Source: Actinomycetota bacterium
Lineage (GTDB): Bacteria > Actinomycetota > Acidimicrobiia > Acidimicrobiales > Microtrichaceae
Reading direction: 5' to 3'
Assembly (NCBI GenBank): GCA_016870275.1
Contig: VGBZ01000004.1
Location: 62,001-126,000, forward strand
DNA: 64,000 bases
The translations under genes and the position numbers were made by a program. Positions 1 to 64,000 of this stretch are shown here, one piece after another. Position 1 is the stretch's first letter, and the number at the start of each line of letters is the position of its first letter. The notes under the pieces were generated by a model. That model was given only the letters and a program-made list of their open reading frames with translations. It was not told the origin of the DNA and made no database searches.

Positions 1-1
1 G

Positions 2-1111
2 GCCAAGCGTGCCGATGGTCTGGTCGGCGTGGTGCTGCAGGTGGACAGCCCCGGTGTGGTGGTCTCCGACGACGAACTCACCGAGGTGGCACGGGCGATC
101 ACCGACGCAGATGTCCCGGTGTCCCTGTGGGTCGGCCCGTCAGGATCCACAGCGAGGGGCGGCGTGGTCGAACTGGTGCAGGTGGCGGACTCCTCCGGGA
201 TCGCTCCGGGGTCGAGCATCGGCGACGCCGGGATTCAGGTGCTCGACATCGACGAGTTCGGCGAGTTGCTCGTCGGCAGCGCTGCGGTCGCTCGAACCGA
301 GTTGCTCGACGGTCAGGCGGCGGTGGACGTTGGGGTCGTGGACCGGTTCTCGCCCACGGTGCTCGAGCACATCTTCGGGCTCGAGGGAGTGAAGACCGAG
401 GTCAGCACCGTCGACGGGCAGCGCCGCGAGGTTCCCGTGACGATCGTCCGATTCTCCAAGCTGCCGCTGGGCCTGCAGTTGCTGCACACCGCTGCGAGTC
501 CATCGGTGGCCTACCTGCTGCTCGTGGTGGCGCTTGGCTTGTTGTTGTTCGAGTTCTTCACCGCCGGAGTGGGGATCGCCGGCGTCGTCGGAGCGGTCTC
601 GGCGGTGCTCGCCGGGTTCGGCCTCGGCGAGTTGCCGGTGAACCTGTGGGCGCTCGTGCTCGTGGTGCTCGGAGTGATCGCCGTAGCCATCGACGTGCAG
701 ACGGGGATTCCGCGCGCCTGGACGGTGATCGGCATGACGGCGTTCACGATCGGATCGGTGTTCATGCTGACGGAGTTCCGACCCACTTGGATCGCTCTGG
801 TCGCCGGCATCGGCGTGTTCGCAGTGGTGGCCTTCTCGGGGATGCCCGCCATGGTGCGGACTCGATTCGGCACGCCGACGATCGGCCGGGAGCAACTCGT
901 CGACGAGATGGGGACGGCTGTCGAGGCCGTCGACCCGGAGGGCACCGTGGAGGTCCTCGGCGGGTTGTGGCGGGCCCGAACCAATCGGGCCACACCCATT
1001 CCGCTGGGCGACGAGGTCCGCGTGGTGTCGATCGACGGACTCGTGTTGGAGGTCGAACCGGCGACGGGCGGCGCCAAGGACTACCGGGAGATGCGCAAGC
1101 GGAGCCGCTGA
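2..1111 (+). CDS. NfeD-family membrane protein (ClpP-class protease/NfeD1b type), 5'-truncated
   Basis: The reading frame is open from base 2, so the start lies outside the window. The N-terminal part resembles the ClpP/crotonase-like serine protease domain of NfeD1b proteins: a beta-strand ending in QVDSPG, then GPSGSTARGG where the nucleophilic serine is expected. The general-base lysine usual in these proteases is not evident around VARTELLDGQAAVDVG, so proteolysis may be lost; this is inference. About four hydrophobic segments follow (roughly bases 490-860), then a soluble C-terminal OB-fold-like NfeD domain with LGGLWRAR and GDEVRVVSIDGLVLEV. NfeD proteins sit in the membrane and often pair with stomatin/flotillin proteins, none of which is visible here. 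It ends about 100 bases before whiB. Confidence 0.85.
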   Translation, partial: AKRADGLVGVVLQVDSPGVVVSDDELTEVARAITDADVPVSLWVGPSGSTARGGVVELVQVADSSGIAPGSSIGDAGIQVLDIDEFGELLVGSAAVARTELLDGQAAVDVGVVDRFSPTVLEHIFGLEGVKTEVSTVDGQRREVPVTIVRFSKLPLGLQLLHTAASPSVAYLLLVVALGLLLFEFFTAGVGIAGVVGAVSAVLAGFGLGELPVNLWALVLVVLGVIAVAIDVQTGIPRAWTVIGMTAFTIGSVFMLTEFRPTWIALVAGIGVFAVVAFSGMPAMVRTRFGTPTIGREQLVDEMGTAVEAVDPEGTVEVLGGLWRARTNRATPIPLGDEVRVVSIDGLVLEVEPATGGAKDYREMRKRSR

Positions 1112-1115
1112 GACC

Positions 1116-1133
1116 TGCTTGCTTCAGCAAGCA
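1116..1133. terminator. Perfect inverted repeat after the NfeD gene
   Basis: TGCTTGC, TTCA, GCAAGCA is a perfect hairpin (7-8 bp stem) starting five bases after the NfeD stop. There is no T-tract, so it could be a terminator for the NfeD gene or an operator upstream of whiB. Position favours termination. Confidence 0.45.
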
Positions 1134-1153
1134 TGATGCTCGCAAATTGATGT

Positions 1154-1183
1154 TTGCCCGATGTCACACCTTCTGCCTAGCGT
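1154..1183 (+). promoter_or_regulatory. Candidate sigma-70 promoter for whiB
   Basis: TTGCCC (1154-1159) and TAGCGT (1178-1183) are 18 bases apart, a reasonable actinobacterial -35/-10 pair. A transcript would begin near 1190, downstream of the ATG at 1150 and upstream of the GTG at 1213. This supports the GTG as the whiB start. Motif matching by eye only. Confidence 0.35.
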
Positions 1184-1212
1184 GTCGCACTGCCGAGACT
1201 GGGGGTTCTTTG

Positions 1213-1473
1213 GTGAGCGCACAACCATCACGTATCACCTGGCAGGACCGAGCTGCATGCCGCGGACCGCAGGCCATCGTCTTCTTCCCGCCGCCGAGCT
1301 TCGAGCGAAAGAGCGACCGGATCGAACGGGAGCGCCGGGCAAAGGCCATCTGCGGCGAGTGCAATGCCCGGACCGACTGCCTCGACTACGCCCTCGAGAT
1401 CCGCGAGCCGCACGGTGTCTGGGGTGGCCTGAACGAGGCCGAACGCTCGTACCTCCTCCAACAAGCCGGCTGA
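1213..1473 (+). CDS. WhiB-family iron-sulfur transcriptional regulator
   Basis: An 86-residue WhiB-like protein. It shows the four cysteines that bind a [4Fe-4S] cluster: one in DRAACRG near residue 15 and three in a CxxCxxxxxC motif (ICGECNARTDC). The G[VI]WGG turn (HGVWGG) and a short basic/acidic tail follow. WhiB proteins bind sigma factor region 4 and control development, redox or antibiotic responses in actinobacteria. The GTG at 1213 is chosen because it follows a GGGGG ribosome-binding site and gives the normal family length; an in-frame ATG at 1150 would add 21 unrelated residues. Length and motif suggest the WhiB1/WhiB2 type, but I do not assign a subclass. Confidence 0.93.
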   Translation: MSAQPSRITWQDRAACRGPQAIVFFPPPSFERKSDRIERERRAKAICGECNARTDCLDYALEIREPHGVWGGLNEAERSYLLQQAG

Positions 1474-1562
1474 TCCGCCGCACCGGTGCCCCTTCTCAGG
1501 GGCCGCCCGCACACGGGCCTCCCGAGTCCCGGCCCTGATCGGTGCCACGTAATCTCGTCTCC

Positions 1563-2204
1563 GTGAAAGCAGTCGTCGTCGTGGTTGCGCTGGTGGCGCT
1601 CGCTTGGGCGCAGGTCTGGTCAATCGTGACCGTCGCCGGGTTGATCGGGGTGGGCTGGACGCTGTTCGCCATGGTGGGGTGCATCGTCGGTGGCCTCTGG
1701 TTGGTCGGCCGTCAGGGGGCTTCGGTGGCTCGTCGTGCACGTCTCGACCTCGTCGAGGGCCGCCCGGCGTCCGAGGCTGCCGTCGATGGACTCCTGATCC
1801 TCGCCGCCGGGGCGCTCCTCATCGTTCCCGGGTTCGCCACTGCGGCGCTCGGGTTCGTGGCGTTGTTCCCGCCGGTCCGGGCGCTCCTTCGTCCTGCGTT
1901 GCTGCGCTGGTGGTCCCGCCGCATCGAGTCGGCGACTCGCCCCGGCGGGTTCGACGCCACCCCGTTCGGCGGATTCGGACACTTCACGGTCCGGACGGTC
2001 GTGGTCGATGGCGGGTTCCCGGTGACCGGTGGCGCTGGCCGAGCGAGTGACCTGCCGGCGGTGGAGGCAGAGATCGTCGACGTTCAGGTCAACCGCCCGC
2101 TCGAACTCGAAGCAGGCGATTCCGCTGAGTCCGATACCGCTGCCGACGCCGCTACCGGTAGCGACGGCGAGGCGGCCGGCGACGAACCCGACCATTCGTC
2201 GTGA
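1563..2204 (+). CDS. fxsA: FxsA-family membrane protein
   Basis: About 213 residues. The first 55 form two hydrophobic segments, then a basic cytoplasmic loop (RRARLDLVEGRPAS) and a hydrophobic stretch with the family signature of a glycine/proline-rich turn (LLIVPGFATAALGF). The tail is soluble and acidic (residues about 125-213). FxsA is a cytoplasmic-membrane protein; overexpression in E. coli relieves F exclusion of phage T7, but its normal role is unknown. GTG at 1563 gives the typical N-terminus; an upstream in-frame GTG at 1542 is also possible. The last codons overlap the start of the NUDIX gene by 4 nt (GTGA), indicating a two-gene operon. Confidence 0.8.
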   Translation: MKAVVVVVALVALAWAQVWSIVTVAGLIGVGWTLFAMVGCIVGGLWLVGRQGASVARRARLDLVEGRPASEAAVDGLLILAAGALLIVPGFATAALGFVALFPPVRALLRPALLRWWSRRIESATRPGGFDATPFGGFGHFTVRTVVVDGGFPVTGGAGRASDLPAVEAEIVDVQVNRPLELEAGDSAESDTAADAATGSDGEAAGDEPDHSS

Positions 2205-3061
2205 GCGGAGCGTTCACGGGCCCTGTCGGCGATCCAGAGTCGGTTCCGATCCGGCCCGCAGCGACGGTGGTGTTGTTGCGAGACGCAGACGATCGCGGGT
2301 TCGAGGTCTGCCTCATGCAACGGAATCTGAACTCGGACTTCGTGGGCGGCGCCTACGTGTTTCCCGGCGGAGGAGTCGACCCCGACGACGAGGATCTCCG
2401 CTGGGCCGATCGGGTGGACGGATTGGACGACCCGCTGGCGTCGCTCCGGCTCGGGATCCCGAGCGGCGGCCTGGCGTTCTGGGTGGCGCTGGTGCGGGAG
2501 GCGTTCGAGGAGGCGGACGTGCTGCTCGCCGTGGACTCCGCCGGCGAGCCGGTCCGTCGGGACGCCGAGGAGAACCGGTGGTCGGTCCACCGGGCCGACG
2601 TCGATCGGGGCCGTCGGACACTCTGGGAGGTCTTCGATGAGGAGGACGTCAGGATCGCCGCCCGGTCCGTGCACTACTTCGCCCGCTGGATCACGCCGCT
2701 CGGCGCGCCGCGTCGATATGACACCCAGTTCTTCGTCGCTCGGGTACCCGGGGAGCAGGAGGTCCACCACGACGACCGAGAGCTGATCGGGACGCACTGG
2801 ATGACACCCACAGAGGCGCTCAGCGCCCACGAGCGGGGCGAGTTCACGATGATCTTCCCGACGATCCGGACGCTGGCAGCGCTCGACCGGTTCGATTCGG
2901 CCGACGCCGTACTCGCCCACGCCGCAGGGGTCACCGAGATCCCGGCGATCGTTCCGCTCATGGAGGAGTCGCCGCACGGTTGGCGGATCCGTCTGCCGGG
3001 TGATCCGGAGGACACCGGCGGCCTCTACGACGCCTTCTCCGGACGACCCGTTCTGGAGTGA
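2201..3061 (+). CDS. NUDIX hydrolase, NUDT19-like
   Basis: 286 residues. The Nudix box is split: its first half is GAYVFPGGGVDPDDED (residues about 50-65) and its second half, REAFEEADVLL, comes about 45 residues later. A long insertion within the box is known for the NUDT19/RP2p branch, which hydrolyses CoA and acyl-CoA derivatives. Residues of the metal-binding helix (R-E-x-x-E-E) are present. The C-terminal half has the conserved EEDVRIAARSVHYFARWITP stretch and an acidic F-P-T-[IR]RTL segment. Substrate is inferred only from the family. It is translationally coupled to fxsA and converges on mrp. Confidence 0.82.
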   Translation: MSGAFTGPVGDPESVPIRPAATVVLLRDADDRGFEVCLMQRNLNSDFVGGAYVFPGGGVDPDDEDLRWADRVDGLDDPLASLRLGIPSGGLAFWVALVREAFEEADVLLAVDSAGEPVRRDAEENRWSVHRADVDRGRRTLWEVFDEEDVRIAARSVHYFARWITPLGAPRRYDTQFFVARVPGEQEVHHDDRELIGTHWMTPTEALSAHERGEFTMIFPTIRTLAALDRFDSADAVLAHAAGVTEIPAIVPLMEESPHGWRIRLPGDPEDTGGLYDAFSGRPVLE

Positions 3062-3070
3062 TCCGCTGCT

Positions 3071-3111
3071 CCGACCAACCGCCCGCACCCGGCGGCGGGT
3101 TCAGTGGTCGG
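3071..3111. terminator. Bidirectional terminator-like hairpin between nudix and mrp
   Basis: An imperfect long stem: CCGACCA (3071-3077) pairs with TGGTCGG (3105-3111), and inside it CCCGC (3082-3086) pairs with GCGGG (3095-3099). It sits between two convergent genes, where a shared terminator is expected. Confidence 0.45.
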
Positions 3112-3113
3112 GT

Positions 3114-4289
3114 TCAGTCGGCAGCGTCGGCGGCGGCAAGGGCCTCGTCGACCGCTGCGAGCATCCGGGCGGTGCAGCCTTCGAGTTCGTTCACCGGAAC
3201 CGCTTCCTCGGTGATCACCCGTGCGAGTTCGCTGAACGCCGCAGCAGCTGGTCCCGTCCCGAGCGCAGCCGGTGTTCCGGTGTCGCCGCCGGTGGAGACG
3301 TCGGGTTCGATCGGGATCACGCCGAGCAGTTCCACGCCGCACGCCCCAGCGAGTGCCTCTCCGCCGCCGTGGCCGAAGATGTGGTGCTCCCGGCCGCCGT
3401 CGTCGACGTAGACCGACATGTTCTCCACGATCCCGACGATTCGGAGGTAGTTCTTGCGTCCCATGTCGACCACCCGAACCGCCACCTTCTGGGCGTTCAG
3501 CGATGGCGTGGTCACGACGATCATCTCGGAGCGGGGCAGCATCCGCGCCAGGCCCATCTGGACGTCGCCGGTGCCCGGTGGCATGTCGATCAGGAGGTAG
3601 TCGAGGTCTCCCCACTCGACGTCCTCGAGGAAGTGCTGTACGGCTCGGTTGAGGATCAGTCCCCGCCACATGAGGGCGGACTCCTCGTCCTCGACGAGGA
3701 ACCCCATGGACACCACGCGAAGGAGCCCGTCGCCAACTGCGAGGTCCTGTGGTTGCATTCGCGGCGGATCCCCCGTCGCCTCGAGCCGTCCGTCGAGGCC
3801 GAGCATTCTGGGCACCGAGAACCCCCATATGTCGGCGTCGAGCACGCCGACGGTCAGTCCCCCTGCTGCCATGGCCGCAGCGAGGTTCACCGTCACCGAC
3901 GACTTCCCCACACCGCCCTTGCCCGAGGCGACCATGATCACCTTGGTCCGCAGGGGCACCGCCGTCTGCTCGGTGCGTTCGGCGATGTGCCGGCGTGCCC
4001 GCGCCATGGCGGTGGCCTTCTCCTCCGCAGTGAGTTCGCTCCAGTCCATCCGGACCCTGGTGACGCCGGGGAGGGAACCAACCCGGGCTCGGACGTCGCG
4101 TTGGATCTGTGCCCGCAGCGGGCAACCGGAGGTGGTCAGTGCCACCGACACGTGGACGACGCCGTCGGGGTCGACCGTGGCGCCCTTGGCCATGCCGAGT
4201 TCGACGATGTCGAGACCGAGTTCCGGGTCGATCACGCCACGGAGCAGCCCGAGGACGTCGTCGCTGCTGGGCAGGGAGGTGCCACTCAC
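3114..4289 (-). CDS. mrp: Mrp/ApbC-type P-loop ATPase, Fe-S cluster carrier
   Basis: 391 residues with two parts: an N-terminal MIP18/DUF59 domain (residues 1-95, with TTSGCPLR) and a MinD-like ATPase domain with deviant Walker A GKGGVGKS near residue 123, the switch motif VLDADIWGFSVPR, and LIDMPPGTGD. Mrp proteins carry [4Fe-4S] clusters to apoproteins. The CxxC seen in many homologues is absent; the equivalent stretch is NMSVYVDDGGREHHIFG. I recall this cysteine-free form as usual in Actinobacteria. GTG start at 4289. It is divergent from a SufR-like regulator and shares a 58-base intergenic region with it, consistent with Fe-S control. Confidence 0.92.
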   Translation of the reverse strand: MSGTSLPSSDDVLGLLRGVIDPELGLDIVELGMAKGATVDPDGVVHVSVALTTSGCPLRAQIQRDVRARVGSLPGVTRVRMDWSELTAEEKATAMARARRHIAERTEQTAVPLRTKVIMVASGKGGVGKSSVTVNLAAAMAAGGLTVGVLDADIWGFSVPRMLGLDGRLEATGDPPRMQPQDLAVGDGLLRVVSMGFLVEDEESALMWRGLILNRAVQHFLEDVEWGDLDYLLIDMPPGTGDVQMGLARMLPRSEMIVVTTPSLNAQKVAVRVVDMGRKNYLRIVGIVENMSVYVDDGGREHHIFGHGGGEALAGACGVELLGVIPIEPDVSTGGDTGTPAALGTGPAAAAFSELARVITEEAVPVNELEGCTARMLAAVDEALAAADAAD

Positions 4290-4295
4290 GAAAGG

Positions 4296-4320
4296 TATTT
4301 TACCGGTCCTCGCCGGTGAA
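4296..4320. promoter_or_regulatory. Inverted repeat ACCGG-N6-CCGGT between mrp and the SufR-like gene
   Basis: ACCGG (4302-4306) and CCGGT (4313-4317) form a perfect dyad in the divergent intergenic region, next to TATTTT (4296-4301). A related ACCGGT next to TATTTT occurs upstream of the IscA gene (5066-5078). Candidate operator of the adjacent regulator; inference from position and symmetry. Confidence 0.35.
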
Positions 4321-4347
4321 TTGAATGTCGGTGGTTATGCTGGGTCT

Positions 4348-5025
4348 GTGTCCACCGGTGATGAGCGTCCGTCCCGGCTCGATCTCCTGAAGGCGCTGGG
4401 GGACAACACCCGCTACGCCATCTATCTGGAGCTCGCACGCTCGCCCCGTCCGCTCGCCACCGCTGAGGTTGCGGCCACACTCGATCTCCACCCCAACACC
4501 GTGCGGCCGCACCTCGAACGGATGCGAGAAGTTGGTCTCCTCGACGTTCGGCCCGACACCAGCGGAGGGGTCGGTCGGCCGCAGAAGCTCTACGAGCTGA
4601 GCGCCCACTCGCCGTCGCTGGGTCTGGAGCCGCCCGTCTACCCGATGGTCGCCCGGATGCTCCTCGACGTGGTCGTCGATCTGGGCGTGGATCCGGAGCC
4701 CGCCACCGAGGCCGGTCGCCGTCAAGGGCGAGTGCTCGCCCACTCGCCGGCAGCCGAGCGTGGATCATGCGTGGAGGCCACGCTGTGTCTGCTCGAGGAC
4801 ATGGGGTTCGATCCGGCGAGCGTCTCGGAGGACGGCGTCACGACCGTGGCGTTCGGGCACTGTCCGTTCGCTGATCTCGCCGAGCACAACCCGGAGGTGG
4901 TGTGCTCGCTCCACCGTGGCGTGATCGAGGGCTTCGTCGACACCGTCGGTGGCGCTGAGGTCGGCGATTTCCACGACCTGTCGCATCGGACGCCGTGCAC
5001 GGTCAGCATGAGGTCGGCCCGGTGA
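4348..5025 (+). CDS. SufR-like winged-helix regulator with C-terminal cysteine cluster
   Basis: 225 residues. Residues 10-75 form a winged HTH (LKALGDNTRYAIYLELARS, then HPNTVRPHLERMREVG) of the kind found in SufR/ArsR-like proteins. The C-terminal half holds spaced cysteines: GSCVEATLCLLEDMGF, GHCPFADLAEHN, EVVCSLHRG and HRTPCTV, which fits an Fe-S cluster-sensing repressor as in SufR of cyanobacteria and mycobacteria. SufR represses the suf operon when its cluster is present. Here the flanking genes are mrp and an IscA-type protein rather than sufBCD. The GTG at 4348 is the only start giving a compact N-terminus. Identification as SufR-like rests on cysteine pattern and context. Confidence 0.8.
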   Translation: MSTGDERPSRLDLLKALGDNTRYAIYLELARSPRPLATAEVAATLDLHPNTVRPHLERMREVGLLDVRPDTSGGVGRPQKLYELSAHSPSLGLEPPVYPMVARMLLDVVVDLGVDPEPATEAGRRQGRVLAHSPAAERGSCVEATLCLLEDMGFDPASVSEDGVTTVAFGHCPFADLAEHNPEVVCSLHRGVIEGFVDTVGGAEVGDFHDLSHRTPCTVSMRSAR

Positions 5026-5065
5026 TCCCGACGGTGCTGTCGGCGCCTGTCTTTTCACGGTGACA

Positions 5066-5080
5066 ACCGGTAGTATTTTC
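5066..5080. promoter_or_regulatory. ACCGGT/TATTTT motif upstream of the IscA gene
   Basis: Bases 5066-5078 carry ACCGGTAGTATTT in the 82-base gap between the SufR-like gene and the iron-sulfur assembly gene. In reverse complement it matches the mrp-side motif (TACCGGT preceded by a T/A-rich run) at about 9 of 12 positions. Possible second operator for the same regulator; weak. Confidence 0.25.
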
Positions 5081-5107
5081 TGTACTTCTCACTTGGAGGC
5101 TCACACG

Positions 5108-5485
5108 ATGATCACGCTCACACCGGCGGCGACCACCAAGGTCGCACAGTTGATCGAGGCCGAGGGCGAGGACGACCTGGCGCTGCGGGTGGCGGTTCGT
5201 CCGGGCGGGTGTTCCGGGTTCGCCTACGAGATGTTCTTCGATTCCGACGTGGCCGAGGACGACGTGACAATGTCGTACAACACCGACGGTGACGCCACCG
5301 ATGGAGACGCCACCGGATCGGTGGCGCAGGCCACCAGGATCGTCCGGGTCGTCGTCGACCCCTCGAGCGCCCAACTGCTCCACGGAGCAACGCTCGACTA
5401 CAAGGACGGCCTCGACCAGTCCGGGTTTGCCATCACCAACCCGAACGCTCAACGCACCTGCGGCTGCGGGCAGTCCTTCAGCTGA
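5108..5485 (+). CDS. HesB/IscA/ErpA-type iron-sulfur cluster insertion protein
   Basis: 125 residues. The A-type carrier fold is clear: TPAATTKVAQLIEAEG at the start, RPGGCSGFAYEM with the first conserved cysteine, and C-G-C near the C-terminus (QRTCGCGQSF). These three cysteines bind an Fe-S cluster or iron for delivery to apoproteins. The stretch after SYNTD contains a DGDAT-DGDAT duplication of about 20 residues not usual in the family, probably a surface loop expansion. ATG at 5108 follows a clear GGAGG; the upstream in-frame GTG-like start is not needed. It lies downstream of the SufR-like gene and converges on the thioredoxin-like gene. Confidence 0.92.
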   Translation: MITLTPAATTKVAQLIEAEGEDDLALRVAVRPGGCSGFAYEMFFDSDVAEDDVTMSYNTDGDATDGDATGSVAQATRIVRVVVDPSSAQLLHGATLDYKDGLDQSGFAITNPNAQRTCGCGQSFS

Positions 5486-5502
5486 GGGGTCGGGACGCTC
5501 CT

Positions 5503-5518
5503 TCCGGTGAAGACCGGA
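5503..5518. terminator. Hairpin between iscA-type gene and convergent lipoprotein gene
   Basis: TCCGGT, GAAG tetraloop, ACCGGA: a perfect 6-bp stem in the 44-base gap between convergent genes. It is likely a shared terminator, although no T-run follows. Confidence 0.45.
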
Positions 5519-5529
5519 CCGAGGTCGGC

Positions 5530-6426
5530 CTAGGCGATCTGAGCGAACAGCGATCGGAGCTCGTCGGAGCCGACAATTCCGTCTGCTCGGGCTGCAATGA
5601 TCCCGGACCGGTCCACGAAGAACGTCGCTGGCTCCCACTCGACCCCGAGCCTCTTGGTCACCTCGGTCTCGCCGGTGTCGTCGGGAAAGTCGCCCACTTT
5701 CGGGTTGCGGAACGGCTCGGCGTGGATCGCCGTGACCGTCGGGAACTCACCGGCCACCGCCACGAAGCTGCGCAGGGACGGACCGCATCGGTCGTCGAGG
5801 CAGTAGACGTTGCTCCCGATGATCAGGGCGACGGGCGAGCCGGACCCGAGTGCAGCGTCGAGCGAGACCGCATGCCACGGACACTCCGGGCTCAGCGTGC
5901 AGATCGGGTCCACATCGAGCGTGGCGTCGTTCGTGGCGGTGGCGGTGCTGGGCATGACCGCCCCGACCGGGGGGGTGGCCACCATCTGGGGCCGTGCCAC
6001 CCGGACCGTGGCGAGCAGGGGCACCCCGTCGAACTCGGCCCGCAACTCGTAGTCCACTGCGGCGTCGAACTGCGTCAGCAGCGTGAGGTACGTCGAGATC
6101 CCGTCCGACTGGGGTCGGGCGGCGACGGCGTCACCGACGGGCTGGTTGTCCCGCCAGATCCGGACCTCGAATGGATCGGGGAGATCGTCGATGATCTGCC
6201 CGTCTGCTCCGGCGAGTTGAAACGGCAGCCGGACCTGACTCCCGGCGGCGACGTAAGGGATGCCGGTCGGGTAGGCGGCGACGAGCCGGTAGGCCAGGGT
6301 GGCGGCGTCACCGGCCTCGACGGTGGCGGACCCCTGCGAGCGGCAACCGGACATGATGACGGCGCCCGCCGCAGTGGCGCCGATGGCGGCGAGGGCGTGC
6401 CGACGGGTGAGCGGCGAGCGTTGCAC
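5530..6426 (-). CDS. Thioredoxin-like exported lipoprotein
   Basis: 298 residues from a GTG at 6426. The N-terminus has a twin-arginine pair (PLTRRHALAAIG), a hydrophobic core and a lipobox ending in SGC, so it should be exported and lipid-anchored. Residues about 30-170 are an unassigned beta-rich domain with YPTGIPYVAAGSQVRLPF. The C-terminal part (about 185-298) has a thioredoxin-like fold: CLDDRCGPSLRSF, a beta strand, and EWEPATFFVDRSGIIAARADG. The active site is CxxxxC rather than CxxC, so a classical disulfide exchange role is uncertain. It is divergent from the ceramidase-like operon. Longer in-frame starts up to 6576 exist but would bury the signal peptide. Confidence 0.75.
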   Translation of the reverse strand: MQRSPLTRRHALAAIGATAAGAVIMSGCRSQGSATVEAGDAATLAYRLVAAYPTGIPYVAAGSQVRLPFQLAGADGQIIDDLPDPFEVRIWRDNQPVGDAVAARPQSDGISTYLTLLTQFDAAVDYELRAEFDGVPLLATVRVARPQMVATPPVGAVMPSTATATNDATLDVDPICTLSPECPWHAVSLDAALGSGSPVALIIGSNVYCLDDRCGPSLRSFVAVAGEFPTVTAIHAEPFRNPKVGDFPDDTGETEVTKRLGVEWEPATFFVDRSGIIAARADGIVGSDELRSLFAQIA

Positions 6427-6511
6427 GAGGATGACGGTAGCGGTGCTCCGTGGTCGGAGCGTTTCGCCCGCCGGTAGCATTCTGTGGGAATCAGCCAGCG
6501 ACAGGGGTCGA

Positions 6512-7858
6512 GTGGAGCAGCACGAGTCGTCGAACGGCCACCGGTTGTCTGCTGGCGTGGCCCGTCGTCGGATCACGCCGCCGACCGGGGTGTTCCTGGT
6601 CGGTTACGGCGACCGCTGGCGAGGGAACCGAGGTGTCCACGACGAGGTCTGGGCCACGGCGCTGTTCCTCAGCGACGGAGCATCACGCGTGGCGATCGTC
6701 TCGGTGGACCTGCTCACGGTCAACGAGGTCACCGTCGACCGGATTCGCGCTGCGGTCGGAGACATCGAGGTCCTCATCTGCTGCACACACACCCATTCGG
6801 GTCCGATCTCCTACGCCGATGATCGATCTCGCCGCCGGGACCGGAGGTACGTGGACCTGCTCGTCGATCGCATCGCCGCTGCGGTTCGAGCTGCGGCCCG
6901 GGTGGCGACGCCCGCCCGGCTCGAGTGGAGCGAGGGCCATGCCGACGTGGCGTCCAACCGCCGGGAGCGCACCGCAGATGGGCGCATCGAGATCGGTGTG
7001 AATCCCGACGGGCCGTGCGATCGCACCGTCCGGGTGCTCGGGGTCCGAACTGTCGACGGCGAACGTCGGATCGCCACGGTGGTCGGCTTCGCCTGCCACG
7101 CCACCACGCTCGGGCCGCAGAACCTGTTGGTGTCTGCGGATTGGATCGGATCCATGCGGGACCGGCTCGAAGCGGACCTCGGCGGTCTCGTGCTGAGCGT
7201 TCAGGGTGCCGGGGCCAACATCAATCCCCTGGTCAGCTGGGACGTCCCGGATCAGTTCGCTTCTGCGGTCGAGGTGGGTACTCGAGTGGCCGATGCAGTG
7301 ATCGCCTCGGTGCAGGCCGGTCCGGCACCGCTCGCGGGAACGCCTGTGGCGTTCGCCCGTGAGGACGTGTGGATCCCGACGCTCGCTGCGGCGGAGGGAA
7401 CGGAGCCACCGGCGTCGTACGTGGCACCGTTGCTGTCGCTGGCAGGACTGCCGGCGTTCGCTGCGCCGCTCGGGGAGCCGTTGCTGCGACGTCGGTATCC
7501 GTGGCGTCCGACCATCGCGGCGGTCGACGATCGGTGGGCGGTTCCCCTTCGGGTCGGGGCGCTCCGTCTGGGTGGGTTCGCCCTGGTCGCATTCGGGGCG
7601 GAGACGTTCAGCGAGATCGGTACGGCGGTCATTGCGGCCTCACCGGTACCGGCCACCATGTTCGCCAGCGTCACCGATGGTTCGATCAGCTACCTCGCCA
7701 CTGCTGAGGCTCACGAGGAGGGGGGGTACGAGGTCGACGTGGCGCCGTGGGCGTACCGATACCCCGGCCGGCTCGATCCGTCCGGCGAGCAGCGTGCCGT
7801 GGCCGCCGCCGACCGACTGTTCGATCGGCTCTGGAACCGGTCGTCGGTGCCGGGCTGA
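6512..7858 (+). CDS. Neutral/alkaline ceramidase-like hydrolase
   Basis: 448 residues. It carries the zinc-binding motifs of the neutral ceramidase N-terminal domain: CTHTHSGP (residues about 90-97) and GFACHATTLG, followed by SVQGAGANINP at the position of the catalytic loop. Neutral ceramidases split N-acyl-sphingosines. This protein lacks a signal peptide and the C-terminal immunoglobulin-like domain of the secreted Pseudomonas enzyme (about 670 residues), so the true substrate may be another amide. GTG at 6512 follows an AGGGG; a GTG at 6557 is possible. The next gene starts 7 bases after its stop, suggesting a three-gene operon with the XDH-like and RidA genes. Confidence 0.75.
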   Translation: MEQHESSNGHRLSAGVARRRITPPTGVFLVGYGDRWRGNRGVHDEVWATALFLSDGASRVAIVSVDLLTVNEVTVDRIRAAVGDIEVLICCTHTHSGPISYADDRSRRRDRRYVDLLVDRIAAAVRAAARVATPARLEWSEGHADVASNRRERTADGRIEIGVNPDGPCDRTVRVLGVRTVDGERRIATVVGFACHATTLGPQNLLVSADWIGSMRDRLEADLGGLVLSVQGAGANINPLVSWDVPDQFASAVEVGTRVADAVIASVQAGPAPLAGTPVAFAREDVWIPTLAAAEGTEPPASYVAPLLSLAGLPAFAAPLGEPLLRRRYPWRPTIAAVDDRWAVPLRVGALRLGGFALVAFGAETFSEIGTAVIAASPVPATMFASVTDGSISYLATAEAHEEGGYEVDVAPWAYRYPGRLDPSGEQRAVAAADRLFDRLWNRSSVPG

Positions 7859-7865
7859 GGTCGTC

Positions 7866-9458
7866 GTGCTGGTTAACGGTGTGGAGGTCGAGCCTCCGGA
7901 GGGCGCCACGACGCTGCTCGACGCACTCCGGGCGCTCGGGTGGACGTCGGTCAAGGACGGATGCGCCCCGCAGGGCCAGTGCGGCTGCTGCACGGTGTTG
8001 GTCGACGGCGCCCCGAGGGTTGCGTGTGTCACGCCGGTCCGGCGGGTGATCGGTCGGTCCGTCACCACCGTCGAGGGTCTCAGTCCCGAGCAACGGGAAC
8101 GCTGGGTCGAGGCGTTCCTGGCGACGGGAGCGTCGCAGTGCGGTTTCTGCACCCCGGGCATCGTGGTTCGGCTGGCCGGACTCGAGGACAAGGACCCGGG
8201 GCGACTGAGCGACCGTGACGCCGTGGACCGCTCTCTGGCGGCGCACCTGTGCCGCTGCACCGGCTGGCAGACGATCGTCGAGGCCGCAGCGCTCGTCGGG
8301 TCCGGCGACGTTCCCGCCGCCGGGAGCGAACGCGACCTCGACGCGGCGACGCAACGGGCCACGCTCGAACTCGGGGCGCCGCAACGCGTCGGACCCGACG
8401 TGGTGCTGGGCCGGGCCGGATTTGCGTCGGACACGGCCCCGCCCGACGCTGCGGTCGCCGTGATCGATGCCGATGGTGAGTGGGCCGTCGCCGCCGACAC
8501 AGCATCGGCGCGCCAGGTGTCCGCTACGGTCCCTGGCCGTCGCTCGACGGTTGCTGCTGCGCCGCCGCTCGAGCTTCCCCCCGGCGACTGGGCGGCGCAG
8601 TTGCGCACCTCCTGGGTCGATGCGGCGTACCTGGAGACGGACTGCTCGTGGTGCACCCCAGGTGCCGGGCCGGCGCCGGTGGCCGCCAACGGCGGCGCCT
8701 TCGGCGGCAAGCGGACGAGTCCGCTCCCTGACGTCGCCGCTGAACTCGCCCGACGGACAGACCGTGCGGTGCTCGCCCGGTGGAGTCGGGAGGACTGCAT
8801 TCGCCGTGGGGCCAAGCGGCCCCCCGTCGCCGGCGGCGCCCGCCCCGACGGGACCGGGGTGCTCCGGGTCGTCCGCACCGAAGGGGTCGCCGAGGCCGTC
8901 GCTGCGGTCGCTCCCGGGCTCGTCGTCACCGAGGTCGACGTGGACGGCCCCTCGACCTCGCCGTTCCTGCGGGCGGCGGGTTGGGCCGAGGCGCTCATGT
9001 TGCTCGCAGCCGCAGGAGCCTCGTCTGAGGCACTCGAAGTGAGCGACGACTCGGTGACGGTGACACAGCCACGGGGCGGGACGGCCACGGTGGCGCTCGA
9101 CGGAACATCGGTCAGGGTGGAGGTGGTGGCCGGTGACCCGCTCGACGAGGTCGTCCTGCGCTCCTACTGCATCGGAGCGGTGCACATGGCGCTCGGCTGG
9201 GTGCGCTCCGAGTCGATCGCCGTGGATGCCGATGGCGTGGCGCACGACCTCACCGTCCGTTCCCTCGGTGTGCTGCGTGCCGCTGACATGCCGGCTGTGG
9301 AGGTGGCCGTGGCCGACGCCACCGGCCCACCCATGGCGGTGTCCGCTGCGGTGTTCGTCGCCACGGCGATCGCCGAGTGGCGCCGATCGGGTTACCCGAC
9401 CGATCTGCCGGTCGGTCGCCCGGGTGGCGCCGATGAGCCGCCTAGTGTGAGCGTGTGA
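7866..9458 (+). CDS. Condensed xanthine-dehydrogenase-like protein: [2Fe-2S] domains fused to a reduced molybdopterin-binding region
   Basis: 530 residues. Residues 1-75 are a plant-type [2Fe-2S] ferredoxin (CAPQGQCGCCTVLVDG). Residues 75-150 are the [2Fe-2S]-binding helical domain (ASQCGFCTPGIVVRLAG, HLCRCTGW). The rest is far shorter than a molybdenum hydroxylase large subunit (over 700 residues) but retains its landmarks: DAAYLETDCSW, GGAFGGKR and a C-terminal AAVFVATAIAEW. The GxGE motif with the catalytic glutamate is not visible; DATGPPMAV stands in its place. No FAD domain is seen. It may be an electron-transfer or cofactor-binding relative rather than a full hydroxylase. The GTG at 7866 follows GAGG. 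Its stop overlaps the RidA start by 4 nt. Confidence 0.75.
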   Translation: MLVNGVEVEPPEGATTLLDALRALGWTSVKDGCAPQGQCGCCTVLVDGAPRVACVTPVRRVIGRSVTTVEGLSPEQRERWVEAFLATGASQCGFCTPGIVVRLAGLEDKDPGRLSDRDAVDRSLAAHLCRCTGWQTIVEAAALVGSGDVPAAGSERDLDAATQRATLELGAPQRVGPDVVLGRAGFASDTAPPDAAVAVIDADGEWAVAADTASARQVSATVPGRRSTVAAAPPLELPPGDWAAQLRTSWVDAAYLETDCSWCTPGAGPAPVAANGGAFGGKRTSPLPDVAAELARRTDRAVLARWSREDCIRRGAKRPPVAGGARPDGTGVLRVVRTEGVAEAVAAVAPGLVVTEVDVDGPSTSPFLRAAGWAEALMLLAAAGASSEALEVSDDSVTVTQPRGGTATVALDGTSVRVEVVAGDPLDEVVLRSYCIGAVHMALGWVRSESIAVDADGVAHDLTVRSLGVLRAADMPAVEVAVADATGPPMAVSAAVFVATAIAEWRRSGYPTDLPVGRPGGADEPPSVSV

Positions 9459-9802
9459 CGAACGGTGCGCCGTACAGCCCGGTGGTCCGGGCCGGGGACT
9501 GGGTGATCGTCTCGGGTCAGATCGGACTGACCCCAGAGGGCCTCGATGACACGATGGCCGCACAGCTCCGTGTGGCGCTCGATCACCTGGTCGACCGACT
9601 CGCCGAACACGGTGCGACCGTCGACGACGTGGCCAAGACCACTGTGTTCCTGGCCTCCATGGACGACTACGCGGAGATGAACCGGGTCTACCTGGAGACG
9701 TTCACGGGCACGCCGCCGGCCCGGTCGGCCGTTGCGGTGGCCGAGCTTCCCCTCGGGGCACTCGTCGAGGTGGAGGCATGGGCCTTCCTCGGGGCAGACT
9801 GA
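9455..9802 (+). CDS. RidA-family (YjgF/YER057c/UK114) protein
   Basis: 115 residues, close to the family norm. Features: SGQIG near residue 25, VAKTTVFLASMDDYAEMNRVY, and the substrate-pocket arginine in PPARSAVAVAELPLGA. The glutamate of VEVEAWA completes the family pattern. RidA hydrolyses reactive enamine/imine intermediates; relatives act on other imines or carbamates. It is coupled to the preceding XDH-like gene by a GTGA overlap, so it may detoxify or finish a product of that enzyme (inference). Confidence 0.88.
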   Translation: MTNGAPYSPVVRAGDWVIVSGQIGLTPEGLDDTMAAQLRVALDHLVDRLAEHGATVDDVAKTTVFLASMDDYAEMNRVYLETFTGTPPARSAVAVAELPLGALVEVEAWAFLGAD

Positions 9803-9806
9803 ACGC

Positions 9807-9965
9807 ATGATCCCTGCGTTGATCCTCGCTGTGGCCCTGCTCGTCGTTCTCCCGGTGGCGTTCATCATCACCGGCGGCGTGTTGTCGGTGATCCTCGGGC
9901 AGAGCCTGTCCAAGGACGTCGAGTACCTGAACGAGGGCAGCGAGCTCATCGAGCTCAACACCTGA
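9807..9965 (+). CDS. Small single-span membrane protein
   Basis: 52 residues from an ATG at 9807, four bases after the RidA gene. One transmembrane helix (PALILAVALLVVLPVAFII, residues 3-35) is followed by a short soluble tail with acidic residues (KDVEYLNEGSELIELNT). I do not recognise a named family; small proteins of this type are common in Acidimicrobiia operons. Confidence 0.6.
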   Translation: MIPALILAVALLVVLPVAFIITGGVLSVILGQSLSKDVEYLNEGSELIELNT

Positions 9966-9974
9966 GCGCCCGAT

Positions 9975-9997
9975 CCGCTGGCGCTCAGCCCCAGCGG
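9975..9997. terminator. Convergent terminator-like hairpin
   Basis: CCGCTGG (9975-9981) pairs with CCAGCGG (9991-9997) around a 9-base loop. It overlaps the end of the response-regulator gene and lies 10 bases after the small membrane-protein gene, so it can serve both strands. Confidence 0.45.
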
Positions 9998-10653
9998 GCC
10001 TCGCCGAACTTGTAGCCCACCGATCGCACCGTCTGGATCAATCCGGCGTGGACCTCTCCTAGCTTCGATCGGAGCCGTCGGATGTGCACGTCGACGGTTC
10101 GGGCGCCGCCGTAGTACTCATAGCCCCACACCCGTGACAGCAGCACCTCGCGGGTGAACACCCGGCCCGGGCTCGAGGCGAGGAACTTGAGCAACTCGTA
10201 CTCCATGTAGGTCAGGTCGAGCGGCTGACCGTCGATCGAGGCCTGGTAGGTCTCGAGGTTCAACACGAGCGTGTCGTACTGCACGAGGTCCGGCGGCAGT
10301 GCCTGCAGCGGGTCGCTGGCGATGAGGTTCCGGACCCGGGCCTCGAGTTCCGCCGGGTGCGCCGGGACCACGCAGAAGTCGTCGAAGCACTGGTGTCTGG
10401 CGGCGAGATCGGCGAGCGTTGTCCCCCGGACGAGGAGCAGAACCGCTGCAGGAGCGACCTCGCCCCGTCGAAGTGCCGCAGCGACGGAGAACCCGCGATC
10501 GGGCTCTTCCTCGAGCGAGACCACGGCGATCGGGTAGGTCAGGTCCGCAGCGTCGCCCGGTTCGGCCACGGCGGTCCACGGCAGCCCGGCGAGGTCGAGG
10601 ACGCGGACCAGATCCGGTGGTGCGGGATCGGGCCAGAGCAGGATCGGGTCCAT
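9985..10653 (-). CDS. GlnR-like orphan winged-helix response regulator
   Basis: 222 residues. The C-terminal half is an OmpR/PhoB winged helix (LTYMEYELLKFLASSPGRVF, GARTVDVHIRRLRSKLG, RSVGYKF). The N-terminal receiver is degenerate: where the phosphorylated aspartate should be, the strand reads PIAVVSLEEEP. That is the pattern of actinobacterial GlnR, an orphan regulator of nitrogen genes that works without phosphorylation. The ATG at 10653 overlaps the glnA stop by one base (TGATG), so translation is coupled to glutamine synthetase. The nearby glnA/glnII intergenic repeat is a plausible target. No histidine kinase is present. Confidence 0.82.
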   Translation of the reverse strand: MDPILLWPDPAPPDLVRVLDLAGLPWTAVAEPGDAADLTYPIAVVSLEEEPDRGFSVAAALRRGEVAPAAVLLLVRGTTLADLAARHQCFDDFCVVPAHPAELEARVRNLIASDPLQALPPDLVQYDTLVLNLETYQASIDGQPLDLTYMEYELLKFLASSPGRVFTREVLLSRVWGYEYYGGARTVDVHIRRLRSKLGEVHAGLIQTVRSVGYKFGEARWG

Positions 10654-12035
10654 CACCAGGCCTTGAGGTAGCGCTGGAGTTCGAAGCTCGACACGTGCGT
10701 GCGGTAGGCGGCCCACTCCGCCCGTTTGTTGCGGAGGAACCACTCGAAGATGTGCTCACCGAGCGCCTCCCGAACGAGTGCGGAGCCCTCCATGGCGTCG
10801 AGCGCTGTGGCCAGGTTGCTCGGCAGGAACTCTCCATCGCTCAGGGATCGTTCGCCCTCGTTCAGCGTCGGAGACGACATGGAGTCACCGAGTTCGTAGC
10901 TGCCGCTGATCCCGGCGAGGCCCGCGGCGAGGATCACCGAGAACGCCAGGTACGGGTTGCAGGCGGGGTCGATCGATCGGTATTCGATCCGGGTGCCCTG
11001 CGCCTCCTTGTTCTGCTTGGGGACCGGCACGCGAACCAGTGCCGACCGGTCGTTGCGAGCCCAGTTGATGTGGACCGGCGCCTCGAACCCGGCGACGAGC
11101 CGCTTGTAGGAGTTGACGAGTTGGTTGGTGACCGCAGTGATCTCCCGGGCGTGGCGGAGGACCCCGGCGATGAAGGCCCGCGCGACCTTGGACAACCCGT
11201 ACTCGGCGTCGGCGTCGTAGAAGGCGTTGGTGTCGCCCTGCCACAGCGACAGATGGGTGTGCATGCCCGAGCCCTGCACGCCCTCCATGGGTTTGGGCAT
11301 GAACGTGGCGTGCACGCCGGAGGCCACGGCGACCTCACGGACGATCATGCGCAGCGCCATGACGTTGTCGGCCATGCCCAGAGCGTCGGTGTAGCGGAGG
11401 TCGATCTCGTGCTGGGAGGGGGCGTCCTCGTGGAACGAGTACTCGACCGGGATGCCACTCGTCTCGAGTCGCTGGATGGTCCGTCGACGGATGTCCGATG
11501 TCTCGTCGAAGGTGGTGAGGTCGAAGTAGCTCGCCTCGTCGAGCGGCTCGGGTGGGCCGTCCGGATTGTCGCTGGCGAGGTAGAAGTACTCGACCTCGGG
11601 CGCACACATGAACTCGAATCCGGCCTCAGCGGCCCGGCGGAGGTTCCGGCGGAGCACCTGTCGGGGGTCGCCCTCGAACGGGGTGCCGTCGAGGTTGGCG
11701 ATGTCGCAGTAGATCCGTGCGGTCACGTCTTCGGCGTGACCCGATCGACTGGCCGGCATGAGCTGGAACGAGTTGGGATCGGGGAACGCCAGCACGTCGC
11801 TCTCCTGGATCCGGCTGAAGCCGTCGATCGCCGATCCGTCGAACTGGACGCCTTCGTCGAATGCGGCGTCGAGTTCGACCGGTGAGATGGCGACCGACTT
11901 GAGCTGGCCGAGGACGTCGGTGAACCACAGCCGGACCATTCGGACCCGACGTTCCTCGACCGCACGCAGTACGTAGTCCCGCTGGTGTTCAGCGGTGACG
12001 TCGTCGAAGTTCCCGAAGTTCACGTCGTCGGACAT
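10653..12035 (-). CDS. glnA: Glutamine synthetase type I
   Basis: 460 residues. It makes glutamine from glutamate, ammonia and ATP in the cytoplasm as a dodecamer. Hallmarks in order: GQLKSVAI, FDGSAIDGF (residues about 64-72), EVEYFYL, QHEIDLRY, GSGMHTHLSLW, VNSYKRLVAGFEAPVHINWA and EYRSIDPACNPYLAFS. The adenylylation loop with NLYDLPPEE seen in the GSI-beta type is missing (here ...NLATALDAMEGS), so this looks like the GSI-alpha type, not controlled by adenylylation. It is divergent from glnII across a 336-base regulatory region, and its stop overlaps the GlnR-like gene. Confidence 0.95.
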   Translation of the reverse strand: MSDDVNFGNFDDVTAEHQRDYVLRAVEERRVRMVRLWFTDVLGQLKSVAISPVELDAAFDEGVQFDGSAIDGFSRIQESDVLAFPDPNSFQLMPASRSGHAEDVTARIYCDIANLDGTPFEGDPRQVLRRNLRRAAEAGFEFMCAPEVEYFYLASDNPDGPPEPLDEASYFDLTTFDETSDIRRRTIQRLETSGIPVEYSFHEDAPSQHEIDLRYTDALGMADNVMALRMIVREVAVASGVHATFMPKPMEGVQGSGMHTHLSLWQGDTNAFYDADAEYGLSKVARAFIAGVLRHAREITAVTNQLVNSYKRLVAGFEAPVHINWARNDRSALVRVPVPKQNKEAQGTRIEYRSIDPACNPYLAFSVILAAGLAGISGSYELGDSMSSPTLNEGERSLSDGEFLPSNLATALDAMEGSALVREALGEHIFEWFLRNKRAEWAAYRTHVSSFELQRYLKAW

Positions 12036-12180
12036 CCTCTCAATCTAGAGGGGCTCCACCTGTAGCGGCCATGGACCGACGCCGGAGCGCCGCCACAAGC
12101 GACAACGCAGAGCAGGTCGGTGACGTGGCCAACAATGGGTGTATCAGGACCTCGGTCGATCCGAAAGGCTCTGAGGGTCG

Positions 12181-12220
12181 GTTCACGGAGCGTTCACAAG
12201 GGCGAAAACACCGGGAAAAC
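12181..12220. promoter_or_regulatory. Four phased half-sites (GlnR box / PHO box-like) between glnA and glnII
   Basis: Two GTTCAC copies (12181-12186, 12192-12197) and two GAAAAC copies (12204-12209, 12215-12220) are spaced 11, 12 and 11 bases apart on one strand. GAAAC-like half-sites at 11-base spacing are typical of GlnR boxes; GTTCAC direct repeats of 11 bases are typical of PhoP (PHO) boxes. In Streptomyces both regulators compete at glutamine synthetase promoters. The rest of the 12036-12371 gap holds the glnII leader with AAGGAGAAGG and nothing else I can name. Confidence 0.7.
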
Positions 12221-12371
12221 CGGTCCGGTGATTCTGATCCGGCTCCCGGCGGTGTCCTCGATGATCTTCGTGGCCGTCTACTGGACAACTGGTAGGGAGA
12301 GTGAGTGACAGGCAAGTATCGGGCCGACCCCATCGACCGGGTGGGGTCACAACGAAGGAGAAGGTGATTCC

Positions 12372-13385
12372 GTGGCGTATCGGGCTGAGTACATCTGGAT
12401 CGACGGAACCGAGCCGGTTCCGCTGGTTCGCTCCAAGACCAAGATCCTCGATGACGGTGCCGAACCGGGTATCTGGGGGTTCGACGGCTCATCGACCAAT
12501 CAGGCGCCGGGAGCCAACTCCGACTGTGTTCTGAAGCCGGTGTTCACCGTTCCCGACCCCATCCGGGGCGGCGACGACGTCTTGGTTCTGAACGAGGTCC
12601 TCCTGCCGGACACCTTCGAGCCGCACCCGACCAACACCAGAGCGGCCTGTGCGGCAGTGGCGGAGCAGTACGCCTCGTTCGAGCCTTGGTTCGGCATGGA
12701 GCAGGAGTACACGTTCTTCAAGGAGGGCCGCCCGCTGGGTTGGCCGACCGAGGGCTACTACTACCCGGCTCCTCAGGGCCCGTACTACTGCGGGGTCGGA
12801 GCGGTGGAGATCGCCGGCCGGGACATCGTCGAGGCGCACACCACAGCGTGCATCGAGGCGGGCTTGAGCATCTCCGGCACCAACGCCGAGGTGATGCTCG
12901 GTCAGTGGGAGTACCAGATCGGCCCGGCCGGGACGATCGAGGTCGCCGACGAGATGTGGATGGCCCGCTACCTGTTGTTCCGCATCGCCGAGGACTTCGG
13001 CGTCAACGCCTCGATCTCGGCCAAGCCGATCAAGGGTGACTGGAACGGCGCTGGTTGCCACACCAACTTCTCGACCAAGCAGATGCGTGAGGACTACGAC
13101 GCCGTGATCGCTGCGTGTGAGGCGATCGGTGCCAAGGGCAAGGTCGAGGAGCACCTCGCTGGTTACGGGCACGGTTACGAGGACCGCCTCACCGGCCTTC
13201 ACGAGACAGCCCACTACACCGAGTTCCGCTACGGCGTCTCCGACCGCGGTGCGTCCATCCGGATCCCTTGGCAGGTGGCCAAGGACCAGAAGGGTTACAT
13301 CGAGGACCGTCGGCCGAACGCCAACTGCGACCCGTACGTGGTGGCCCGTCTCATCACCGAGACCGTCTGCTCCGCTGCGAGCTGA
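12372..13385 (+). CDS. glnII: Glutamine synthetase type II (eukaryotic-type)
   Basis: 337 residues, normal for GSII. Motifs: EYIWIDGTEPVPLVRSKTK at the start, GFDGSSTNQA (residues about 37-46), EQEYTFF, GPYYCGVG, SGTNAEVMLGQWEYQIGP, NGAGCHTNFST, and DRGASIRIPWQV. It performs the same ATP-dependent ammonia fixation as GlnA but as the octamer/decamer form found in actinobacteria, rhizobia and eukaryotes, and is usually induced under nitrogen limitation. GTG at 12372 lies behind AAGGAGAAGG. The phased repeats at 12181-12220 are 150 bases upstream. Confidence 0.95.
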   Translation: MAYRAEYIWIDGTEPVPLVRSKTKILDDGAEPGIWGFDGSSTNQAPGANSDCVLKPVFTVPDPIRGGDDVLVLNEVLLPDTFEPHPTNTRAACAAVAEQYASFEPWFGMEQEYTFFKEGRPLGWPTEGYYYPAPQGPYYCGVGAVEIAGRDIVEAHTTACIEAGLSISGTNAEVMLGQWEYQIGPAGTIEVADEMWMARYLLFRIAEDFGVNASISAKPIKGDWNGAGCHTNFSTKQMREDYDAVIAACEAIGAKGKVEEHLAGYGHGYEDRLTGLHETAHYTEFRYGVSDRGASIRIPWQVAKDQKGYIEDRRPNANCDPYVVARLITETVCSAAS

Positions 13386-13437
13386 GCCACACGGATCTGG
13401 GATCCCGACCCCGGGAATGGTGGTCGGTCATCCGAGG

Positions 13438-13469
13438 CAACGGCGGGGGCCGGTTGGCCCCCGCCGTTG
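13438..13469. terminator. Strong hairpin terminator after glnII
   Basis: CAACGGCGGGGGCC (13438-13451), loop GGTT, GGCCCCCGCCGTTG (13456-13469): a perfect 14-bp GC-rich stem, followed by TGTT. It separates glnII from nadE. Confidence 0.85.
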
Positions 13470-13534
13470 TGTTCCCGGCTCACGCCGGAGTTCCGGTGCG
13501 GGTCGCTCGGGTGGTGTCTGCGTAGCCTGAGGCA

Positions 13535-15283
13535 GTGGCGACGTTGCGGGTGGCGCTGTGCCAACTTGATCTGACCGTCGGGGCGCTCGAGGAGAACTCC
13601 GAGCAGATCCTCGCCGCCTACGGTCGCGCCGAGGCCCTCGCCGCTGACGTCGTGTTGTTCCCCGAGCTCGCAGTGTCGGGGTACCCCCCGGAGGACCTCC
13701 TGCTCAAGCCGGGTTTCGTCGCCGATCAGCAGGAGGCGCTCACTCGTCTCGCCGAGTCCATCGACGGGCACGCCGCTGCGGTCGTCGGGTGGGTCGAGGG
13801 TCACCGTCACCGCGGCGCCGACCCTCATGATGCGCTCGACGGCCCGTGGAACGCCGCTGCGGTGATCCACGGTGGTCGGGTCGTGACGAGTTATCGCAAA
13901 CAGGCACTTCCCAACTACGCAGTGTTCGACGAACCGCGCTACTTCGACTCTGGTCCGGTCGGGCAGCCGCTCGTGGAGATCGCCGGCGTGCGGGCCGCCG
14001 TAACCGTCTGCGAGGACGTCTGGGTTGATGGCGGACCGGTCGCTCGGGCCTGTGCAGACGGCGCCGGCATCGTGCTCAACATCAACGCCTCGCCGTTCCA
14101 CGTGGGCAAACAGGGCGTCCGTGAGGAGGTGCTCCGTCGGCGTGTGGCCGAGTGCGGCGTCCCGATCGCCTACCTCAATCTGGTCAGCGGACAGGACGAC
14201 CTGGTCTTCGACGGTGGCTCGGTGGTGCTCGCCGCCGACGGTTCGCTGCTCGCTCGACTCCCGAGGTTCTCTGCTGCCGAGGTGATCGTCGACGTCCCCG
14301 TGGCTGACCCCCCGACGACCCCGGGATCCGGCGACACGGTCATCGTGAGCACCTCGGCCACCGGTCGCCCGTCGCTCCCGGCGCCGGTCGTGGAACCATC
14401 GCCCTCCGGTCCGGCCGAGGTGTGGGCGGCGCTGTGCCTCGGCGTGGCGGACTACACCCGCAAGAACGGATTCACCGACGTGACGCTGGGGCTCTCCGGC
14501 GGGGTGGACTCCGCCCTCGTCGCAGCGATCGCTGCAGATGCGGTCGGGCCTGAGCGCGTCCACGTCGTACTCATGCCCTCGAGGTTCTCCTCGGATCACT
14601 CCCTCAGCGACGCCCTGGCGCTGGCGGCCAACCTCGGGGTCGAGTCCCGGGTCATTGGAATCGAACCGGCGCACGAGGCGCTGCTCGCCATGTTGGAATC
14701 GAGCTTCGGTGACCGCCCGGTTGACCTGACCGAGGAGAATCTCCAGTCCCGCATCCGCGGGGTGGTGCTCATGGCACTGTCCAACAAGTTCGGCTGGCTC
14801 GTGCTGACCACTGGGAACAAGAGCGAGACCGCTGTGGGCTACTCGACCCTCTACGGCGACACCGCCGGCGGTCTGGCGGTGATCAAGGACGTCCCCAAGC
14901 TGCTCGTCTACGAGCTGTGCCGTTGGCGCAACGCCCAGGACGCTGAACCGGTCATCCCCGAGTCGATCCTGACCAAGCTGCCCTCTGCGGAGCTCCGAGA
15001 GGATCAGCACGACCAGCAGAGCCTCCCGCCGTACGAGGTGCTCGATCCCCTGATCGAGGCCTACGTCGACGGCGATGCCACAGCCGAGGAACTCCTCGCT
15101 GCGGGACACGACCCGGGAGTCGTGGCGCAGGTGGTACGCCTGGTCGACCTCGCCGAGTACAAGCGCCGACAGTCACCCCCGGGGATCCGGATCTCCAACA
15201 AGGCCTTCGGCCGTGACCGGAGGCTTCCGATCACGAACGGCTATCGCACCGTTCAACGGGCACCCGAGGAGGGGACGACGTGA
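13535..15283 (+). CDS. nadE: Glutamine-dependent NAD+ synthase
   Basis: 582 residues. The N-terminal nitrilase-fold glutaminase (residues 1-260) shows the triad Glu44 in LFPELAVSGYP, Lys in SYRKQALPNY and Cys in VTVCEDVW. The C-terminal synthetase has the PP-loop LGLSGGVDSAL, TTGNKSETAVGYSTLYGD and KDVPKLLVYELCRW. It converts nicotinic acid adenine dinucleotide to NAD+ using ATP and ammonia channelled from glutamine. Placement downstream of glnII is functionally logical, although a terminator separates them. GTG start at 13535. The C-terminus (SPPGIRISNKAFGRDRRLPI) is typical. Confidence 0.95.
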   Translation: MATLRVALCQLDLTVGALEENSEQILAAYGRAEALAADVVLFPELAVSGYPPEDLLLKPGFVADQQEALTRLAESIDGHAAAVVGWVEGHRHRGADPHDALDGPWNAAAVIHGGRVVTSYRKQALPNYAVFDEPRYFDSGPVGQPLVEIAGVRAAVTVCEDVWVDGGPVARACADGAGIVLNINASPFHVGKQGVREEVLRRRVAECGVPIAYLNLVSGQDDLVFDGGSVVLAADGSLLARLPRFSAAEVIVDVPVADPPTTPGSGDTVIVSTSATGRPSLPAPVVEPSPSGPAEVWAALCLGVADYTRKNGFTDVTLGLSGGVDSALVAAIAADAVGPERVHVVLMPSRFSSDHSLSDALALAANLGVESRVIGIEPAHEALLAMLESSFGDRPVDLTEENLQSRIRGVVLMALSNKFGWLVLTTGNKSETAVGYSTLYGDTAGGLAVIKDVPKLLVYELCRWRNAQDAEPVIPESILTKLPSAELREDQHDQQSLPPYEVLDPLIEAYVDGDATAEELLAAGHDPGVVAQVVRLVDLAEYKRRQSPPGIRISNKAFGRDRRLPITNGYRTVQRAPEEGTT

Positions 15284-15296
15284 GCAGGTGCCCGAC

Positions 15297-15821
15297 GTGA
15301 ACGCAGATGAGCCGGACGTGGCGTACCCGGGCGCTCTCGCCGTCGAGGCGCACCGCCTGGGCCGGGTGGTCTGGGCCTGCGAGGCCGTCGCTGTCGGACT
15401 GGGTGAGGTGCTCGGGCGCTCCGGTGACGGGTCGCCCGGCTTCGTCCCCGACGATTCGCAGATCGTTGACCTCGCTCGACGAATCCGTCGGCATGCGAGC
15501 GCATCGACGGTGCTCCGAGCCCGCCTGCCGGAACTCCGGGAGTTCCCCGTCGGGACCCTCACCTCCGGTGAACCACTTGTGGTGTGGCGCCAACTGGTGG
15601 CGTCGTTCCCGGCGCTCGTGGTGCAGCGGGTGGCTGACGCCGACGATGTGGCGACCACGGCCATCGCTGCCGCTCTCTCGACGATTGCTCAGGATGCCAG
15701 CGTCGCCGGGGCGGTCACCCTTCGGCGGCATCTCCCGGTGCTGATCGCCGAGTTGAGTTCGCCCCCGTCGGTCATGGTCGCTCAGCCACTGGTGGACGAG
15801 CTGCTCGTGCACCAGAGTTGA
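15297..15821 (+). CDS. Hypothetical protein downstream of nadE
   Basis: 174 residues, not recognised. It is mostly alpha-helical and alanine/leucine/valine-rich with no membrane segment, signal peptide or cysteine motif. It begins 13 bases after nadE; GTG codons at 15288 and 15297 are both possible, and the second has a better-spaced GAGCAGG. It is probably cotranscribed with nadE. No function is proposed. Confidence 0.6.
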   Translation: MNADEPDVAYPGALAVEAHRLGRVVWACEAVAVGLGEVLGRSGDGSPGFVPDDSQIVDLARRIRRHASASTVLRARLPELREFPVGTLTSGEPLVVWRQLVASFPALVVQRVADADDVATTAIAAALSTIAQDASVAGAVTLRRHLPVLIAELSSPPSVMVAQPLVDELLVHQS

Positions 15822-16181
15822 GGCGAATCCATCAGGTGGGGACGGGTCCGGCTCACTTCACCAGCATCGTGACTGGTGTCACAGATTTGTCGGGATTGAA
15901 TACTACGCTAAGTGCGCTGTACGCCACACTTCGTGATGGCAATGGGCCGATCCGCGGTGGAGGGGCTTGACTCGACTCGTACAGTGAACCCCTAGGCCAC
16001 ACAGGGTTCGCCGTGGTCTGGACGTCAGAGGCAGTTCGGCGCCCGGTCGGGCGAGAGTCACAACAGCGGGTGATCGACTCGAGTCCAGGAGCCGAACGAG
16101 GGCCACCATCGCGTAGGGGCCCAACGGATCATTCGGTGGCATCGGGTGCCACGAGTTTGCGGACACAGTGAGAGGTGCGAG
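15822..16181 (+). other. 360-base intergenic leader of the sigma factor gene
   Basis: No convincing coding sequence, tRNA or known riboswitch pattern. The stretch 15875-15930 is comparatively AT-rich (TTTGTCGGGATTGAATACTA region) and may hold the sigma gene promoter. AGAGG at 16171-16175 is the ribosome-binding site. The long leader suggests regulation, but I see no specific element. Confidence 0.4.
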
Positions 16182-17120
16182 ATGGCAAGAGACCGAGTGG
16201 ATCGTGACGAGGAGGATCTCGTCCGGCTGTACCTGACCGACATCGGTCAGTACCCGCTGCTCACCAAGGACGACGAGGTCCGTCTGGCGCAGGCCATCGA
16301 GCAGGGCGTGGCCGCCCGCAACGAACTCGAGGCCAACCAGAATGGCATGACGCCTGCCCGCAAGCGGGAGCTCCGTCGCACTGCCCGTGACGGTGAGAAC
16401 GCAGAGCGCACGTTCGTGCAGTCCAATCTCCGTCTCGTGGTGTCGATCGCCAAGAAGTATCAGGCGTCCGGCCTGCCCCTGTTGGACCTGATCCAGGAGG
16501 GCAACCTCGGCCTCATGCACGCCGTGGAGAAGTTCGACTGGCGCAAGGGCTTCAAGTTCTCCACCTACGCGACCTGGTGGATCCGTCAGGCCATCACGCG
16601 TGGTATCGCCAACACCGGTCGAACCATTCGCCTCCCGGTGCACGCTGGTGACACGCTCGCCCGTCTGCAGAAGGCCCGCAACCGCCTCGAGCACAAGCAC
16701 GGACGGCCGGCGACCCTGTCCGAACTCGCTGCCGAGGTCGAGATGCCCGAGGAGAAGGTGACCGAGGCGCTCCGGTTCGCTGCTGAACCGCTCTCGCTGA
16801 GCGAGCCCCTCCGTGAGGACGGCGATGCCGAGCTCGGCGACGTCGTGGAGGACCGTTCGGCAGAGTCACCGTTCGAGGTGGCCGCCACTGCGCTCCTGCC
16901 GGAGGAGATCAGTCGACTGCTCGCCCCACTCGATGAGCGTGAGCGAGAGATCCTCAAGCTCCGGTTCGGCCTGGACCGAGGGGAGCCGAGGACACTCGAG
17001 GAGGTCGGGGAGCACTTCAGCCTGACCCGCGAGCGGATCCGCCAGATCGAGGCCCGGGCGATGTCCAAGCTTCGTCATCCCTCCTCCGACACCGGCGCAC
17101 GGGACCTGCTCGCCGTCTGA
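16182..17120 (+). CDS. Primary-like sigma-70 factor (HrdB/SigB type)
   Basis: 312 residues. Regions seen: 1.2 (DLVRLYLTDIGQYPLLTKDD), 2 (SNLRLVVSIAKKYQ, LLDLIQEGNLGLMHAVEKFD, FSTYATWWIRQAITRGI), 3 (GRPATLSELAAEVEMPEEKV) and 4 (LDEREREILKLRFGLDRGE, TLEEVGEHFSLTRERIRQIE). The acidic region 1.1 of large housekeeping factors is absent, so it is either a short principal sigma factor or a group 2 factor; the window cannot decide. It recruits RNA polymerase to TTGACA/TATAAT-type promoters. ATG at 16182 with AGAGG upstream. Confidence 0.92.
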   Translation: MARDRVDRDEEDLVRLYLTDIGQYPLLTKDDEVRLAQAIEQGVAARNELEANQNGMTPARKRELRRTARDGENAERTFVQSNLRLVVSIAKKYQASGLPLLDLIQEGNLGLMHAVEKFDWRKGFKFSTYATWWIRQAITRGIANTGRTIRLPVHAGDTLARLQKARNRLEHKHGRPATLSELAAEVEMPEEKVTEALRFAAEPLSLSEPLREDGDAELGDVVEDRSAESPFEVAATALLPEEISRLLAPLDEREREILKLRFGLDRGEPRTLEEVGEHFSLTRERIRQIEARAMSKLRHPSSDTGARDLLAV

Positions 17121-17125
17121 TCCCC

Positions 17126-17141
17126 GGCCCGTCTGCGGGCC
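17126..17141. terminator. Short GC hairpin after the sigma factor gene
   Basis: GGCCCG, TCTG, CGGGCC begins five bases after the stop. The stem is perfect (6 bp) but lacks a T-run. Plausible intrinsic terminator. The following bases up to 17327 contain no gene. Confidence 0.4.
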
Positions 17142-17327
17142 CATCAGCGGGTTCTCCGACCCGTTCCCACATTCGTCCCGCCGGCGTATCGTGCCCTCGG
17201 CCTCCTGCGCCGGGTCGGGCCGCCGCTTCCCCACAGTGCCTCCGGTGAGTTCGTGTCGTCCGCGACCTCGCCCGGGGCTCGCTGATGGACAGCGCCGGGG
17301 TCGGCGGTCCGGGAGACGGAGACGGTC

Positions 17328-17963
17328 GTGTCGGGCAACCTCCTCTGGGGAGTCAAGGGCGGGAGTGGTGTCACCGTGGTGGCAGCGGGGCTGGCAGTGT
17401 CACTCGCTCGCCAACGGTCCGTCCTGCTCGCCGACCTCGCCGGCGACCAACCGGCAGTGTTCGGGCTGACCGACGACGACCGCCCCGGGATCTCTGAGTG
17501 GGCCACGGCCGCCGAGGTGCGCGAGGACTCACTGGCGCGACTGTGCCGGCCCGTTGCGCCCAACCTCGACCTGCTCACGCGCGGAGCTCTGAGCATCCCC
17601 GTGGACACCCCCGTTCGACTCGGCGCCGCCCTCGACAGTGACCATCGCAGCCTCGTCATCGACGCTGGCGTCCAACCGGCCGGGCTCGACCGGCAGGGGG
17701 CCTCGCTCACATCGGTGCTCGTGGTTCGCTCCTGCTACCTCGCTCTGCGGCGGGTGGTCCGTCTCGAGCACCCGCCCGACGTCGTGGTGCTCGTCGCCGA
17801 ACCGGGCCGATCCCTCGACCGCCGGGACGTCGAACGGGTCGTGGGGGCACCCGTGGTGGCGTCGGTCGAGGTCGACGCCTCAGTCGCCCGGAGGGTCGAT
17901 GCCGGCCTCCTCGCTCACCGGCTCCCGCCCACGCTCCAGCGGCTCGGCCGGAGATTCTCATGA
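17328..17963 (+). CDS. TadZ/CpaE/Ssd-like MinD-family protein of the tad pilus locus
   Basis: 211 residues. It opens with a deviant Walker A-like KGGSGVTVVAAGLAVSLAR and LLADLAGDQPAVFGL (the switch region), then RSLVIDAGVQ and a late VVVLVAEPGRSLD. This is the SIMIBI ATPase found at the start of tad loci, where it places the secretion machine; the mycobacterial counterpart is the septum-site protein Ssd. There is no receiver domain. GTG start at 17328. Its stop overlaps the TadA start by 4 nt (ATGA), so it opens the tad operon. Confidence 0.75.
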   Translation: MSGNLLWGVKGGSGVTVVAAGLAVSLARQRSVLLADLAGDQPAVFGLTDDDRPGISEWATAAEVREDSLARLCRPVAPNLDLLTRGALSIPVDTPVRLGAALDSDHRSLVIDAGVQPAGLDRQGASLTSVLVVRSCYLALRRVVRLEHPPDVVVLVAEPGRSLDRRDVERVVGAPVVASVEVDASVARRVDAGLLAHRLPPTLQRLGRRFS

Positions 17964-19120
17964 ACCAGCCCTCCGAAGCTCACCGAGCGTCCCTCCTTCC
18001 CGAGACCAGGGGTGACCCCGAACTCGCTCGGGCCGTCGGCCGGGTTCGGCGGCGCTTCGTCACCGGCCGCACCGCACCGCACGATCCGCTCGGAACGCTG
18101 CGCGAACTGCTCGCCGAGGAGGCTCCCCTGCTCGCTGCCGATCAGCTCGAGACGATCGCCTCGCGGCTCGTCGGTGATCTCGTCGGCCTGGGACACCTCG
18201 AGGCCATCCTCGACGATCCCGACGTGACCGACGTGCTGGTCAACGGTCCGGGGCCGGTGTGGATCGAACGATCCGGGCGGCTCGAGTGCACGTCGCTCGT
18301 ACTGGACCACCAGCAGATCAACCGGTCGATCGAGCGGCTCGTGCGACCGCTCGGCCGTCGGGCGGATCGGACCCATCCCATCGTGGACGCCCGGCTCGCC
18401 GACGGCACGCGCGTGGCAGTGGTGGTCGATCCCCTCGCAGTGGACGGCCCCGTCCTGGCGTTGCGCCGCCACCGCCGTGCCGTGGTCGGGTTCGAGGAAC
18501 TCGCCGGCCCTTTCGCTGATGCGCTCCGGGAGCGACTGCGAACCCGCAGGAACATCGTCGTCCACGGTGCGACCGGTTCCGGCAAGACGACCCTGCTCAA
18601 CGCTCTCGGATCGCTCGTGTCTCCCGACGAGCGGATCGTGACGATCGAGGATGTGGCAGAGTTGCGCCTCCCCGGCCGCCACGTCGTCCGTCTCGAGGCC
18701 CGTCCGGGAACCTCCGACGGTGTCGGTCGGGTCGCCATCAGGGAACTGGTCCGAGCTGCGCTCCGGCTCCGGCCGGACCGACTCGTGGTCGGCGAGGTGC
18801 GGGGGGCTGAGGCGCTCGACATGGTGTGGGCTCTCTCCACCGGCCACGACGGCGGGATGTCGACCGTGCACGCTTCGTCTCCGGTTGCGGCCATGCGTCG
18901 ACTCGCAACGCTCGCCCTGTCCGCTGGTGAGCCGCTCCCGTTGGCGGCGGTCGATGCGCAGGTTCGCTCAGCGGTCCATGTGCTCGTCGGTGTCGGTCGC
19001 CTCGACGGTGGCCGACGGGGGGTGGTGTCGATCCACGATGTCGATGACGCCGCAGCGTGTGACGCTCCACTCGACAGGGTCCTGCGTCCGGTCACGGTGG
19101 AACCGAGGTCGCTGCGGTGA
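17960..19120 (+). CDS. tadA: TadA/CpaF secretion ATPase
   Basis: 386 residues. It powers assembly of the pilus. Walker A VHGATGSGKTTLLNAL (residues about 197-212), Asp box ERIVTIEDVAELRLPG, Walker B region RPDRLVVGEVRGAEALDMV, His box TGHDGGMSTVHASSP. An N-terminal all-alpha region (1-75) precedes NVLVNGP-like VTDVLVNGPGPVWIER. Overlaps the neighbours on both sides by 4 nt. Confidence 0.93.
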   Translation: MNQPSEAHRASLLPETRGDPELARAVGRVRRRFVTGRTAPHDPLGTLRELLAEEAPLLAADQLETIASRLVGDLVGLGHLEAILDDPDVTDVLVNGPGPVWIERSGRLECTSLVLDHQQINRSIERLVRPLGRRADRTHPIVDARLADGTRVAVVVDPLAVDGPVLALRRHRRAVVGFEELAGPFADALRERLRTRRNIVVHGATGSGKTTLLNALGSLVSPDERIVTIEDVAELRLPGRHVVRLEARPGTSDGVGRVAIRELVRAALRLRPDRLVVGEVRGAEALDMVWALSTGHDGGMSTVHASSPVAAMRRLATLALSAGEPLPLAAVDAQVRSAVHVLVGVGRLDGGRRGVVSIHDVDDAAACDAPLDRVLRPVTVEPRSLR

Positions 19121-19806
19121 CGGCGCTCGTGTTCCTGTCGATCACGCTCGGCGGTGTCGGGGCGGTGGCGTTCCGGCGCACCAACCGTCGATCCCGCCAG
19201 CGGCGCTGGGAGGCTGCCGTGCTCGCACTCGGAGGCGAACTCGCCCGTTCGGTGCGTGGCGGCGCCACGCTGTCCGAGGCGTTCGCGGCCGCCAGCCTCG
19301 ATCACGGTGGTCCTCTGGCCGGTGAACTCGAGTCGATTCAGGCTCGACTGGCCCGCGGGGCGTCCCTCGACGAAGCCCTCTGCGCCGCTGGGTCGCCGGC
19401 GTCGGGTGCGTCGGTCCCGGGAGCGCCGGAACCCGGTGCAGCGTCAGACGGTCGTCGGTCGCTCGACGATCGACGTTCGTGGCGTGTGCTCATCAGGGCG
19501 TGTCGACTCGGTGAAGGCTCGACCGGCGATGCGGCGTCGGTCATCGACGGCGCCGTGGCGTCGATCGTCGACGACCTCGAGCTCGCCGACGAGACCGCCG
19601 CGCTCACCTCGCAGGCCCGCACGTCGGTCTGGGTACTCGCAGCGCTCCCCGTCGTCGGCGCCGCCGTTTTCGCTCTGGTCGACCCTCGGGTGGCCGGTGT
19701 CCTCACCACCACCGGTCCTGGGCGGGTCTGCTTGGTCGTCGGATTGTCGCTCGACGCAGCGGGACTCTGGAGCGCAGGCCGCATCGTGGATCGGTCGATG
19801 CGCTGA
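19117..19806 (+). CDS. tadB: TadB-like inner-membrane platform protein
   Basis: 229 residues with a short N-terminal hydrophobic segment, a cytoplasmic T2SSF domain (RRWEAAVLALGGELARSVRGGATLSEAFA, residues 28-60; RACRLGEGSTGDAASVIDG) and two C-terminal membrane segments. Actinobacterial TadB proteins are short like this one. It forms the membrane platform engaged by TadA. GTG start overlaps tadA by 4 nt; the end overlaps tadC by one base. Confidence 0.82.
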   Translation: MTALVFLSITLGGVGAVAFRRTNRRSRQRRWEAAVLALGGELARSVRGGATLSEAFAAASLDHGGPLAGELESIQARLARGASLDEALCAAGSPASGASVPGAPEPGAASDGRRSLDDRRSWRVLIRACRLGEGSTGDAASVIDGAVASIVDDLELADETAALTSQARTSVWVLAALPVVGAAVFALVDPRVAGVLTTTGPGRVCLVVGLSLDAAGLWSAGRIVDRSMR

Positions 19807-20612
19807 TGTCGACGGTGTTGGCCCTGATCGCCGGCATTGCCACCTGGCGGCTCCTCGTTCGTCGACCGTTTCCCTGGCGGGATCCGAGTTGTTGTTCTGA
19901 CGTGGTCGCTCTCGAGGCGATCGCCGGCGATGGTTCGGGCCGCCCGTCACCGCCACGCCTGAGCACTCCAACCGCATCGCTGTCGGGTCGCTTTGCTGCG
20001 CTCGACCCAAGGAAGTCGATCCGGGCCCCCAGCGCTCCGGGGAGCGACGATCACGCATCCTCTGTCGACCTGCTCGCCGTCACGATCGCAGCGGGATGGA
20101 CCATTCCCATGGCGGTCCAGTCGATCGGCGAGTCAGGCGACGGTGCGACCGCAACGGCGCTGAAGCGGGTGAGTGCTGCAGAACAGCGTGGTTCGGGCTT
20201 CCTCGATGCCCTCGACGAACTCGAGCGTTCGCTCGGGAGTCAGGGTCGCGACCTGCGGGTTCCGCTCGCAGCAGCGGTCAGCGCCGGTACTCCGGTCGGC
20301 CCGGCACTGCAACGTCTGGCTGACCAGCACCGACGCCGGCGGCGACGGCTCGTCGAGGCGCGAATCCGTCGACTTCCCGTGTTGTTGCTGTTGCCGTTGT
20401 GCGGCTTCGTCCTCCCGGCGTTCGTGGTGCTCACCCTCGTTCCGGTGGGCCTGGCGACTGTCGCCGAGTTGGATGTCGCCGATCTGAGCGTGTCCGGACC
20501 GGGCGGGCCCGATCCGAATGTGGACGGGCCGCTGGGCCAGCAGCCCGAAGCGGACCCGACCGTGATCACCGAGGACGTCCCACCCGTCGCCTCGATCGAA
20601 CCCCCCCGGTGA
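19806..20612 (+). CDS. tadC: TadC-like inner-membrane platform protein
   Basis: 268 residues. A hydrophobic N-terminus, a low-complexity linker (about 40-75), then a T2SSF domain: SVDLLAVTIAAGWTIPMAV, RVSAAEQRGSGFLDALDELE, AAAVSAGTPVGPALQRLADQ and an RRRRRLVEARIRRLPVL helix leading to two membrane spans. The C-terminal 45 residues are an acidic, proline-rich tail (DPNVDGPLGQQPEADP) of unknown role. Works with TadB. ATG overlaps the tadB stop (TGATG). Confidence 0.82.
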   Translation: MSTVLALIAGIATWRLLVRRPFPWRDPSCCSDVVALEAIAGDGSGRPSPPRLSTPTASLSGRFAALDPRKSIRAPSAPGSDDHASSVDLLAVTIAAGWTIPMAVQSIGESGDGATATALKRVSAAEQRGSGFLDALDELERSLGSQGRDLRVPLAAAVSAGTPVGPALQRLADQHRRRRRRLVEARIRRLPVLLLLPLCGFVLPAFVVLTLVPVGLATVAELDVADLSVSGPGGPDPNVDGPLGQQPEADPTVITEDVPPVASIEPPR

Positions 20613-20677
20613 GTTCCGACCCCCGGGCCGTGCGCTTCCCCTGTTCAGTCCCTCGACCAGCAAACCTTGGAGATCAC

Positions 20678-20986
20678 GTGAACCAGATGAGTCGTCGAGT
20701 CGTTCCGCCGCCCCGTTCCGTCGTCTCGGGGCCCTCGGGCGGTCGAGTTGTGTTCGATCCGTGCCGCCTCAGTCGGTGCCGGGCCGCTCTGGTACGCCTG
20801 CACGTTGCGTGCTGGGCGCCTCCGCCGGTGCGGGACCAGCGGGGTCAGGGGACCGTGGAGTACGCCATCGTCCTGATCGGTGCCGCAGCAGTCGCTCTGG
20901 CGTTGGTCGCCTGGGTGGCCCGCTCCGGCGCGATCGGCCGCCTCTTCGATGCGGTGATCGGCCGAGTGCTGAACTCGGCCGGGTGA
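20678..20986 (+). CDS. Flp/DUF4244-type pilin-like protein
   Basis: 102 residues. The mature region matches the actinobacterial Flp-like pilin (DUF4244): RDQRGQGTVEYAIVLIGAAA, with the conserved glutamate five residues after the expected cleavage site (G/TVEYA), a hydrophobic helix, and a short tail. The preceding 55 residues form an unusually long basic leader. GTG at 20678 follows TTGGAG. The last codons (from VIGRVLNSAG) lie in the first copy of the 30-bp tandem repeat, and the TGA is shared with the TadE start. Confidence 0.75.
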   Translation: MNQMSRRVVPPPRSVVSGPSGGRVVFDPCRLSRCRAALVRLHVACWAPPPVRDQRGQGTVEYAIVLIGAAAVALALVAWVARSGAIGRLFDAVIGRVLNSAG

Positions 20987-21080
20987 TGGGGCCGAGTGCT
21001 GAACTCGGCCGGGTGATGGGGCCGAGTGCTGAACTCGGCCGGGTGATGGGGCCGAGTGCTGAACTCGGCCGGGTGATGGG
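20961..21080. repeat. Four exact tandem copies of a 30-bp unit spanning the pilin stop and TadE start
   Basis: The unit starting GCCGAGTGCTGAACTCGGCC repeats at 20961, 20991, 21021 and 21051, with no mismatch, and a partial GCCG at 21081. Every unit contains GGCCGAGT-GCTGA-ACTCGGCC (8-bp hairpin) and GGGTGATGGG, which holds a TGA, a GTG and an ATG. Thirty bases is ten codons, so copy number can change without shifting the TadE frame: each copy adds ten residues (MGPSAELGRV) or offers another start. Confidence 0.95.
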
Positions 21081-21468
21081 GCCGGCGTGTCGATCCGGCC
21101 GTCGTCGAGGTGGCCTGCGGGGTCAGGCGAGCGTGGAGACGGCTCTGGTCCTGCCGATCGTGGTGTTGGTCGTGCTCGTGGTGTTGCAGGCCGTCCTGCT
21201 CGCTCGAGATCAGGTGCTCGTCGTGCATGCGGCACGGACTGCGGCCCGGGCGGTGGCGGTCGAGGGACAGCCTGCGGCGGCGTCCCGGGTCGTGGCGGCG
21301 CAGGGGTTCGGCAGTCGTGCCCGTACCTCGGTGGCGGGTCAGGTCCGACCCGGCGGGCTGGCACAGGTGGCTGTGGAACTCGACCCGGTGCGCGTACCGA
21401 TCATCGGCCGCAGCCTCGGGGGCCTGCGCCTCCGTGAGCGCTTCGCCGTGATCGTCGAGGGCCCGTAG
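20986..21468 (+). CDS. TadE-like pseudopilin
   Basis: Up to 160 residues from the first ATG (20986), which overlaps the pilin stop as TGATG. GTG/ATG pairs recur in frame at 21013/21016, 21043/21046 and 21073/21076, so the true start is unsure. After the repeat-encoded N-terminus comes RGQASVETALVLPIVVLVVL, the TadE-type cleavage site and hydrophobic helix with its glutamate, then LLARDQVLVVHAARTAARAVAVEG and a beta-rich tail. TadE proteins are minor pilins exported by the TadA machine. No strong Shine-Dalgarno precedes any candidate start; coupling to pilin translation is likely. Confidence 0.8.
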   Translation: MGPSAELGRVMGPSAELGRVMGPSAELGRVMGPACRSGRRRGGLRGQASVETALVLPIVVLVVLVVLQAVLLARDQVLVVHAARTAARAVAVEGQPAAASRVVAAQGFGSRARTSVAGQVRPGGLAQVAVELDPVRVPIIGRSLGGLRLRERFAVIVEGP

Positions 21469-21582
21469 AGCGCACCGTCGCAGTGCGTACCACTGGTTGC
21501 GTTCGCTGCGATGGGCGGAACACGTTCGGTTCGTTGAGGGTCGGGTGAGTGACGTCAGGGCAGCGACCACGGGGGAGCGAGG

Positions 21583-24006
21583 TCACGAGCGCTCGAGAGT
21601 GTGTTCGAGCAGGCGTCGAGCGGCGGCCTTGTCGAGCGGTTCGTTGCCGTTGCCGCACTTGGGCGATTGCACGCATGCCGGACACCCGGCGGCGCACGGG
21701 CACGACCGCAGCACCTCGAGGGTTGCTGCGAGGTGAAGGTCTGCTGCAGCGTGGGCCAGGTCAGCGATTCCGGAACCGCCGGGGTGGGCGTCGTGGATGC
21801 AGACCGTGGCGGCGTCGGTGTCGGGCAGGAAGGCGGTCGACACGCCGCCGACGTCCCACCGATCGCAGATCGCAATGACGGGGAGGATGCCGATGCCGGC
21901 GTGTTCTGCGGCGTGGAGCGCACCGGTGAGCTCGGCGGAACCCAGGCTCGCTGCGGCGAGCAACTCGTCGTCGTAGACGGTCCACACTGCCCGGGTCTGG
22001 AGAATCGACGGCGTGATGCCGTCGGTGGGGCCGAACTCCACCCGGTCGAGCACCTCGTGTGTGGTGGCGTCGCGTTCCTGGTAGCCGGTCACGACTGTCG
22101 TGACCTCGACAACGCCGAGGTGGTGAGGGGCGAGACCGACGTGTGCGGACCGTTCGACTGCGAGAATCCTGAGGTCGGTGGTGGATCGGGCCTGGGTGTA
22201 GGTGCGACCGGGGTCGGGTTGCACCAACACGGTCCGCGCCGCGTGTTCGATCCCGATGACCCGCCACGCCCGACCTTGGTGGAGGTAGACGGCCCCCGGG
22301 TGCGCCGTCGCCGCAATCCGTGCGTGATCGAGGGTGGCGATCGTCGTCGGGCCTCGCCGTCCGGACGGACCGGGCCCGGTGCCCGCGGTGCGGATGCGGT
22401 ACTCCCCTCGGCTGGCCGTGCGCAGTCCGATGGTTGGTGCGGGATCGCCCCGGCCGGTCCAGCGGATCGCCGGCGTCCCGTCGGCCCTCTGGCGCACGGT
22501 CGCCCGATCGGTGCGGACGAGTTCGCTCACGGCGTCGTCGAGTTCGGGACCCCAGAGGTCGCGGTCGGCGGGTTCGATCGGAGCTTCGGCGGCGGCGCAA
22601 CCGATCTGGGGGACCATGATCTCCGGGTTGGTGATGTTCACCACGGTCCGTTCCCGCGGTCGCCCGAAGAGGGTCTCGGGGTGACGAACGATCCACTGGT
22701 CGAGCTGGTCCTGGCCGGCGACCAGCACCGCCACCGATGGTTGGTGCTCCCGCCCGCTGCGGCCGACCTGCTGGTGGAATGACGCTGCGGTGCCCGGGTA
22801 CCCGCTCAACACGACAGCGTCGAGGCCGCCGATGTCGACGCCGAGTTCGAGCGCGCTCGTGGCGACGACCACCGAGAGCGAACCGTCGGCGAGCTGAGCC
22901 TCGACCTCGCGACGCTCCTCGGCGAGGTAGCCGGCCCGGTAGGCGCGGACACCGTCGGCCAGTTCACTCGGGAGCATCCGTCGGAGCTGTTCGGCGATCA
23001 GTTCGGTGCTTCGCCGGGATCGGCAGAACACGAGCGTGCGCAGACCGGAACGCACGAGTCGGCTGGCGACGAGGGTCGTCTCGGCGTGCAGAGACCATCG
23101 CACCGGCTCGTCGAGGTCGGCGGATTCCTCGAGAGCGGCCTCCGGGTTCCAGAACAGGATCGTGCGCCGACCGCGAGGCGCAGCGTCGTGGTCGACTGGC
23201 GTGACCGGCAACCCGCAGAGCGCCGTGGCGAGGTCGGCGGGATCACCGATCGTCGCTGAGCTGAACGCGAACTGCGGGTCCCCGCCATGACGTGCGGCGA
23301 GTCGTCGGAGCCGGCGCAGCACGTGGGCGGTCTGGCTTCCGAACACTCCCCGGAAGACGTGGAGTTCGTCGATGACGACGAGTTGGAGTCGGGAGAGGAA
23401 CCGACCCCAGCGGTCGTGGTCGGGGAGAACGCCCTGGTGCAGCATCTCCGGGTTGGTCACGATGACATCGGCGTGCGTGCGGACCCAGTGGCGTTCCTCC
23501 CGGCCGCAGTCGCCGTCGTAGGCGGCGACGGTCACGCCGGGGAGCCGCCAGGAGGCGAGCGAGCGGAGTTGGTCGCGGGCGAGCGCCTTGGTGGGGAAGA
23601 CCATGCAGACGCTCCCCCCGGCAGTGGCCACCTCGGCGGCGCGCAGTTGGTAGGCGAGCGACTTGCCCGAACCGGTACCGGTACTGAGGACCACCGACCG
23701 TCCGGAGCGGAGGACGTCGGCCGCCTCGACCTGGTGGGCCCAGAACGAGTCGTGGGGGACGTGCTGGCGAACGGCGTCGCTCGGCGGTGGATCCAGGGGT
23801 TCGGTGGTTCCGATGCGCGCCGGCTGTCGTTCCACATGGACGAGTCGGGCGTCCTCGGACCACTCCAGCACCAGGTCGTCGATGGTCACCCCCGGGTCGG
23901 ACCGATCCACGTGGTTCGGGGAGCGGTCGATGAACCCGTTCGGTCCGCCGGCTGTTCCCCCGATTGTGTCCCCGGCTGAGTCGGGGGAACGATCTCGGGC
24001 TGTCAT
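21583..24006 (-). CDS. DEAD/DEAH-box helicase, MrfA/YprA type with DUF1998-like zinc domain
   Basis: 807 residues. Helicase motifs: Q-like FWAHQVEAAD, I VLSTGTGSGKSLAYQ (residues about 93-108), Ia VFPTKALARDQ, II VIDELHVF (DELH), III FSSATIGDPADLA, IV LVFCRSRRSTELIA, V VVATSALELGVDIG, VI QQVGRSGRE. The C-terminal domain ends with a cysteine cluster CPCAAGCPACVQSPKCGNGN, which binds zinc. Bacillus MrfA in this family removes mitomycin lesions. The Mycobacterium homologue also lies beside the tad locus, as I recall (Rv3649 near Rv3654c-Rv3660c). It converges on the tad operon; a 114-base gap has no clear terminator. Confidence 0.92.
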   Translation of the reverse strand: MTARDRSPDSAGDTIGGTAGGPNGFIDRSPNHVDRSDPGVTIDDLVLEWSEDARLVHVERQPARIGTTEPLDPPPSDAVRQHVPHDSFWAHQVEAADVLRSGRSVVLSTGTGSGKSLAYQLRAAEVATAGGSVCMVFPTKALARDQLRSLASWRLPGVTVAAYDGDCGREERHWVRTHADVIVTNPEMLHQGVLPDHDRWGRFLSRLQLVVIDELHVFRGVFGSQTAHVLRRLRRLAARHGGDPQFAFSSATIGDPADLATALCGLPVTPVDHDAAPRGRRTILFWNPEAALEESADLDEPVRWSLHAETTLVASRLVRSGLRTLVFCRSRRSTELIAEQLRRMLPSELADGVRAYRAGYLAEERREVEAQLADGSLSVVVATSALELGVDIGGLDAVVLSGYPGTAASFHQQVGRSGREHQPSVAVLVAGQDQLDQWIVRHPETLFGRPRERTVVNITNPEIMVPQIGCAAAEAPIEPADRDLWGPELDDAVSELVRTDRATVRQRADGTPAIRWTGRGDPAPTIGLRTASRGEYRIRTAGTGPGPSGRRGPTTIATLDHARIAATAHPGAVYLHQGRAWRVIGIEHAARTVLVQPDPGRTYTQARSTTDLRILAVERSAHVGLAPHHLGVVEVTTVVTGYQERDATTHEVLDRVEFGPTDGITPSILQTRAVWTVYDDELLAAASLGSAELTGALHAAEHAGIGILPVIAICDRWDVGGVSTAFLPDTDAATVCIHDAHPGGSGIADLAHAAADLHLAATLEVLRSCPCAAGCPACVQSPKCGNGNEPLDKAAARRLLEHTLERS

Positions 24007-24083
24007 GTGAACGTGAGGCTACGAGGATGCTTCGCTCGCTGTCGGGCAGTCGTCGGCCGGCGACATCGTCGTAGGCTCGAAGG

Positions 24084-24407
24084 ATGCTCTTCGACGTGTC
24101 CATCGTGCGCCGGGGCACGTGGTCGCACCTCGTCGTGGTGGGCGACGTCGACTTGGCGACGCTGCCGGCGCTGCGGGCGGGCATCGACTCCGCTGACACG
24201 CGTGATGTCGTGGTGGACCTCACGTCGGTCGGTGCGATCGATCCGGTGGCACTCGGCCCGTTGCTCATGGTTGCACTCAGGTGCACCCGGCGCTCTGGAC
24301 GCTTCGTCGTGGCCTGTCCCGACGGTCCGGCTCGGGATCTGCTCGGCGAACTGCGACTCGACGCCGTCTGGGAGCTCACCGACTCTGCCGAAGCCGTGTT
24401 CGGCTGA
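24084..24407 (+). CDS. STAS-domain protein lacking the phosphorylatable serine
   Basis: 107 residues, a whole STAS domain: HLVVVGDVDLATLPALRAGI, DVVVDLTSVGAIDPVALGPLL. Anti-anti-sigma factors such as BldG/SpoIIAA carry D-S-[ST]-G at this position, where the serine is phosphorylated by an anti-sigma kinase; here it is D-P-V-A, so this switch cannot work. In Streptomyces, bldG lies next to the same helicase (from memory), so this is probably its positional counterpart, altered or repurposed. No anti-sigma kinase gene is adjacent. ATG at 24084, divergent from the helicase by 77 bases. Confidence 0.82.
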   Translation: MLFDVSIVRRGTWSHLVVVGDVDLATLPALRAGIDSADTRDVVVDLTSVGAIDPVALGPLLMVALRCTRRSGRFVVACPDGPARDLLGELRLDAVWELTDSAEAVFG

Positions 24408-24437
24408 GTACCTCCGGGCCCCTTCCCAGGGTGCGGA

Positions 24438-24779
24438 TCAGGACTCCTCAGCGGTCCATGACTCATCGATTGCGTCGGGGACCGCAGGTGAGACCCCGGT
24501 GCGTCGGATGGAGCGGCCGAGGAGGTGGCTCGCCGCAGGGACGGTCCACAGCTGGAGGACCAGCGCGAGCACAAGGAGTGCAGCGGAACCCCAGGAGGGC
24601 GCTCGCAGCGCAGCCGCTGTGAGCGTGGCCACGAGCGACAGCGTGGCGGGCTTGGTGACCACGTGGATCCGGGCGTAGACGTCGCGCATCCGGAACATCC
24701 CGACGGCAGCGACGAGCGCAAAGGCGGATCCGACCAACAGGAGCGTGCCCGCCACGACGTCGCGAATGATCTCGATCAC
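24438..24779 (-). CDS. mrpG: Monovalent cation/H+ antiporter subunit G
   Basis: 113 residues with three membrane helices (DVVAGTLLLVGSAFALVAAVG, then SLVATLTAAAL and AALLVLALVLQLW). The family signature GMFRMRDVYARIHVVTKPATL is present. It belongs to the heteromeric Mrp (Mnh) complex that exchanges Na+ or K+ for H+. GTG at 24779 overlaps the mrpF stop by 4 nt. Last gene of the A-G operon, converging on the STAS gene. Confidence 0.9.
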   Translation of the reverse strand: MIEIIRDVVAGTLLLVGSAFALVAAVGMFRMRDVYARIHVVTKPATLSLVATLTAAALRAPSWGSAALLVLALVLQLWTVPAASHLLGRSIRRTGVSPAVPDAIDESWTAEES

Positions 24780-25036
24780 GATCTCGTCCGATCGAGGAAT
24801 CGGGCGACTGCGACGCTCCCGAGGAACGCGAGCAGCGTGAGGAGCAGGATGAGCACAGCGACCGCCGGCTGGAACGACCACGCAGAGGTCACAGCGAGCA
24901 TGTTGATGATCGTGGCGGTGAGGAGATCCAGCCCGACGGCCCGGTCGGGCACACCCACCGACCGGGCGACGTGCACGATGCTCACGATCCCGGCGATGCT
25001 CAACAACACCGTCGAGATCACGACCGCAACGATCAC
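24776..25036 (-). CDS. mrpF: Monovalent cation/H+ antiporter subunit F
   Basis: 86 residues from a GTG at 25036, three membrane helices. Family landmarks: VHVARSVGVPDRAVGLDLLT (the PDR.V.LD signature) and an N-terminal hydrophobic helix. Overlaps mrpE and mrpG by 4 nt each. Confidence 0.9.
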   Translation of the reverse strand: MIVAVVISTVLLSIAGIVSIVHVARSVGVPDRAVGLDLLTATIINMLAVTSAWSFQPAVAVLILLLTLLAFLGSVAVARFLDRTRS

Positions 25037-25620
25037 GATGCCCCCCCGCTGCCGCTGCCGCTGTCGCCGGCGGTGTCGCTGCCGTGTCCGGTCTGACCGG
25101 CGATCGGTGTGAGCGCTCGCAGGACCAGTCGCTCGAGTCGGGCCACGTCGGCCCGCACGTCGTCCGGGTCGCCGAGACCGAGTACGTGGACCTCGATCGC
25201 AGGCGGCTCGGAACGGACGTCCAGGGAGAGCGTGCCCGGTGTCAGGGTGATCGAGTCGGCGATCACCGTCGCCACGAATGGGTCGGACTGGATGAGTGGG
25301 CAGGACACCACCCCTGTTCGGATCCGCTCCGGGGTCGGTCGGAGTACCGCAACGGCCACCGTCCACGACGACGAGATGAGCAACCACAGGAAGGTTGCTG
25401 CGAAACGGGCCAGCCCGATCGGGTGGACGTGGTGGGTACGGGCCGGGGTGCCCAGTGCGACGAGCGTGAGCGCAATGACCACGATGCCGGAGAACAGGTT
25501 GGCCCAGCTGACCTCGCCCCAGAGAGCGAACCACAACACGAGCAACAACGCTGCTTGCATCCAGCGCCCGCCGAGCGCGCTTCGGCGGGTGACGGTTGTG
25601 GACCCGCTGCCGCCGCTCAC
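25033..25620 (-). CDS. mrpE: Monovalent cation/H+ antiporter subunit E
   Basis: 195 residues from a GTG at 25620. Two or three hydrophobic segments at the N-terminus (LLLVLWFALWGEVSW, LFSGIVVIALTLVAL), then a soluble domain with IADSITLTPGTLSLD, the MrpE signature, and EVHVLGLGD. The C-terminal 20 residues are glycine/serine-rich (GSDTAGDSGSGSGG), an ornament not needed by the family. Confidence 0.9.
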   Translation of the reverse strand: MSGGSGSTTVTRRSALGGRWMQAALLLVLWFALWGEVSWANLFSGIVVIALTLVALGTPARTHHVHPIGLARFAATFLWLLISSSWTVAVAVLRPTPERIRTGVVSCPLIQSDPFVATVIADSITLTPGTLSLDVRSEPPAIEVHVLGLGDPDDVRADVARLERLVLRALTPIAGQTGHGSDTAGDSGSGSGGAS

Positions 25621-27089
25621 GGTGCCCCCACGGTCGTGGTCGCCGTTGGTGCCACAGCGAGGTCGGCCGCAGTGCGCTCGGCGAAGGAGTAGATCGGTCC
25701 GGCGAACATCACGATGGCGAGCGTGAGCGCCACGACGAACCACGTCATGGTGCTCATGAGCGGGTGGTGTCGCAGAACGCCGCGGGGCCGATTGTCGGGC
25801 GCAGCTCCCCAGAACGCTCCTGTCCAGATCTTCATCATGGAGACCAACGTCAGGATGGAGACGACGAGAGCGACGGCCACGATCCACCACTCGCCCTGGT
25901 CGAGTCCCACGGTGATGACGCCGAGCTTTCCGATGAAGCCGGAGAACGGAGGGATGCCGGCCAGACTGAATGCCGGTATCAGGAACAGCACCGCGAGGAA
26001 TCCAGATCGTCTCCCCAGTCCGCCGAGTCGACTGAGTTCGCTCGTCCCCTCGTCCTGCTCGACGATGCCGTCGACGAGGAAGAGCGACGTCTTCACGGGG
26101 ATGTGGTGGACGATGTAGAAGACGACCGCTGCGACTGCGGCCACGCCGCCGAGTGCGATGCCGGCGATCATGTAACCGATCGAGCTGACGATTTGGAAGC
26201 TCAGGATCCGCTTGATGTCGGCCTGGGCAATGGCACCGAGTACTCCCACCACCATGGTCGCCGCTGCGATCACGAGCAGCAGCGTGCGGTTGGAGTCGGG
26301 GAACCACTGGGTCTGGGTCCGGAGGATGGCGTACACACCCACTTTCGTGAGCAGGCCGGCGAACACGGCGCTCACGGGGCTGGGAGCGGCCGGGTAGCTG
26401 TCGGGGAGCCACGAGAAGAGTGGGAACACAGCCGCCTTGAGGCCGAAGGCGATCAGCAGCAGCAGGCTGAGTCCGAGTGCGACGCCGTCGGGGAGCGCTG
26501 CGAGCCGGTCGGGCAGCTCGGCCATGGACAGGGTGCCGGTGGTGGCGAACACGAGTGCCACACCGGTGACCAACACGAGTGACTCGACTACGTTGAGCAC
26601 CACGTAGGTGGTGCCCGAGCGGATCTGGTCGTCGCTGCCCTCGAGGGTCATCAGCACGTAGCTGGCCATGAGCAGGATCTCGAAGCAGACGAACAGGTTG
26701 AACAGGTCGCCGGCCAGGAACGCCCCGCTCACTCCGGCCACGAGTGCGAGGTACGCCGGTGCGTACCACGGTGATCGCTCATCCCGTGATCCCTGGCCGA
26801 TCGCGTACACGAGCACGGCGAACATCATCACGTTGCCGATCACGAGCATGAGCGCGCCGAGCCGGTCGGCCACGAACGTGATCGAGATGGCGTCGGGCCA
26901 CCCACCCATGGAGGTGGTGACGGGCCCCACGGTGTCGACGTGCACGAGCACTGCGATCGAGGCGACGGTCACGGCGCCGCTGACGCTCAGCGCGATCACT
27001 CGCTGCGCCGTCTGCGAGCGCGCCACGATGAAGCACAGCGCGGTGCCGAGCAGCGGGCCCGCCACGAACAGCGCCAGACCTCCGGTCAC
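25617..27089 (-). CDS. mrpD: Monovalent cation/H+ antiporter subunit D
   Basis: 490 residues and about 14 membrane helices, homologous to the NuoL/M/N proton-pumping subunits of complex I. Landmarks: the key glutamate in CFEILLMASYVLM, a lysine in FGLKAAVFPLFSWLPDSYPA, and PVSAVFAGLLTKVGVYAILR. The conserved HHIPVKTSLFLVDG motif is also present. With MrpA it forms the ion-conducting module. GTG at 27089 overlaps mrpC. Confidence 0.93.
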   Translation of the reverse strand: MTGGLALFVAGPLLGTALCFIVARSQTAQRVIALSVSGAVTVASIAVLVHVDTVGPVTTSMGGWPDAISITFVADRLGALMLVIGNVMMFAVLVYAIGQGSRDERSPWYAPAYLALVAGVSGAFLAGDLFNLFVCFEILLMASYVLMTLEGSDDQIRSGTTYVVLNVVESLVLVTGVALVFATTGTLSMAELPDRLAALPDGVALGLSLLLLIAFGLKAAVFPLFSWLPDSYPAAPSPVSAVFAGLLTKVGVYAILRTQTQWFPDSNRTLLLVIAAATMVVGVLGAIAQADIKRILSFQIVSSIGYMIAGIALGGVAAVAAVVFYIVHHIPVKTSLFLVDGIVEQDEGTSELSRLGGLGRRSGFLAVLFLIPAFSLAGIPPFSGFIGKLGVITVGLDQGEWWIVAVALVVSILTLVSMMKIWTGAFWGAAPDNRPRGVLRHHPLMSTMTWFVVALTLAIVMFAGPIYSFAERTAADLAVAPTATTTVGAP

Positions 27090-27469
27090 GTCTCCTCCCC
27101 GAAGTCCTCGTCCACGTCGGGCTCGGCGGCGATCCGGCGGTCGCTGAGGTCGTCCTCGACGACGTCGTTCCCATCGATCGTCCACGACCGGTACGCCATC
27201 GACAACAGGAACGCCACGATCGCCAGGCCGATCACGATGGCGGTGAGCACGAGCGCCTGCGGGACCGGATCGGTGAAGTCCGCCGGGTCGGAGCCGGTGC
27301 CGAGGATCGGCACGCCGTCGGGCACGCTGCCCGAGGTGAGGATGAGCAGGTTGACCGCGTTGCCGAGCAGGCCGATCCCCAGGATGATCCGCGTCAGGGA
27401 ACGGTGCAGGACGAGGAACGTCCCGACCGAGAACAGCACGGCGATCAACCCGGCCTGGGCGATGCTCAC
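27086..27469 (-). CDS. mrpC: Monovalent cation/H+ antiporter subunit C
   Basis: 127 residues, NuoK-like. Three helices: AGLIAVLFSVGTFLVLHRSL, ILGIGLLGNAVNLLIL and PQALVLTAIVIGLAIVAFLL. The conserved PQALVLTAIVI motif is intact. The soluble tail (VVEDDLSDRRIAAEPDVDED) is acidic and longer than average. GTG start at 27469 overlaps mrpB. Confidence 0.92.
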   Translation of the reverse strand: MSIAQAGLIAVLFSVGTFLVLHRSLTRIILGIGLLGNAVNLLILTSGSVPDGVPILGTGSDPADFTDPVPQALVLTAIVIGLAIVAFLLSMAYRSWTIDGNDVVEDDLSDRRIAAEPDVDEDFGEET

Positions 27470-27996
27470 CGGTCTGCCTCTGCTCGGTCATCGTCGTCCA
27501 GTGGATCGGCGTCCAGTGGACCGCCGTCCTCTGGATCGCCGGTCTCACCTCGCCGGGCTTCGTTGTCGGCTTCGGCGAGCGCGACCAGGATCGCAGCGAC
27601 CACTCCGGCGACCAGGGTGAACACGCCGAGGTCGAACAGGGCCGACGACACGATCTTGACCTCACCGATGAGCGGCAGGTTCACCTTCCAGATCGCCGAC
27701 TCGAGGAACGACGATCCGAACAGGAGCGGGACGGCACCGGTGGCCACGGCGAGGAGCAGGCCGGCGCCGATCACCACGATCGGGTCGACGGGCAGGCGTC
27801 GCACGGCTTCGGTGCCGTCGGTCAGGTAGCGGAGCACGAGCACGATGCCGACGATCAACCCACCGGCGAACCCGCCACCCGGTGCGTTGTGGCCGCGGAA
27901 GGTCACGAACACTGCCACCAGGACCAGCACCGGGGTGAGCCCGGACACTGTCAGCGACAGGATCGTCGAGCGGGGTGTGGCGGAACGCGGGCTCAT
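27466..27996 (-). CDS. mrpB: Monovalent cation/H+ antiporter subunit B
   Basis: 176 residues. Four helices with the MnhB signature GHNAPGGGFAGGLIVG near residues 34-49 and KIVSSALFDLGVFTLV. The last 30 residues are strongly acidic (EARRGETGDPEDGGPLDADP). ATG at 27996 overlaps the mrpA stop by 4 nt. Confidence 0.92.
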   Translation of the reverse strand: MSPRSATPRSTILSLTVSGLTPVLVLVAVFVTFRGHNAPGGGFAGGLIVGIVLVLRYLTDGTEAVRRLPVDPIVVIGAGLLLAVATGAVPLLFGSSFLESAIWKVNLPLIGEVKIVSSALFDLGVFTLVAGVVAAILVALAEADNEARRGETGDPEDGGPLDADPLDDDDRAEADR

Positions 27997-30353
27997 CGCC
28001 ACACCTCGGGTGCCCGACCGGAGAGGTCCTTGACGTCGGTGCCGTCGAGGAGCTGCTTGCGTCGCTGTTCGCGCCGAGCCGCGGCGACCAGGTTGATCAC
28101 GCCCGCCCCGGCGATGGCGAGCACCGTGATCTCGCCCATGGTGTCGAACCCGCGGAAGTCGACGATGATCACGTTGACGACGTTGCGTCCGCCGGCCTCC
28201 GGCTCGGATCGGGCGATGTACTCCTCGGCGACCGACGGGTCGGTGCGGGCCGTCGATGCCTGCAGCGCGAATCCGGCGACGCTCAGGCCGATCACCACCG
28301 AGACGGCGATTCGCACTCCGAGCGGAGCCCAGTCGGGGGCGGCCGAGAACCGCTGCGGGAGTCGGGCCAGGACGAGCAGGTAGACGGCGATCGTCACGGT
28401 CTCGACCAGGAACTGGGTGACGGCCAGGTCCGGGGCGCCCTGGAGGAGGAACACGAGCGCCAGCAGGTAGCCGCTGCCGCCGAGCGCGAGCGCGGCGGCG
28501 AACCGCTGGCGCGCAACGGCGACCGCCAGGGCGCTGAGTGCCGTGGCGCCGCAGGCGACCACCTCTAGCGGCGAGTTGGCGAGCGGGACCGCCGACCAGT
28601 CGAACGAGCCGGCGTGCGTTGCGAGTGCCGCTCCGGCCGCGGCGGCGACGGAGAGCAGGACGATCCCCAGGTAGAGCGGGAGCGACCCGCTCTGCGTGAC
28701 ACCGGTGACGCGTCGTGACCCCGACAGCACCCCCTCGTAGCCGCGGTCGTACGCAATCGTCGACAGGCTCCGCGGGGCGTCGGTCGTGGCGGTCGCCGCC
28801 CGGGTGGACCACCAGAGCGCACCGCCGCCGATCAGCGCGAACGCTGAGAGGCCGAGCGCCGGCGTGAACCCGTGCCACAGGTACAGCTCCCGCCCGCCCG
28901 ATGCCGGGTCGAGCGACGCCGCGACGCGTGCCAGCCACGCACCGACCGGCCCGGCGGCCAGACCGGCGGCGAGTCCGAGCAGTGCGAGCAGCGCAGGTGG
29001 CCCGACGAGCACCGGCCCCGGTCGGTGCAGGTGCTCGGGGTCGATCGCATCCGCTGCGATGGTTCCGTCACCGAGCACTCCAAGGGCGAGGCGGATCGTG
29101 TAGGCGACGGTGAGGAGCGAACCGAGCACCACCCCGACGAGTGCGAGTGTCCCCGGCCAGCCGGCGCCGCCCTCGATGAGCGCTTCGAGCGCGCCCTCCT
29201 TGGTCACGAAGCCGAACGTCGGCGGGATGGCCGCCATGGAGGCTGCGGCCAGCACCACTGCGGTCGCCAGCACCCCGAATCGGCGAACGCCCCGGATCCG
29301 ACGCAGGTCGCGGGTCCCGGTGGCGTGGTCCACGGCGCCCACTGCCAGGAACCACGACGCCTTGAACAGTGCGTGTGCGAGCAGGACCGCCACCCCGGCG
29401 TAGGTGGTGGCGGGGGTCCCGAGGCCGACCAGGATCATGATCAGTCCGAGCTGGCTGACGGTGCCGTGCGCCAGTGCGAGCTTGGCGTCCTGTTGGCGCA
29501 TCGACCGGACGCCACCGAGCAGGACCGAGCCCAGTCCGCACACCACGATGATGGGACGCCAGACCGCCACGTCGGCGAAGGTGGGGGCGAGCCGGGCCAC
29601 CACCACGATGCCCGCCTTCACCATGGTTGCCGAGTGCAGGTAGGCGCTGACCGGCGTGGGTGCCGCCATGGCACCGGGGAGCCAGAACTGGAACGGGAAC
29701 TGCGCCGACTTGGTGGCGGTGCCGACGAGGACGAGCACGAGCGCAGCGGGCACCACTCCTCCGCTCGGATCCGCCGCCAGCAGACCGGAGATCGTCGTGG
29801 TCCCGCCCGCGATCCCCAGCAGGACCAGCCCGGCGAGGAGCGACAGCCCTCCGATCCCGGTCACGAGCAGCGCCCGGAGCGCAGCGGCCCGTGCGGTGGC
29901 CGACCGGTCGTCGGTGCCGATGAGCAGGAACGACGCCACCGACGTCAGCTCCCAGAACACGAACAGGGTGAGGAGTCCGTCGGACCAGACCAGCCCCAGC
30001 ATCGCTGCGGCGAACACGCCGAGCAGTCCGGCGATCCGGGCCCGCTCGTAGGACTCGCTGAAGTAGCCGCTCGAGTAGACGGTGACGAGGGCGCCGACGC
30101 CGGTCACGAGGAGCCCCATGAGGAGCCCGAACCCGTCGAGGCGCAGATCGATCGACAGGCCGAGCTGGCCGACCCAGTCGATCGACGCCACCATCGGGTC
30201 GCCGTCGAGCACCGAGGGTGCCACGCTGATGAGCCACGCGAACGTCACGATGTGCGGCACGGTCGAGAGCGGGAACGCCACCCGATCCAGCCGACGGTGG
30301 CCGATCAGGCACACTGCTGCCACCGCGGCGTAGACGATCAGGAGAATCAGCAT
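27993..30353 (-). CDS. mrpA: Monovalent cation/H+ antiporter subunit A
   Basis: 786 residues, the largest Mrp subunit, NuoL-like. Landmarks: SSGYFSESYERARIAGLLG, the conserved glutamate in FVFWELTSVASFLLIG (residues about 130-145), SAQFPFQFWLPGAMAAPTPV and SAYLHSATMVKAGIVVVARL. The C-terminal 200 residues include the DUF4040 helices (QGAPDLAVTQFLVETVTIAV) and an MrpB-like segment NVVNVIIVDFRGFDTMGEI. It heads the seven-gene operon; every junction overlaps by 4 nt. It helps keep Na+ out and pH balanced. The 145 bases upstream of the start contain no clear promoter. Confidence 0.94.
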   Translation of the reverse strand: MLILLIVYAAVAAVCLIGHRRLDRVAFPLSTVPHIVTFAWLISVAPSVLDGDPMVASIDWVGQLGLSIDLRLDGFGLLMGLLVTGVGALVTVYSSGYFSESYERARIAGLLGVFAAAMLGLVWSDGLLTLFVFWELTSVASFLLIGTDDRSATARAAALRALLVTGIGGLSLLAGLVLLGIAGGTTTISGLLAADPSGGVVPAALVLVLVGTATKSAQFPFQFWLPGAMAAPTPVSAYLHSATMVKAGIVVVARLAPTFADVAVWRPIIVVCGLGSVLLGGVRSMRQQDAKLALAHGTVSQLGLIMILVGLGTPATTYAGVAVLLAHALFKASWFLAVGAVDHATGTRDLRRIRGVRRFGVLATAVVLAAASMAAIPPTFGFVTKEGALEALIEGGAGWPGTLALVGVVLGSLLTVAYTIRLALGVLGDGTIAADAIDPEHLHRPGPVLVGPPALLALLGLAAGLAAGPVGAWLARVAASLDPASGGRELYLWHGFTPALGLSAFALIGGGALWWSTRAATATTDAPRSLSTIAYDRGYEGVLSGSRRVTGVTQSGSLPLYLGIVLLSVAAAAGAALATHAGSFDWSAVPLANSPLEVVACGATALSALAVAVARQRFAAALALGGSGYLLALVFLLQGAPDLAVTQFLVETVTIAVYLLVLARLPQRFSAAPDWAPLGVRIAVSVVIGLSVAGFALQASTARTDPSVAEEYIARSEPEAGGRNVVNVIIVDFRGFDTMGEITVLAIAGAGVINLVAAARREQRRKQLLDGTDVKDLSGRAPEVWR

Positions 30354-30498
30354 GGCAGTCGGTCGGAGCGGTCGGCTCTGGGCCGATGCGCCGCCGCAAC
30401 CGGGACGCTAGTAGCCGGGTGTGCGGGACTGTTCCTGCGGTGTGAACCGTCGGTGAACACCGGCGTGGTGAACACCGAGCCGGTGGCCACCAGCCGCA

Positions 30499-31710
30499 TC
30501 ACCGCTCGTGACGGGCCAGTTCGGTGCGTGCCACCTGACGGCGATGGACCTCGTCGGGTCCGTCGGCGAATCGCAGCGTCCGCAGCCCGGCGTACATGCG
30601 GGCCAGCGGGAAGTCGTCGCTCACCCCGCCACCGCCGTAGGCCTGGATGGCGCGGTCGACCACACGCAACGCCGTGTTGGGCGCCACGACCTTGATGGCG
30701 GAGATCTCGATGGCCGCACCCTTGGCCCCGACGGTGTCCATGAGGTGGGCCGCCTTGAGCGTGAGCAGCCGGGCCTGTTCGATCTCGATACGCGAGTCGG
30801 CGATCCACTCGCGGATCACGCCCTGCTCGGCGAGTGGTCGACCGAACGCCACCCGGTCCAGCACCCGGGTGCACATGAGGTCGAGCGCCCGTTCGGCCAC
30901 ACCGACGCAGCGCATGCAGTGGTGGATGCGCCCGGGGCCGAGTCGCGCCTGAGCGATGGCGAAGCCGGATCCCTCCTCGCCGATCAGGTTCCCCACGGGC
31001 ACGCGCACGTCGGTGAACCGCAGCTCGCAGTGCCCCTCACGGTCCTGGTAGCCGAACACCGGCAGGTCGCGGACACGTTCGAGGCCGGGCGTGTCCATTG
31101 GCACCAGCACCATCGACTGTTGCAGGTGTCGGGGGGCATCGGGGTCGGTCTTGCCCATCACGATGAGGATCCGGCAGCGGTCCGACGCCGCGCCCGAGAT
31201 CCACCACTTCCTGCCGTTCAGGACGTAGTGGTCGCCGTCCCGTTCGATCCGCAGGGAGATGTTCGTGGCGTCCGAGGAGGCCACATCGGGCTCGGTCATG
31301 GCGAACGCCGAGCGGATCTCCCCCTCGAGCAGCGGGACGAGCCACTGATCCTGCTGCTCGGGCGTACCGAACAGCGACAGGACCTCCATGTTGCCGGTGT
31401 CGGGTGCCGAGCAGTTGATGGCCTCGGGGGCCAGGGCGCCGGACCGGCCGGTGAGCTCAGCGAGGTAGGCGTAGTCCAGGTTGGACAACGGGTTCGGGGT
31501 CCACTCGGTCCGGTGGGGGAGGAACAGGTTCCACAGGCCCTGTCGGCGGGCCTCGGCCTTGAGGTCCTCGATGACCGCCGGATGGCCGTGGTCGCCCAAC
31601 TGGGCCATCTGGGACTCGTAGATTGACTCGGCCGGGTAGACGAACTCTTCGATGAAGGCGCACAGGCGATCGTGCAGTTCACGGCCCCGTGGCGACATTC
31701 CCAGATCCAT
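30499..31710 (-). CDS. Acyl-CoA dehydrogenase (ACAD10/11-like)
   Basis: 403 residues from an ATG at 31710, which follows GAGGAG. FAD-binding and substrate motifs in order: [34 protein letters not shown] (residues about 150-164), [33 protein letters not shown] and [20 protein letters not shown]. It oxidises an acyl-CoA to the trans-2-enoyl-CoA, passing electrons to ETF. The sequence resembles ACAD10/11-type enzymes, which act on long or 4-hydroxy acyl-CoAs; exact substrate unknown. Divergent from the HD-like gene. Confidence 0.92.
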
Positions 31711-31835
31711 GCAACTCCTCGGCTCCTCGGTTCGTCGCACGGTACCCCGTTCCTCTGCTGGACAAGAGATGGGCGATGCATCGACCTCACAGCGTCCTGA
31801 TGCCACACCGAGTGGCCAATACTGTTCTCACGGTG

Positions 31836-32267
31836 ATGGATTCCCGCTACGACGAACTCAAGGAGGCCATGCTGGTGGCCGTCGGCCGGTTCGTTGCGGA
31901 AATCCATTTCCACGACGACTCCACCGGGACCCACGTCGAGTCGATTGGTGTCGTCGCCGGTGTGATCGGACGGGTCATGGCCGCACGTGGCCTGATCGAC
32001 GACTGGACCGCTGAGTGGGTCGAGCGGGTTGCGCCACTGCACGGCGTCGGGAAGCTCGACGTTCCCTCAGCCGTGCTCAACAAGCGCTTCAGTCTCGACG
32101 CTGAGCATTGGGAGGTCATTCGCCAACATCCGACGATCGGGCGGCAGCGGATCACCGGGGTGCTGTCCCGGATGGTCGATGCCGGCCGCTTGGACCCGCA
32201 CTGCCTAGAGTCCCTTCGGCAGTCTGTCGACGAACTCGACGAGCTCGCCGCTCGGACCGGTAGGTGA
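31836..32267 (+). CDS. Short, degenerate HD-GYP-like domain protein
   Basis: 143 residues. It keeps the start of an HD-GYP phosphodiesterase (FHDDSTGTHVESIGVVAGVI) and the segment GVGKLDVPSAVLNKRFSLD-AEHWEVIRQHPTIGRQRI. However, the metal-binding HD pair is changed to His69-Gly70 (LHGVGK instead of HDIGK), and the downstream GYP motif and following helices are missing. It therefore probably does not cleave cyclic di-GMP but may bind it or a partner. ATG at 31836; a GTG at 31833 is adjacent. It sits upstream of topA with a 69-base gap. Confidence 0.72.
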   Translation: MDSRYDELKEAMLVAVGRFVAEIHFHDDSTGTHVESIGVVAGVIGRVMAARGLIDDWTAEWVERVAPLHGVGKLDVPSAVLNKRFSLDAEHWEVIRQHPTIGRQRITGVLSRMVDAGRLDPHCLESLRQSVDELDELAARTGR

Positions 32268-32336
32268 GCCCCGGACGGGATCGATCTGGAGGGGGTGTTT
32301 GACACGATGGGGTTGCGGCGTCTTTCGTAGATCAGC

Positions 32337-35147
32337 GTGAGCAAGCCCCTCGTCATCGTCGAGTCGCCGGCCAAGGCCCGGACGATCGCCCGCTTCCTGG
32401 GCGACGACTACGTGGTCGAGTCGTCCATCGGGCACATCCGTGATCTGCCCTCCGGCATGGCCGACATGCCCAAGAACCTGAAGGACCGGAAGTGGGAGAT
32501 CGTCGGTGTGGACACCGAGAACCACTTCAAGCCCGTCTACATCGTCTCGCCCAACAAGAAGGAGCACGTCCGTGAGCTGAAGGCGCTGGTGGCCGAGGCC
32601 GACGAGCTCTACCTGGCGACGGACGAGGATCGTGAGGGCGAGGCCATTGCGTGGCACCTGCTCGAGGTCCTCAACCCGCAGGTCCCGGTCCGCCGGATGG
32701 TCTTCCACGAGATCACGCCCGAGGCCATCCAGCATGCGATCGCCAATCCCCGGGATCTCGACCGGCGGCTGGTGGACGCCCAAGAGGGTCGGCGGATCCT
32801 CGATCGGCTGGTCGGCTACGGCGTGTCGCCGGTCCTGTGGCGCCGGATCGACAAGGCGAAGTCGGCCGGCCGGGTGCAGTCGGTGGCCACCCGGATGGTG
32901 GTCGAGCGGGAGCGGGAACGGATGCGCTTCCGTTCCGCAACCTGGTGGGACCTGCGGGCCACGTTCCACCACACGGCGGCCGATCGTGACCAGACACCCT
33001 TTCCGGCCAGGCTCGTCGAGCTCGACGGCTCCCGTCTGGCGACGGGCAACGACTTCGACCAGTCCGGCGCACTCAACAAGGACGGCGTCGTTCTGCTCGA
33101 CGCCACGGCCGCAGAGGATCTCCGGGCAGCGCTGCACGACCGACCGGTCGCAGTCGACTCCGTCGAACGCAAGCCGTACACCCGGCGTCCGGCACCGCCG
33201 TTCATGACCTCGACGCTCCAGCAGGAGGCCGGTCGCAAGCTGCGCATGTCGTCCTCGATGTGCATGTCGACGGCCCAGCGGCTGTACGAGAACGGGTTCA
33301 TCACCTACATGCGGACCGACTCGACCACGCTGTCGGACACGGCGCTCGACGCGGCCCGCACCCAGATCCGTGAGCTCTACGGCGACTCGTACCTGCCCGA
33401 TGCACCTCGTCGGTATGCGAGCAAGTCCAAGAACGCGCAGGAGGCCCACGAGGCGATCCGTCCCGCCGGCGACCGGTTCCGCACGCCGGATCAGGTGCGC
33501 TCGTCGCTGCAGGACGCCGAGTTCAGGCTGTACGAGCTGATCTGGGCCCGCACGGTGGCCAGTCAGATGAACGACGCCCGCGGCGAGTCGGTGCAGGTAC
33601 GGCTGGCCGCCACCACGGATCAGGGCCGTACGGCGACGTTCGCCGCATCCGGCCGAACGATCACCTTCCCCGGGTTCCTGCGGGCCTACGTGGAGGGGTC
33701 CGACGATCCCGACGCCGCGCTCGACGATCGCGAGACGATCCTGCCCGACATGGACGCCGGCGAGGCCATGTCGGTCGACGCCATGGATGCCGTCGACCAT
33801 CAGACCCAGCCGCCCCCTCGCTACACCGAGGCCTCGCTCGTCAAGCGCATGGAGGAGCTCGGCATCGGTCGCCCCTCCACCTACGCGTCGATCATCTCGA
33901 CCGTCGCCGATCGCGGCTACGTCTGGAAGCAGGGGACCGCCCTGGTGCCGAGCTGGATGGCGTTCGCCGTGGTGGCGCTGCTCGAGCAGTACTTCCCCCA
34001 CCTCGTCGACTACGAGTTCACCGCCCGGATGGAGGAGGAGCTCGACGACATCGCGTCGGGGTCGGCCGATCTCGAGCCGTGGCTCCGTGGGTTCTACTTC
34101 GGCCGCGACGATGCGCCGCCCGACAGTTCCGACGCCGGACTCCGCCGGATGATCGACGGCCGGATCGATGAGATCGACGCCCGCGCCATCAACTCCATCC
34201 CACTCGGCGCCGACAGCGACGGCGTGCCCATCGTGGTCCGGGTCGGGCGGTACGGGCCCTACCTGCAGCGCGGCGATGGCGACGACGTCGAGCGGGTGTC
34301 CATCCCCGAGGAAATCCCGCCCGACGAGCTCACCCCCGAGCGCGCCGTCGAGCTGCTCGAGGCTCCCTCGGGTGACCGTGATCTTGGGGAGCACCCCGAG
34401 AGTGGTCTGCAGGTTCTCGTGAGGAACGGCCGGTACGGCCCCTACGTGCAGGTGGGCGAGTTCGACGACGCGTCCGGGACCAAGCCGCGCACGGCGTCGT
34501 TGTTCCGGTCCATGGATCCCGCCACCGTCACGCTCGAGCAGGTGCTACCGCTCCTCGCACTCCCCCGTGAGGTGGGTGCGGATCCGACCGACGGCGTGGT
34601 GATCACCACCCAGAACGGCCGCTACGGCCCGTACCTGAAGAAGGGCACGGACTCGAGGTCGCTCGAGACCGAGGAGCAGATCCTCACCCTGACGCTCGAC
34701 GAGGCGCTCCGGATCCTGGCCGAGCCCAAGCGTCGCCGGGGCCAGCGGGCGGCGCCGCCGCTCAAGGAGCTCGGCGCCGATCCCGACTCCGAGAAGCCCA
34801 TCGTGGTCAAGGACGGGCGGTTCGGCCCGTACGTCACCGACGGCGAGACCAACGCGAGCCTGCGCAAGGCCGACTCGGTTGAGACGATCACCCTGGACCG
34901 GGCACTCGAACTGCTCGCCGAGCGCCGGGCCAACGGGCCGAGCAAGAAGAAGTCCGCTGCCAAGAAGAAGTCCGCTGCCAAGAAGAAGGCGGCAGCAAAG
35001 AAGAAGGCGCCCGCCAAGAAGAAGGCGCCCGCCAAGAAGAAAGCGGCAACCAAGAAGAAGGCGACAGCGAAGAAGAAGGCCTCAGCCGGTGCGCCTCCCC
35101 CGACCGACGGGTCAGCACCTCAGCCAGCACCGGCCGACGGTGGGTGA
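32337..35147 (+). CDS. topA: DNA topoisomerase I
   Basis: 936 residues. TOPRIM motifs IVESPAKARTIARFLG and ATDEDREGEAIAWHLLE bind the Mg ions. The active-site tyrosine is Tyr324 in NGFITYMRTDSTTLS. C-terminal repeat domains recur as NGRYGPYVQVG, NGRYGPYLKKG and DGRFGPYVTDG, replacing the zinc fingers of E. coli TopA. The last 60 residues form a lysine/alanine tail of KKKSAAKKK / KKKAPAKKK repeats (bases about 34943-35088) as in other actinobacterial TopA proteins, where it aids processivity. It relaxes negative supercoils. GTG at 32337. Confidence 0.97.
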   Translation: MSKPLVIVESPAKARTIARFLGDDYVVESSIGHIRDLPSGMADMPKNLKDRKWEIVGVDTENHFKPVYIVSPNKKEHVRELKALVAEADELYLATDEDREGEAIAWHLLEVLNPQVPVRRMVFHEITPEAIQHAIANPRDLDRRLVDAQEGRRILDRLVGYGVSPVLWRRIDKAKSAGRVQSVATRMVVERERERMRFRSATWWDLRATFHHTAADRDQTPFPARLVELDGSRLATGNDFDQSGALNKDGVVLLDATAAEDLRAALHDRPVAVDSVERKPYTRRPAPPFMTSTLQQEAGRKLRMSSSMCMSTAQRLYENGFITYMRTDSTTLSDTALDAARTQIRELYGDSYLPDAPRRYASKSKNAQEAHEAIRPAGDRFRTPDQVRSSLQDAEFRLYELIWARTVASQMNDARGESVQVRLAATTDQGRTATFAASGRTITFPGFLRAYVEGSDDPDAALDDRETILPDMDAGEAMSVDAMDAVDHQTQPPPRYTEASLVKRMEELGIGRPSTYASIISTVADRGYVWKQGTALVPSWMAFAVVALLEQYFPHLVDYEFTARMEEELDDIASGSADLEPWLRGFYFGRDDAPPDSSDAGLRRMIDGRIDEIDARAINSIPLGADSDGVPIVVRVGRYGPYLQRGDGDDVERVSIPEEIPPDELTPERAVELLEAPSGDRDLGEHPESGLQVLVRNGRYGPYVQVGEFDDASGTKPRTASLFRSMDPATVTLEQVLPLLALPREVGADPTDGVVITTQNGRYGPYLKKGTDSRSLETEEQILTLTLDEALRILAEPKRRRGQRAAPPLKELGADPDSEKPIVVKDGRFGPYVTDGETNASLRKADSVETITLDRALELLAERRANGPSKKKSAAKKKSAAKKKAAAKKKAPAKKKAPAKKKAATKKKATAKKKASAGAPPPTDGSAPQPAPADGG

Positions 35148-36978
35148 ACCGGACACCGAGGGGCGGCCCACCGAACCGGTCGGATGGGTGGACCGGGTGT
35201 TCGGTTCCCGACGCTTCTTCGGCCTGTTCAACGTCCAGGTCATCTCGGCGCTCGGCGACTGGGTCGGTTTCTTCGCCATCACCTCGCTCGCAGCGAGCAT
35301 CTCCACCCAGCCCGAGGCTGCCATCGCGCTGGTGACCACCGCCCGGGTTGCGCCGGGCCTGTTCCTCGCACCGTTCGTCGGCGTGCTCGTCGACCGGTTC
35401 GACCGTCGGAAGATCATGATTGTCGCCGACATCTCCCGAGCGGTCGTGTTCCTGTGCCTGCCGCTGGTGCAGACCGTCCCGGGGCTGATCCTGGCGAGCT
35501 TCATCCTGGAGCTGTTCACGCTCATGTGGTCGCCAGCCAAGGAGGCGCTCGTTCCGTCGATCGTGCCGGAGGACAAGCTCACCACCGCCAACTCGCTGTC
35601 GCTCGTGGCCGCCTACGGCACCATGCCGATCGCCGGCCCGGTCCAGTACGGGCTGAAGCTGCTCAACGACCAGCTCGCCACCATCTCGGTGCTGGCGTTC
35701 CTCGGGTTCAGCCGGAACCTGGGCAATACCCAGACGCTCGCGTTCTACTTCGACGCGCTCACGTTCGCGACTTCGGCGCTGATTCTCTGGCGCGTGGTCT
35801 TCCGGGGGATGCCGGCCACCGCCGGACCGCAGCTCGCCGAGGCGGAGCATCGCGATCCACTCGCCGAGGAGCGCTCGTACCTGCGCCGGACGTGGGACGA
35901 GGTCCGTGAGGGTTGGCAGTTCATCTACGTGAGCCCGATCGTCCGCGGCGTGATCCTGGGTCTGGCAACGGGGCTGATGGGCGGCGCCATGCTGGTGCCG
36001 CTCGGCCCGACGTTCGCCCGCTTCGTGATCGGCGACCCCAACACGTTCCCCCTCTTCATCACCGCGCTGGGGCTCGGGGTGGCCATCGGCGTGATCGTGC
36101 TGTCGCTCGTGCAGAACCGGATCAACAAGGAGCGAGCGTTCCCGCTGCTCGTTGTTGCCGCAGGCCTGTCGATGTTCTACGGCGTGTCCATGTCGTCGTT
36201 CTGGTTGGCCGCGCTGGGCGTGTTCGGTCTCGGGCTGTTCGCCGGGTCCGTCTACGTGCTGGGGTTCACGCTGCTCCAGGCGCACACCGACGACGAGCTG
36301 CGCGGCCGCATCTTCGCCACACTCATGACGCTCGTGCGCCTGTGCGTCCTGGTGGCGCTGCTGCTCGGACCGTTCCTGGCGACCGTGTTCAACGGGTTCG
36401 CCCGTGCTGCGACCGGTGACCCCGAACCGGAGGTGCCGACGGTCGGCGTGTTCGGATTCGACCTGGCCATCCCCGGCGTGCGCTTGACGCTCTGGCTCGC
36501 CGCGCTCATCCTGATCGGCGCCGGCGTGCTGGCCGGCCGGTCGATGCAACTCGGTCTGCGCACCGGCCTGCGCAACGCCGTGGCCGACCGCACGGGGATG
36601 GTGAGTCGTACCGACGAGACGCTGTCGTCCCGACGGGCCGGCCATCCGTCGGTCCAGCCGGTCGACGGGCCGGCCCCGCCCGTGGCTGCGGCGGGCGATC
36701 CAGCTGACGCCGAGGACCACGATGATCCCCTCGACGATGACCCCCTCGACGATGGCGGTGCGGACCCGACTGGTTCCGTCACCGACCTCGGCGCGGGGGC
36801 GGCGGATCCCGACGATGCCGGCGACGATCCCTCCGAGCCGGGACCGACGACGGCCGAGACGCTCGGCGAGGTCGGGCGCGAGCTCGCCCAGGCCCTCGGC
36901 ATCGAGGGCGCCGGCCGGCCGGCCTCGGACCGGTCGGGTCCGGGTGCGGACGACCAGCGGCCGGGGCGGCCCACGTGA
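35140..36978 (+). CDS. MFS-family transporter
   Basis: 612 residues, starting at a GTG (35140) inside the end of topA. About 12 membrane helices occupy residues 20-475. The MFS loop motif between helices 2 and 3 is LVDRFDRRKIMIVADISRA. The C-terminal 140 residues are cytoplasmic, acidic and low in complexity (DDPLDDDPLDDGGAD), an unusual extension. Resembles the MFS_3/enterobactin exporter group found next to tmk in actinobacteria. Substrate unknown. Overlaps tmk by 4 nt. Confidence 0.85.
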   Translation: MGEPDTEGRPTEPVGWVDRVFGSRRFFGLFNVQVISALGDWVGFFAITSLAASISTQPEAAIALVTTARVAPGLFLAPFVGVLVDRFDRRKIMIVADISRAVVFLCLPLVQTVPGLILASFILELFTLMWSPAKEALVPSIVPEDKLTTANSLSLVAAYGTMPIAGPVQYGLKLLNDQLATISVLAFLGFSRNLGNTQTLAFYFDALTFATSALILWRVVFRGMPATAGPQLAEAEHRDPLAEERSYLRRTWDEVREGWQFIYVSPIVRGVILGLATGLMGGAMLVPLGPTFARFVIGDPNTFPLFITALGLGVAIGVIVLSLVQNRINKERAFPLLVVAAGLSMFYGVSMSSFWLAALGVFGLGLFAGSVYVLGFTLLQAHTDDELRGRIFATLMTLVRLCVLVALLLGPFLATVFNGFARAATGDPEPEVPTVGVFGFDLAIPGVRLTLWLAALILIGAGVLAGRSMQLGLRTGLRNAVADRTGMVSRTDETLSSRRAGHPSVQPVDGPAPPVAAAGDPADAEDHDDPLDDDPLDDGGADPTGSVTDLGAGAADPDDAGDDPSEPGPTTAETLGEVGRELAQALGIEGAGRPASDRSGPGADDQRPGRPT

Positions 36979-37583
36979 CCGGTCGGTTCGTGGTGCTCGA
37001 GGGGGGCGAGGCCACCGGCAAGTCCACCCAGGTGGCGCGGCTCGCCGAGTCGCTCGGCGCACTGGCCACCCGCCAGCCCGGTGGCAGCCCGGTCGGGGTC
37101 CGTCTCCGTGAGGTGCTCCTCTCGGCCGCCGATGACCCCACGCCGCTCGATGACCGTGCCGAGGCGCTCCTCATGGCGGCCGACCGCGCCCAGCACGTCG
37201 CCGAGGTGGTGGCCCCGACGCTCGCCGCTGGTCGTCACGTCGTCTGCGACCGCTACACCCCCTCGACGATCGCGTACCAAGGGCACGGGCGCGGGCTCGA
37301 CCCCGACTGGCTGGCGACGCTCGCTGCGTGGGCGGCCCGCGACCTGCAACCCGACCTGATCGTGCTGCTCGACGTCTCCGAGGACGTGGCCGCCGCCCGG
37401 CTCGGGCGGGCCACCGACCGCATCGAGGCGGCGGGCGCGACGTTCCATCGTCGGGTCACCCAGTCCTACTGCGACCAGGCGGCTGCCGACCCCGAGCGGT
37501 GGGTGACGGTCGACGGTTCCGGTTCCCCGGACGAGGTGGCGGCCCTGGTCCGGGACGTCGTGGCCGATCGGCTGGGGATCTGA
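36975..37583 (+). CDS. tmk: Thymidylate kinase
   Basis: 202 residues. P-loop LEGGEATGKSTQ at residues 7-18, DRYTPSTIAYQG (the DR[YH] motif), and LGRATDRIEAAG in the lid. It phosphorylates dTMP to dTDP. GTG start overlaps the MFS gene; stop overlaps holB by one base (TGATG). The topA-tmk-holB order is conserved in actinobacteria. Confidence 0.95.
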   Translation: MTGRFVVLEGGEATGKSTQVARLAESLGALATRQPGGSPVGVRLREVLLSAADDPTPLDDRAEALLMAADRAQHVAEVVAPTLAAGRHVVCDRYTPSTIAYQGHGRGLDPDWLATLAAWAARDLQPDLIVLLDVSEDVAAARLGRATDRIEAAGATFHRRVTQSYCDQAAADPERWVTVDGSGSPDEVAALVRDVVADRLGI

Positions 37584-38704
37584 TGAGTCCTGGCGATGCG
37601 TCAGCGGTGGTCGATCCGTTCGCCGAGGTCGTCGGTCAGGACGCGGCGGTGGCATTCCTCCGCGCTGCGCTCGACCGGCCGGTGCATGCGTACCTGTTCG
37701 TGGGCCGTCCGGGAGCGGGGAGCCGGACGGCGGCCCGCTCCTTCGCCGGTGAGCTGCTCGGTCGGCGCGCCGCCGGCCGGGCTGCGGCTGCCCCGGGTGA
37801 CGGGTCGGCTGATGCGGCTGACGAGGCGTTGGATCGGGCCCGAAGGCTGGCGAGCACCGAGTCGCACCCGTCGCTGTTCGTCTTCGAGCGGGAGGGCGCG
37901 TCGATCAGTGTTGAGCAGGCCCGGTCAGTGGTGGCCCGGTCGAGCCTCGCCCCACCCGAGGGCGACCTGCAGGTGTTCGTGCTCACCGACTTCCATCTGG
38001 TCGCGCAGGCGGCACCGACCCTGCTCAAGGCCATCGAGGAGCCGCCCGACTCGACGGTGTTCATCGTGCTCGCAGACGAGCTCACCCCCGAGCTGGTGAC
38101 GATCGCGTCGCGCTGCACCGTCGTCGAGTTCCCACCGGTGCCGTCAGTGGCGCTCGGTGAGCAGCTCCGTCGCGACGGCGTGCCCGCCGACGTCGCCGAT
38201 GTGGCGGCGCGTGCCGCCGGTGGCGATCTGGAACGCGCCCGGCTGCTGGCCAGTGATCCGAGGGTTGTCGCCAGGCGCGCCGCCTGGTACGGCGCGCCCG
38301 AGCGGCTCGACGGCTCGCCGCACACGGCCATGACGATCGCGGATGAACTGGTCGCGACGCTCGACGAGGTGGCCGAGCCGCTCGAGGAGCTCCACGCCGC
38401 GGAGTTGGCAGAGCTCGACGCGGCCGAGCAGTCCTTCGGTGAGCGTCGACCGGGTGAGCGCAAGCGCCTTCAGGAACGTCATCAACGCGCGGAGCGACGA
38501 GTTCGGACCGACGAGCTCCGCGCCGGACTGGCTGCGTTGGGCGACCGGTACCGCGACGCGTTGGTCGCCGGCGGCGACGCCGGGGCCTTCACGGCCGCCG
38601 CGGCGCTGGTGCAGGAGCTCTGCGACGCCCTGGTGTTCAACCCGCGCGAGCGTCTGCAGGTGGAGGCGTTGCTCGTCCAGCTCCCGCCGCTCGGCCGCAG
38701 CTGA
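37583..38704 (+). CDS. holB: DNA polymerase III subunit delta prime
   Basis: 373 residues. A clamp-loader AAA+ fold: VVGQDAAVAFLRAALDRPVHAYLFVG at the start, a P-loop remnant RPGAGSRTAARSFAG lacking the lysine (expected for delta prime, which does not hydrolyse ATP), AAPTLLKAIEEPPDSTVFI, and the SRC motif in IASRCTVVEFPPV. The C-terminal domain contacts the other clamp-loader subunits. The zinc-binding module of E. coli HolB is absent. A tRNA-Thr follows 65 bases downstream. Confidence 0.93.
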   Translation: MSPGDASAVVDPFAEVVGQDAAVAFLRAALDRPVHAYLFVGRPGAGSRTAARSFAGELLGRRAAGRAAAAPGDGSADAADEALDRARRLASTESHPSLFVFEREGASISVEQARSVVARSSLAPPEGDLQVFVLTDFHLVAQAAPTLLKAIEEPPDSTVFIVLADELTPELVTIASRCTVVEFPPVPSVALGEQLRRDGVPADVADVAARAAGGDLERARLLASDPRVVARRAAWYGAPERLDGSPHTAMTIADELVATLDEVAEPLEELHAAELAELDAAEQSFGERRPGERKRLQERHQRAERRVRTDELRAGLAALGDRYRDALVAGGDAGAFTAAAALVQELCDALVFNPRERLQVEALLVQLPPLGRS

Positions 38705-38769
38705 TCCCGGGGCGTTCGATCTGCGGATCGGCCCGACGGGCCGGTAGTCTTAGGGCGCACCGCGTGCAC

Positions 38770-38842
38770 GCCCGGGTAGCTCAGACGGCAGAGCAGCTCA
38801 CTCGTAATGAGCAGGTCAGGAGTTCGATTCTCCTCTCGGGCT
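38770..38842 (+). tRNA. tRNA-Thr (anticodon CGT)
   Basis: 73 bases fold into a full cloverleaf: acceptor GCCCGGG/CTCGGGC (one G-U pair), D-arm GCTC...GAGC, anticodon stem GCTCA/TGAGC with loop CTCGTAA giving anticodon CGT, variable AGGTC, T-arm AGGAG-TTCGATT-CTCCT. No CCA is encoded. Reads ACG threonine codons. It marks the border between the conserved topA-holB region and the accessory region to its right. Confidence 0.95.
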
Positions 38843-39046
38843 CTGAAACACAAGGGTTCCCGGCCCTCCGCACTCTCAGGAACCGGCCCTTGCTAAACCC
38901 CTGCTATTCCGCACGGCCGCTCAAGGTGCCGTCGCTGTCACTGGTCCCGAGTACACCGGGCCGGCTCCCTCACCGGAGCTGGGTGGAGTTGCCATGAGTT
39001 GATGGACACCTGATTCTGGGGGAGACCCCAGAGGAGGGAGGCCCGG

Positions 39047-39343
39047 ATGGGTCGTCCGGCGAAGTATCCGACGGAGTTCCGTCGGGAGGCCATCGAGCTT
39101 GTGCGTAGCTCGGGTCGACCGATCGCGGAGGTGGCGAGATCTCTCGACATCGCCGAGGGCACCTTGTGGAACTGGGTGAAGGCCGACCGCGAGGCCCGCG
39201 AACGTGACGCCGACCCTGACGCGCTCAGCGAGTCCGAACGGGCTGAGCTGAAGCGGCTGCGCAAGGAGAACGCCCAGCAGCGTCTGGACATGGAGATCCT
39301 GCGGAAGGCCGCAGCGCTTTTCGCCAGGGAGACGAACCGGTGA
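39047..39343 (+). CDS. IS3-family transposase OrfA
   Basis: 98 residues, intact. An HTH of the IS3 OrfA type (RPAKYPTEFRREAIELVRS, RSLDIAEGTLWNWVKADR) and a leucine-zipper-like helix (SERAELKRLRKENAQQRLDM) that mediates contacts with OrfB. ATG at 39047 behind GGAGGGAGG. Overlaps orfB by 4 nt. Confidence 0.92.
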   Translation: MGRPAKYPTEFRREAIELVRSSGRPIAEVARSLDIAEGTLWNWVKADREARERDADPDALSESERAELKRLRKENAQQRLDMEILRKAAALFARETNR

Positions 39344-40214
39344 CCGGCTTCCGGTTCGTTGACGAGCACCAAGCCGAGTACCGCATCACCGATCTGTGTC
39401 GGGTCGCGTCGGTGTCACGGTCGAGCTCCTACGCGTGGAAGCAACGGCCGTTGTCGCCTCGAGCGGTTGCCAACGCACAGTTGCTGGAGGAGATCCGCGG
39501 GATCCACACGGCGTCGCGTGGCACCTACGGGGCCCCGCGGGTTCTGTGGCCAGCTGCGCCGCGCGGGGACCTGCGTGTCGCGACACCGGGTCGCCCGGTT
39601 GATGGCCGCTGACGGGCGCGTCGGTGTGCACGGCCGGCGCAAGTGGCGCCGAGGCACCCACCGCGAGATGACACTGTCGGAGGATCTGATCCAACGCGAC
39701 TTCACCGCCCCCGCTCCTGACCTGCGATGGGTTGCGGACATCAGCGAGTTCCGCTGCTGAGACGGCAAGCTGTTCCTCGCCGGCATCTTGGACCTGCACG
39801 ACAAGAGCCTCGTCGGCTGGTCGATGGGTGAACGCCAGAGCACCGACCTGGTCGTCGCCGCGCTCGTTATGGGGCTCGGACGACGAGAACCCTCCGAACA
39901 GCTGCTGCACCACGCCGATCACGGCTGCCAATACACCTCGATCGAGTTCTCCAACCGGCTCGCCGACTGGGGACTACGCGCCAGCTACCGCAGCGTCGGC
40001 GACTGCTTCGATTAATGCTGCGATGGAATCGTTCTGGGCGACCGCCAAGCGGGAGATCCGACACGTCTGGGGACCCTGGGAGGACATCACCCGCTCCGAG
40101 ATGCGCACGATCCTGTTCGACTACATCGAGGTCTTCTACAACCGCTCACGCCACCAGCAACGCCTCGGCGACCGCACCCCCGCCGAGGTCTACGCTGCGA
40201 CCCGAGCAGCCTGA
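39340..40214 (+). pseudogene. IS3-family transposase OrfB, disrupted
   Basis: The DDE integrase can be traced across frames. Frame 1 runs from 39340 to about 39546 (RFVDEHQAEYRITDLCRVAS ... YGAPRV). Frame 2 continues with LRRAGTCVSRHRVARLM, the first Asp in VADISEFRC, then an in-frame TGA at 39758, the second Asp in HHADHG. After GDCFD an extra T near 40013 shifts to frame 3, which has the catalytic Glu in AMESFWATAKREI and the C-terminus RTPAEVYAATRAA. Two single-base shifts and one nonsense codon (TGA probably for Trp) make it inactive. Confidence 0.88.
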
Positions 40215-40254
40215 TCTGTCACAACCACGTGTCCACCAGAACGCAGCAACTCCA

Positions 40255-40904
40255 AGAACCGATCGATAATGGGTGCCGAGCAGTACGCGTGGTTGAGCGC
40301 AGGCCTGCGGAACTCGACCCGACCGTGGCACGTCCTGTGCAACCAGCTGATGATGATGCACTGGCGCGTGGTGGACCTCGACGAGCCGTTCTGGCGGTTG
40401 TTCTTCCCCGACGCGCCGCCGAACCACGGGATCTACGCGAACTTCGACCAGGGGGACGGCTACGCCGTCGAGCGGCGCCGATTGCTCGACCTGATCCGGG
40501 ATGAGGTGTCCGGCGACGTCGTCGTCATCTCGGGCGACACCCACCTGCACTTCAACGGTTCGCTCGTCGTCGACCCGGATGCCGCGTGGCGTGACCCGGT
40601 GGCGGTGGAGGTGCTGCCCGGATCGTTGTCGGCCGGGTGTGCGGACGGACTGCTCAGCGGGATCACCCCGGCGAGCCGGGCACTGACCGACGTGGCCGGC
40701 GGCCTCTTCATCTGACAGAACGCCCACCTCGACTACGTCAACCTGCTCGACCACGGCTACGGGATGATGACGATCACTCCGGACGAGACCGAGATCGTGA
40801 TCAAGCTGTTCGACGTGACCCGATCCGATGCGTTGCCGACGACGGCGCTGCGGTACCGGGTGCGGCCGGGGGTCCACCGACTCGAACGGCTCCCCCTGGC
40901 CTGA
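40255..40904 (+). pseudogene. PhoD-like phosphatase remnant (C-terminal part)
   Basis: The frame starts right after the IS end: MGAEQYAWLSAGLRNSTRPW, then VISGDTHLHFNGSL with the metal-binding G-D-x-H motif of alkaline phosphatase D. An in-frame TGA at 40713 (GLFI, stop, QNAHLDYVNLLDHGYG) interrupts it, and the frame resumes to 40904. The N-terminal half is gone. PhoD enzymes are exported phosphodiesterases/monoesterases for phosphate scavenging. This is a different copy from the one at 51935-53377. Confidence 0.75.
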
Positions 40905-40986
40905 GCGCACCACTCGGGTCGATCACGGACCTCCGTGCCCTGCCGAACCTGAGCCGCTGCACTCGTCGGGTGGGGGGAGGGGTGCT

Positions 40987-41652
40987 TCAGCGCTTGCTTG
41001 CCATGAGCAGGCCGTCACCGACGTTGAGCAGCACCGTGTCGACTCGGGAGTCCGCAGCAACGTGCGCGTTGAGGTCCCGGATCGCCCGGACGTTGTCGTC
41101 GTCGGTGTCGGTCAGCACCTCCCCGAAGAAGAGCGAGTTGTCGAAGACGATCACACCGCCCGGCCGGAGCATCGGCAGGATCAGCTCGTAGTAGGTGCGG
41201 TAGCCGGGCTTGTCAGCGTCGATGAACGCCAGGTCGACTGGCCCGTCCGGCTCGAACCGGGCGAGCGTCTCGGCGGCCGGTCCGATCACCACGTCGATCC
41301 GGTCGGCCAGGCCGGCACGTTCCCAGTACGGACGGCCGACCGAGACGAACTCGTCGTTCATGTCGAAGCACGTGAGCCGACCGTCGTCGGTGAGCCCGTC
41401 GGCGATGCACAGCGCCGAGAGTCCGGTGAACGTGCCGATCTCGATGGCGCGCCGGGCGCCGAGCAGGCGGGCGAGCCAAGTGAGGAACGGGCCCTGTTCC
41501 TCGGCGATCTGCATGATCGCCAAGTCGCCCATGGCCTCCCGGGTGGCGGCGACCAGGTCGGCGTGCGCCTCGGTCTGCGGGAGCGAGTGCTCGAGCAGGT
41601 AGGAGCGCAACGCCGGTGTCACGCTCAGCCCCTTCGACGATGCATCAGCCAC
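40987..41652 (-). CDS. Class I SAM-dependent O-methyltransferase (caffeoyl-CoA OMT-like)
   Basis: 221 residues from a GTG at 41652 behind GAGAGG (a longer start at 41697 is possible). Family features: the SAM-binding RRAIEIGTFTGLSALCIADG (residues about 60-79), a metal-binding region VDLAFIDADKPGYRTYYELI, RPGGVIVFDNSLFFG. It transfers methyl to a catechol-type hydroxyl in a Mg-dependent way. It is divergent from the cupin/P450 pair. Confidence 0.9.
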   Translation of the reverse strand: MADASSKGLSVTPALRSYLLEHSLPQTEAHADLVAATREAMGDLAIMQIAEEQGPFLTWLARLLGARRAIEIGTFTGLSALCIADGLTDDGRLTCFDMNDEFVSVGRPYWERAGLADRIDVVIGPAAETLARFEPDGPVDLAFIDADKPGYRTYYELILPMLRPGGVIVFDNSLFFGEVLTDTDDDNVRAIRDLNAHVAADSRVDTVLLNVGDGLLMASKR

Positions 41653-41774
41653 CGTGACGGTCCTCTCGTTGCCGTCCGAAGCGACCGGCACCACCACTTC
41701 GGGCGTGTCGGCCCGGTCGGTCGCTAACCTACCGATGCGCCAATGCTCCCTCAGAATCCGTCACGGAGGCCTTG

Positions 41775-42236
41775 ATGACGACCACGGAGACCAACACCCA
41801 CGAGGCACTCCACGTGGGGGCGGATGATCTGCCCTTCGTGGAGATCGGCGGCGGCAACAAGCTGAAGGTGATCCATGTGGACACCGGCCAAGGACTCTGG
41901 ATCGTTGAGAACATCTTCCAGGCCGGATATGTGGTGCAGACACACCGGCACACGGGTTCGGTGTTCGCCTACACCTCACGTGGTGCGTGGAAGTACCAGG
42001 AGTACGACTACGTGAACCGAGCAGGCTCCTACCTCTTCGAACCGGCCGGATCACTCCACACGCTCGAGGCCGTCGAGGACGATACCCACGTGTGGTTCCA
42101 GATCTACGGTGCCAATCTCAACCTCGATGCCGACGGCAATGTGGAGAGCATCTTCGACGGCCCTGGAGCTCTCGAGGCCTACTACGCGCTCGCCGAGGCC
42201 GAGGGCCACCCCCGGCCGAACGTCCTCGTGTTCTGA
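41775..42236 (+). CDS. Cupin dioxygenase-like protein (dihydroxyacetophenone dioxygenase type)
   Basis: 153 residues. A cupin barrel with metal-ligand candidates in QTHRHTGSVFAYTSRGAWKY and a late histidine in EPAGSLHTLEAVED. The strand VWFQIYGANLNLDADGN resembles the 2,4'-dihydroxyacetophenone dioxygenase family, which cleaves a C-C bond in aryl ketones. ATG at 41775 behind CGGAGG. The P450 gene starts 2 bases after its stop, so the two are cotranscribed. Confidence 0.8.
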   Translation: MTTTETNTHEALHVGADDLPFVEIGGGNKLKVIHVDTGQGLWIVENIFQAGYVVQTHRHTGSVFAYTSRGAWKYQEYDYVNRAGSYLFEPAGSLHTLEAVEDDTHVWFQIYGANLNLDADGNVESIFDGPGALEAYYALAEAEGHPRPNVLVF

Positions 42237-42238
42237 CG

Positions 42239-43468
42239 GTGGGCCAGAGCTCGCCGGCGTTGCGACTCGCTGACCCCGACGCGTTCGTCGACGGTGTCCC
42301 CCACGAAGTGCTCGCCGAGGTGCGGGCCACCACGCCGGTGCTCTGGCAGGAGATGGACGACCAACCCGGGTTCTGGGCGGTCCTCTCTCACGCCGACGTG
42401 GTCACCGTTGCGCGGAGGACCGACGTGTTCTCCGCCTCGCTCGGCGGGATCGTCGTCGAGGACATGGACCCCGAGACCCTCGAGATGGTCCGGGGGATGC
42501 TGCTCGCCATGGATCCGCCCCGGCACAGCATCTACCGGGCACCGCTGGCCGACACGTTCCGGGCCTCGGTGATGGCTGCGCTCGAACCGACCGTTCGCTC
42601 CATCTGCCGCGAACTGATGGACCGGGCCGCCGAGCAGGTCGAGGTCGAGTTCGTCCACGATGTGACGTCGGGCCTGCCCACCCGCGTGATCGGTCAGCTG
42701 ATGGGCGTGCCCGAGTCCGATTGGGAACGGCTCCACGAGCTCGCTCAGCAACAGGCCGCCGGTCAGGACCCCGATCTGGCCGGCGACACCGACCTGAGTG
42801 CCGCCTCGATCGAGATGGCCATGTACGCCATCGAGTTCGCCGCCGAGCGCCGCGCTACTGCCGAACGCAACCCGGACGCTGAACCACCCGCCGACCTGTC
42901 GACGCTCGTGTTGGCTCAGGAGTTCAACGGTGTGCCGATGAACGAGATCGACTTCGGCAGCTTCTTCGTACAGCTCGTCACGGCCGGCAACGACACCAGC
43001 CGCACCATGCTCTCCTCCGGTCTGCACGTGCTGCTCGAGCATCCCGAGCAGCTCGCAACCCTGCGGGAGGAACCGTCGGGTATCCCATCAGCGGTCGAGG
43101 AGATCCTGCGCTACGCCAATCCGCTCCACTACTTCCGTCGCACGGCGACGTGTGACACCGAACTCGGTGGCGCTGAGATCAGGAGCGGCGACAAGGTGGC
43201 GATGTACTACACGTCGGCCAACCGGGACGAGGAGGTCTTCGATGACCCGCAGCGCTTCGACGTGACCCGGTCACCCAACCCGCACCTGTCGTTCGGGATC
43301 GGGGCACACTTCTGTCTCGGTGTGCACCTGGCGAGACTCGAGGGCCGGGTGTTCTTCGAGGAGTTGCTCGCTGGGTTCGGGGGGATCGAACTCGCTGGCG
43401 AGCCCGTGCGGATCCGCTCCAACTTGAACAATGGGCTCAAGCGCCTTCCTGTGCAGCTGACTCGGTGA
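42239..43468 (+). CDS. Cytochrome P450
   Basis: 409 residues. I-helix TAGNDTSRTMLSSG, K-helix ExxR in AVEEILRYANP, heme loop FGIGAHFCLGVHLARLE with the thiolate cysteine. A soluble bacterial class I enzyme that needs ferredoxin partners, none of which is adjacent. YFRRTATCDTELGG and YYTSANRDEEVFDDP resemble the CYP124/125/142 group acting on sterol or branched-lipid side chains, but the partner cupin suggests another substrate. GTG at 42239. Confidence 0.92.
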   Translation: MGQSSPALRLADPDAFVDGVPHEVLAEVRATTPVLWQEMDDQPGFWAVLSHADVVTVARRTDVFSASLGGIVVEDMDPETLEMVRGMLLAMDPPRHSIYRAPLADTFRASVMAALEPTVRSICRELMDRAAEQVEVEFVHDVTSGLPTRVIGQLMGVPESDWERLHELAQQQAAGQDPDLAGDTDLSAASIEMAMYAIEFAAERRATAERNPDAEPPADLSTLVLAQEFNGVPMNEIDFGSFFVQLVTAGNDTSRTMLSSGLHVLLEHPEQLATLREEPSGIPSAVEEILRYANPLHYFRRTATCDTELGGAEIRSGDKVAMYYTSANRDEEVFDDPQRFDVTRSPNPHLSFGIGAHFCLGVHLARLEGRVFFEELLAGFGGIELAGEPVRIRSNLNNGLKRLPVQLTR

Positions 43469-43508
43469 CGGCGTCGGGCCGGAGGGTCCGTTGCAGAGGG
43501 CGGCTACC

Positions 43509-44675
43509 GTGACGCCCGTGATGGGTGGATCGACTTGGTGGCGCGGCCAGCTCGAACTCGGCCGGGGCGGTCCGTCCCGGCTGGCCTCCATGGAGGGGCT
43601 TCGGGGATTTGCCGTCCTGCTCGTGTTCCTCGTCCACTACTCCGACCTGATCATGCCGTGGGTCGGTGTGGCGGATGTGACCGGGTCGCTCGCGCGTCGA
43701 ATCGGAGATGCCGGCAACGTCGGCGTGGACCTGTTCTTCGTGTTGTCCGGGTTCCTCATCTACGGCAACCTCATGGACCGGGAGCAGGCCTACCGTCCGT
43801 TCATCCGTCGCCGGTTGCGACGCCTCTACCCAACGTTCCTGGTCGTGCTCGGCGCCTACGTGGTGCTTGCAATCGCCATTCCGTCGGCGAGCCCGGAGTT
43901 CCCGCGCAACCCAATCGGAATGGTTCCGTATCTGGGGTTCAATGCGCTCCTGCTCCCGGGCATCGTGCCGGTGGACTCGTTCATCACCGTTGCGTGGTCA
44001 CTCAGTTACGAGGTCTTCTTCTACCTGACTGTTCCGGTCTTCATCTCCCGACTTCATCTCCGCGAGCGTGACTCCCATCGTCGTGTACGGCTGCTTCGCT
44101 GGTGCGCTCTCGGGACGCTGCTGCTCGGGGGATTGATCTCAGGAACGCATCCTCGGTTGTGCATGTTCTTCGGTGGGATGTTGCTCTGGGAGTGGCTCCG
44201 TTTCCGTTGGCCGCAGGAACAGGACGACCCGGACCGGGTTCGGAGCCTGGATCGCCTCTCCTCGTGGGCCCTCGTCGCTGCGATCGTCGCTGCCGTGGTC
44301 CTGAGCGGGACGTTTCTGCAGGGGCTGCCGCGGGTTGCCGCAATGCTGGTCCTGTGGCCGGTGCTGTGTGCCGGGTGTTTCGCCGTCGACGGCCGCATGC
44401 GACGGTGGTTCTCCTGGACGCCGATCCGGTATCTCGGCAACATCAGCTACTCGTACTACCTCGTTCACTCGCTCGTACTCCAGGGGTGTTTCCTCCTGCT
44501 CGAGAGGATCTGGCCCCCGGGTGGAACAGCCGGGTGGGCGTACTGGGCGTTCCTCCTGCCCTGCTTCGCTCTCACCGTGGTCGGTGCGCTCGGACTCTTC
44601 CTGGTCGTGGAGAAACCCTTCTCGCTCGACCGACGGAGTCTCCACCCTCGTCGTCTCGGGCAACGTCTGGCCTGA
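43509..44675 (+). CDS. Membrane acyltransferase, OafA/YrhL (acyltransferase_3) family
   Basis: About 388 residues and 10 helices. SMEGLRGFAVLLVFLVHYSD carries the conserved His/Arg start; VGVDLFFVLSGFLIYG and RRRLRRLYP follow; SYSYYLVHSLVLQG lies near the end. These enzymes transfer acyl groups to sugars, lipids or antibiotics at the membrane. Starts at 43509 (GTG), 43518 or 43521 (ATG) are all possible; GAGGGCGG precedes the first. Downstream of the P450 gene by 40 bases. Confidence 0.88.
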   Translation: MTPVMGGSTWWRGQLELGRGGPSRLASMEGLRGFAVLLVFLVHYSDLIMPWVGVADVTGSLARRIGDAGNVGVDLFFVLSGFLIYGNLMDREQAYRPFIRRRLRRLYPTFLVVLGAYVVLAIAIPSASPEFPRNPIGMVPYLGFNALLLPGIVPVDSFITVAWSLSYEVFFYLTVPVFISRLHLRERDSHRRVRLLRWCALGTLLLGGLISGTHPRLCMFFGGMLLWEWLRFRWPQEQDDPDRVRSLDRLSSWALVAAIVAAVVLSGTFLQGLPRVAAMLVLWPVLCAGCFAVDGRMRRWFSWTPIRYLGNISYSYYLVHSLVLQGCFLLLERIWPPGGTAGWAYWAFLLPCFALTVVGALGLFLVVEKPFSLDRRSLHPRRLGQRLA

Positions 44676-44835
44676 TCCCGCCTCGAGGATTCCGCTTCAG
44701 GACCCTGCGCAGCCCTACCGGTTCCGTCTTGGATGTCACGTGCAGCCCGGAGTCGGCTGTTCGACCCTCGATCGGCAGCCCCACGAGCACACCGTTGCGG
44801 AACTCCATGGCGTGTAGCTCGGTCGGTTCGCTCAC
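44572..44835 (-). CDS. Possible small hypothetical protein, convergent with the acyltransferase
   Basis: 87 residues; the first 50 (ELHAMEFRNGVLVGLPIEG and following) look protein-like, while the C-terminal third overlaps the end of the acyltransferase gene in antisense and is arginine-rich. GTG at 44835 has no good ribosome-binding site. It could be a 3'-truncated gene. Weak. Confidence 0.3.
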   Translation of the reverse strand: MSEPTELHAMEFRNGVLVGLPIEGRTADSGLHVTSKTEPVGLRRVLKRNPRGGIRPDVARDDEGGDSVGRARRVSPRPGRVRAHRPR

Positions 44836-44911
44836 CTGACCGCCGATCCGTAGGTGCTCGCCTCAGTCCGCCGGGTCGGCTGGTGTGTTCCGAGGGTGCG
44901 AGACTGCCCCC

Positions 44912-45304
44912 GTGTCGCAGCGCAACGTGCTCGGTGGTGAACTCCAGGAGTGTGGGACTGATCCGGTCACCGGGTTCTTCCGAGATGGTTGCTGCAACTG
45001 GTCACCAGAGAACGTCGGATACCACACGATCTGTGCCGTGGTGACCGCTGAGTTCCTCGACCACCAGGTGTCGATCGGCAACGATCTGGTGACCCCCAAT
45101 CCCGGATTCGGCTTCCCGGGTCTGCACCCCGGTGACCGATGGTGCGTCACGGCCCGCAACTGGCTGCGCGCCCACCTCGATGGTGCGGCGGCCCCGGTGG
45201 TGCTGGCGTCGACCAACGAGCGCACGCTCGACGTCGTCGACCTCGATGTGCTCCTGCCCTACGCCGTCGACGTGCCACCAGATCCTGGAACCCTCACGAA
45301 CTGA
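44912..45304 (+). CDS. DUF2237 family protein
   Basis: 130 residues, normal family length. Nearly every family landmark is seen: NVLGGELQEC, TGFFRDGCCNWSPENVGYHT, CAVVTAEFLDHQVSIGNDL, FGFPGLHPGDRWCVTARNW. Conserved cysteines and a DGCC motif suggest metal or cofactor binding, but no function is known. GTG at 44912; GTG at 44885 is an alternative. Its stop lies where the opposing DUF5979 gene loses its domain. Confidence 0.88.
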   Translation: MSQRNVLGGELQECGTDPVTGFFRDGCCNWSPENVGYHTICAVVTAEFLDHQVSIGNDLVTPNPGFGFPGLHPGDRWCVTARNWLRAHLDGAAAPVVLASTNERTLDVVDLDVLLPYAVDVPPDPGTLTN

Positions 45305-45913
45305 TCCGCACGACACAGTGACGTCGGCGACGTCGTTGTCGTTCGTTGCGCTCAGCAGTACGACCTCGCCTGATCCCCTGATCTCTGCGGCGTTGGTCTG
45401 ACTGTCGAAGTCGACTGACGCGCTCGTGGCGCCAGTCGTCGTCTCCTCGGCCCAGCATCTGGTGCCGAGCGGTAGCCCGTTGGCAACCTCGACGGTCTGG
45501 CCGCCTCGGAGCGTGACGGTCTGGTTGACGATGGTCTCGGCCCCACCGGCGAGCAGGTTGCGCGAGCAACTGACCTGGACAGTGAACTCGACGGTCGGGA
45601 GCAACGCTTCGCCTCCGGTGACCCGCTTCGTGGCCTGTACCGAGCCGCCGGGGAACTCGTCCCTGGCCGACACGTCGACGGCGGGAGCGTCGGCTGCTGG
45701 AACGGTCACGGTCCCCACAACGGCTGGGACGCCACCGGCGGCCCCGCCGGCGAACGTCTCGGTCACGCTGCACTGGGCGCCCACGGGGATGGGCTTCACG
45801 TAGCCGATCAGGGTGGTCGGGGTCAGTTCCGTGATCGGGAACACGGAAACCGACGCGCCCGAGAGTGCTAGACACGTGGCGACGATCACTGTTCCCTTCG
45901 TTACCCGGCCCAC
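45002..45913 (-). CDS. DUF5979-like exported surface-protein fragment running antisense through the DUF2237 gene
   Basis: 303 residues as read. A signal peptide (KGTVIVATCLALSGASVSVF) and two beta-rich repeats, VGAQCSVTETFAGG and FTVQVSCSRNLLAGG, TRCWAEETTTGATSASVDF, resemble the DUF5979 domain of actinobacterial surface proteins. From about 45305 on, the frame simply reads the complement of the DUF2237 gene (WWHVDGVGQEHIEVDD...), which is not domain-like. So the real protein was probably longer and has been cut at the junction. No stalk or anchor remains. GTG at 45913 behind AAAGGGGGG. It could still be made and secreted. Confidence 0.6.
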   Translation of the reverse strand: MGRVTKGTVIVATCLALSGASVSVFPITELTPTTLIGYVKPIPVGAQCSVTETFAGGAAGGVPAVVGTVTVPAADAPAVDVSARDEFPGGSVQATKRVTGGEALLPTVEFTVQVSCSRNLLAGGAETIVNQTVTLRGGQTVEVANGLPLGTRCWAEETTTGATSASVDFDSQTNAAEIRGSGEVVLLSATNDNDVADVTVSCGSVREGSRIWWHVDGVGQEHIEVDDVERALVGRRQHHRGRRTIEVGAQPVAGRDAPSVTGVQTREAESGIGGHQIVADRHLVVEELSGHHGTDRVVSDVLW

Positions 45914-45931
45914 GACCCCCCTTTCGCTTGA

Positions 45932-48819
<2,888 letters not shown>

Positions 48820-48904
48820 GAATCACGTCCTCCTCGGGACGGTCTCTGCGATGTGCACCGCCCGTGGAGGCTATCGGCGCAGTGAAGCGCTCAGGCGCGG
48901 CCGC

Positions 48905-50524
48905 TCATTCGGCGTCGGCGACAGCTTGAGCCTTGGCCCAGCGGTAGTCGGCCTTCCCCGACGGAGAGCGGACCATCTCGTCGACGAAGACGAGGGCCTT
49001 GGGCAGCTTGTAGGACGCAATCAGTTCGACGGCGAAGTCGTGGAGCTCCTCGACCGATGGCCGCACCTCACCTCGCACCACGACCACGGCGGTGACACGT
49101 TCGCCCCACCGCTCGTCGGGGACGCCGACGACGACGGCGTCGAAGATCTCGGGATGACCTTTGATGACGAGTTCGACCTCCTCGGGGAAGATCTTCTCGC
49201 CTCCCGAGTTGATGCTCACCGATCCACGGCCGAGCAACGTGATCTTGCCGTCGGCCTCGGTGAGCGCCATGTCGCCGGGGATCACCCACCGCTGACCGTT
49301 GATCGTGGGGAAGGTCTCGGCGGTCTTGGCCTCGTCCTTGTAGTAGCCGAGGGGGATGTGACCGCGCCGTGCGAGACGGCCGATCACGCCGTCGCCGGGC
49401 GTGGTGGGGTTGCCATCGTCGTCGATCACGATGGTGTGGTCGCCGAATGAGAACTGGGGTCGACCTTGGGCGTCGCTCCCGGCGTTGGACCCCTGGAACC
49501 CCGTCTCGGACGCGCCGAGTGCGTCGAGCAGGATCACGTGGGGGAGCAGCTCGGCGTACTTCGCCTTGACCGCAGGCGACAGGATGGCGCCGCCGGAGCT
49601 GATCAGGAACATGCCGGACAGGTCGACCTCGCCGGCAAGGTGCTCGAGGGCGTCGGCGAGGGGTCGGGCCTGGGCGTCGCCGACCAGGTTGAGCACCTGC
49701 GCTCCCTCACGGGCCACGATCCCCCACACCTCGACGGGGTCCATGCGTCGGGCAGCGCTCAGCACCATCACGTTGCCGCCGAGTGCACCCTGGATGGAGG
49801 ACCACTGCGCGGCGCCGTGCATGAGCGGGGCGAGCGGAAATCCGATCATCGGGTTGTTGGTCGGGGCGCGCTCGGCGACCTCCTCGGCCCGCTCGATCGG
49901 GTCGGCGAGGACGGTGAGCATCGGGCCGACGGTGGCCTTGAAGAAGTCCTCGTGGGTCCACATCACGCCCTTGGGCATCCCTGTCGTCCCGCCGGTGTAG
50001 AGCATGTAGAGGTCGTCGTTGCTACGGGCCCCGAAGTCACGGTCGGGTGAGGACCCGGCGAGAGCTGCCTCGTAGTCGAGCGCCCCGCACACGGAGATAT
50101 CGGCCGCTGATCCGTCGTCCCATGCGACACAGGTCTGCAGGAGCGGGCAGTCGTTGCGGACCGCAGCGATGCGCTGGGAGAACTCCGCACCGTGGACCAC
50201 CGCTGCGAGGTCGGCGTTGTCGAACAGGTAACGGAGCTCGCCCTCGACGTAGCGGTAGTTCACGTTCACGGGCACGGCCCGCAGCTTCCACGCCGCCCAC
50301 TGCGCCTCGGCCCACTCGTTGGTGTTGTACCCGTAGACGCCGATCTTGTCGCCCGGCTGCACCCCGCCGTCGGCGAGCACGTGGGCGAGCCGATTGATGC
50401 GCTCCTCGAACTCGGCGAAGGTGAACGACCGTCGCCCGTCGGGGGCGTTGGCGACCACCACCGCCGTTCGGTCACCGATGACGTCGACGACGGACTCGAA
50501 CAGATCTGCCAGGTTCCAGCTCAT
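48905..50524 (-). CDS. Acyl-CoA synthetase, FadD19/FadD17-like
   Basis: 539 residues. AMP-binding motifs: YTGGTTGMPKGVMWTHEDFF (residues about 180-199), LDALGASETGFQGS, GRLARRGHIPLGYY, and the C-terminal lysine in RSPSGKADYRWAK. It activates a carboxylic acid through an acyl-adenylate. The P-loop form resembles the FadD19/FadD17 branch used for sterol side chains, which would fit the P450 type nearby, but the genes are not in one operon. Confidence 0.88.
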   Translation of the reverse strand: MSWNLADLFESVVDVIGDRTAVVVANAPDGRRSFTFAEFEERINRLAHVLADGGVQPGDKIGVYGYNTNEWAEAQWAAWKLRAVPVNVNYRYVEGELRYLFDNADLAAVVHGAEFSQRIAAVRNDCPLLQTCVAWDDGSAADISVCGALDYEAALAGSSPDRDFGARSNDDLYMLYTGGTTGMPKGVMWTHEDFFKATVGPMLTVLADPIERAEEVAERAPTNNPMIGFPLAPLMHGAAQWSSIQGALGGNVMVLSAARRMDPVEVWGIVAREGAQVLNLVGDAQARPLADALEHLAGEVDLSGMFLISSGGAILSPAVKAKYAELLPHVILLDALGASETGFQGSNAGSDAQGRPQFSFGDHTIVIDDDGNPTTPGDGVIGRLARRGHIPLGYYKDEAKTAETFPTINGQRWVIPGDMALTEADGKITLLGRGSVSINSGGEKIFPEEVELVIKGHPEIFDAVVVGVPDERWGERVTAVVVVRGEVRPSVEELHDFAVELIASYKLPKALVFVDEMVRSPSGKADYRWAKAQAVADAE

Positions 50525-50699
50525 TGCCGAAATCTATGTCAGCGGTGACCCAGTGTGCCTGTCGACACATCCCTGGAGGTCGCCGATCAACCGGCCCCGC
50601 TCTCTGACGTCGGAGTGGAACAGCGATGGCGCTGGTCGGGAGTCCAGCGAAGCTCTCGAAGATCGCCTCGTCCCCGATGGTCGCCGGCGGGGAGCGGGC

Positions 50700-51860
50700 T
50701 CAGCCGCTGAAGGGCCCCAGAACCTCGTAGGTGATGCCACCCTCTCCGGCCTGATTGCCAGCAGTGCCCCGCTGCGAGCTGAAGTACAGCCGCGTCCCGT
50801 CCGGTGAGAAGGCCGGGCCGGTGAGTTCGCTGTCGGGTTGACCTGTCACGCGGAGCAGTGGGACCACGGCCCCCTCGGGCGTGATGAGGACCAACTCCTG
50901 ATTCCCGCCGTCCTCGGCCACCACGACGTCGCCACGGGGACTGACCGTCACGTTGTCGACGCCTCGCAGCACCCCGGCAGGGTCGCGCTCGGGTCGGTGG
51001 ATCACCCGGAGGGTCTGACTCTCGGTCTGCAGCGCCCAGACCCGATTGTCCCCCTTGGTCGTGAAGTAGATGGCCCCGTTGTCGTACCAGCACCCCTCGC
51101 CCCCTTGGAACGCCGTCGTACCTGCAGGTCGTCCGAAGCTCTGGGGGAGGTTCTGATCGATCGGTCCCACCCAGGTGACCTCGTCACCGTCGACGGACGC
51201 CGCCTCGAGCACGCCGCTGCCCAGGTCGGGATAGTTGTCCGGCCGGAAGCGGTACAGCCGGCCGTCCTTGGCGTCCTCGGTCAGGTAGACGTGACCGGCG
51301 ACGGGATCGACCGCTGCCGCCTCGTGGTTGAACCGGCCGAGCGTGGGCCGCAGTTGGCCCTGTCCCGGCTTGGTCGGATCGCACTCGTAGACCTGACCGA
51401 AGATGTTCTCCTCGCACGACAGCCAGGTTCCCCACGGCGTGGGTCCACCAGCGCAGTTGAGGTTGGTCCCACCCAGGATCCGGTACGCCTGATCGACCTC
51501 TCCGTTCGCCCCGAACGACAGGGCGCTGACCCCGGCCCCGAGTGGTGCCACGGTCTCGCTGTTGGAGACGTAGATCCATCCGCCACCGGGTCGCGGGAAG
51601 CACGCTCCGCCGTCGGGTGCTGCGTGCCACTCGTAGTTGGTACCGGGGACCACCTCGCGGCTCCGGGCCACCTCCCGGACGGTGAAGCCAGCGGGGAGTT
51701 GGATCCCCAGTTCGTCCGGTTCACCGAGCGGGCCGAACGGACCGAGGCTGTCATCCCGTGTCGTGGTCTCTGGTGCCCTGCTGCACCCGACGGCGAGCAG
51801 AGCGGCTCCGACAGCCCCGAGAGTGAGCAGGTCACGTCGGCCGATCTGAGGTTGGGTCAC
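50700..51860 (-). CDS. PhoX-like (DUF839) phosphatase, Tat-exported lipoprotein
   Basis: 386 residues. Tat/lipoprotein signal IGRRDLLTLGAVGAALLAVG-C. The DUF839 beta-propeller keeps landmarks such as YVSNSETVAPLGAGVSAL, TPWGTWLSCEENIFGQVYEC, HEAAAVDPVAGHVYLTEDA and GCWYDNGAIYFTTKGDNRVW. PhoX enzymes are Ca/Fe-dependent alkaline phosphatases outside the cell. It is shorter than classical PhoX (over 600 residues) but typical of the actinobacterial branch. Near a phoD pseudogene, so a phosphate role is likely. Confidence 0.85.
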   Translation of the reverse strand: MTQPQIGRRDLLTLGAVGAALLAVGCSRAPETTTRDDSLGPFGPLGEPDELGIQLPAGFTVREVARSREVVPGTNYEWHAAPDGGACFPRPGGGWIYVSNSETVAPLGAGVSALSFGANGEVDQAYRILGGTNLNCAGGPTPWGTWLSCEENIFGQVYECDPTKPGQGQLRPTLGRFNHEAAAVDPVAGHVYLTEDAKDGRLYRFRPDNYPDLGSGVLEAASVDGDEVTWVGPIDQNLPQSFGRPAGTTAFQGGEGCWYDNGAIYFTTKGDNRVWALQTESQTLRVIHRPERDPAGVLRGVDNVTVSPRGDVVVAEDGGNQELVLITPEGAVVPLLRVTGQPDSELTGPAFSPDGTRLYFSSQRGTAGNQAGEGGITYEVLGPFSG

Positions 51861-51934
51861 ACTCGCATTCTACGAGGTCCGGTCGTGGGGAACATGGTCT
51901 GAGGGTGGCCGGGACCCTGCGAGTCGATGAACCC

Positions 51935-53377
51935 TCAACCTGTCGCCGGAAATGGTGCGAGTTGGAGGCCTGGTACACCTCGTCGACTCGTGAAGCCGTT
52001 GAGCCAGCGTTCGGCCGGCCGCCGAGCGAGGAGTTTCTCCGGGTCCGGGAAGCCGAAGAAGTCGCTCTGAACCCGCTCGGGAGTCAAATCGACCACCAGG
52101 TATCCCCGCTTGTCGCCCGAGGTCCATCGGACCTGGGATCCGAAACCCGACCCGTTCGAACCCGGTGACGAGATTGATCCGGCAGCGAACTCGACCGCAG
52201 CGGTTCCTGCGGAACCGCCGGGAACGTAGGCGGCGGGATCGTCGAGCACGTCGATGGCATGGAAACGGTGGATGTCGCCGGTCAGGACCACCAGATCGGG
52301 CCCGAGGAGGCCGAACGGGTGAGCACGCGACCTCGATCACGTTCGCCCCATCCACCCGAACGACGATTGGGCGCAGTTGCTGCAAACGTCGACTGCTGAG
52401 CCAGGACGGTCCAGTCGCTGGTGACCGCACCGAGTTGGCTGTCGAGCCAGTCGAACTGTGCCCGTCCCAGGTACAGATCGCCGTCGTCGGGCTCGGGCCA
52501 GATGAAACGGCGTTGGCGGTCCACCCCGACGATCGTCGCCAGATCGCCGTGACGCAGCGTCCGGTAGATCAGATTGCCGTCGAGTCGGGTGGGCATCCAC
52601 TCCGAGTAGGCCTGCAGCGCAGCGGCGACACGGAGGTTCCAGTCGCCGTCCTCGGCCTGGTGGTTGCTGGCTCCTCCGATGAACGGGTCGTCGGCGAACT
52701 CGTGGTCATCCCACACGTGGATCACGGGGTGGAGTCGGTGGAGTTCCTGCAGGTCGGCGTCGGCGCGGTAGCAGGCGTAGCGGCGGCGGTAGTCGCTCAA
52801 CGGCCTGATTTCGTTGACCGGGTCGTTGATGCGGTACTCGCCGTAGGTCTCACCCGCACCGGGGTTGGCGTACTCGTAGGTGTAGTCGCCGAGGTGGATC
52901 CAGGCGTCGAGGTCGTCCCGTGCCGCCATGTGTCCGTGGGCATGGAAGTTCCCGAATGCGTAGTTGGAGCTCGACGCTCCCGGACGGGGCGGTCCGGGTG
53001 CGGCCCGGTGGGGAGGCGTGTCCGACGTCGTCGATGAACCGGTACCAGTAGGTACGCCCCCCAGTCAGTCCGCCCGCCACCACGTTGACGGTCCAGTCGC
53101 GTGCCTCGCTCGTGGTCGCAGCGCCCTGCGCAACGACGTTCCCGAACGTCTCGTTGTCCGCCACCGGCCAGGTGACCGGGACCGTTCCGCTCCGGCCCGA
53201 CGGGTCGAGCCGGGTCCACAGGACGACGGAGTCGGGGTGCGGATCGCCCGACGCGACGACGTGACTGAACCCTGCGACTCCCCGGTTCGGGATCGTAGGT
53301 GCGCACGACGACACGATCGCCAACGACGAGGCGGCCGCTGCGGTACCGAGGAGGAATCCTCGCCGGGTGGTCTCCAC
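51935..53377 (-). pseudogene. phoD: PhoD-type alkaline phosphatase, two frameshifts
   Basis: GTG at 53377 behind GAGGAGGG begins a Tat signal (TTRRGFLLGTAAAASSLAIV). The N-terminal Fn3-like domain (VASGDPHPDSVVLWTRLDPS) is in frame 1. Near 52970 it shifts; NYAFGNFHAHGHMAARDDLD, IHLGDYTYEYANPGAG and IHVWDDHEFADDPF continue in another frame. Near 52318 it shifts again; FGLLGPDLVVLTGDIHRFHA and the C-terminus follow. All metal-binding motifs (GDY, DDHE, GD.H) exist. Two single-base errors in otherwise well-preserved sequence suggest recent decay or assembly errors. Confidence 0.85.
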
Positions 53378-53509
53378 GTTCGCCCTCCTCGCCCAGAGCA
53401 CCGTCCCGCTCTGGTGGCGGTGCGCCGGTGGCACGTAGAGGTGACGTACTCGCCCGTCAGCGCCAACCGAGAGGTTTCATCCAAGGTTCAGTCCCATGTC
53501 GATCCCACG

Positions 53510-55645
53510 TCACGTCCGGTGCACCACGCGGGCCGCTGACACCTCGATGACCTGTGCCGTCGTGGCCCGAGTGAGATCCCAGACGAGCGCTCCGTCACCG
53601 AGTTCGGCGCCGGAGAGGCGACCGACCGGTCGGGGATTCGTAGTGAGGTCGGTGATCGTGACGTCGTAGTTCGTTGCGTCGTCGAGTCCGTCGATCAACA
53701 GGTCCGGCGGTGGAGCCGCCGAATCCTCGATCTGGTAGCAGAACACGACAGCCCGGTCACTCGCAGGATCGATGTAGGCGAGTGCTGCCCTGCTCCGGTC
53801 ACCGTCGGCGACCGGGCTCACGAGCCGCCGGAGCCGGCCGTGTTGGACCAGGTCCTGTGTTCGTCGGGCAACGGCGACCGACCGACTGCACACCGCTGTG
53901 TCCGCTTCGTCGAGCGCCGCCAGGTCGAGGTCGAAGCCGAACCGGCCGGACAGCGCCACGGCGCAGGCGAAGGGGAGCGGTCGTCCGCCCCACGCCGTGA
54001 CGTGGGCGGCCATGGCGCTTGCCGGGAACCAGTGGCCGCACGACCACTGCATCCGGACCCTCGTCACCGGGTCGGTGTTGTCGGACGTCCAGAACTCGTG
54101 GAACCAGCGCAGGGTGCCGTGGTCGGTACGCCCGCCGCCCGACGCGCAGAGCATGAGCTCCACGTCGGGGTGCGCCGCAGCGACGCGCTCCATGACCTCC
54201 CACGTTGCGTGCACCCAGTCGACCCAGCTGTTCGACTGCCGGTCGTTCCGCAGCGCCCTCGATCCCGGATCGGTGACCGGTCGGTTGGCGTCCCACTTCA
54301 CGTAACTGGTCCCGGATGCACCTGCCAGCACCCTGTCGAACACTGCGACCTCGAAGTCCCGGACCTCGTCGACGAGCGGATCCAGGGCGAACTGGTTGCG
54401 GTGCTCCCGCGGCTCGCGTCGATCTCGGATCACCCAATCAGGGTGTTCTCGGAACAGGTCGCTGTCGGGGTTGACCATCTCGGGCTCGACCCAGATGCCG
54501 AACCTGATGCCCCGATCGACCGCAGCGTCGATCAGTGGCGCGAGACCGCCCGGGAGCTTGCGTCGGTCTGGCTCCCAGTCGCCCAGTCCGGCGTCGTCGT
54601 CGTCACGGGGTGAGGAGGTACCGAACCAGCCGTCATCCAGGAGGAACAGGTCCGCACCCACGTCGGCGGCCCGGTCGATCAATCCCACGATGCGCTGCTC
54701 GTCGAAGTCGAAGAACGTCGACTCCCAGTTGTTCGCGACGATCGGCCGGGTCCGATCCGGATCACGCAGCACCCGGGCCCGGGTCCAGGCGTGGAACCGG
54801 TCGGTCAACTCCTGCCGGCCATTCGCCCACGTCCACGCCACGACCGGCGAGGTGAAGGTGCGCCCGGGGTCGAGCACGTAGTGCGCTCCGAGCGGGTTCG
54901 CTCCGACCCGGAGCCTCAGATCCCGCGCCTGCTCACCGCTGCGGGGCCGGACGTCGGCGGCAAATCGGGTGTTCCCTCCCCACAGGATCGAGCACCCGAT
55001 GACTTCGCCGGAGGCCTCGTCGGCCGGGCCGTTCGGCTCGATCATGAGCACCGGCGATCGCTGCAGGTGGGGCTGGACACCGCCCAGGGAGTCGAGCACC
55101 TTCGTGCCGGGTGTCAGCTGTTCGGTCGTCCACGCCCACTCGTCGGCCCAGCCGGCACCACCGAACTGCGTCACCCGGGCCTCCGGCCCGATCAGGAAGG
55201 CCGGCGCGATCGAGTCGTAGTCCCACAGCGTGACAGGACCGTCCTCCTCGTGGTCGACCTCGATCCACTGCTCGAGGACACCCGAGGCGCGGTGTGTGCG
55301 GGCGCAGAACTTGGCACGAAAAGCGAACACCTCGTCGGTGGTGACGATCCGGACGATCTCATCATCGTTGTCGGGTCCGGACTCTCGCTCCACGCCATGG
55401 AGCCGCAGGCGCGTCGTGGTCGTCCCGTCGGCGTGGGTGATCCGCAGCGCCGGGGGGCGGACGGGGTCGGGACCACCCCAGGTCGGGTGCGCGTCGGGGT
55501 ACCAGATGGCGTCGACGTCGAGCGCGGCGTCGGCACCGGAGGGACCGAGCCCGACCTGGTGGAGTCGGCCATCGTCGTCCGCCGACCACGTCCAACCCCA
55601 GCCTCCGGCGTCGAGCCGGATCGTCAGGTCGTCGTGCTGTTCCAC
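53510..55645 (-). CDS. Alpha-galactosidase, GH36
   Basis: About 711-721 residues, normal for GH36. The catalytic nucleophile is in TSYVKWDANRPVTD (Asp about 452, counted from the GTG at 55645) and the acid/base in EFWTSDNTDPVTR (Asp about 522). Other family pieces are ANNWESTFFDFDEQRI, LFLLDDGWFGTSSPRDDDDA, GLGDWEPDRRKLPGGL and GIWVEPEMVNPDSDLFREHP. It removes terminal alpha-galactose from oligosaccharides. No signal peptide, so it is cytoplasmic; no sugar transporter is adjacent. A GTG at 55675 is an alternative start. Four in-frame aspartates near residue 335 form a DDDD loop. Confidence 0.92.
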   Translation of the reverse strand: MEQHDDLTIRLDAGGWGWTWSADDDGRLHQVGLGPSGADAALDVDAIWYPDAHPTWGGPDPVRPPALRITHADGTTTTRLRLHGVERESGPDNDDEIVRIVTTDEVFAFRAKFCARTHRASGVLEQWIEVDHEEDGPVTLWDYDSIAPAFLIGPEARVTQFGGAGWADEWAWTTEQLTPGTKVLDSLGGVQPHLQRSPVLMIEPNGPADEASGEVIGCSILWGGNTRFAADVRPRSGEQARDLRLRVGANPLGAHYVLDPGRTFTSPVVAWTWANGRQELTDRFHAWTRARVLRDPDRTRPIVANNWESTFFDFDEQRIVGLIDRAADVGADLFLLDDGWFGTSSPRDDDDAGLGDWEPDRRKLPGGLAPLIDAAVDRGIRFGIWVEPEMVNPDSDLFREHPDWVIRDRREPREHRNQFALDPLVDEVRDFEVAVFDRVLAGASGTSYVKWDANRPVTDPGSRALRNDRQSNSWVDWVHATWEVMERVAAAHPDVELMLCASGGGRTDHGTLRWFHEFWTSDNTDPVTRVRMQWSCGHWFPASAMAAHVTAWGGRPLPFACAVALSGRFGFDLDLAALDEADTAVCSRSVAVARRTQDLVQHGRLRRLVSPVADGDRSRAALAYIDPASDRAVVFCYQIEDSAAPPPDLLIDGLDDATNYDVTITDLTTNPRPVGRLSGAELGDGALVWDLTRATTAQVIEVSAARVVHRT

Positions 55646-55713
55646 TGCACCATCCTCGCTGTTCGCGATCGCCACGCTGCGCCCGCCCGTCGGCGGTGAG
55701 TTGGTCCGCTGCG

Positions 55714-56553
55714 TCAGGCGACGGTGTGCACGATGCCCTCGGGTTCGACGATCACGAATCCGCCGGGGGAGAACTCCAACTGGAACGCCTCACCCGACCC
55801 CCGTCCGATCAGTGCTCCGGCGCTGAACGACGACCTCACCGAGACCTGCAGTCCAGCGGTCCACGCCACCACGGCGTTCGGATCGACGCACGTCCGAGCT
55901 TCGGAGGTGTCGAGCACCACTGGCCAGTCGGAGGCCAGGATCACAGTTCCCGGCCCGGTGAGGGTCACATTGAACAGGCCGCCCGCAGCGGCAGCGCCGA
56001 TACCACCCTTGATGGCGTTGATGTCCCAGGCCACGGTGTCGTCGAACCCGAGCAGCGCCCGGGACGACGCCGAGATCTGTTCGCCGGGCGCCAGGTCGAG
56101 AAGATGCAACTTGCGACTGTGGTGTGAGACGAACAACTCGCCGGCACCAGAGCACCGCATCAGCCGGATGCCTTCGCCGGTGAGGGACGCCTTGACGAAC
56201 CGTTTGGCACCGGATCCCTCGTAGGCGAACTGCACGTCGCCCTGGTAGGCGATCATTGCGCCACGGGTCACTAGGAGGGGGTTGCCCAGCGTCACCTTGA
56301 CCACTGCGGGGTTCTGACGAGTCATCCGGCCGGTGGTGTCTTGTTCCCTGTTCTCCTTGGCGAACAGGGTCGAGTTGGCGAGCCCCGATGAGGGCGCTGG
56401 GGAGTGTCCACCAAGTGCCGGGCCGATCGGATTCCCCTGATCGGCGGTCTCAGATCCGGTGAGGGGAGCGGTGTGCTCGGACCATTGGGTCCCGTCCCAC
56501 CATCGCAGCAGCGAAGGGTTCTGGGGATCCGGATGCCATGCGGCCTCTTCCAC
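55714..56553 (-). CDS. AIM24-family protein with N-terminal DUF2510 tag
   Basis: 279 residues. Residues 5-30 are a DUF2510 module (AAWHPDPQNPSLLRWWDGTQ). Residues 75-279 form the AIM24/TRAP-like beta fold (VTRGAMIAYQGDVQFAYEG, GLFNVTLTGPGTVILASDWP, GRGSGEAFQLEFSPGGFVIV). The function of bacterial AIM24 proteins is unknown; the yeast one helps mitochondrial architecture. GTG at 56553. It lies directly downstream (20 bases) of the anchored surface protein gene. Confidence 0.85.
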   Translation of the reverse strand: MEEAAWHPDPQNPSLLRWWDGTQWSEHTAPLTGSETADQGNPIGPALGGHSPAPSSGLANSTLFAKENREQDTTGRMTRQNPAVVKVTLGNPLLVTRGAMIAYQGDVQFAYEGSGAKRFVKASLTGEGIRLMRCSGAGELFVSHHSRKLHLLDLAPGEQISASSRALLGFDDTVAWDINAIKGGIGAAAAGGLFNVTLTGPGTVILASDWPVVLDTSEARTCVDPNAVVAWTAGLQVSVRSSFSAGALIGRGSGEAFQLEFSPGGFVIVEPEGIVHTVA

Positions 56554-56760
56554 GGTTCGTTCCCTGTCGCTGATCAGTCCTTCTTCCTGGACCGTAACAG
56601 CATCGCACCTGAAGCGAGGGCGAGTAGCCCGAGGATGACCATTCGAGTGAGGTCGGCGCCCGTCACCGCCAGTGGCGCAGTCGGCGTTCGCGTCTCCGTC
56701 TCACCTTCGACCTGTGCGGGCGGGATCGTCGCGATCGTCGTAGCGGGCCATACGTCCACC

Positions 56761-56916
56761 GGCACCGTGGTGCTGGTTGTGGTGGGCACCGTGGTGCTGG
56801 TTGTGGTGGGCACCGTGGTGCTGGTCGTCGTGGTGGGCAACGTGGTGCTGGTCGTCGTGGTGGGCAACGTGGTGCTGGTCGTCGTGGTGGGCACGGTGGT
56901 GCTGGTCGTGGTGGTG
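56761..56916. repeat. Tandem 24/27-bp repeats encoding the Thr-rich stalk
   Basis: Two 24-bp units (56761-56808) and four 27-bp units (56809-56916) based on GGCACCGTGGTGCTGGT, complement-coding TTSTTVPT and TTTSTTLPT blocks. All unit lengths are multiples of three. Such stalks lift ligand-binding domains off the cell wall and vary in length. Confidence 0.9.
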
Positions 56917-57185
56917 GTCGTCGTGGTCGGGCAGTCCGGCGGCAGGATCTTCGACAGCGAGGCGGTTGCGGTACCGGTGCGGACCGTGCCGTCACGTTCG
57001 ATGGTCGTTCCGGTACCTGGGACGTCGATGAATCCGGGCACCGGCGTACCATCGGGCCCGCGCACGGTGAGCAACCATTGCTTCACGGTGGTCGGATCGA
57101 CGTTGAGCAGCGTTGCGGCGTCCCACGTGACGGCCGGATCGGTCCGGCAGTAGGACGGGCTGGGGTCGACCTGAAGCTTCGCCGT

Positions 57186-57224
<39 letters not shown>

Positions 57225-58972
57225 AGGGTCCGTCGGTGCCGAAGTCGTAGCAGAGGCCGTAACTGTTGGCGACCGGTTGGGACTTGGTCGAGTCGGTGAG
57301 GAACGGGATCCAGAGCCGGTTGTTGGATGTCGCAGCGACGTAGGCGAGCGCTGCGAAGACCGTGCCGCCGGACCCGTCGGGGAACAGCTTGGGCACGCCG
57401 TTGATGGCCGCCTGCAGTCCCGGTGGCACGGGCCCGGGTCCGCCGGTGGGACCGAAGCAGGAAACGGGACGGGAGACGTTCGGCTGGGCGAACAGGACCG
57501 GGCCTGCGAACGTCGTGTCGACGCAGACCGCTGCGGCCCCTTCGGCGTCGGGGAAGACCAGTCCCGACAGTCGGTAGAAGCCGCTCAAGGTGCCCGGAAC
57601 CACCGGCACCCTCCATCCGGTGCACGCTGCGCCTGTGGCCATGTCGAAGCAGAAGAGCCGGTTCCCGCGTGACTGGAACAGCGACGGATTCGACCCATGG
57701 TCGACCACGAAGTAGAAGTGGCTTCCGATCACCTCCATGGACAGGGTGGGCGATCGTCCGGCGGGGAACTGGTTCGGATCCCAACCGGGGAGTCCGACGG
57801 TGTTCAGGTTGACACTGCCGCATGTCGTTCGCGTCGTGGTGTCGAGGCACTCGACGTTGATCCGGTCGGCCTGTTGACCGGTGGGAAGGTGAACAGCGGC
57901 GCGGTAGATCCATTTCCCGAATCGGGCGACTCCGCTGAACGGCGAGTGGCTGACCGGGGCGAACGGGTTCCCCTGTTGCAGGAGCGGTGCGACGGGGAAC
58001 CATGCCAGTGGGCACGGTGCGTCGGTGGTGGTGTCCCAGCAGTAGAAGCCGCCTTCGTCCGGGCCCGGCTTGGCTCGGGTGCCGGAGAGCCACAACCGTC
58101 CCTGGTCGTCGTGCACGGAGTCCGGCTCGAACGGCGTCGTGAGGTCACTCGCCTCGCTGATCGAGACTTCGACCGGGTGTCAGGGGCAGGTGGCCTTCGC
58201 GGCGCGGTCCACGCAGTTGATCTCGGGCCTGCCGGGGTTGGTGTGGTGGAAGATGTTGTAGGTGCGCGGTTCCCCGGACAGCACGGGCACCCAGCCGTCA
58301 CCGCGAGTCTGGATCGGGTCGGACCCCCAGAAGTCGGAGATGCCACCCCGCACGGTGCCCGGCTCCTCGCCCGACTTCACCTGGATCGTCCGGGTCGACG
58401 TCGAGGGCGGATCGGTGAGCGGACCGGCCGGTCCGGCGTTCGAGTAACCGACTGCCCACCCGTCGGGTGCCTGGACCGAACCCGGCACCAGTTGCGAGCC
58501 GGGACCGATCGAGTCGACGGCTTCGATCCGGACCGGTTGCGTCGACAGGTCGCCGACCCGGACGGTCCAGTCGACGGTGTCGCCGCCGACCACCTGGGTG
58601 GACGAGCCGGTCGACGTGGCGACCCCGACCTTGGTGGTCGCAGGGGGGATTGCAGACTGACCTGCAGCCACTTCGAGGTCGATGATGCTTCCGAGGGCTC
58701 CGGTCGTCAGCGCCGCAGCAACCAACGCTGCCAACTCTCTGTGTGCTCGGGTACTCCGCCGATCCGTCACCTTGCAGATGACGGGGATCGCCTTGAGTTA
58801 TTCAAATTCTGCGGCCGTCCGATTCCGTCTGGAACTGGGACTGCACCCTCTTGGGAAATCTGCTCATCACTCACGGTGAGGTGAGTCTTGCTCAGAGAGT
58901 TCAGGTATGGGAGCCTGACCGGGTCCAGCAGAGTCGGGCTTGCGGGTGCATCGGCTGAGTGGAGCGGGAGAC

Positions 58973-59860
58973 ATGAATCGTTACGGTTGGACTGAGCACC
59001 GTTCGTTGGGATCAGGACTTGTTGCCCTGCTCATCGGCACGTTGATCCTCATCGGTCCGCTCGCCGGGAGCGCTCAGGGTGCCGGCGTCGCCGGAACACC
59101 GGCGTCGCAGGCCTCCTCGCAGGTCTCGGTAACGTTCACCCCCAAGGCTTCCCCCCCGGGCTGTGTGCCGTTTCCTCTCGACGTGGTGCACTCCGCTGGT
59201 AACTCGGCTGCTGCATTCACGATCACGATCACCGTCAACCAGCGCCTGTGCGTTCCGGTTGGTGCGACGGCAGCGGTCTACGCCATGCCGAGCGCAACCG
59301 TGGCGTGGCCTCAGACGATCGTCGAACGAAAGGTTCTCACGCTCGAGGATGCCGGGAAATACAGCGTTTCCTTCGCCAAGCAGGACTGCGTGGCTCAGCA
59401 GTTCGACCTGATCGCCGGGGCATCACCGGCGGTCACGCCGCCGGTGATCGCGCCGACCGGGCCGTGGCACGGACCGCTGTTGTTCCCGTTGGACACAGCA
59501 ACCGCATCGCAGTGGGCCGGCTGCAGTTCCACGACCACGACCACGACCACGACCACGTCGACTTCGACCACGTCGACCACCACAACGACGACCTCGACGG
59601 TGCCGGGGCCGATGTCCTCCACGGTGCCGGGGCCGACGTCCTCGACGGTGCCGGGGCCGACGTCGAGCGTGCCAGCTGATGTGGCGGGCGAGACAACGGT
59701 GGCACCACCGACGTCGACCGAGGTCGCCGGGACGACCGACACGTCAGATCGTCTGGCCTTCACCGGAGTGAGCCCATTCGGACTGCTCCTCGGAGCGGTC
59801 CTCGTGGTGACGGGTCTGGTCCTGATGATGTTCGGGCGACGGCCGATCACCCAGCGGTGA
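58973..59860 (+). CDS. Secreted Thr-rich surface protein with LAFTG sorting signal
   Basis: 295 residues from an ATG at 58973 behind GGAGCGGGAG. A signal peptide (LVALLIGTLILIGPLAGSAQ), a beta-rich domain of about 130 residues with three cysteines (PPGCVPFPL, NQRLCVPV, KQDCVAQQ), a Thr/Ser stalk, a VPGPTSST repeat, and C-terminal LAFTG, a hydrophobic helix and GRRPITQR. The sorting signal fits class E sortases. It is divergent from the interrupted LAVTG gene, with a 202-base shared upstream region in which I see no specific site. Confidence 0.82.
   Translation: MNRYGWTEHRSLGSGLVALLIGTLILIGPLAGSAQGAGVAGTPASQASSQVSVTFTPKASPPGCVPFPLDVVHSAGNSAAAFTITITVNQRLCVPVGATAAVYAMPSATVAWPQTIVERKVLTLEDAGKYSVSFAKQDCVAQQFDLIAGASPAVTPPVIAPTGPWHGPLLFPLDTATASQWAGCSSTTTTTTTTTSTSTTSTTTTTTSTVPGPMSSTVPGPTSSTVPGPTSSVPADVAGETTVAPPTSTEVAGTTDTSDRLAFTGVSPFGLLLGAVLVVTGLVLMMFGRRPITQR
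59597..59668. repeat. Three 24-bp units encoding VPGPxSST
   Basis: ACGGTGCCGGGGCCGAYGTC at 59597, 59621 and 59645, with few mismatches; eight residues per unit. Length-variable linker near the cell-wall anchor. Confidence 0.85.
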
Positions 59861-59888
59861 GCATCGCCGGGTGGGAGGCGACTGTGGA

Positions 59889-60989
59889 TCAGCCCTCGGA
59901 GCGGTCGCTCGCCACCGCATCGAGCGACTCGAACTCCTCGCTCGTGTCCACCCAGTTCTCGTACTCGATGATGCCGAGTTCGGTGAACCGCTCCCGGAGC
60001 CATCCGTCACCGGCGTCGATCAGCCCCAGCTTCTTGCAATTGGGCACGATCTTGGAGAACAACATGGTCCGGAACATCCGTTCCTCGTTGGAGCGTTCAG
60101 CGAGCATCACCCGAACGATCGGCTCCGGGTCGACCCCCATCCGTTCCCACGTGTCGGTGTGGAACCAGCGGTCACGGAGACGTAGGACCGCCTCGTAGGC
60201 GAACTCCTGGCGTTCCCTCAGCTCAGCTGCCGTCATGGAGTCGTAGAGCTCCTGGAGGGACAGCACGCCGAAGGCCACGTGCCTGGCCTCGTCGCTCATC
60301 ACGTAGCGCAGCAGCTTCTTCAGCAGTGGTTCGCTGGTGATGGAGTGGATGAAGCCGAACGCGGCAAGCGCCAGACCCTCGACCATGATCTGCATGCCCA
60401 GGTAGGTGATGTCCCATCGTTCGTCTTCGATGATGGCGTCGAGCAGTCGGCCGAGATGCGGGTTGATCGGGTGCTCACCCGACATCTTCTCGGAGAGGTA
60501 GCGGGCGAAGACCTCGACGTGGCGGGCCTCGTCGATGACCTGCGTGGCGCCGTAGTACTTGGCGTCGATCCACGGCACCTGTTCCACCAGCTTCGCAGTG
60601 CAGATGAGCGCTCCCTGCTCACCGTGGAGGAAGTTGGAGAGCATGGCGTTCTGCTGCTGGATACCGAAAGCTGTCCACTCGGCATCGGTCCAGCGGGCGA
60701 CCTCGGAGCCGTAGCTCGCAGCGAGTTCCTTGAACCGTGCGGTCGCTGGTGTCACCGTCATCTGCGCCGCCATCTTCTCCTGGTCCACATCGGTGTCCCA
60801 GGGCAGGTCGGTCGAGCCGTTCCACTGCGAGGTCTTGGCCTTCTCGTAGAGTTTCGCCAGCCCCGAGCGGCTGCGGTCGTAGTTCCAGGTGAAGGCGATC
60901 TCGCCGGCGCTCACGACGGCGTGTTCGTCCTCTGGGGCGCTCTGCCCTGCGGCCAGAATCGACTGGACCTGATCGTTGGTGATGCTCAC
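59889..60989 (-). CDS. Ferritin-like di-iron protein
   Basis: 366 residues from a GTG at 60989 behind GAGGGGG. Metal-ligand motifs: LHGEQGALICTAKL, VIDEARHVEVFARYL (ExxH), MVEGLALAAFGFIHS and MSDEARHVAFGVLSLQ (ExxH), the pattern of ribonucleotide-reductase-like and AurF-like oxygenases. A carboxylate-bridged di-iron centre activates oxygen. Substrate unknown. Divergent from the zinc-ribbon/SigR group. Confidence 0.82.
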   Translation of the reverse strand: MSITNDQVQSILAAGQSAPEDEHAVVSAGEIAFTWNYDRSRSGLAKLYEKAKTSQWNGSTDLPWDTDVDQEKMAAQMTVTPATARFKELAASYGSEVARWTDAEWTAFGIQQQNAMLSNFLHGEQGALICTAKLVEQVPWIDAKYYGATQVIDEARHVEVFARYLSEKMSGEHPINPHLGRLLDAIIEDERWDITYLGMQIMVEGLALAAFGFIHSITSEPLLKKLLRYVMSDEARHVAFGVLSLQELYDSMTAAELRERQEFAYEAVLRLRDRWFHTDTWERMGVDPEPIVRVMLAERSNEERMFRTMLFSKIVPNCKKLGLIDAGDGWLRERFTELGIIEYENWVDTSEEFESLDAVASDRSEG

Positions 60990-61166
60990 GCTGACCCCCT
61001 CGGCGCTGACGGTCGGGCCTGATGTCCTGACCGGCTCCAGAACTCCGATGAATTCTCTCACAGGTTCAGCACCTGATTCAGCCCGGTGCGCCCGCTCTCG
61101 GGCGTCGGTGCGGTTCAATGCGGAGGTTGGCGGCAACGGGGCCGCCGGCGAACGGGAGGAGCTGTG

Positions 61167-61316
61167 ATGAGCAGCACGTCGACCTGTCAGCACTGCCGGG
61201 GGCTGGCCACAGGAACTTCGGATCGCTGTCCGGGATGCGGCAAGTGGGTGAGGCCCCCCGACTACTTCCCGACTGCTGGGACGATTGCGGCGCCGCCGCA
61301 GCGCAAAGGTCGGTAG
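61167..61316 (+). CDS. Small zinc-ribbon protein
   Basis: 49 residues. Two CxxC pairs (TCQHC and RCPGC) 15 residues apart form a zinc ribbon; the tail is basic. ATG at 61167 behind GGGAGGA. It is 12 bases upstream of the SigR-like gene, so probably cotranscribed. A thiol-sensing or RNA-binding role is possible but unproven. Confidence 0.75.
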   Translation: MSSTSTCQHCRGLATGTSDRCPGCGKWVRPPDYFPTAGTIAAPPQRKGR

Positions 61317-61328
61317 CCTCGGAAGTCC

Positions 61329-61961
61329 ATGGCCGACCGTTCGCTCTTCAGTGAGCAGGCGACTCCTTTCATCGACCAGCTCTACGGAGCAGCGTTGCGC
61401 ATGACGCGGAACCCCGCTGACGCCGAGGACCTCGTTCAGGAGACGTTCATTCGGGCCTACCGGGGTTATGAGGGCTTCCAGGACGGAACCAACCTCCGCG
61501 CGTGGCTGTTTCGGATCCTGACCAACACCTTCATCAACTCCTACCGGGCCGCTCAGCGTCGCCCGGAGCAGAGCGAGCTCGACGATGTCGAGGAGTTGTA
61601 CCTGTACCGGCGTATCGGGGGTCTCGAGGCCGCCTCTCTGGGCCGCAGCGCCGAGGACGAGCTCATGGATCTCTTCACCGATACCCAGATTCACGACGCC
61701 CTCGACGCCCTCCCGGAGCAGTTCCGGCTGGCTGTGCTGCTCGCCGATGTGGAGGGGTTCTCCTACAAGGAGATCGCCGAGATCCTCGGAGTTCCCATCG
61801 GAACGGTGATGAGTAGGCTCCATCGGGGAAGAAGAGCGCTCCAGAAGTCGTTATACGGATATGCCCGGGATCAGGGCGTTGTCCGAGGCGACCCAAAGGG
61901 AGCCAAGGAGCCTGTTCCCGGATTCACAGAAGAAGGTCGAGCGGAGAGCACCACGTCATGA
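61329..61961 (+). CDS. sigR: ECF sigma factor, SigR/SigH type
   Basis: 210 residues. Region 2 ([48 protein letters not shown]) and region 4 ([40 protein letters not shown]). The spacing and NTFINSYR are typical of SigR, which controls thiol-oxidative stress genes in actinobacteria. Overlaps the RsrA gene by 4 nt (ATGA). Confidence 0.93.
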
Positions 61962-62251
61962 GCGACCACGATCATCAGGCCGGTAGCCACTCCGGCGACG
62001 TTGGCGAGCACCGCTGCGACGACGCCATTGCCCAACTTCAGGCGTTCCTCGACGGGGAACTCGATGAGGCCACCATTGCTCGGATCGAGGCGCACCTCAA
62101 GCAGTGTTCGCCATGTCTGGAGGCCTACGATTTCGAAGCCGAGCTTCGAAAGGTGATCGCAGCGAAGCTGAGGAACGATGTTCCCGGTGACCTCAGGACC
62201 CGCCTGACAGCCGTCCTCGACCGACTCGAGGCCGAGAGTGGAACCAGCTGA
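61958..62251 (+). CDS. rsrA: Zinc-binding anti-sigma factor RsrA
   Basis: 97 residues. The ZAS motif is complete: [20 protein letters not shown] upstream, then HLKQCSPC (HxxxCxxC). Disulfide formation under oxidation releases zinc and frees SigR. Coupled to sigR, as always in this pair. Confidence 0.93.
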
Positions 62252-62298
62252 CGGCGCTGCCCGGGCGCATGTGCCGGTTGCGAGCAGATCGCTCTAGG

Positions 62299-62460
62299 AT
62301 GACCCCTATGCTCTTGGCCTCCGAAGCTGCAGGGTCGACCGTGTGGCACTTCTGGCTCGCCGTCCCGATCGTGCTCGGGGCCATTGCGGCGGTCGTCGCC
62401 GTCGTGGCCGGCTACGTGATCAGCGTCAGCCGCACCCGGTACCCCAAGAGCGACTCCTGA
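62299..62460 (+). CDS. Small single-span membrane protein
   Basis: 53 residues: a short N-terminus, one helix (FWLAVPIVLGAIAAVVAVVA) and a basic tail VSRTRYPKSDS. A later ATG at 62308 is possible. Not a named family; lies between rsrA and the metalloprotease gene and is probably cotranscribed with the latter (7-base gap). Confidence 0.6.
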   Translation: MTPMLLASEAAGSTVWHFWLAVPIVLGAIAAVVAVVAGYVISVSRTRYPKSDS

Positions 62461-62467
62461 GTCCGAG

Positions 62468-63532
62468 GTGGCGGAGTCCATCGACTGGGGCCTCGCTGAA
62501 CAGGTCGCCCGTCGGGTGTCAGGATCCGATCCCTTCGCTGACTCCTACCATCGTCTCGGCCTGGAGCGGGACTTCGCCGAGTTCACCGAGCGGGCTCAGT
62601 TCTACGTGGAGTCCGAGACCGGTCTGAGGTCGCAGGCGGGCCCGGCCCGGGCCCGGGTCGTGGATCGGATCGACTGGGTCCGGGCCAATCTGGCCTCGTA
62701 CCAGCGGCTGTTGCGTCCGATGCTCCGACGGATGGAACAGCAACTCGGCGGACCGCTGTCGTTGGTGTCCAACAAGATCGCTGGTGCCGAACTCGGTGCT
62801 CTGCTCGGGTGGATGTCGACTCGGGTGCTCGGCCAGTACGACCTGTTGGTCCTCGAGGACGAGGACCCGGAGGACCAAGACCTCGTGTACTACGTCGGGC
62901 CGAACATCCTCTCCCTCGAGAAGCGTCACTCGTTCCCGCCCGGGGAGTTCCGGTTGTGGGTGGCGCTCCACGAGGTCACTCACCGCACGCAGTTCACCGG
63001 AGTCCCGTGGCTTCGGGGCCACTTCCTCGGATTGGTCGACCAACTCGTGGGCGCCAACGATCCCGACCCGGCCCGCATCTTCACTGCGGTCGGCCGGGTG
63101 GCTGAGGCGGTTCGCACCCGGACCAACCCGCTGAGCGACGGTGGTGTCGCTGGCCTGTTCGCCTCGTCGGAGCAACTCGAGGTGATGGAGCAGGTCGGCG
63201 GATTGATGAGCCTGCTCGAGGGTCATGGCGACGTCACCATGGATCGTGCCGCAGCGTCGGAGATCCCGTCACAGGAACGCTTCGCCCGGGTCCTGCGGGC
63301 ACGGCGCCAGCAGGCCAACGTTGCGACCCGACTGCTCCAGCAGATCATCGGAATGGAGGCGAAGCTCGCCCAGTACGAACAGGGTGAACGCTTCATCGAG
63401 GAGGTTGAGCGATCGGCGGGTCCGGCGACGGTGCAGCGCGCCTTCGAGGGACCGGAGATGCTCCCCTCGCTCGCTGAGATCCGTGATCCGTCGCTGTGGT
63501 TGCGTCGGCTCGGGGTGAGCCACGCAGCGTGA
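62468..63532 (+). CDS. Zinc-dependent metalloprotease-like protein, DUF2342
   Basis: 354 residues. HExxH-type motif in LWVALHEVTHRTQFTGVPWL (HEVTH) and a second EGHGDVTMD, as in the DUF2342 family found next to tilS in actinobacteria (Mycobacterium Rv3626c beside Rv3625c, from memory). SLVSNKIAGAELGALLGWMS is conserved. Intracellular; substrate unknown; sometimes annotated as coenzyme-F420-associated. GTG at 62468. Overlaps tilS by 4 nt. Confidence 0.9.
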   Translation: MAESIDWGLAEQVARRVSGSDPFADSYHRLGLERDFAEFTERAQFYVESETGLRSQAGPARARVVDRIDWVRANLASYQRLLRPMLRRMEQQLGGPLSLVSNKIAGAELGALLGWMSTRVLGQYDLLVLEDEDPEDQDLVYYVGPNILSLEKRHSFPPGEFRLWVALHEVTHRTQFTGVPWLRGHFLGLVDQLVGANDPDPARIFTAVGRVAEAVRTRTNPLSDGGVAGLFASSEQLEVMEQVGGLMSLLEGHGDVTMDRAAASEIPSQERFARVLRARRQQANVATRLLQQIIGMEAKLAQYEQGERFIEEVERSAGPATVQRAFEGPEMLPSLAEIRDPSLWLRRLGVSHAA

Positions 63533-64000
63533 GTCCGAAACTGCCGGATCCCACGGACCCGGTCCTCGGCACGCTCCTCGCCCGCACGGTGTTCCCAACG
63601 GGTGACGGCACCCTTCGCTGCGGCGTCTCGGGCGGAGCGGACTCCACGGCTCTCCTCGCCCTCGCCGTCGCTACCGGTCGGCCGGTGGAAGCAGTGCATG
63701 TCGATCACGGCCTCCGCTGCGATTCATCAGCCGATGCCGACGTGGTCGCCGACCTCGCAGCTCACTGGGGGGCCGGGTTCGAGTCGCACCGTGTGCACGT
63801 CGGAGACGGTGGCGATCTCGAAGCCCGCGCTCGGGCCGAGCGCCACCGGGTCGCTGGTCCCGGGACCCTGTGGGGTCACACCGCCGACGATCAGGCCGAG
63901 ACGGTGCTGCTTCGCCTCCTCCGGGGCACCGGCCCCGTGGGTCTGGCGGCCATGCGTCCGGCCGAGCATCCGCTCCTCGGACTCCGTCGACTCGAGACCC
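63529..64000 (+). CDS. tilS: tRNA(Ile)-lysidine synthase, 3'-truncated by the window
   Basis: 157 residues visible from a GTG at 63529. PP-loop GVSGGADSTALLALAV, VEAVHVDHGLR, and GHTADDQAETVLLRLLRGTG are N-terminal TilS motifs. The enzyme makes lysidine at C34 of tRNA-Ile(CAU) and is essential. The rest is outside the window. Confidence 0.93.
   Translation, partial: MSPKLPDPTDPVLGTLLARTVFPTGDGTLRCGVSGGADSTALLALAVATGRPVEAVHVDHGLRCDSSADADVVADLAAHWGAGFESHRVHVGDGGDLEARARAERHRVAGPGTLWGHTADDQAETVLLRLLRGTGPVGLAAMRPAEHPLLGLRRLET

Follow-up and report, generated by a model that had tools for sequence, protein, structure and literature searches.

A 30-bp tandem array across the pilin-tadE junction of a tad operon looks like tolerated repeat growth

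The tad operon and its repeat array

The window, by which we mean the whole stretch of 64,000 nucleotides analysed, carries a Tad/Flp locus in which genes for a TadZ/CpaE-like protein, TadA, TadB, TadC, a DUF4244 Flp-type pilin and TadE, all recognised with Pfam, follow one another in this order, with a DEAD-box helicase gene facing them on the other strand (Table 1). A 30-bp unit, GGCCGAGTGCTGAACTCGGCCGGGTGATGG, stands here four times, exactly and head-to-tail, at 20960-21079 of the forward strand, across the pilin stop and the TadE start. The four exact copies had been described in a sequence-only reading of the locus, which placed them one base late, at 20961-21080, and they are borne out by the sequence and by TRF (period 30, 4.4 copies, 98% match), whose score of 250 is the highest in the window.

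Table 1 Features of the tad operon and of the repeat array (positions in the window; a slash marks the predicted cleavage site)
Feature	Position	Strand	Basis or remark
TadZ/CpaE-like	17328-17963	+	Pfam
TadA ATPase	17960-19120	+	Pfam
TadB (T2SSF)	19117-19806	+	Pfam
TadC (T2SSF)	19806-20612	+	Pfam
Flp-type pilin (DUF4244, PF14029)	20678-20986	+	Pfam E 3e-8
Repeat copy 1	20960-20989	+	final 8 codons of the pilin gene (GRVLNSAG) and its stop TGA 20984-20986; TadE starts GTG 20983/ATG 20986 overlap this stop
TadE (PF07811)	20986-21468	+	Pfam E 3e-9; long form from ATG 20986, 160 aa
TadE long-form leader	20986-21123	+	46 aa to the G of G/QASVE; holds all repeat-encoded residues; cleavage predicted
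Repeat copy 2, exact	20990-21019	+	TadE-frame GTG 21013/ATG 21016; pilin-frame mini-ORF GTG 20996 to TGA 21016 (read from sequence)
Repeat copy 3, exact	21020-21049	+	TadE-frame GTG 21043/ATG 21046
Repeat copy 4, exact	21050-21079	+	TadE-frame GTG 21073/ATG 21076; from here the leader is as long as with a single copy
Partial fifth copy, 5 bp (GGCCG)	21080-21084	+	

The pilin frame terminates at the TGA inside copy 1, and the TGAs of copies 2-4 share this frame but are never reached from the pilin. Both starts of copy 1, the GTG (-4 nt) and the ATG (-1 nt), are in frame with TadE and overlap the pilin stop, and the resulting GTGA (20983-20986), an NTGA stop/start overlap, is present in each copy. 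The TadE frame is open across all copies and reads MGPSAELGRV three times, followed by MGPACRSGRRRGGLRG/QASVE. The earlier description of every copy as holding a hairpin, a pilin-frame TGA and a TadE-frame GTG/ATG pair agrees with the sequence, as does its point that TadE stays in frame when the copy number changes and gains ten residues (MGPSAELGRV) or a start with each copy. The true pilin start is uncertain, and an alternative GTG at 20828 would give the short leader VRDQRG/QGTVEYA. Just past copy 4, in the TadE start region (21080-21100), there is a further inverted repeat, GGCCGG-CGTGTCGAT-CCGGCC.

The Pfam TadE match begins exactly at GQASVE, downstream of the repeat, and the repeats therefore encode leader only. 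Flp prepilins are cut by TadV after the G of G/XXXXEY (PMC4322843), and TadV is required for the maturation of TadE and TadF, according to the title of Tomich 2006, cited in the same article. In actinobacteria the prepilin peptidase gene is located outside the tad locus (PMC4322843). A profile search of this draft genome for Peptidase_A24 (PF01478) gave no match at E 0.001, which contrasts with the complete-looking tad operon; the same-genus genome G005 gave no PF01478 match either, and a same-genus PilD homologue used as query matched neither of the two. Their completeness is 96-98% and the genome under study is a draft, so that the absence of the peptidase is not final. Among the other same-genus genomes, G001 has a prepilin peptidase gene next to a PilT-like one, G004 has one too, a more distant one occurs in G002, and the search of G003 (66% complete) gave no match. 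Because no prepilin peptidase was found in the genome, cleavage of the TadE leader at G/QASVE is predicted from the motif and from what is known of the family.

The junction in related genomes

All five same-genus species compared have one copy at the junction, and the DNA alignment with same-genus species is interrupted from the pilin stop to a point inside TadE that lies just past the array. The survey covered 171 distinct pilin junctions, most of them in genomes of the same order, and the TadE motif was recognised at 163. TadE lies in the -4 nt overlap frame at 126 of these 163 junctions, with ATGA, GTGA or TTGA at 88, and on these sequences the overlapping stop/start (NTGA, -4 nt) is the usual pilin-TadE junction across the order, which probably couples the translation of TadE to that of the pilin. 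Counted from the overlap, the TadE leader has 4-46 codons (median 13) at the surveyed junctions, and the long-form leader of the present case (46-47 residues) stands at the top of this range. Judging from the survey, the leader stretch is freely variable between species and the overlap is the usual state.

Exact arrays that cover the pilin stop occur at 3 of the 171 junctions, namely the one described here, L040 (15 bp x2.8; genome G024, UFOp-RH-14apr17-525) and L080 (18 bp x2.2; genome G410). The latter two resemble our array in lying at the same pilin-TadE junction, in having a period that is a multiple of 3 and in holding a GTGA in each copy, but differ from it in their unrelated units, lower copy numbers and independent origin. 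Their units showed one weak hairpin (5-bp stem, 2-nt loop), and in L040 none was noticed. The number of junction arrays expected is 0.29 from the array coverage in the flanks, or 0.57 from the coverage of this genome itself, and with our own case left out the two observed arrays correspond to P values of 0.04 or 0.11; the enrichment of arrays at the pilin-TadE junction is thus weak and suggestive only. Both arrays fit a general rule by which only in-frame duplications that restore the overlap would survive at the junction.

The hairpin and the other arrays of the genome

Each unit contains the perfect hairpin GGCCGAGT-GCTGA-ACTCGGCC, with a stem of 8 bp (9 bp in copy 1) and a DNA fold of -12.1 kcal/mol (z -4.7); the RNA fold of the whole array has z -4.65. 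The stems begin right after each of the earlier TadE starts. At the junctions of the five same-genus species perfect stems are at most 4-6 bp long and the perfect 8-bp hairpin is absent, although one of these species, L052, has a more stable overall fold. We rejected a conserved regulatory hairpin, as it is not retained in these species, and the proposal of the sequence-only reading that the hairpin regulates TadE initiation is for the same reason not supported; the hairpin arises from this species' codon choice for GRVLNSAG. A scan of 19500-22500 against Rfam gave no match up to E 1, and the region therefore holds no known RNA element.

The core 21-mer of the array occurs four times in the whole 3.2-Mb draft genome, always within the array, and the unit, which is the pilin gene's own end, is found at no other place; a mobile or dispersed repeat was rejected, the unit being confined to one locus. 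A 464-kb sample of the same genome holds 34 exact arrays, among which the junction array is the second longest, and arrays as such are therefore not rare in this genome; the period is divisible by 3 in 31 of them. An origin of the array by chance is excluded, and the exactness of its copies implies that it arose recently.

The three longest arrays of the sample, the junction array included, all have hairpin-bearing units (random same-length units matching: 0.03, 0.01 and 0.05), which would fit hairpin-assisted slippage, the link being post hoc, as this test of hairpins against array length was chosen after the data had been seen.

Two other long in-frame exact arrays of this genome, at L240:14754-14880 and L242:919-1025 (24 bp x5.3 and x4.5), have units with a perfect hairpin of 6-7 bp each. 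Further tandem arrays lie in the window at 56761-56929 and 34943-35080, with 27-bp and 18-bp units.

Origin of the array and comparison with known repeats

We consider it probable that the array is a recent, species-specific and locally born slippage expansion of the pilin-tadE junction, tolerated and near-neutral, and it looks like repeat growth of this kind, not like a new switch. In the ancestor the pilin stop and the tadE start would have overlapped (NTGA), TadE probably being made by ribosomes that had just finished the pilin. Strand slippage, for which the perfect DNA hairpin at the 3' end of the pilin gene is a plausible aid, would have raised the 30-bp block with the overlap from a single copy to four. 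Every copy would restore stop and start in the correct frames and leave the pilin unchanged, and since the stop/start is regenerated each time, each duplication would itself mend the damage that it might have done. According to a recent review, coupling works best at -4 to +3 nt and fades by 30-40 nt, and where two starts follow a stop the ribosomes take the nearer one, as phage data show (PMC12548453). TadE could be initiated in copy 1 as before, in coupling with the pilin stop, and the remaining copies would be read through as leader; each would add ten residues to the TadE leader only, upstream of the prepilin-type site, where they would be removed. The array would be near-neutral because the pilin is unchanged, the copy-1 TadE start is kept and the extra residues fall only in a leader of variable length.

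It is unlikely that TadE instead keeps to its ancestral start, now in copy 4, with copies 1-3 as a 90-nt spacer that weakens or abolishes coupling. The 16-residue leader that such a start would give is near the median of the relatives, and the position of the hairpin stems just past each earlier start would suit it, but three nearer in-frame starts with identical upstream sequence precede copy 4, the nearest start wins in the phage data (PMC12548453), and a pure spacer would not need a unit length that is a multiple of three. Less likely again is a tuning by copy number, in which additional hairpins and starts would alter the ribosomes reinitiating on tadE and slippage would shift the pilin:TadE ratio in subpopulations. 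Published correlations of structure downstream of a stop with weaker coupling (PMC12548453), and of M. tuberculosis fpg1 expression with the length of the upstream repeat (PMC2734929), speak for it, together with the strongly structured RNA of our array and the recurrence of arrays at the junction (3/171). Against this stand the absence of the perfect hairpin from the same-genus species and from the other two junction arrays, as well as the weak enrichment when our own case is left out (2 vs 0.29-0.57 expected, P 0.04-0.11). The tuned pilin:TadE ratio of the sequence-only reading is unsupported. If coupling works as published, the start nearest the pilin stop would be used and the later copies would be only leader. 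We are more doubtful still of a frame-preserving contingency element, in which slippage would add and remove hairpin-plus-start modules at the coupled overlap and tune TadE per pilin without switching either gene off, the junction being a recurrent array hotspot. Should output depend on copy number, this would amount to graded, non-frameshifting variation in a pilus operon.

A relay of ribosomes seems very improbable. In the pilin frame the later copies read GTG CTG AAC TCG GCC GGG TGA, whose stop overlaps the GTG/ATG that follows, and this mini-ORF (V-L-N-S-A-G-stop) could hand the ribosome on to the next TadE start, as proposed for the ORFs of mycobacterial interspersed repetitive units (MIRUs; PMC12548453). 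It would be open only to ribosomes that had failed to use the nearer TadE start, we see no ribosome-binding site, and the unit is confined to a single locus. We give least credence to an assembly artefact that hides a different copy number: the genome is a draft of 137 contigs and the named same-genus relatives are metagenome-assembled genomes, but the array (125 bp) lies inside one continuous 140-kb contig, two other genomes have similar arrays at this junction, and short-read assemblers usually collapse arrays and seldom invent copies.

The array has the head-to-tail, near-exact copies of a VNTR, with four exact copies in the one genome of the species analysed; the other species of the genus have one copy. 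Like in-ORF variable repeats and simple-sequence contingency loci, the array is a slippage-prone repeat near the start codon of a surface-structure gene; unlike them, it cannot switch a frame on and off, its unit length being a multiple of 3. MIRUs, for example that of senX3-regX3, have coding ends that overlap the neighbouring stop and start codons at -4 nt spacing and are thought to leave host gene expression largely intact (PMC12548453); they measure 40-100 bp and are scattered, with 41 in H37Rv (PMC2734929). Our array is also placed at an overlapping stop/start junction (NTGA), but its unit is 30 bp, comes from the pilin gene itself and is confined to one locus, whereas MIRUs are longer and dispersed, and by its sequence it is not a MIRU, though similar in working. 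In the M. tuberculosis complex, the rnc-fpg1 repeats (ETR-F/VNTR3239) form a direct-repeat array by which a once tight junction was opened and which runs up to the start codon of the downstream gene, with a copy number that varies and a length that correlates with expression (PMC2734929). Both are direct-repeat arrays at a tight gene junction. The rnc-fpg1 repeats are intergenic, from 40 bp past the rnc stop, whereas here every copy holds a stop and a start and the array could be translated as TadE leader. The claim of the earlier reading that no such arrangement had been described stands for tad loci, for which our literature search on tandem repeats at stop/start overlaps found no case, and fails more broadly, as relatives carry two such arrays at this junction and repeats have been described from tight or coupled gene junctions of mycobacteria (PMC12548453, PMC2734929).

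Tolerated expansion would make this locus a model for how a coupled junction absorbs duplications: a unit with a length divisible by three that includes the stop/start overlap would keep both genes readable, at the cost of growth in a leader that is disposable. Taken with the two independent arrays, it allows a simple test of the effect of copy number on reinitiation at an NTGA overlap.

A further repeat expansion between the two genes was seen at L062 (G260:C28, reverse strand), where overlapping 15-bp arrays, in two runs of about 2.2-2.3 exact copies, sit between a pilin TAG stop and TadE, which are not coupled.
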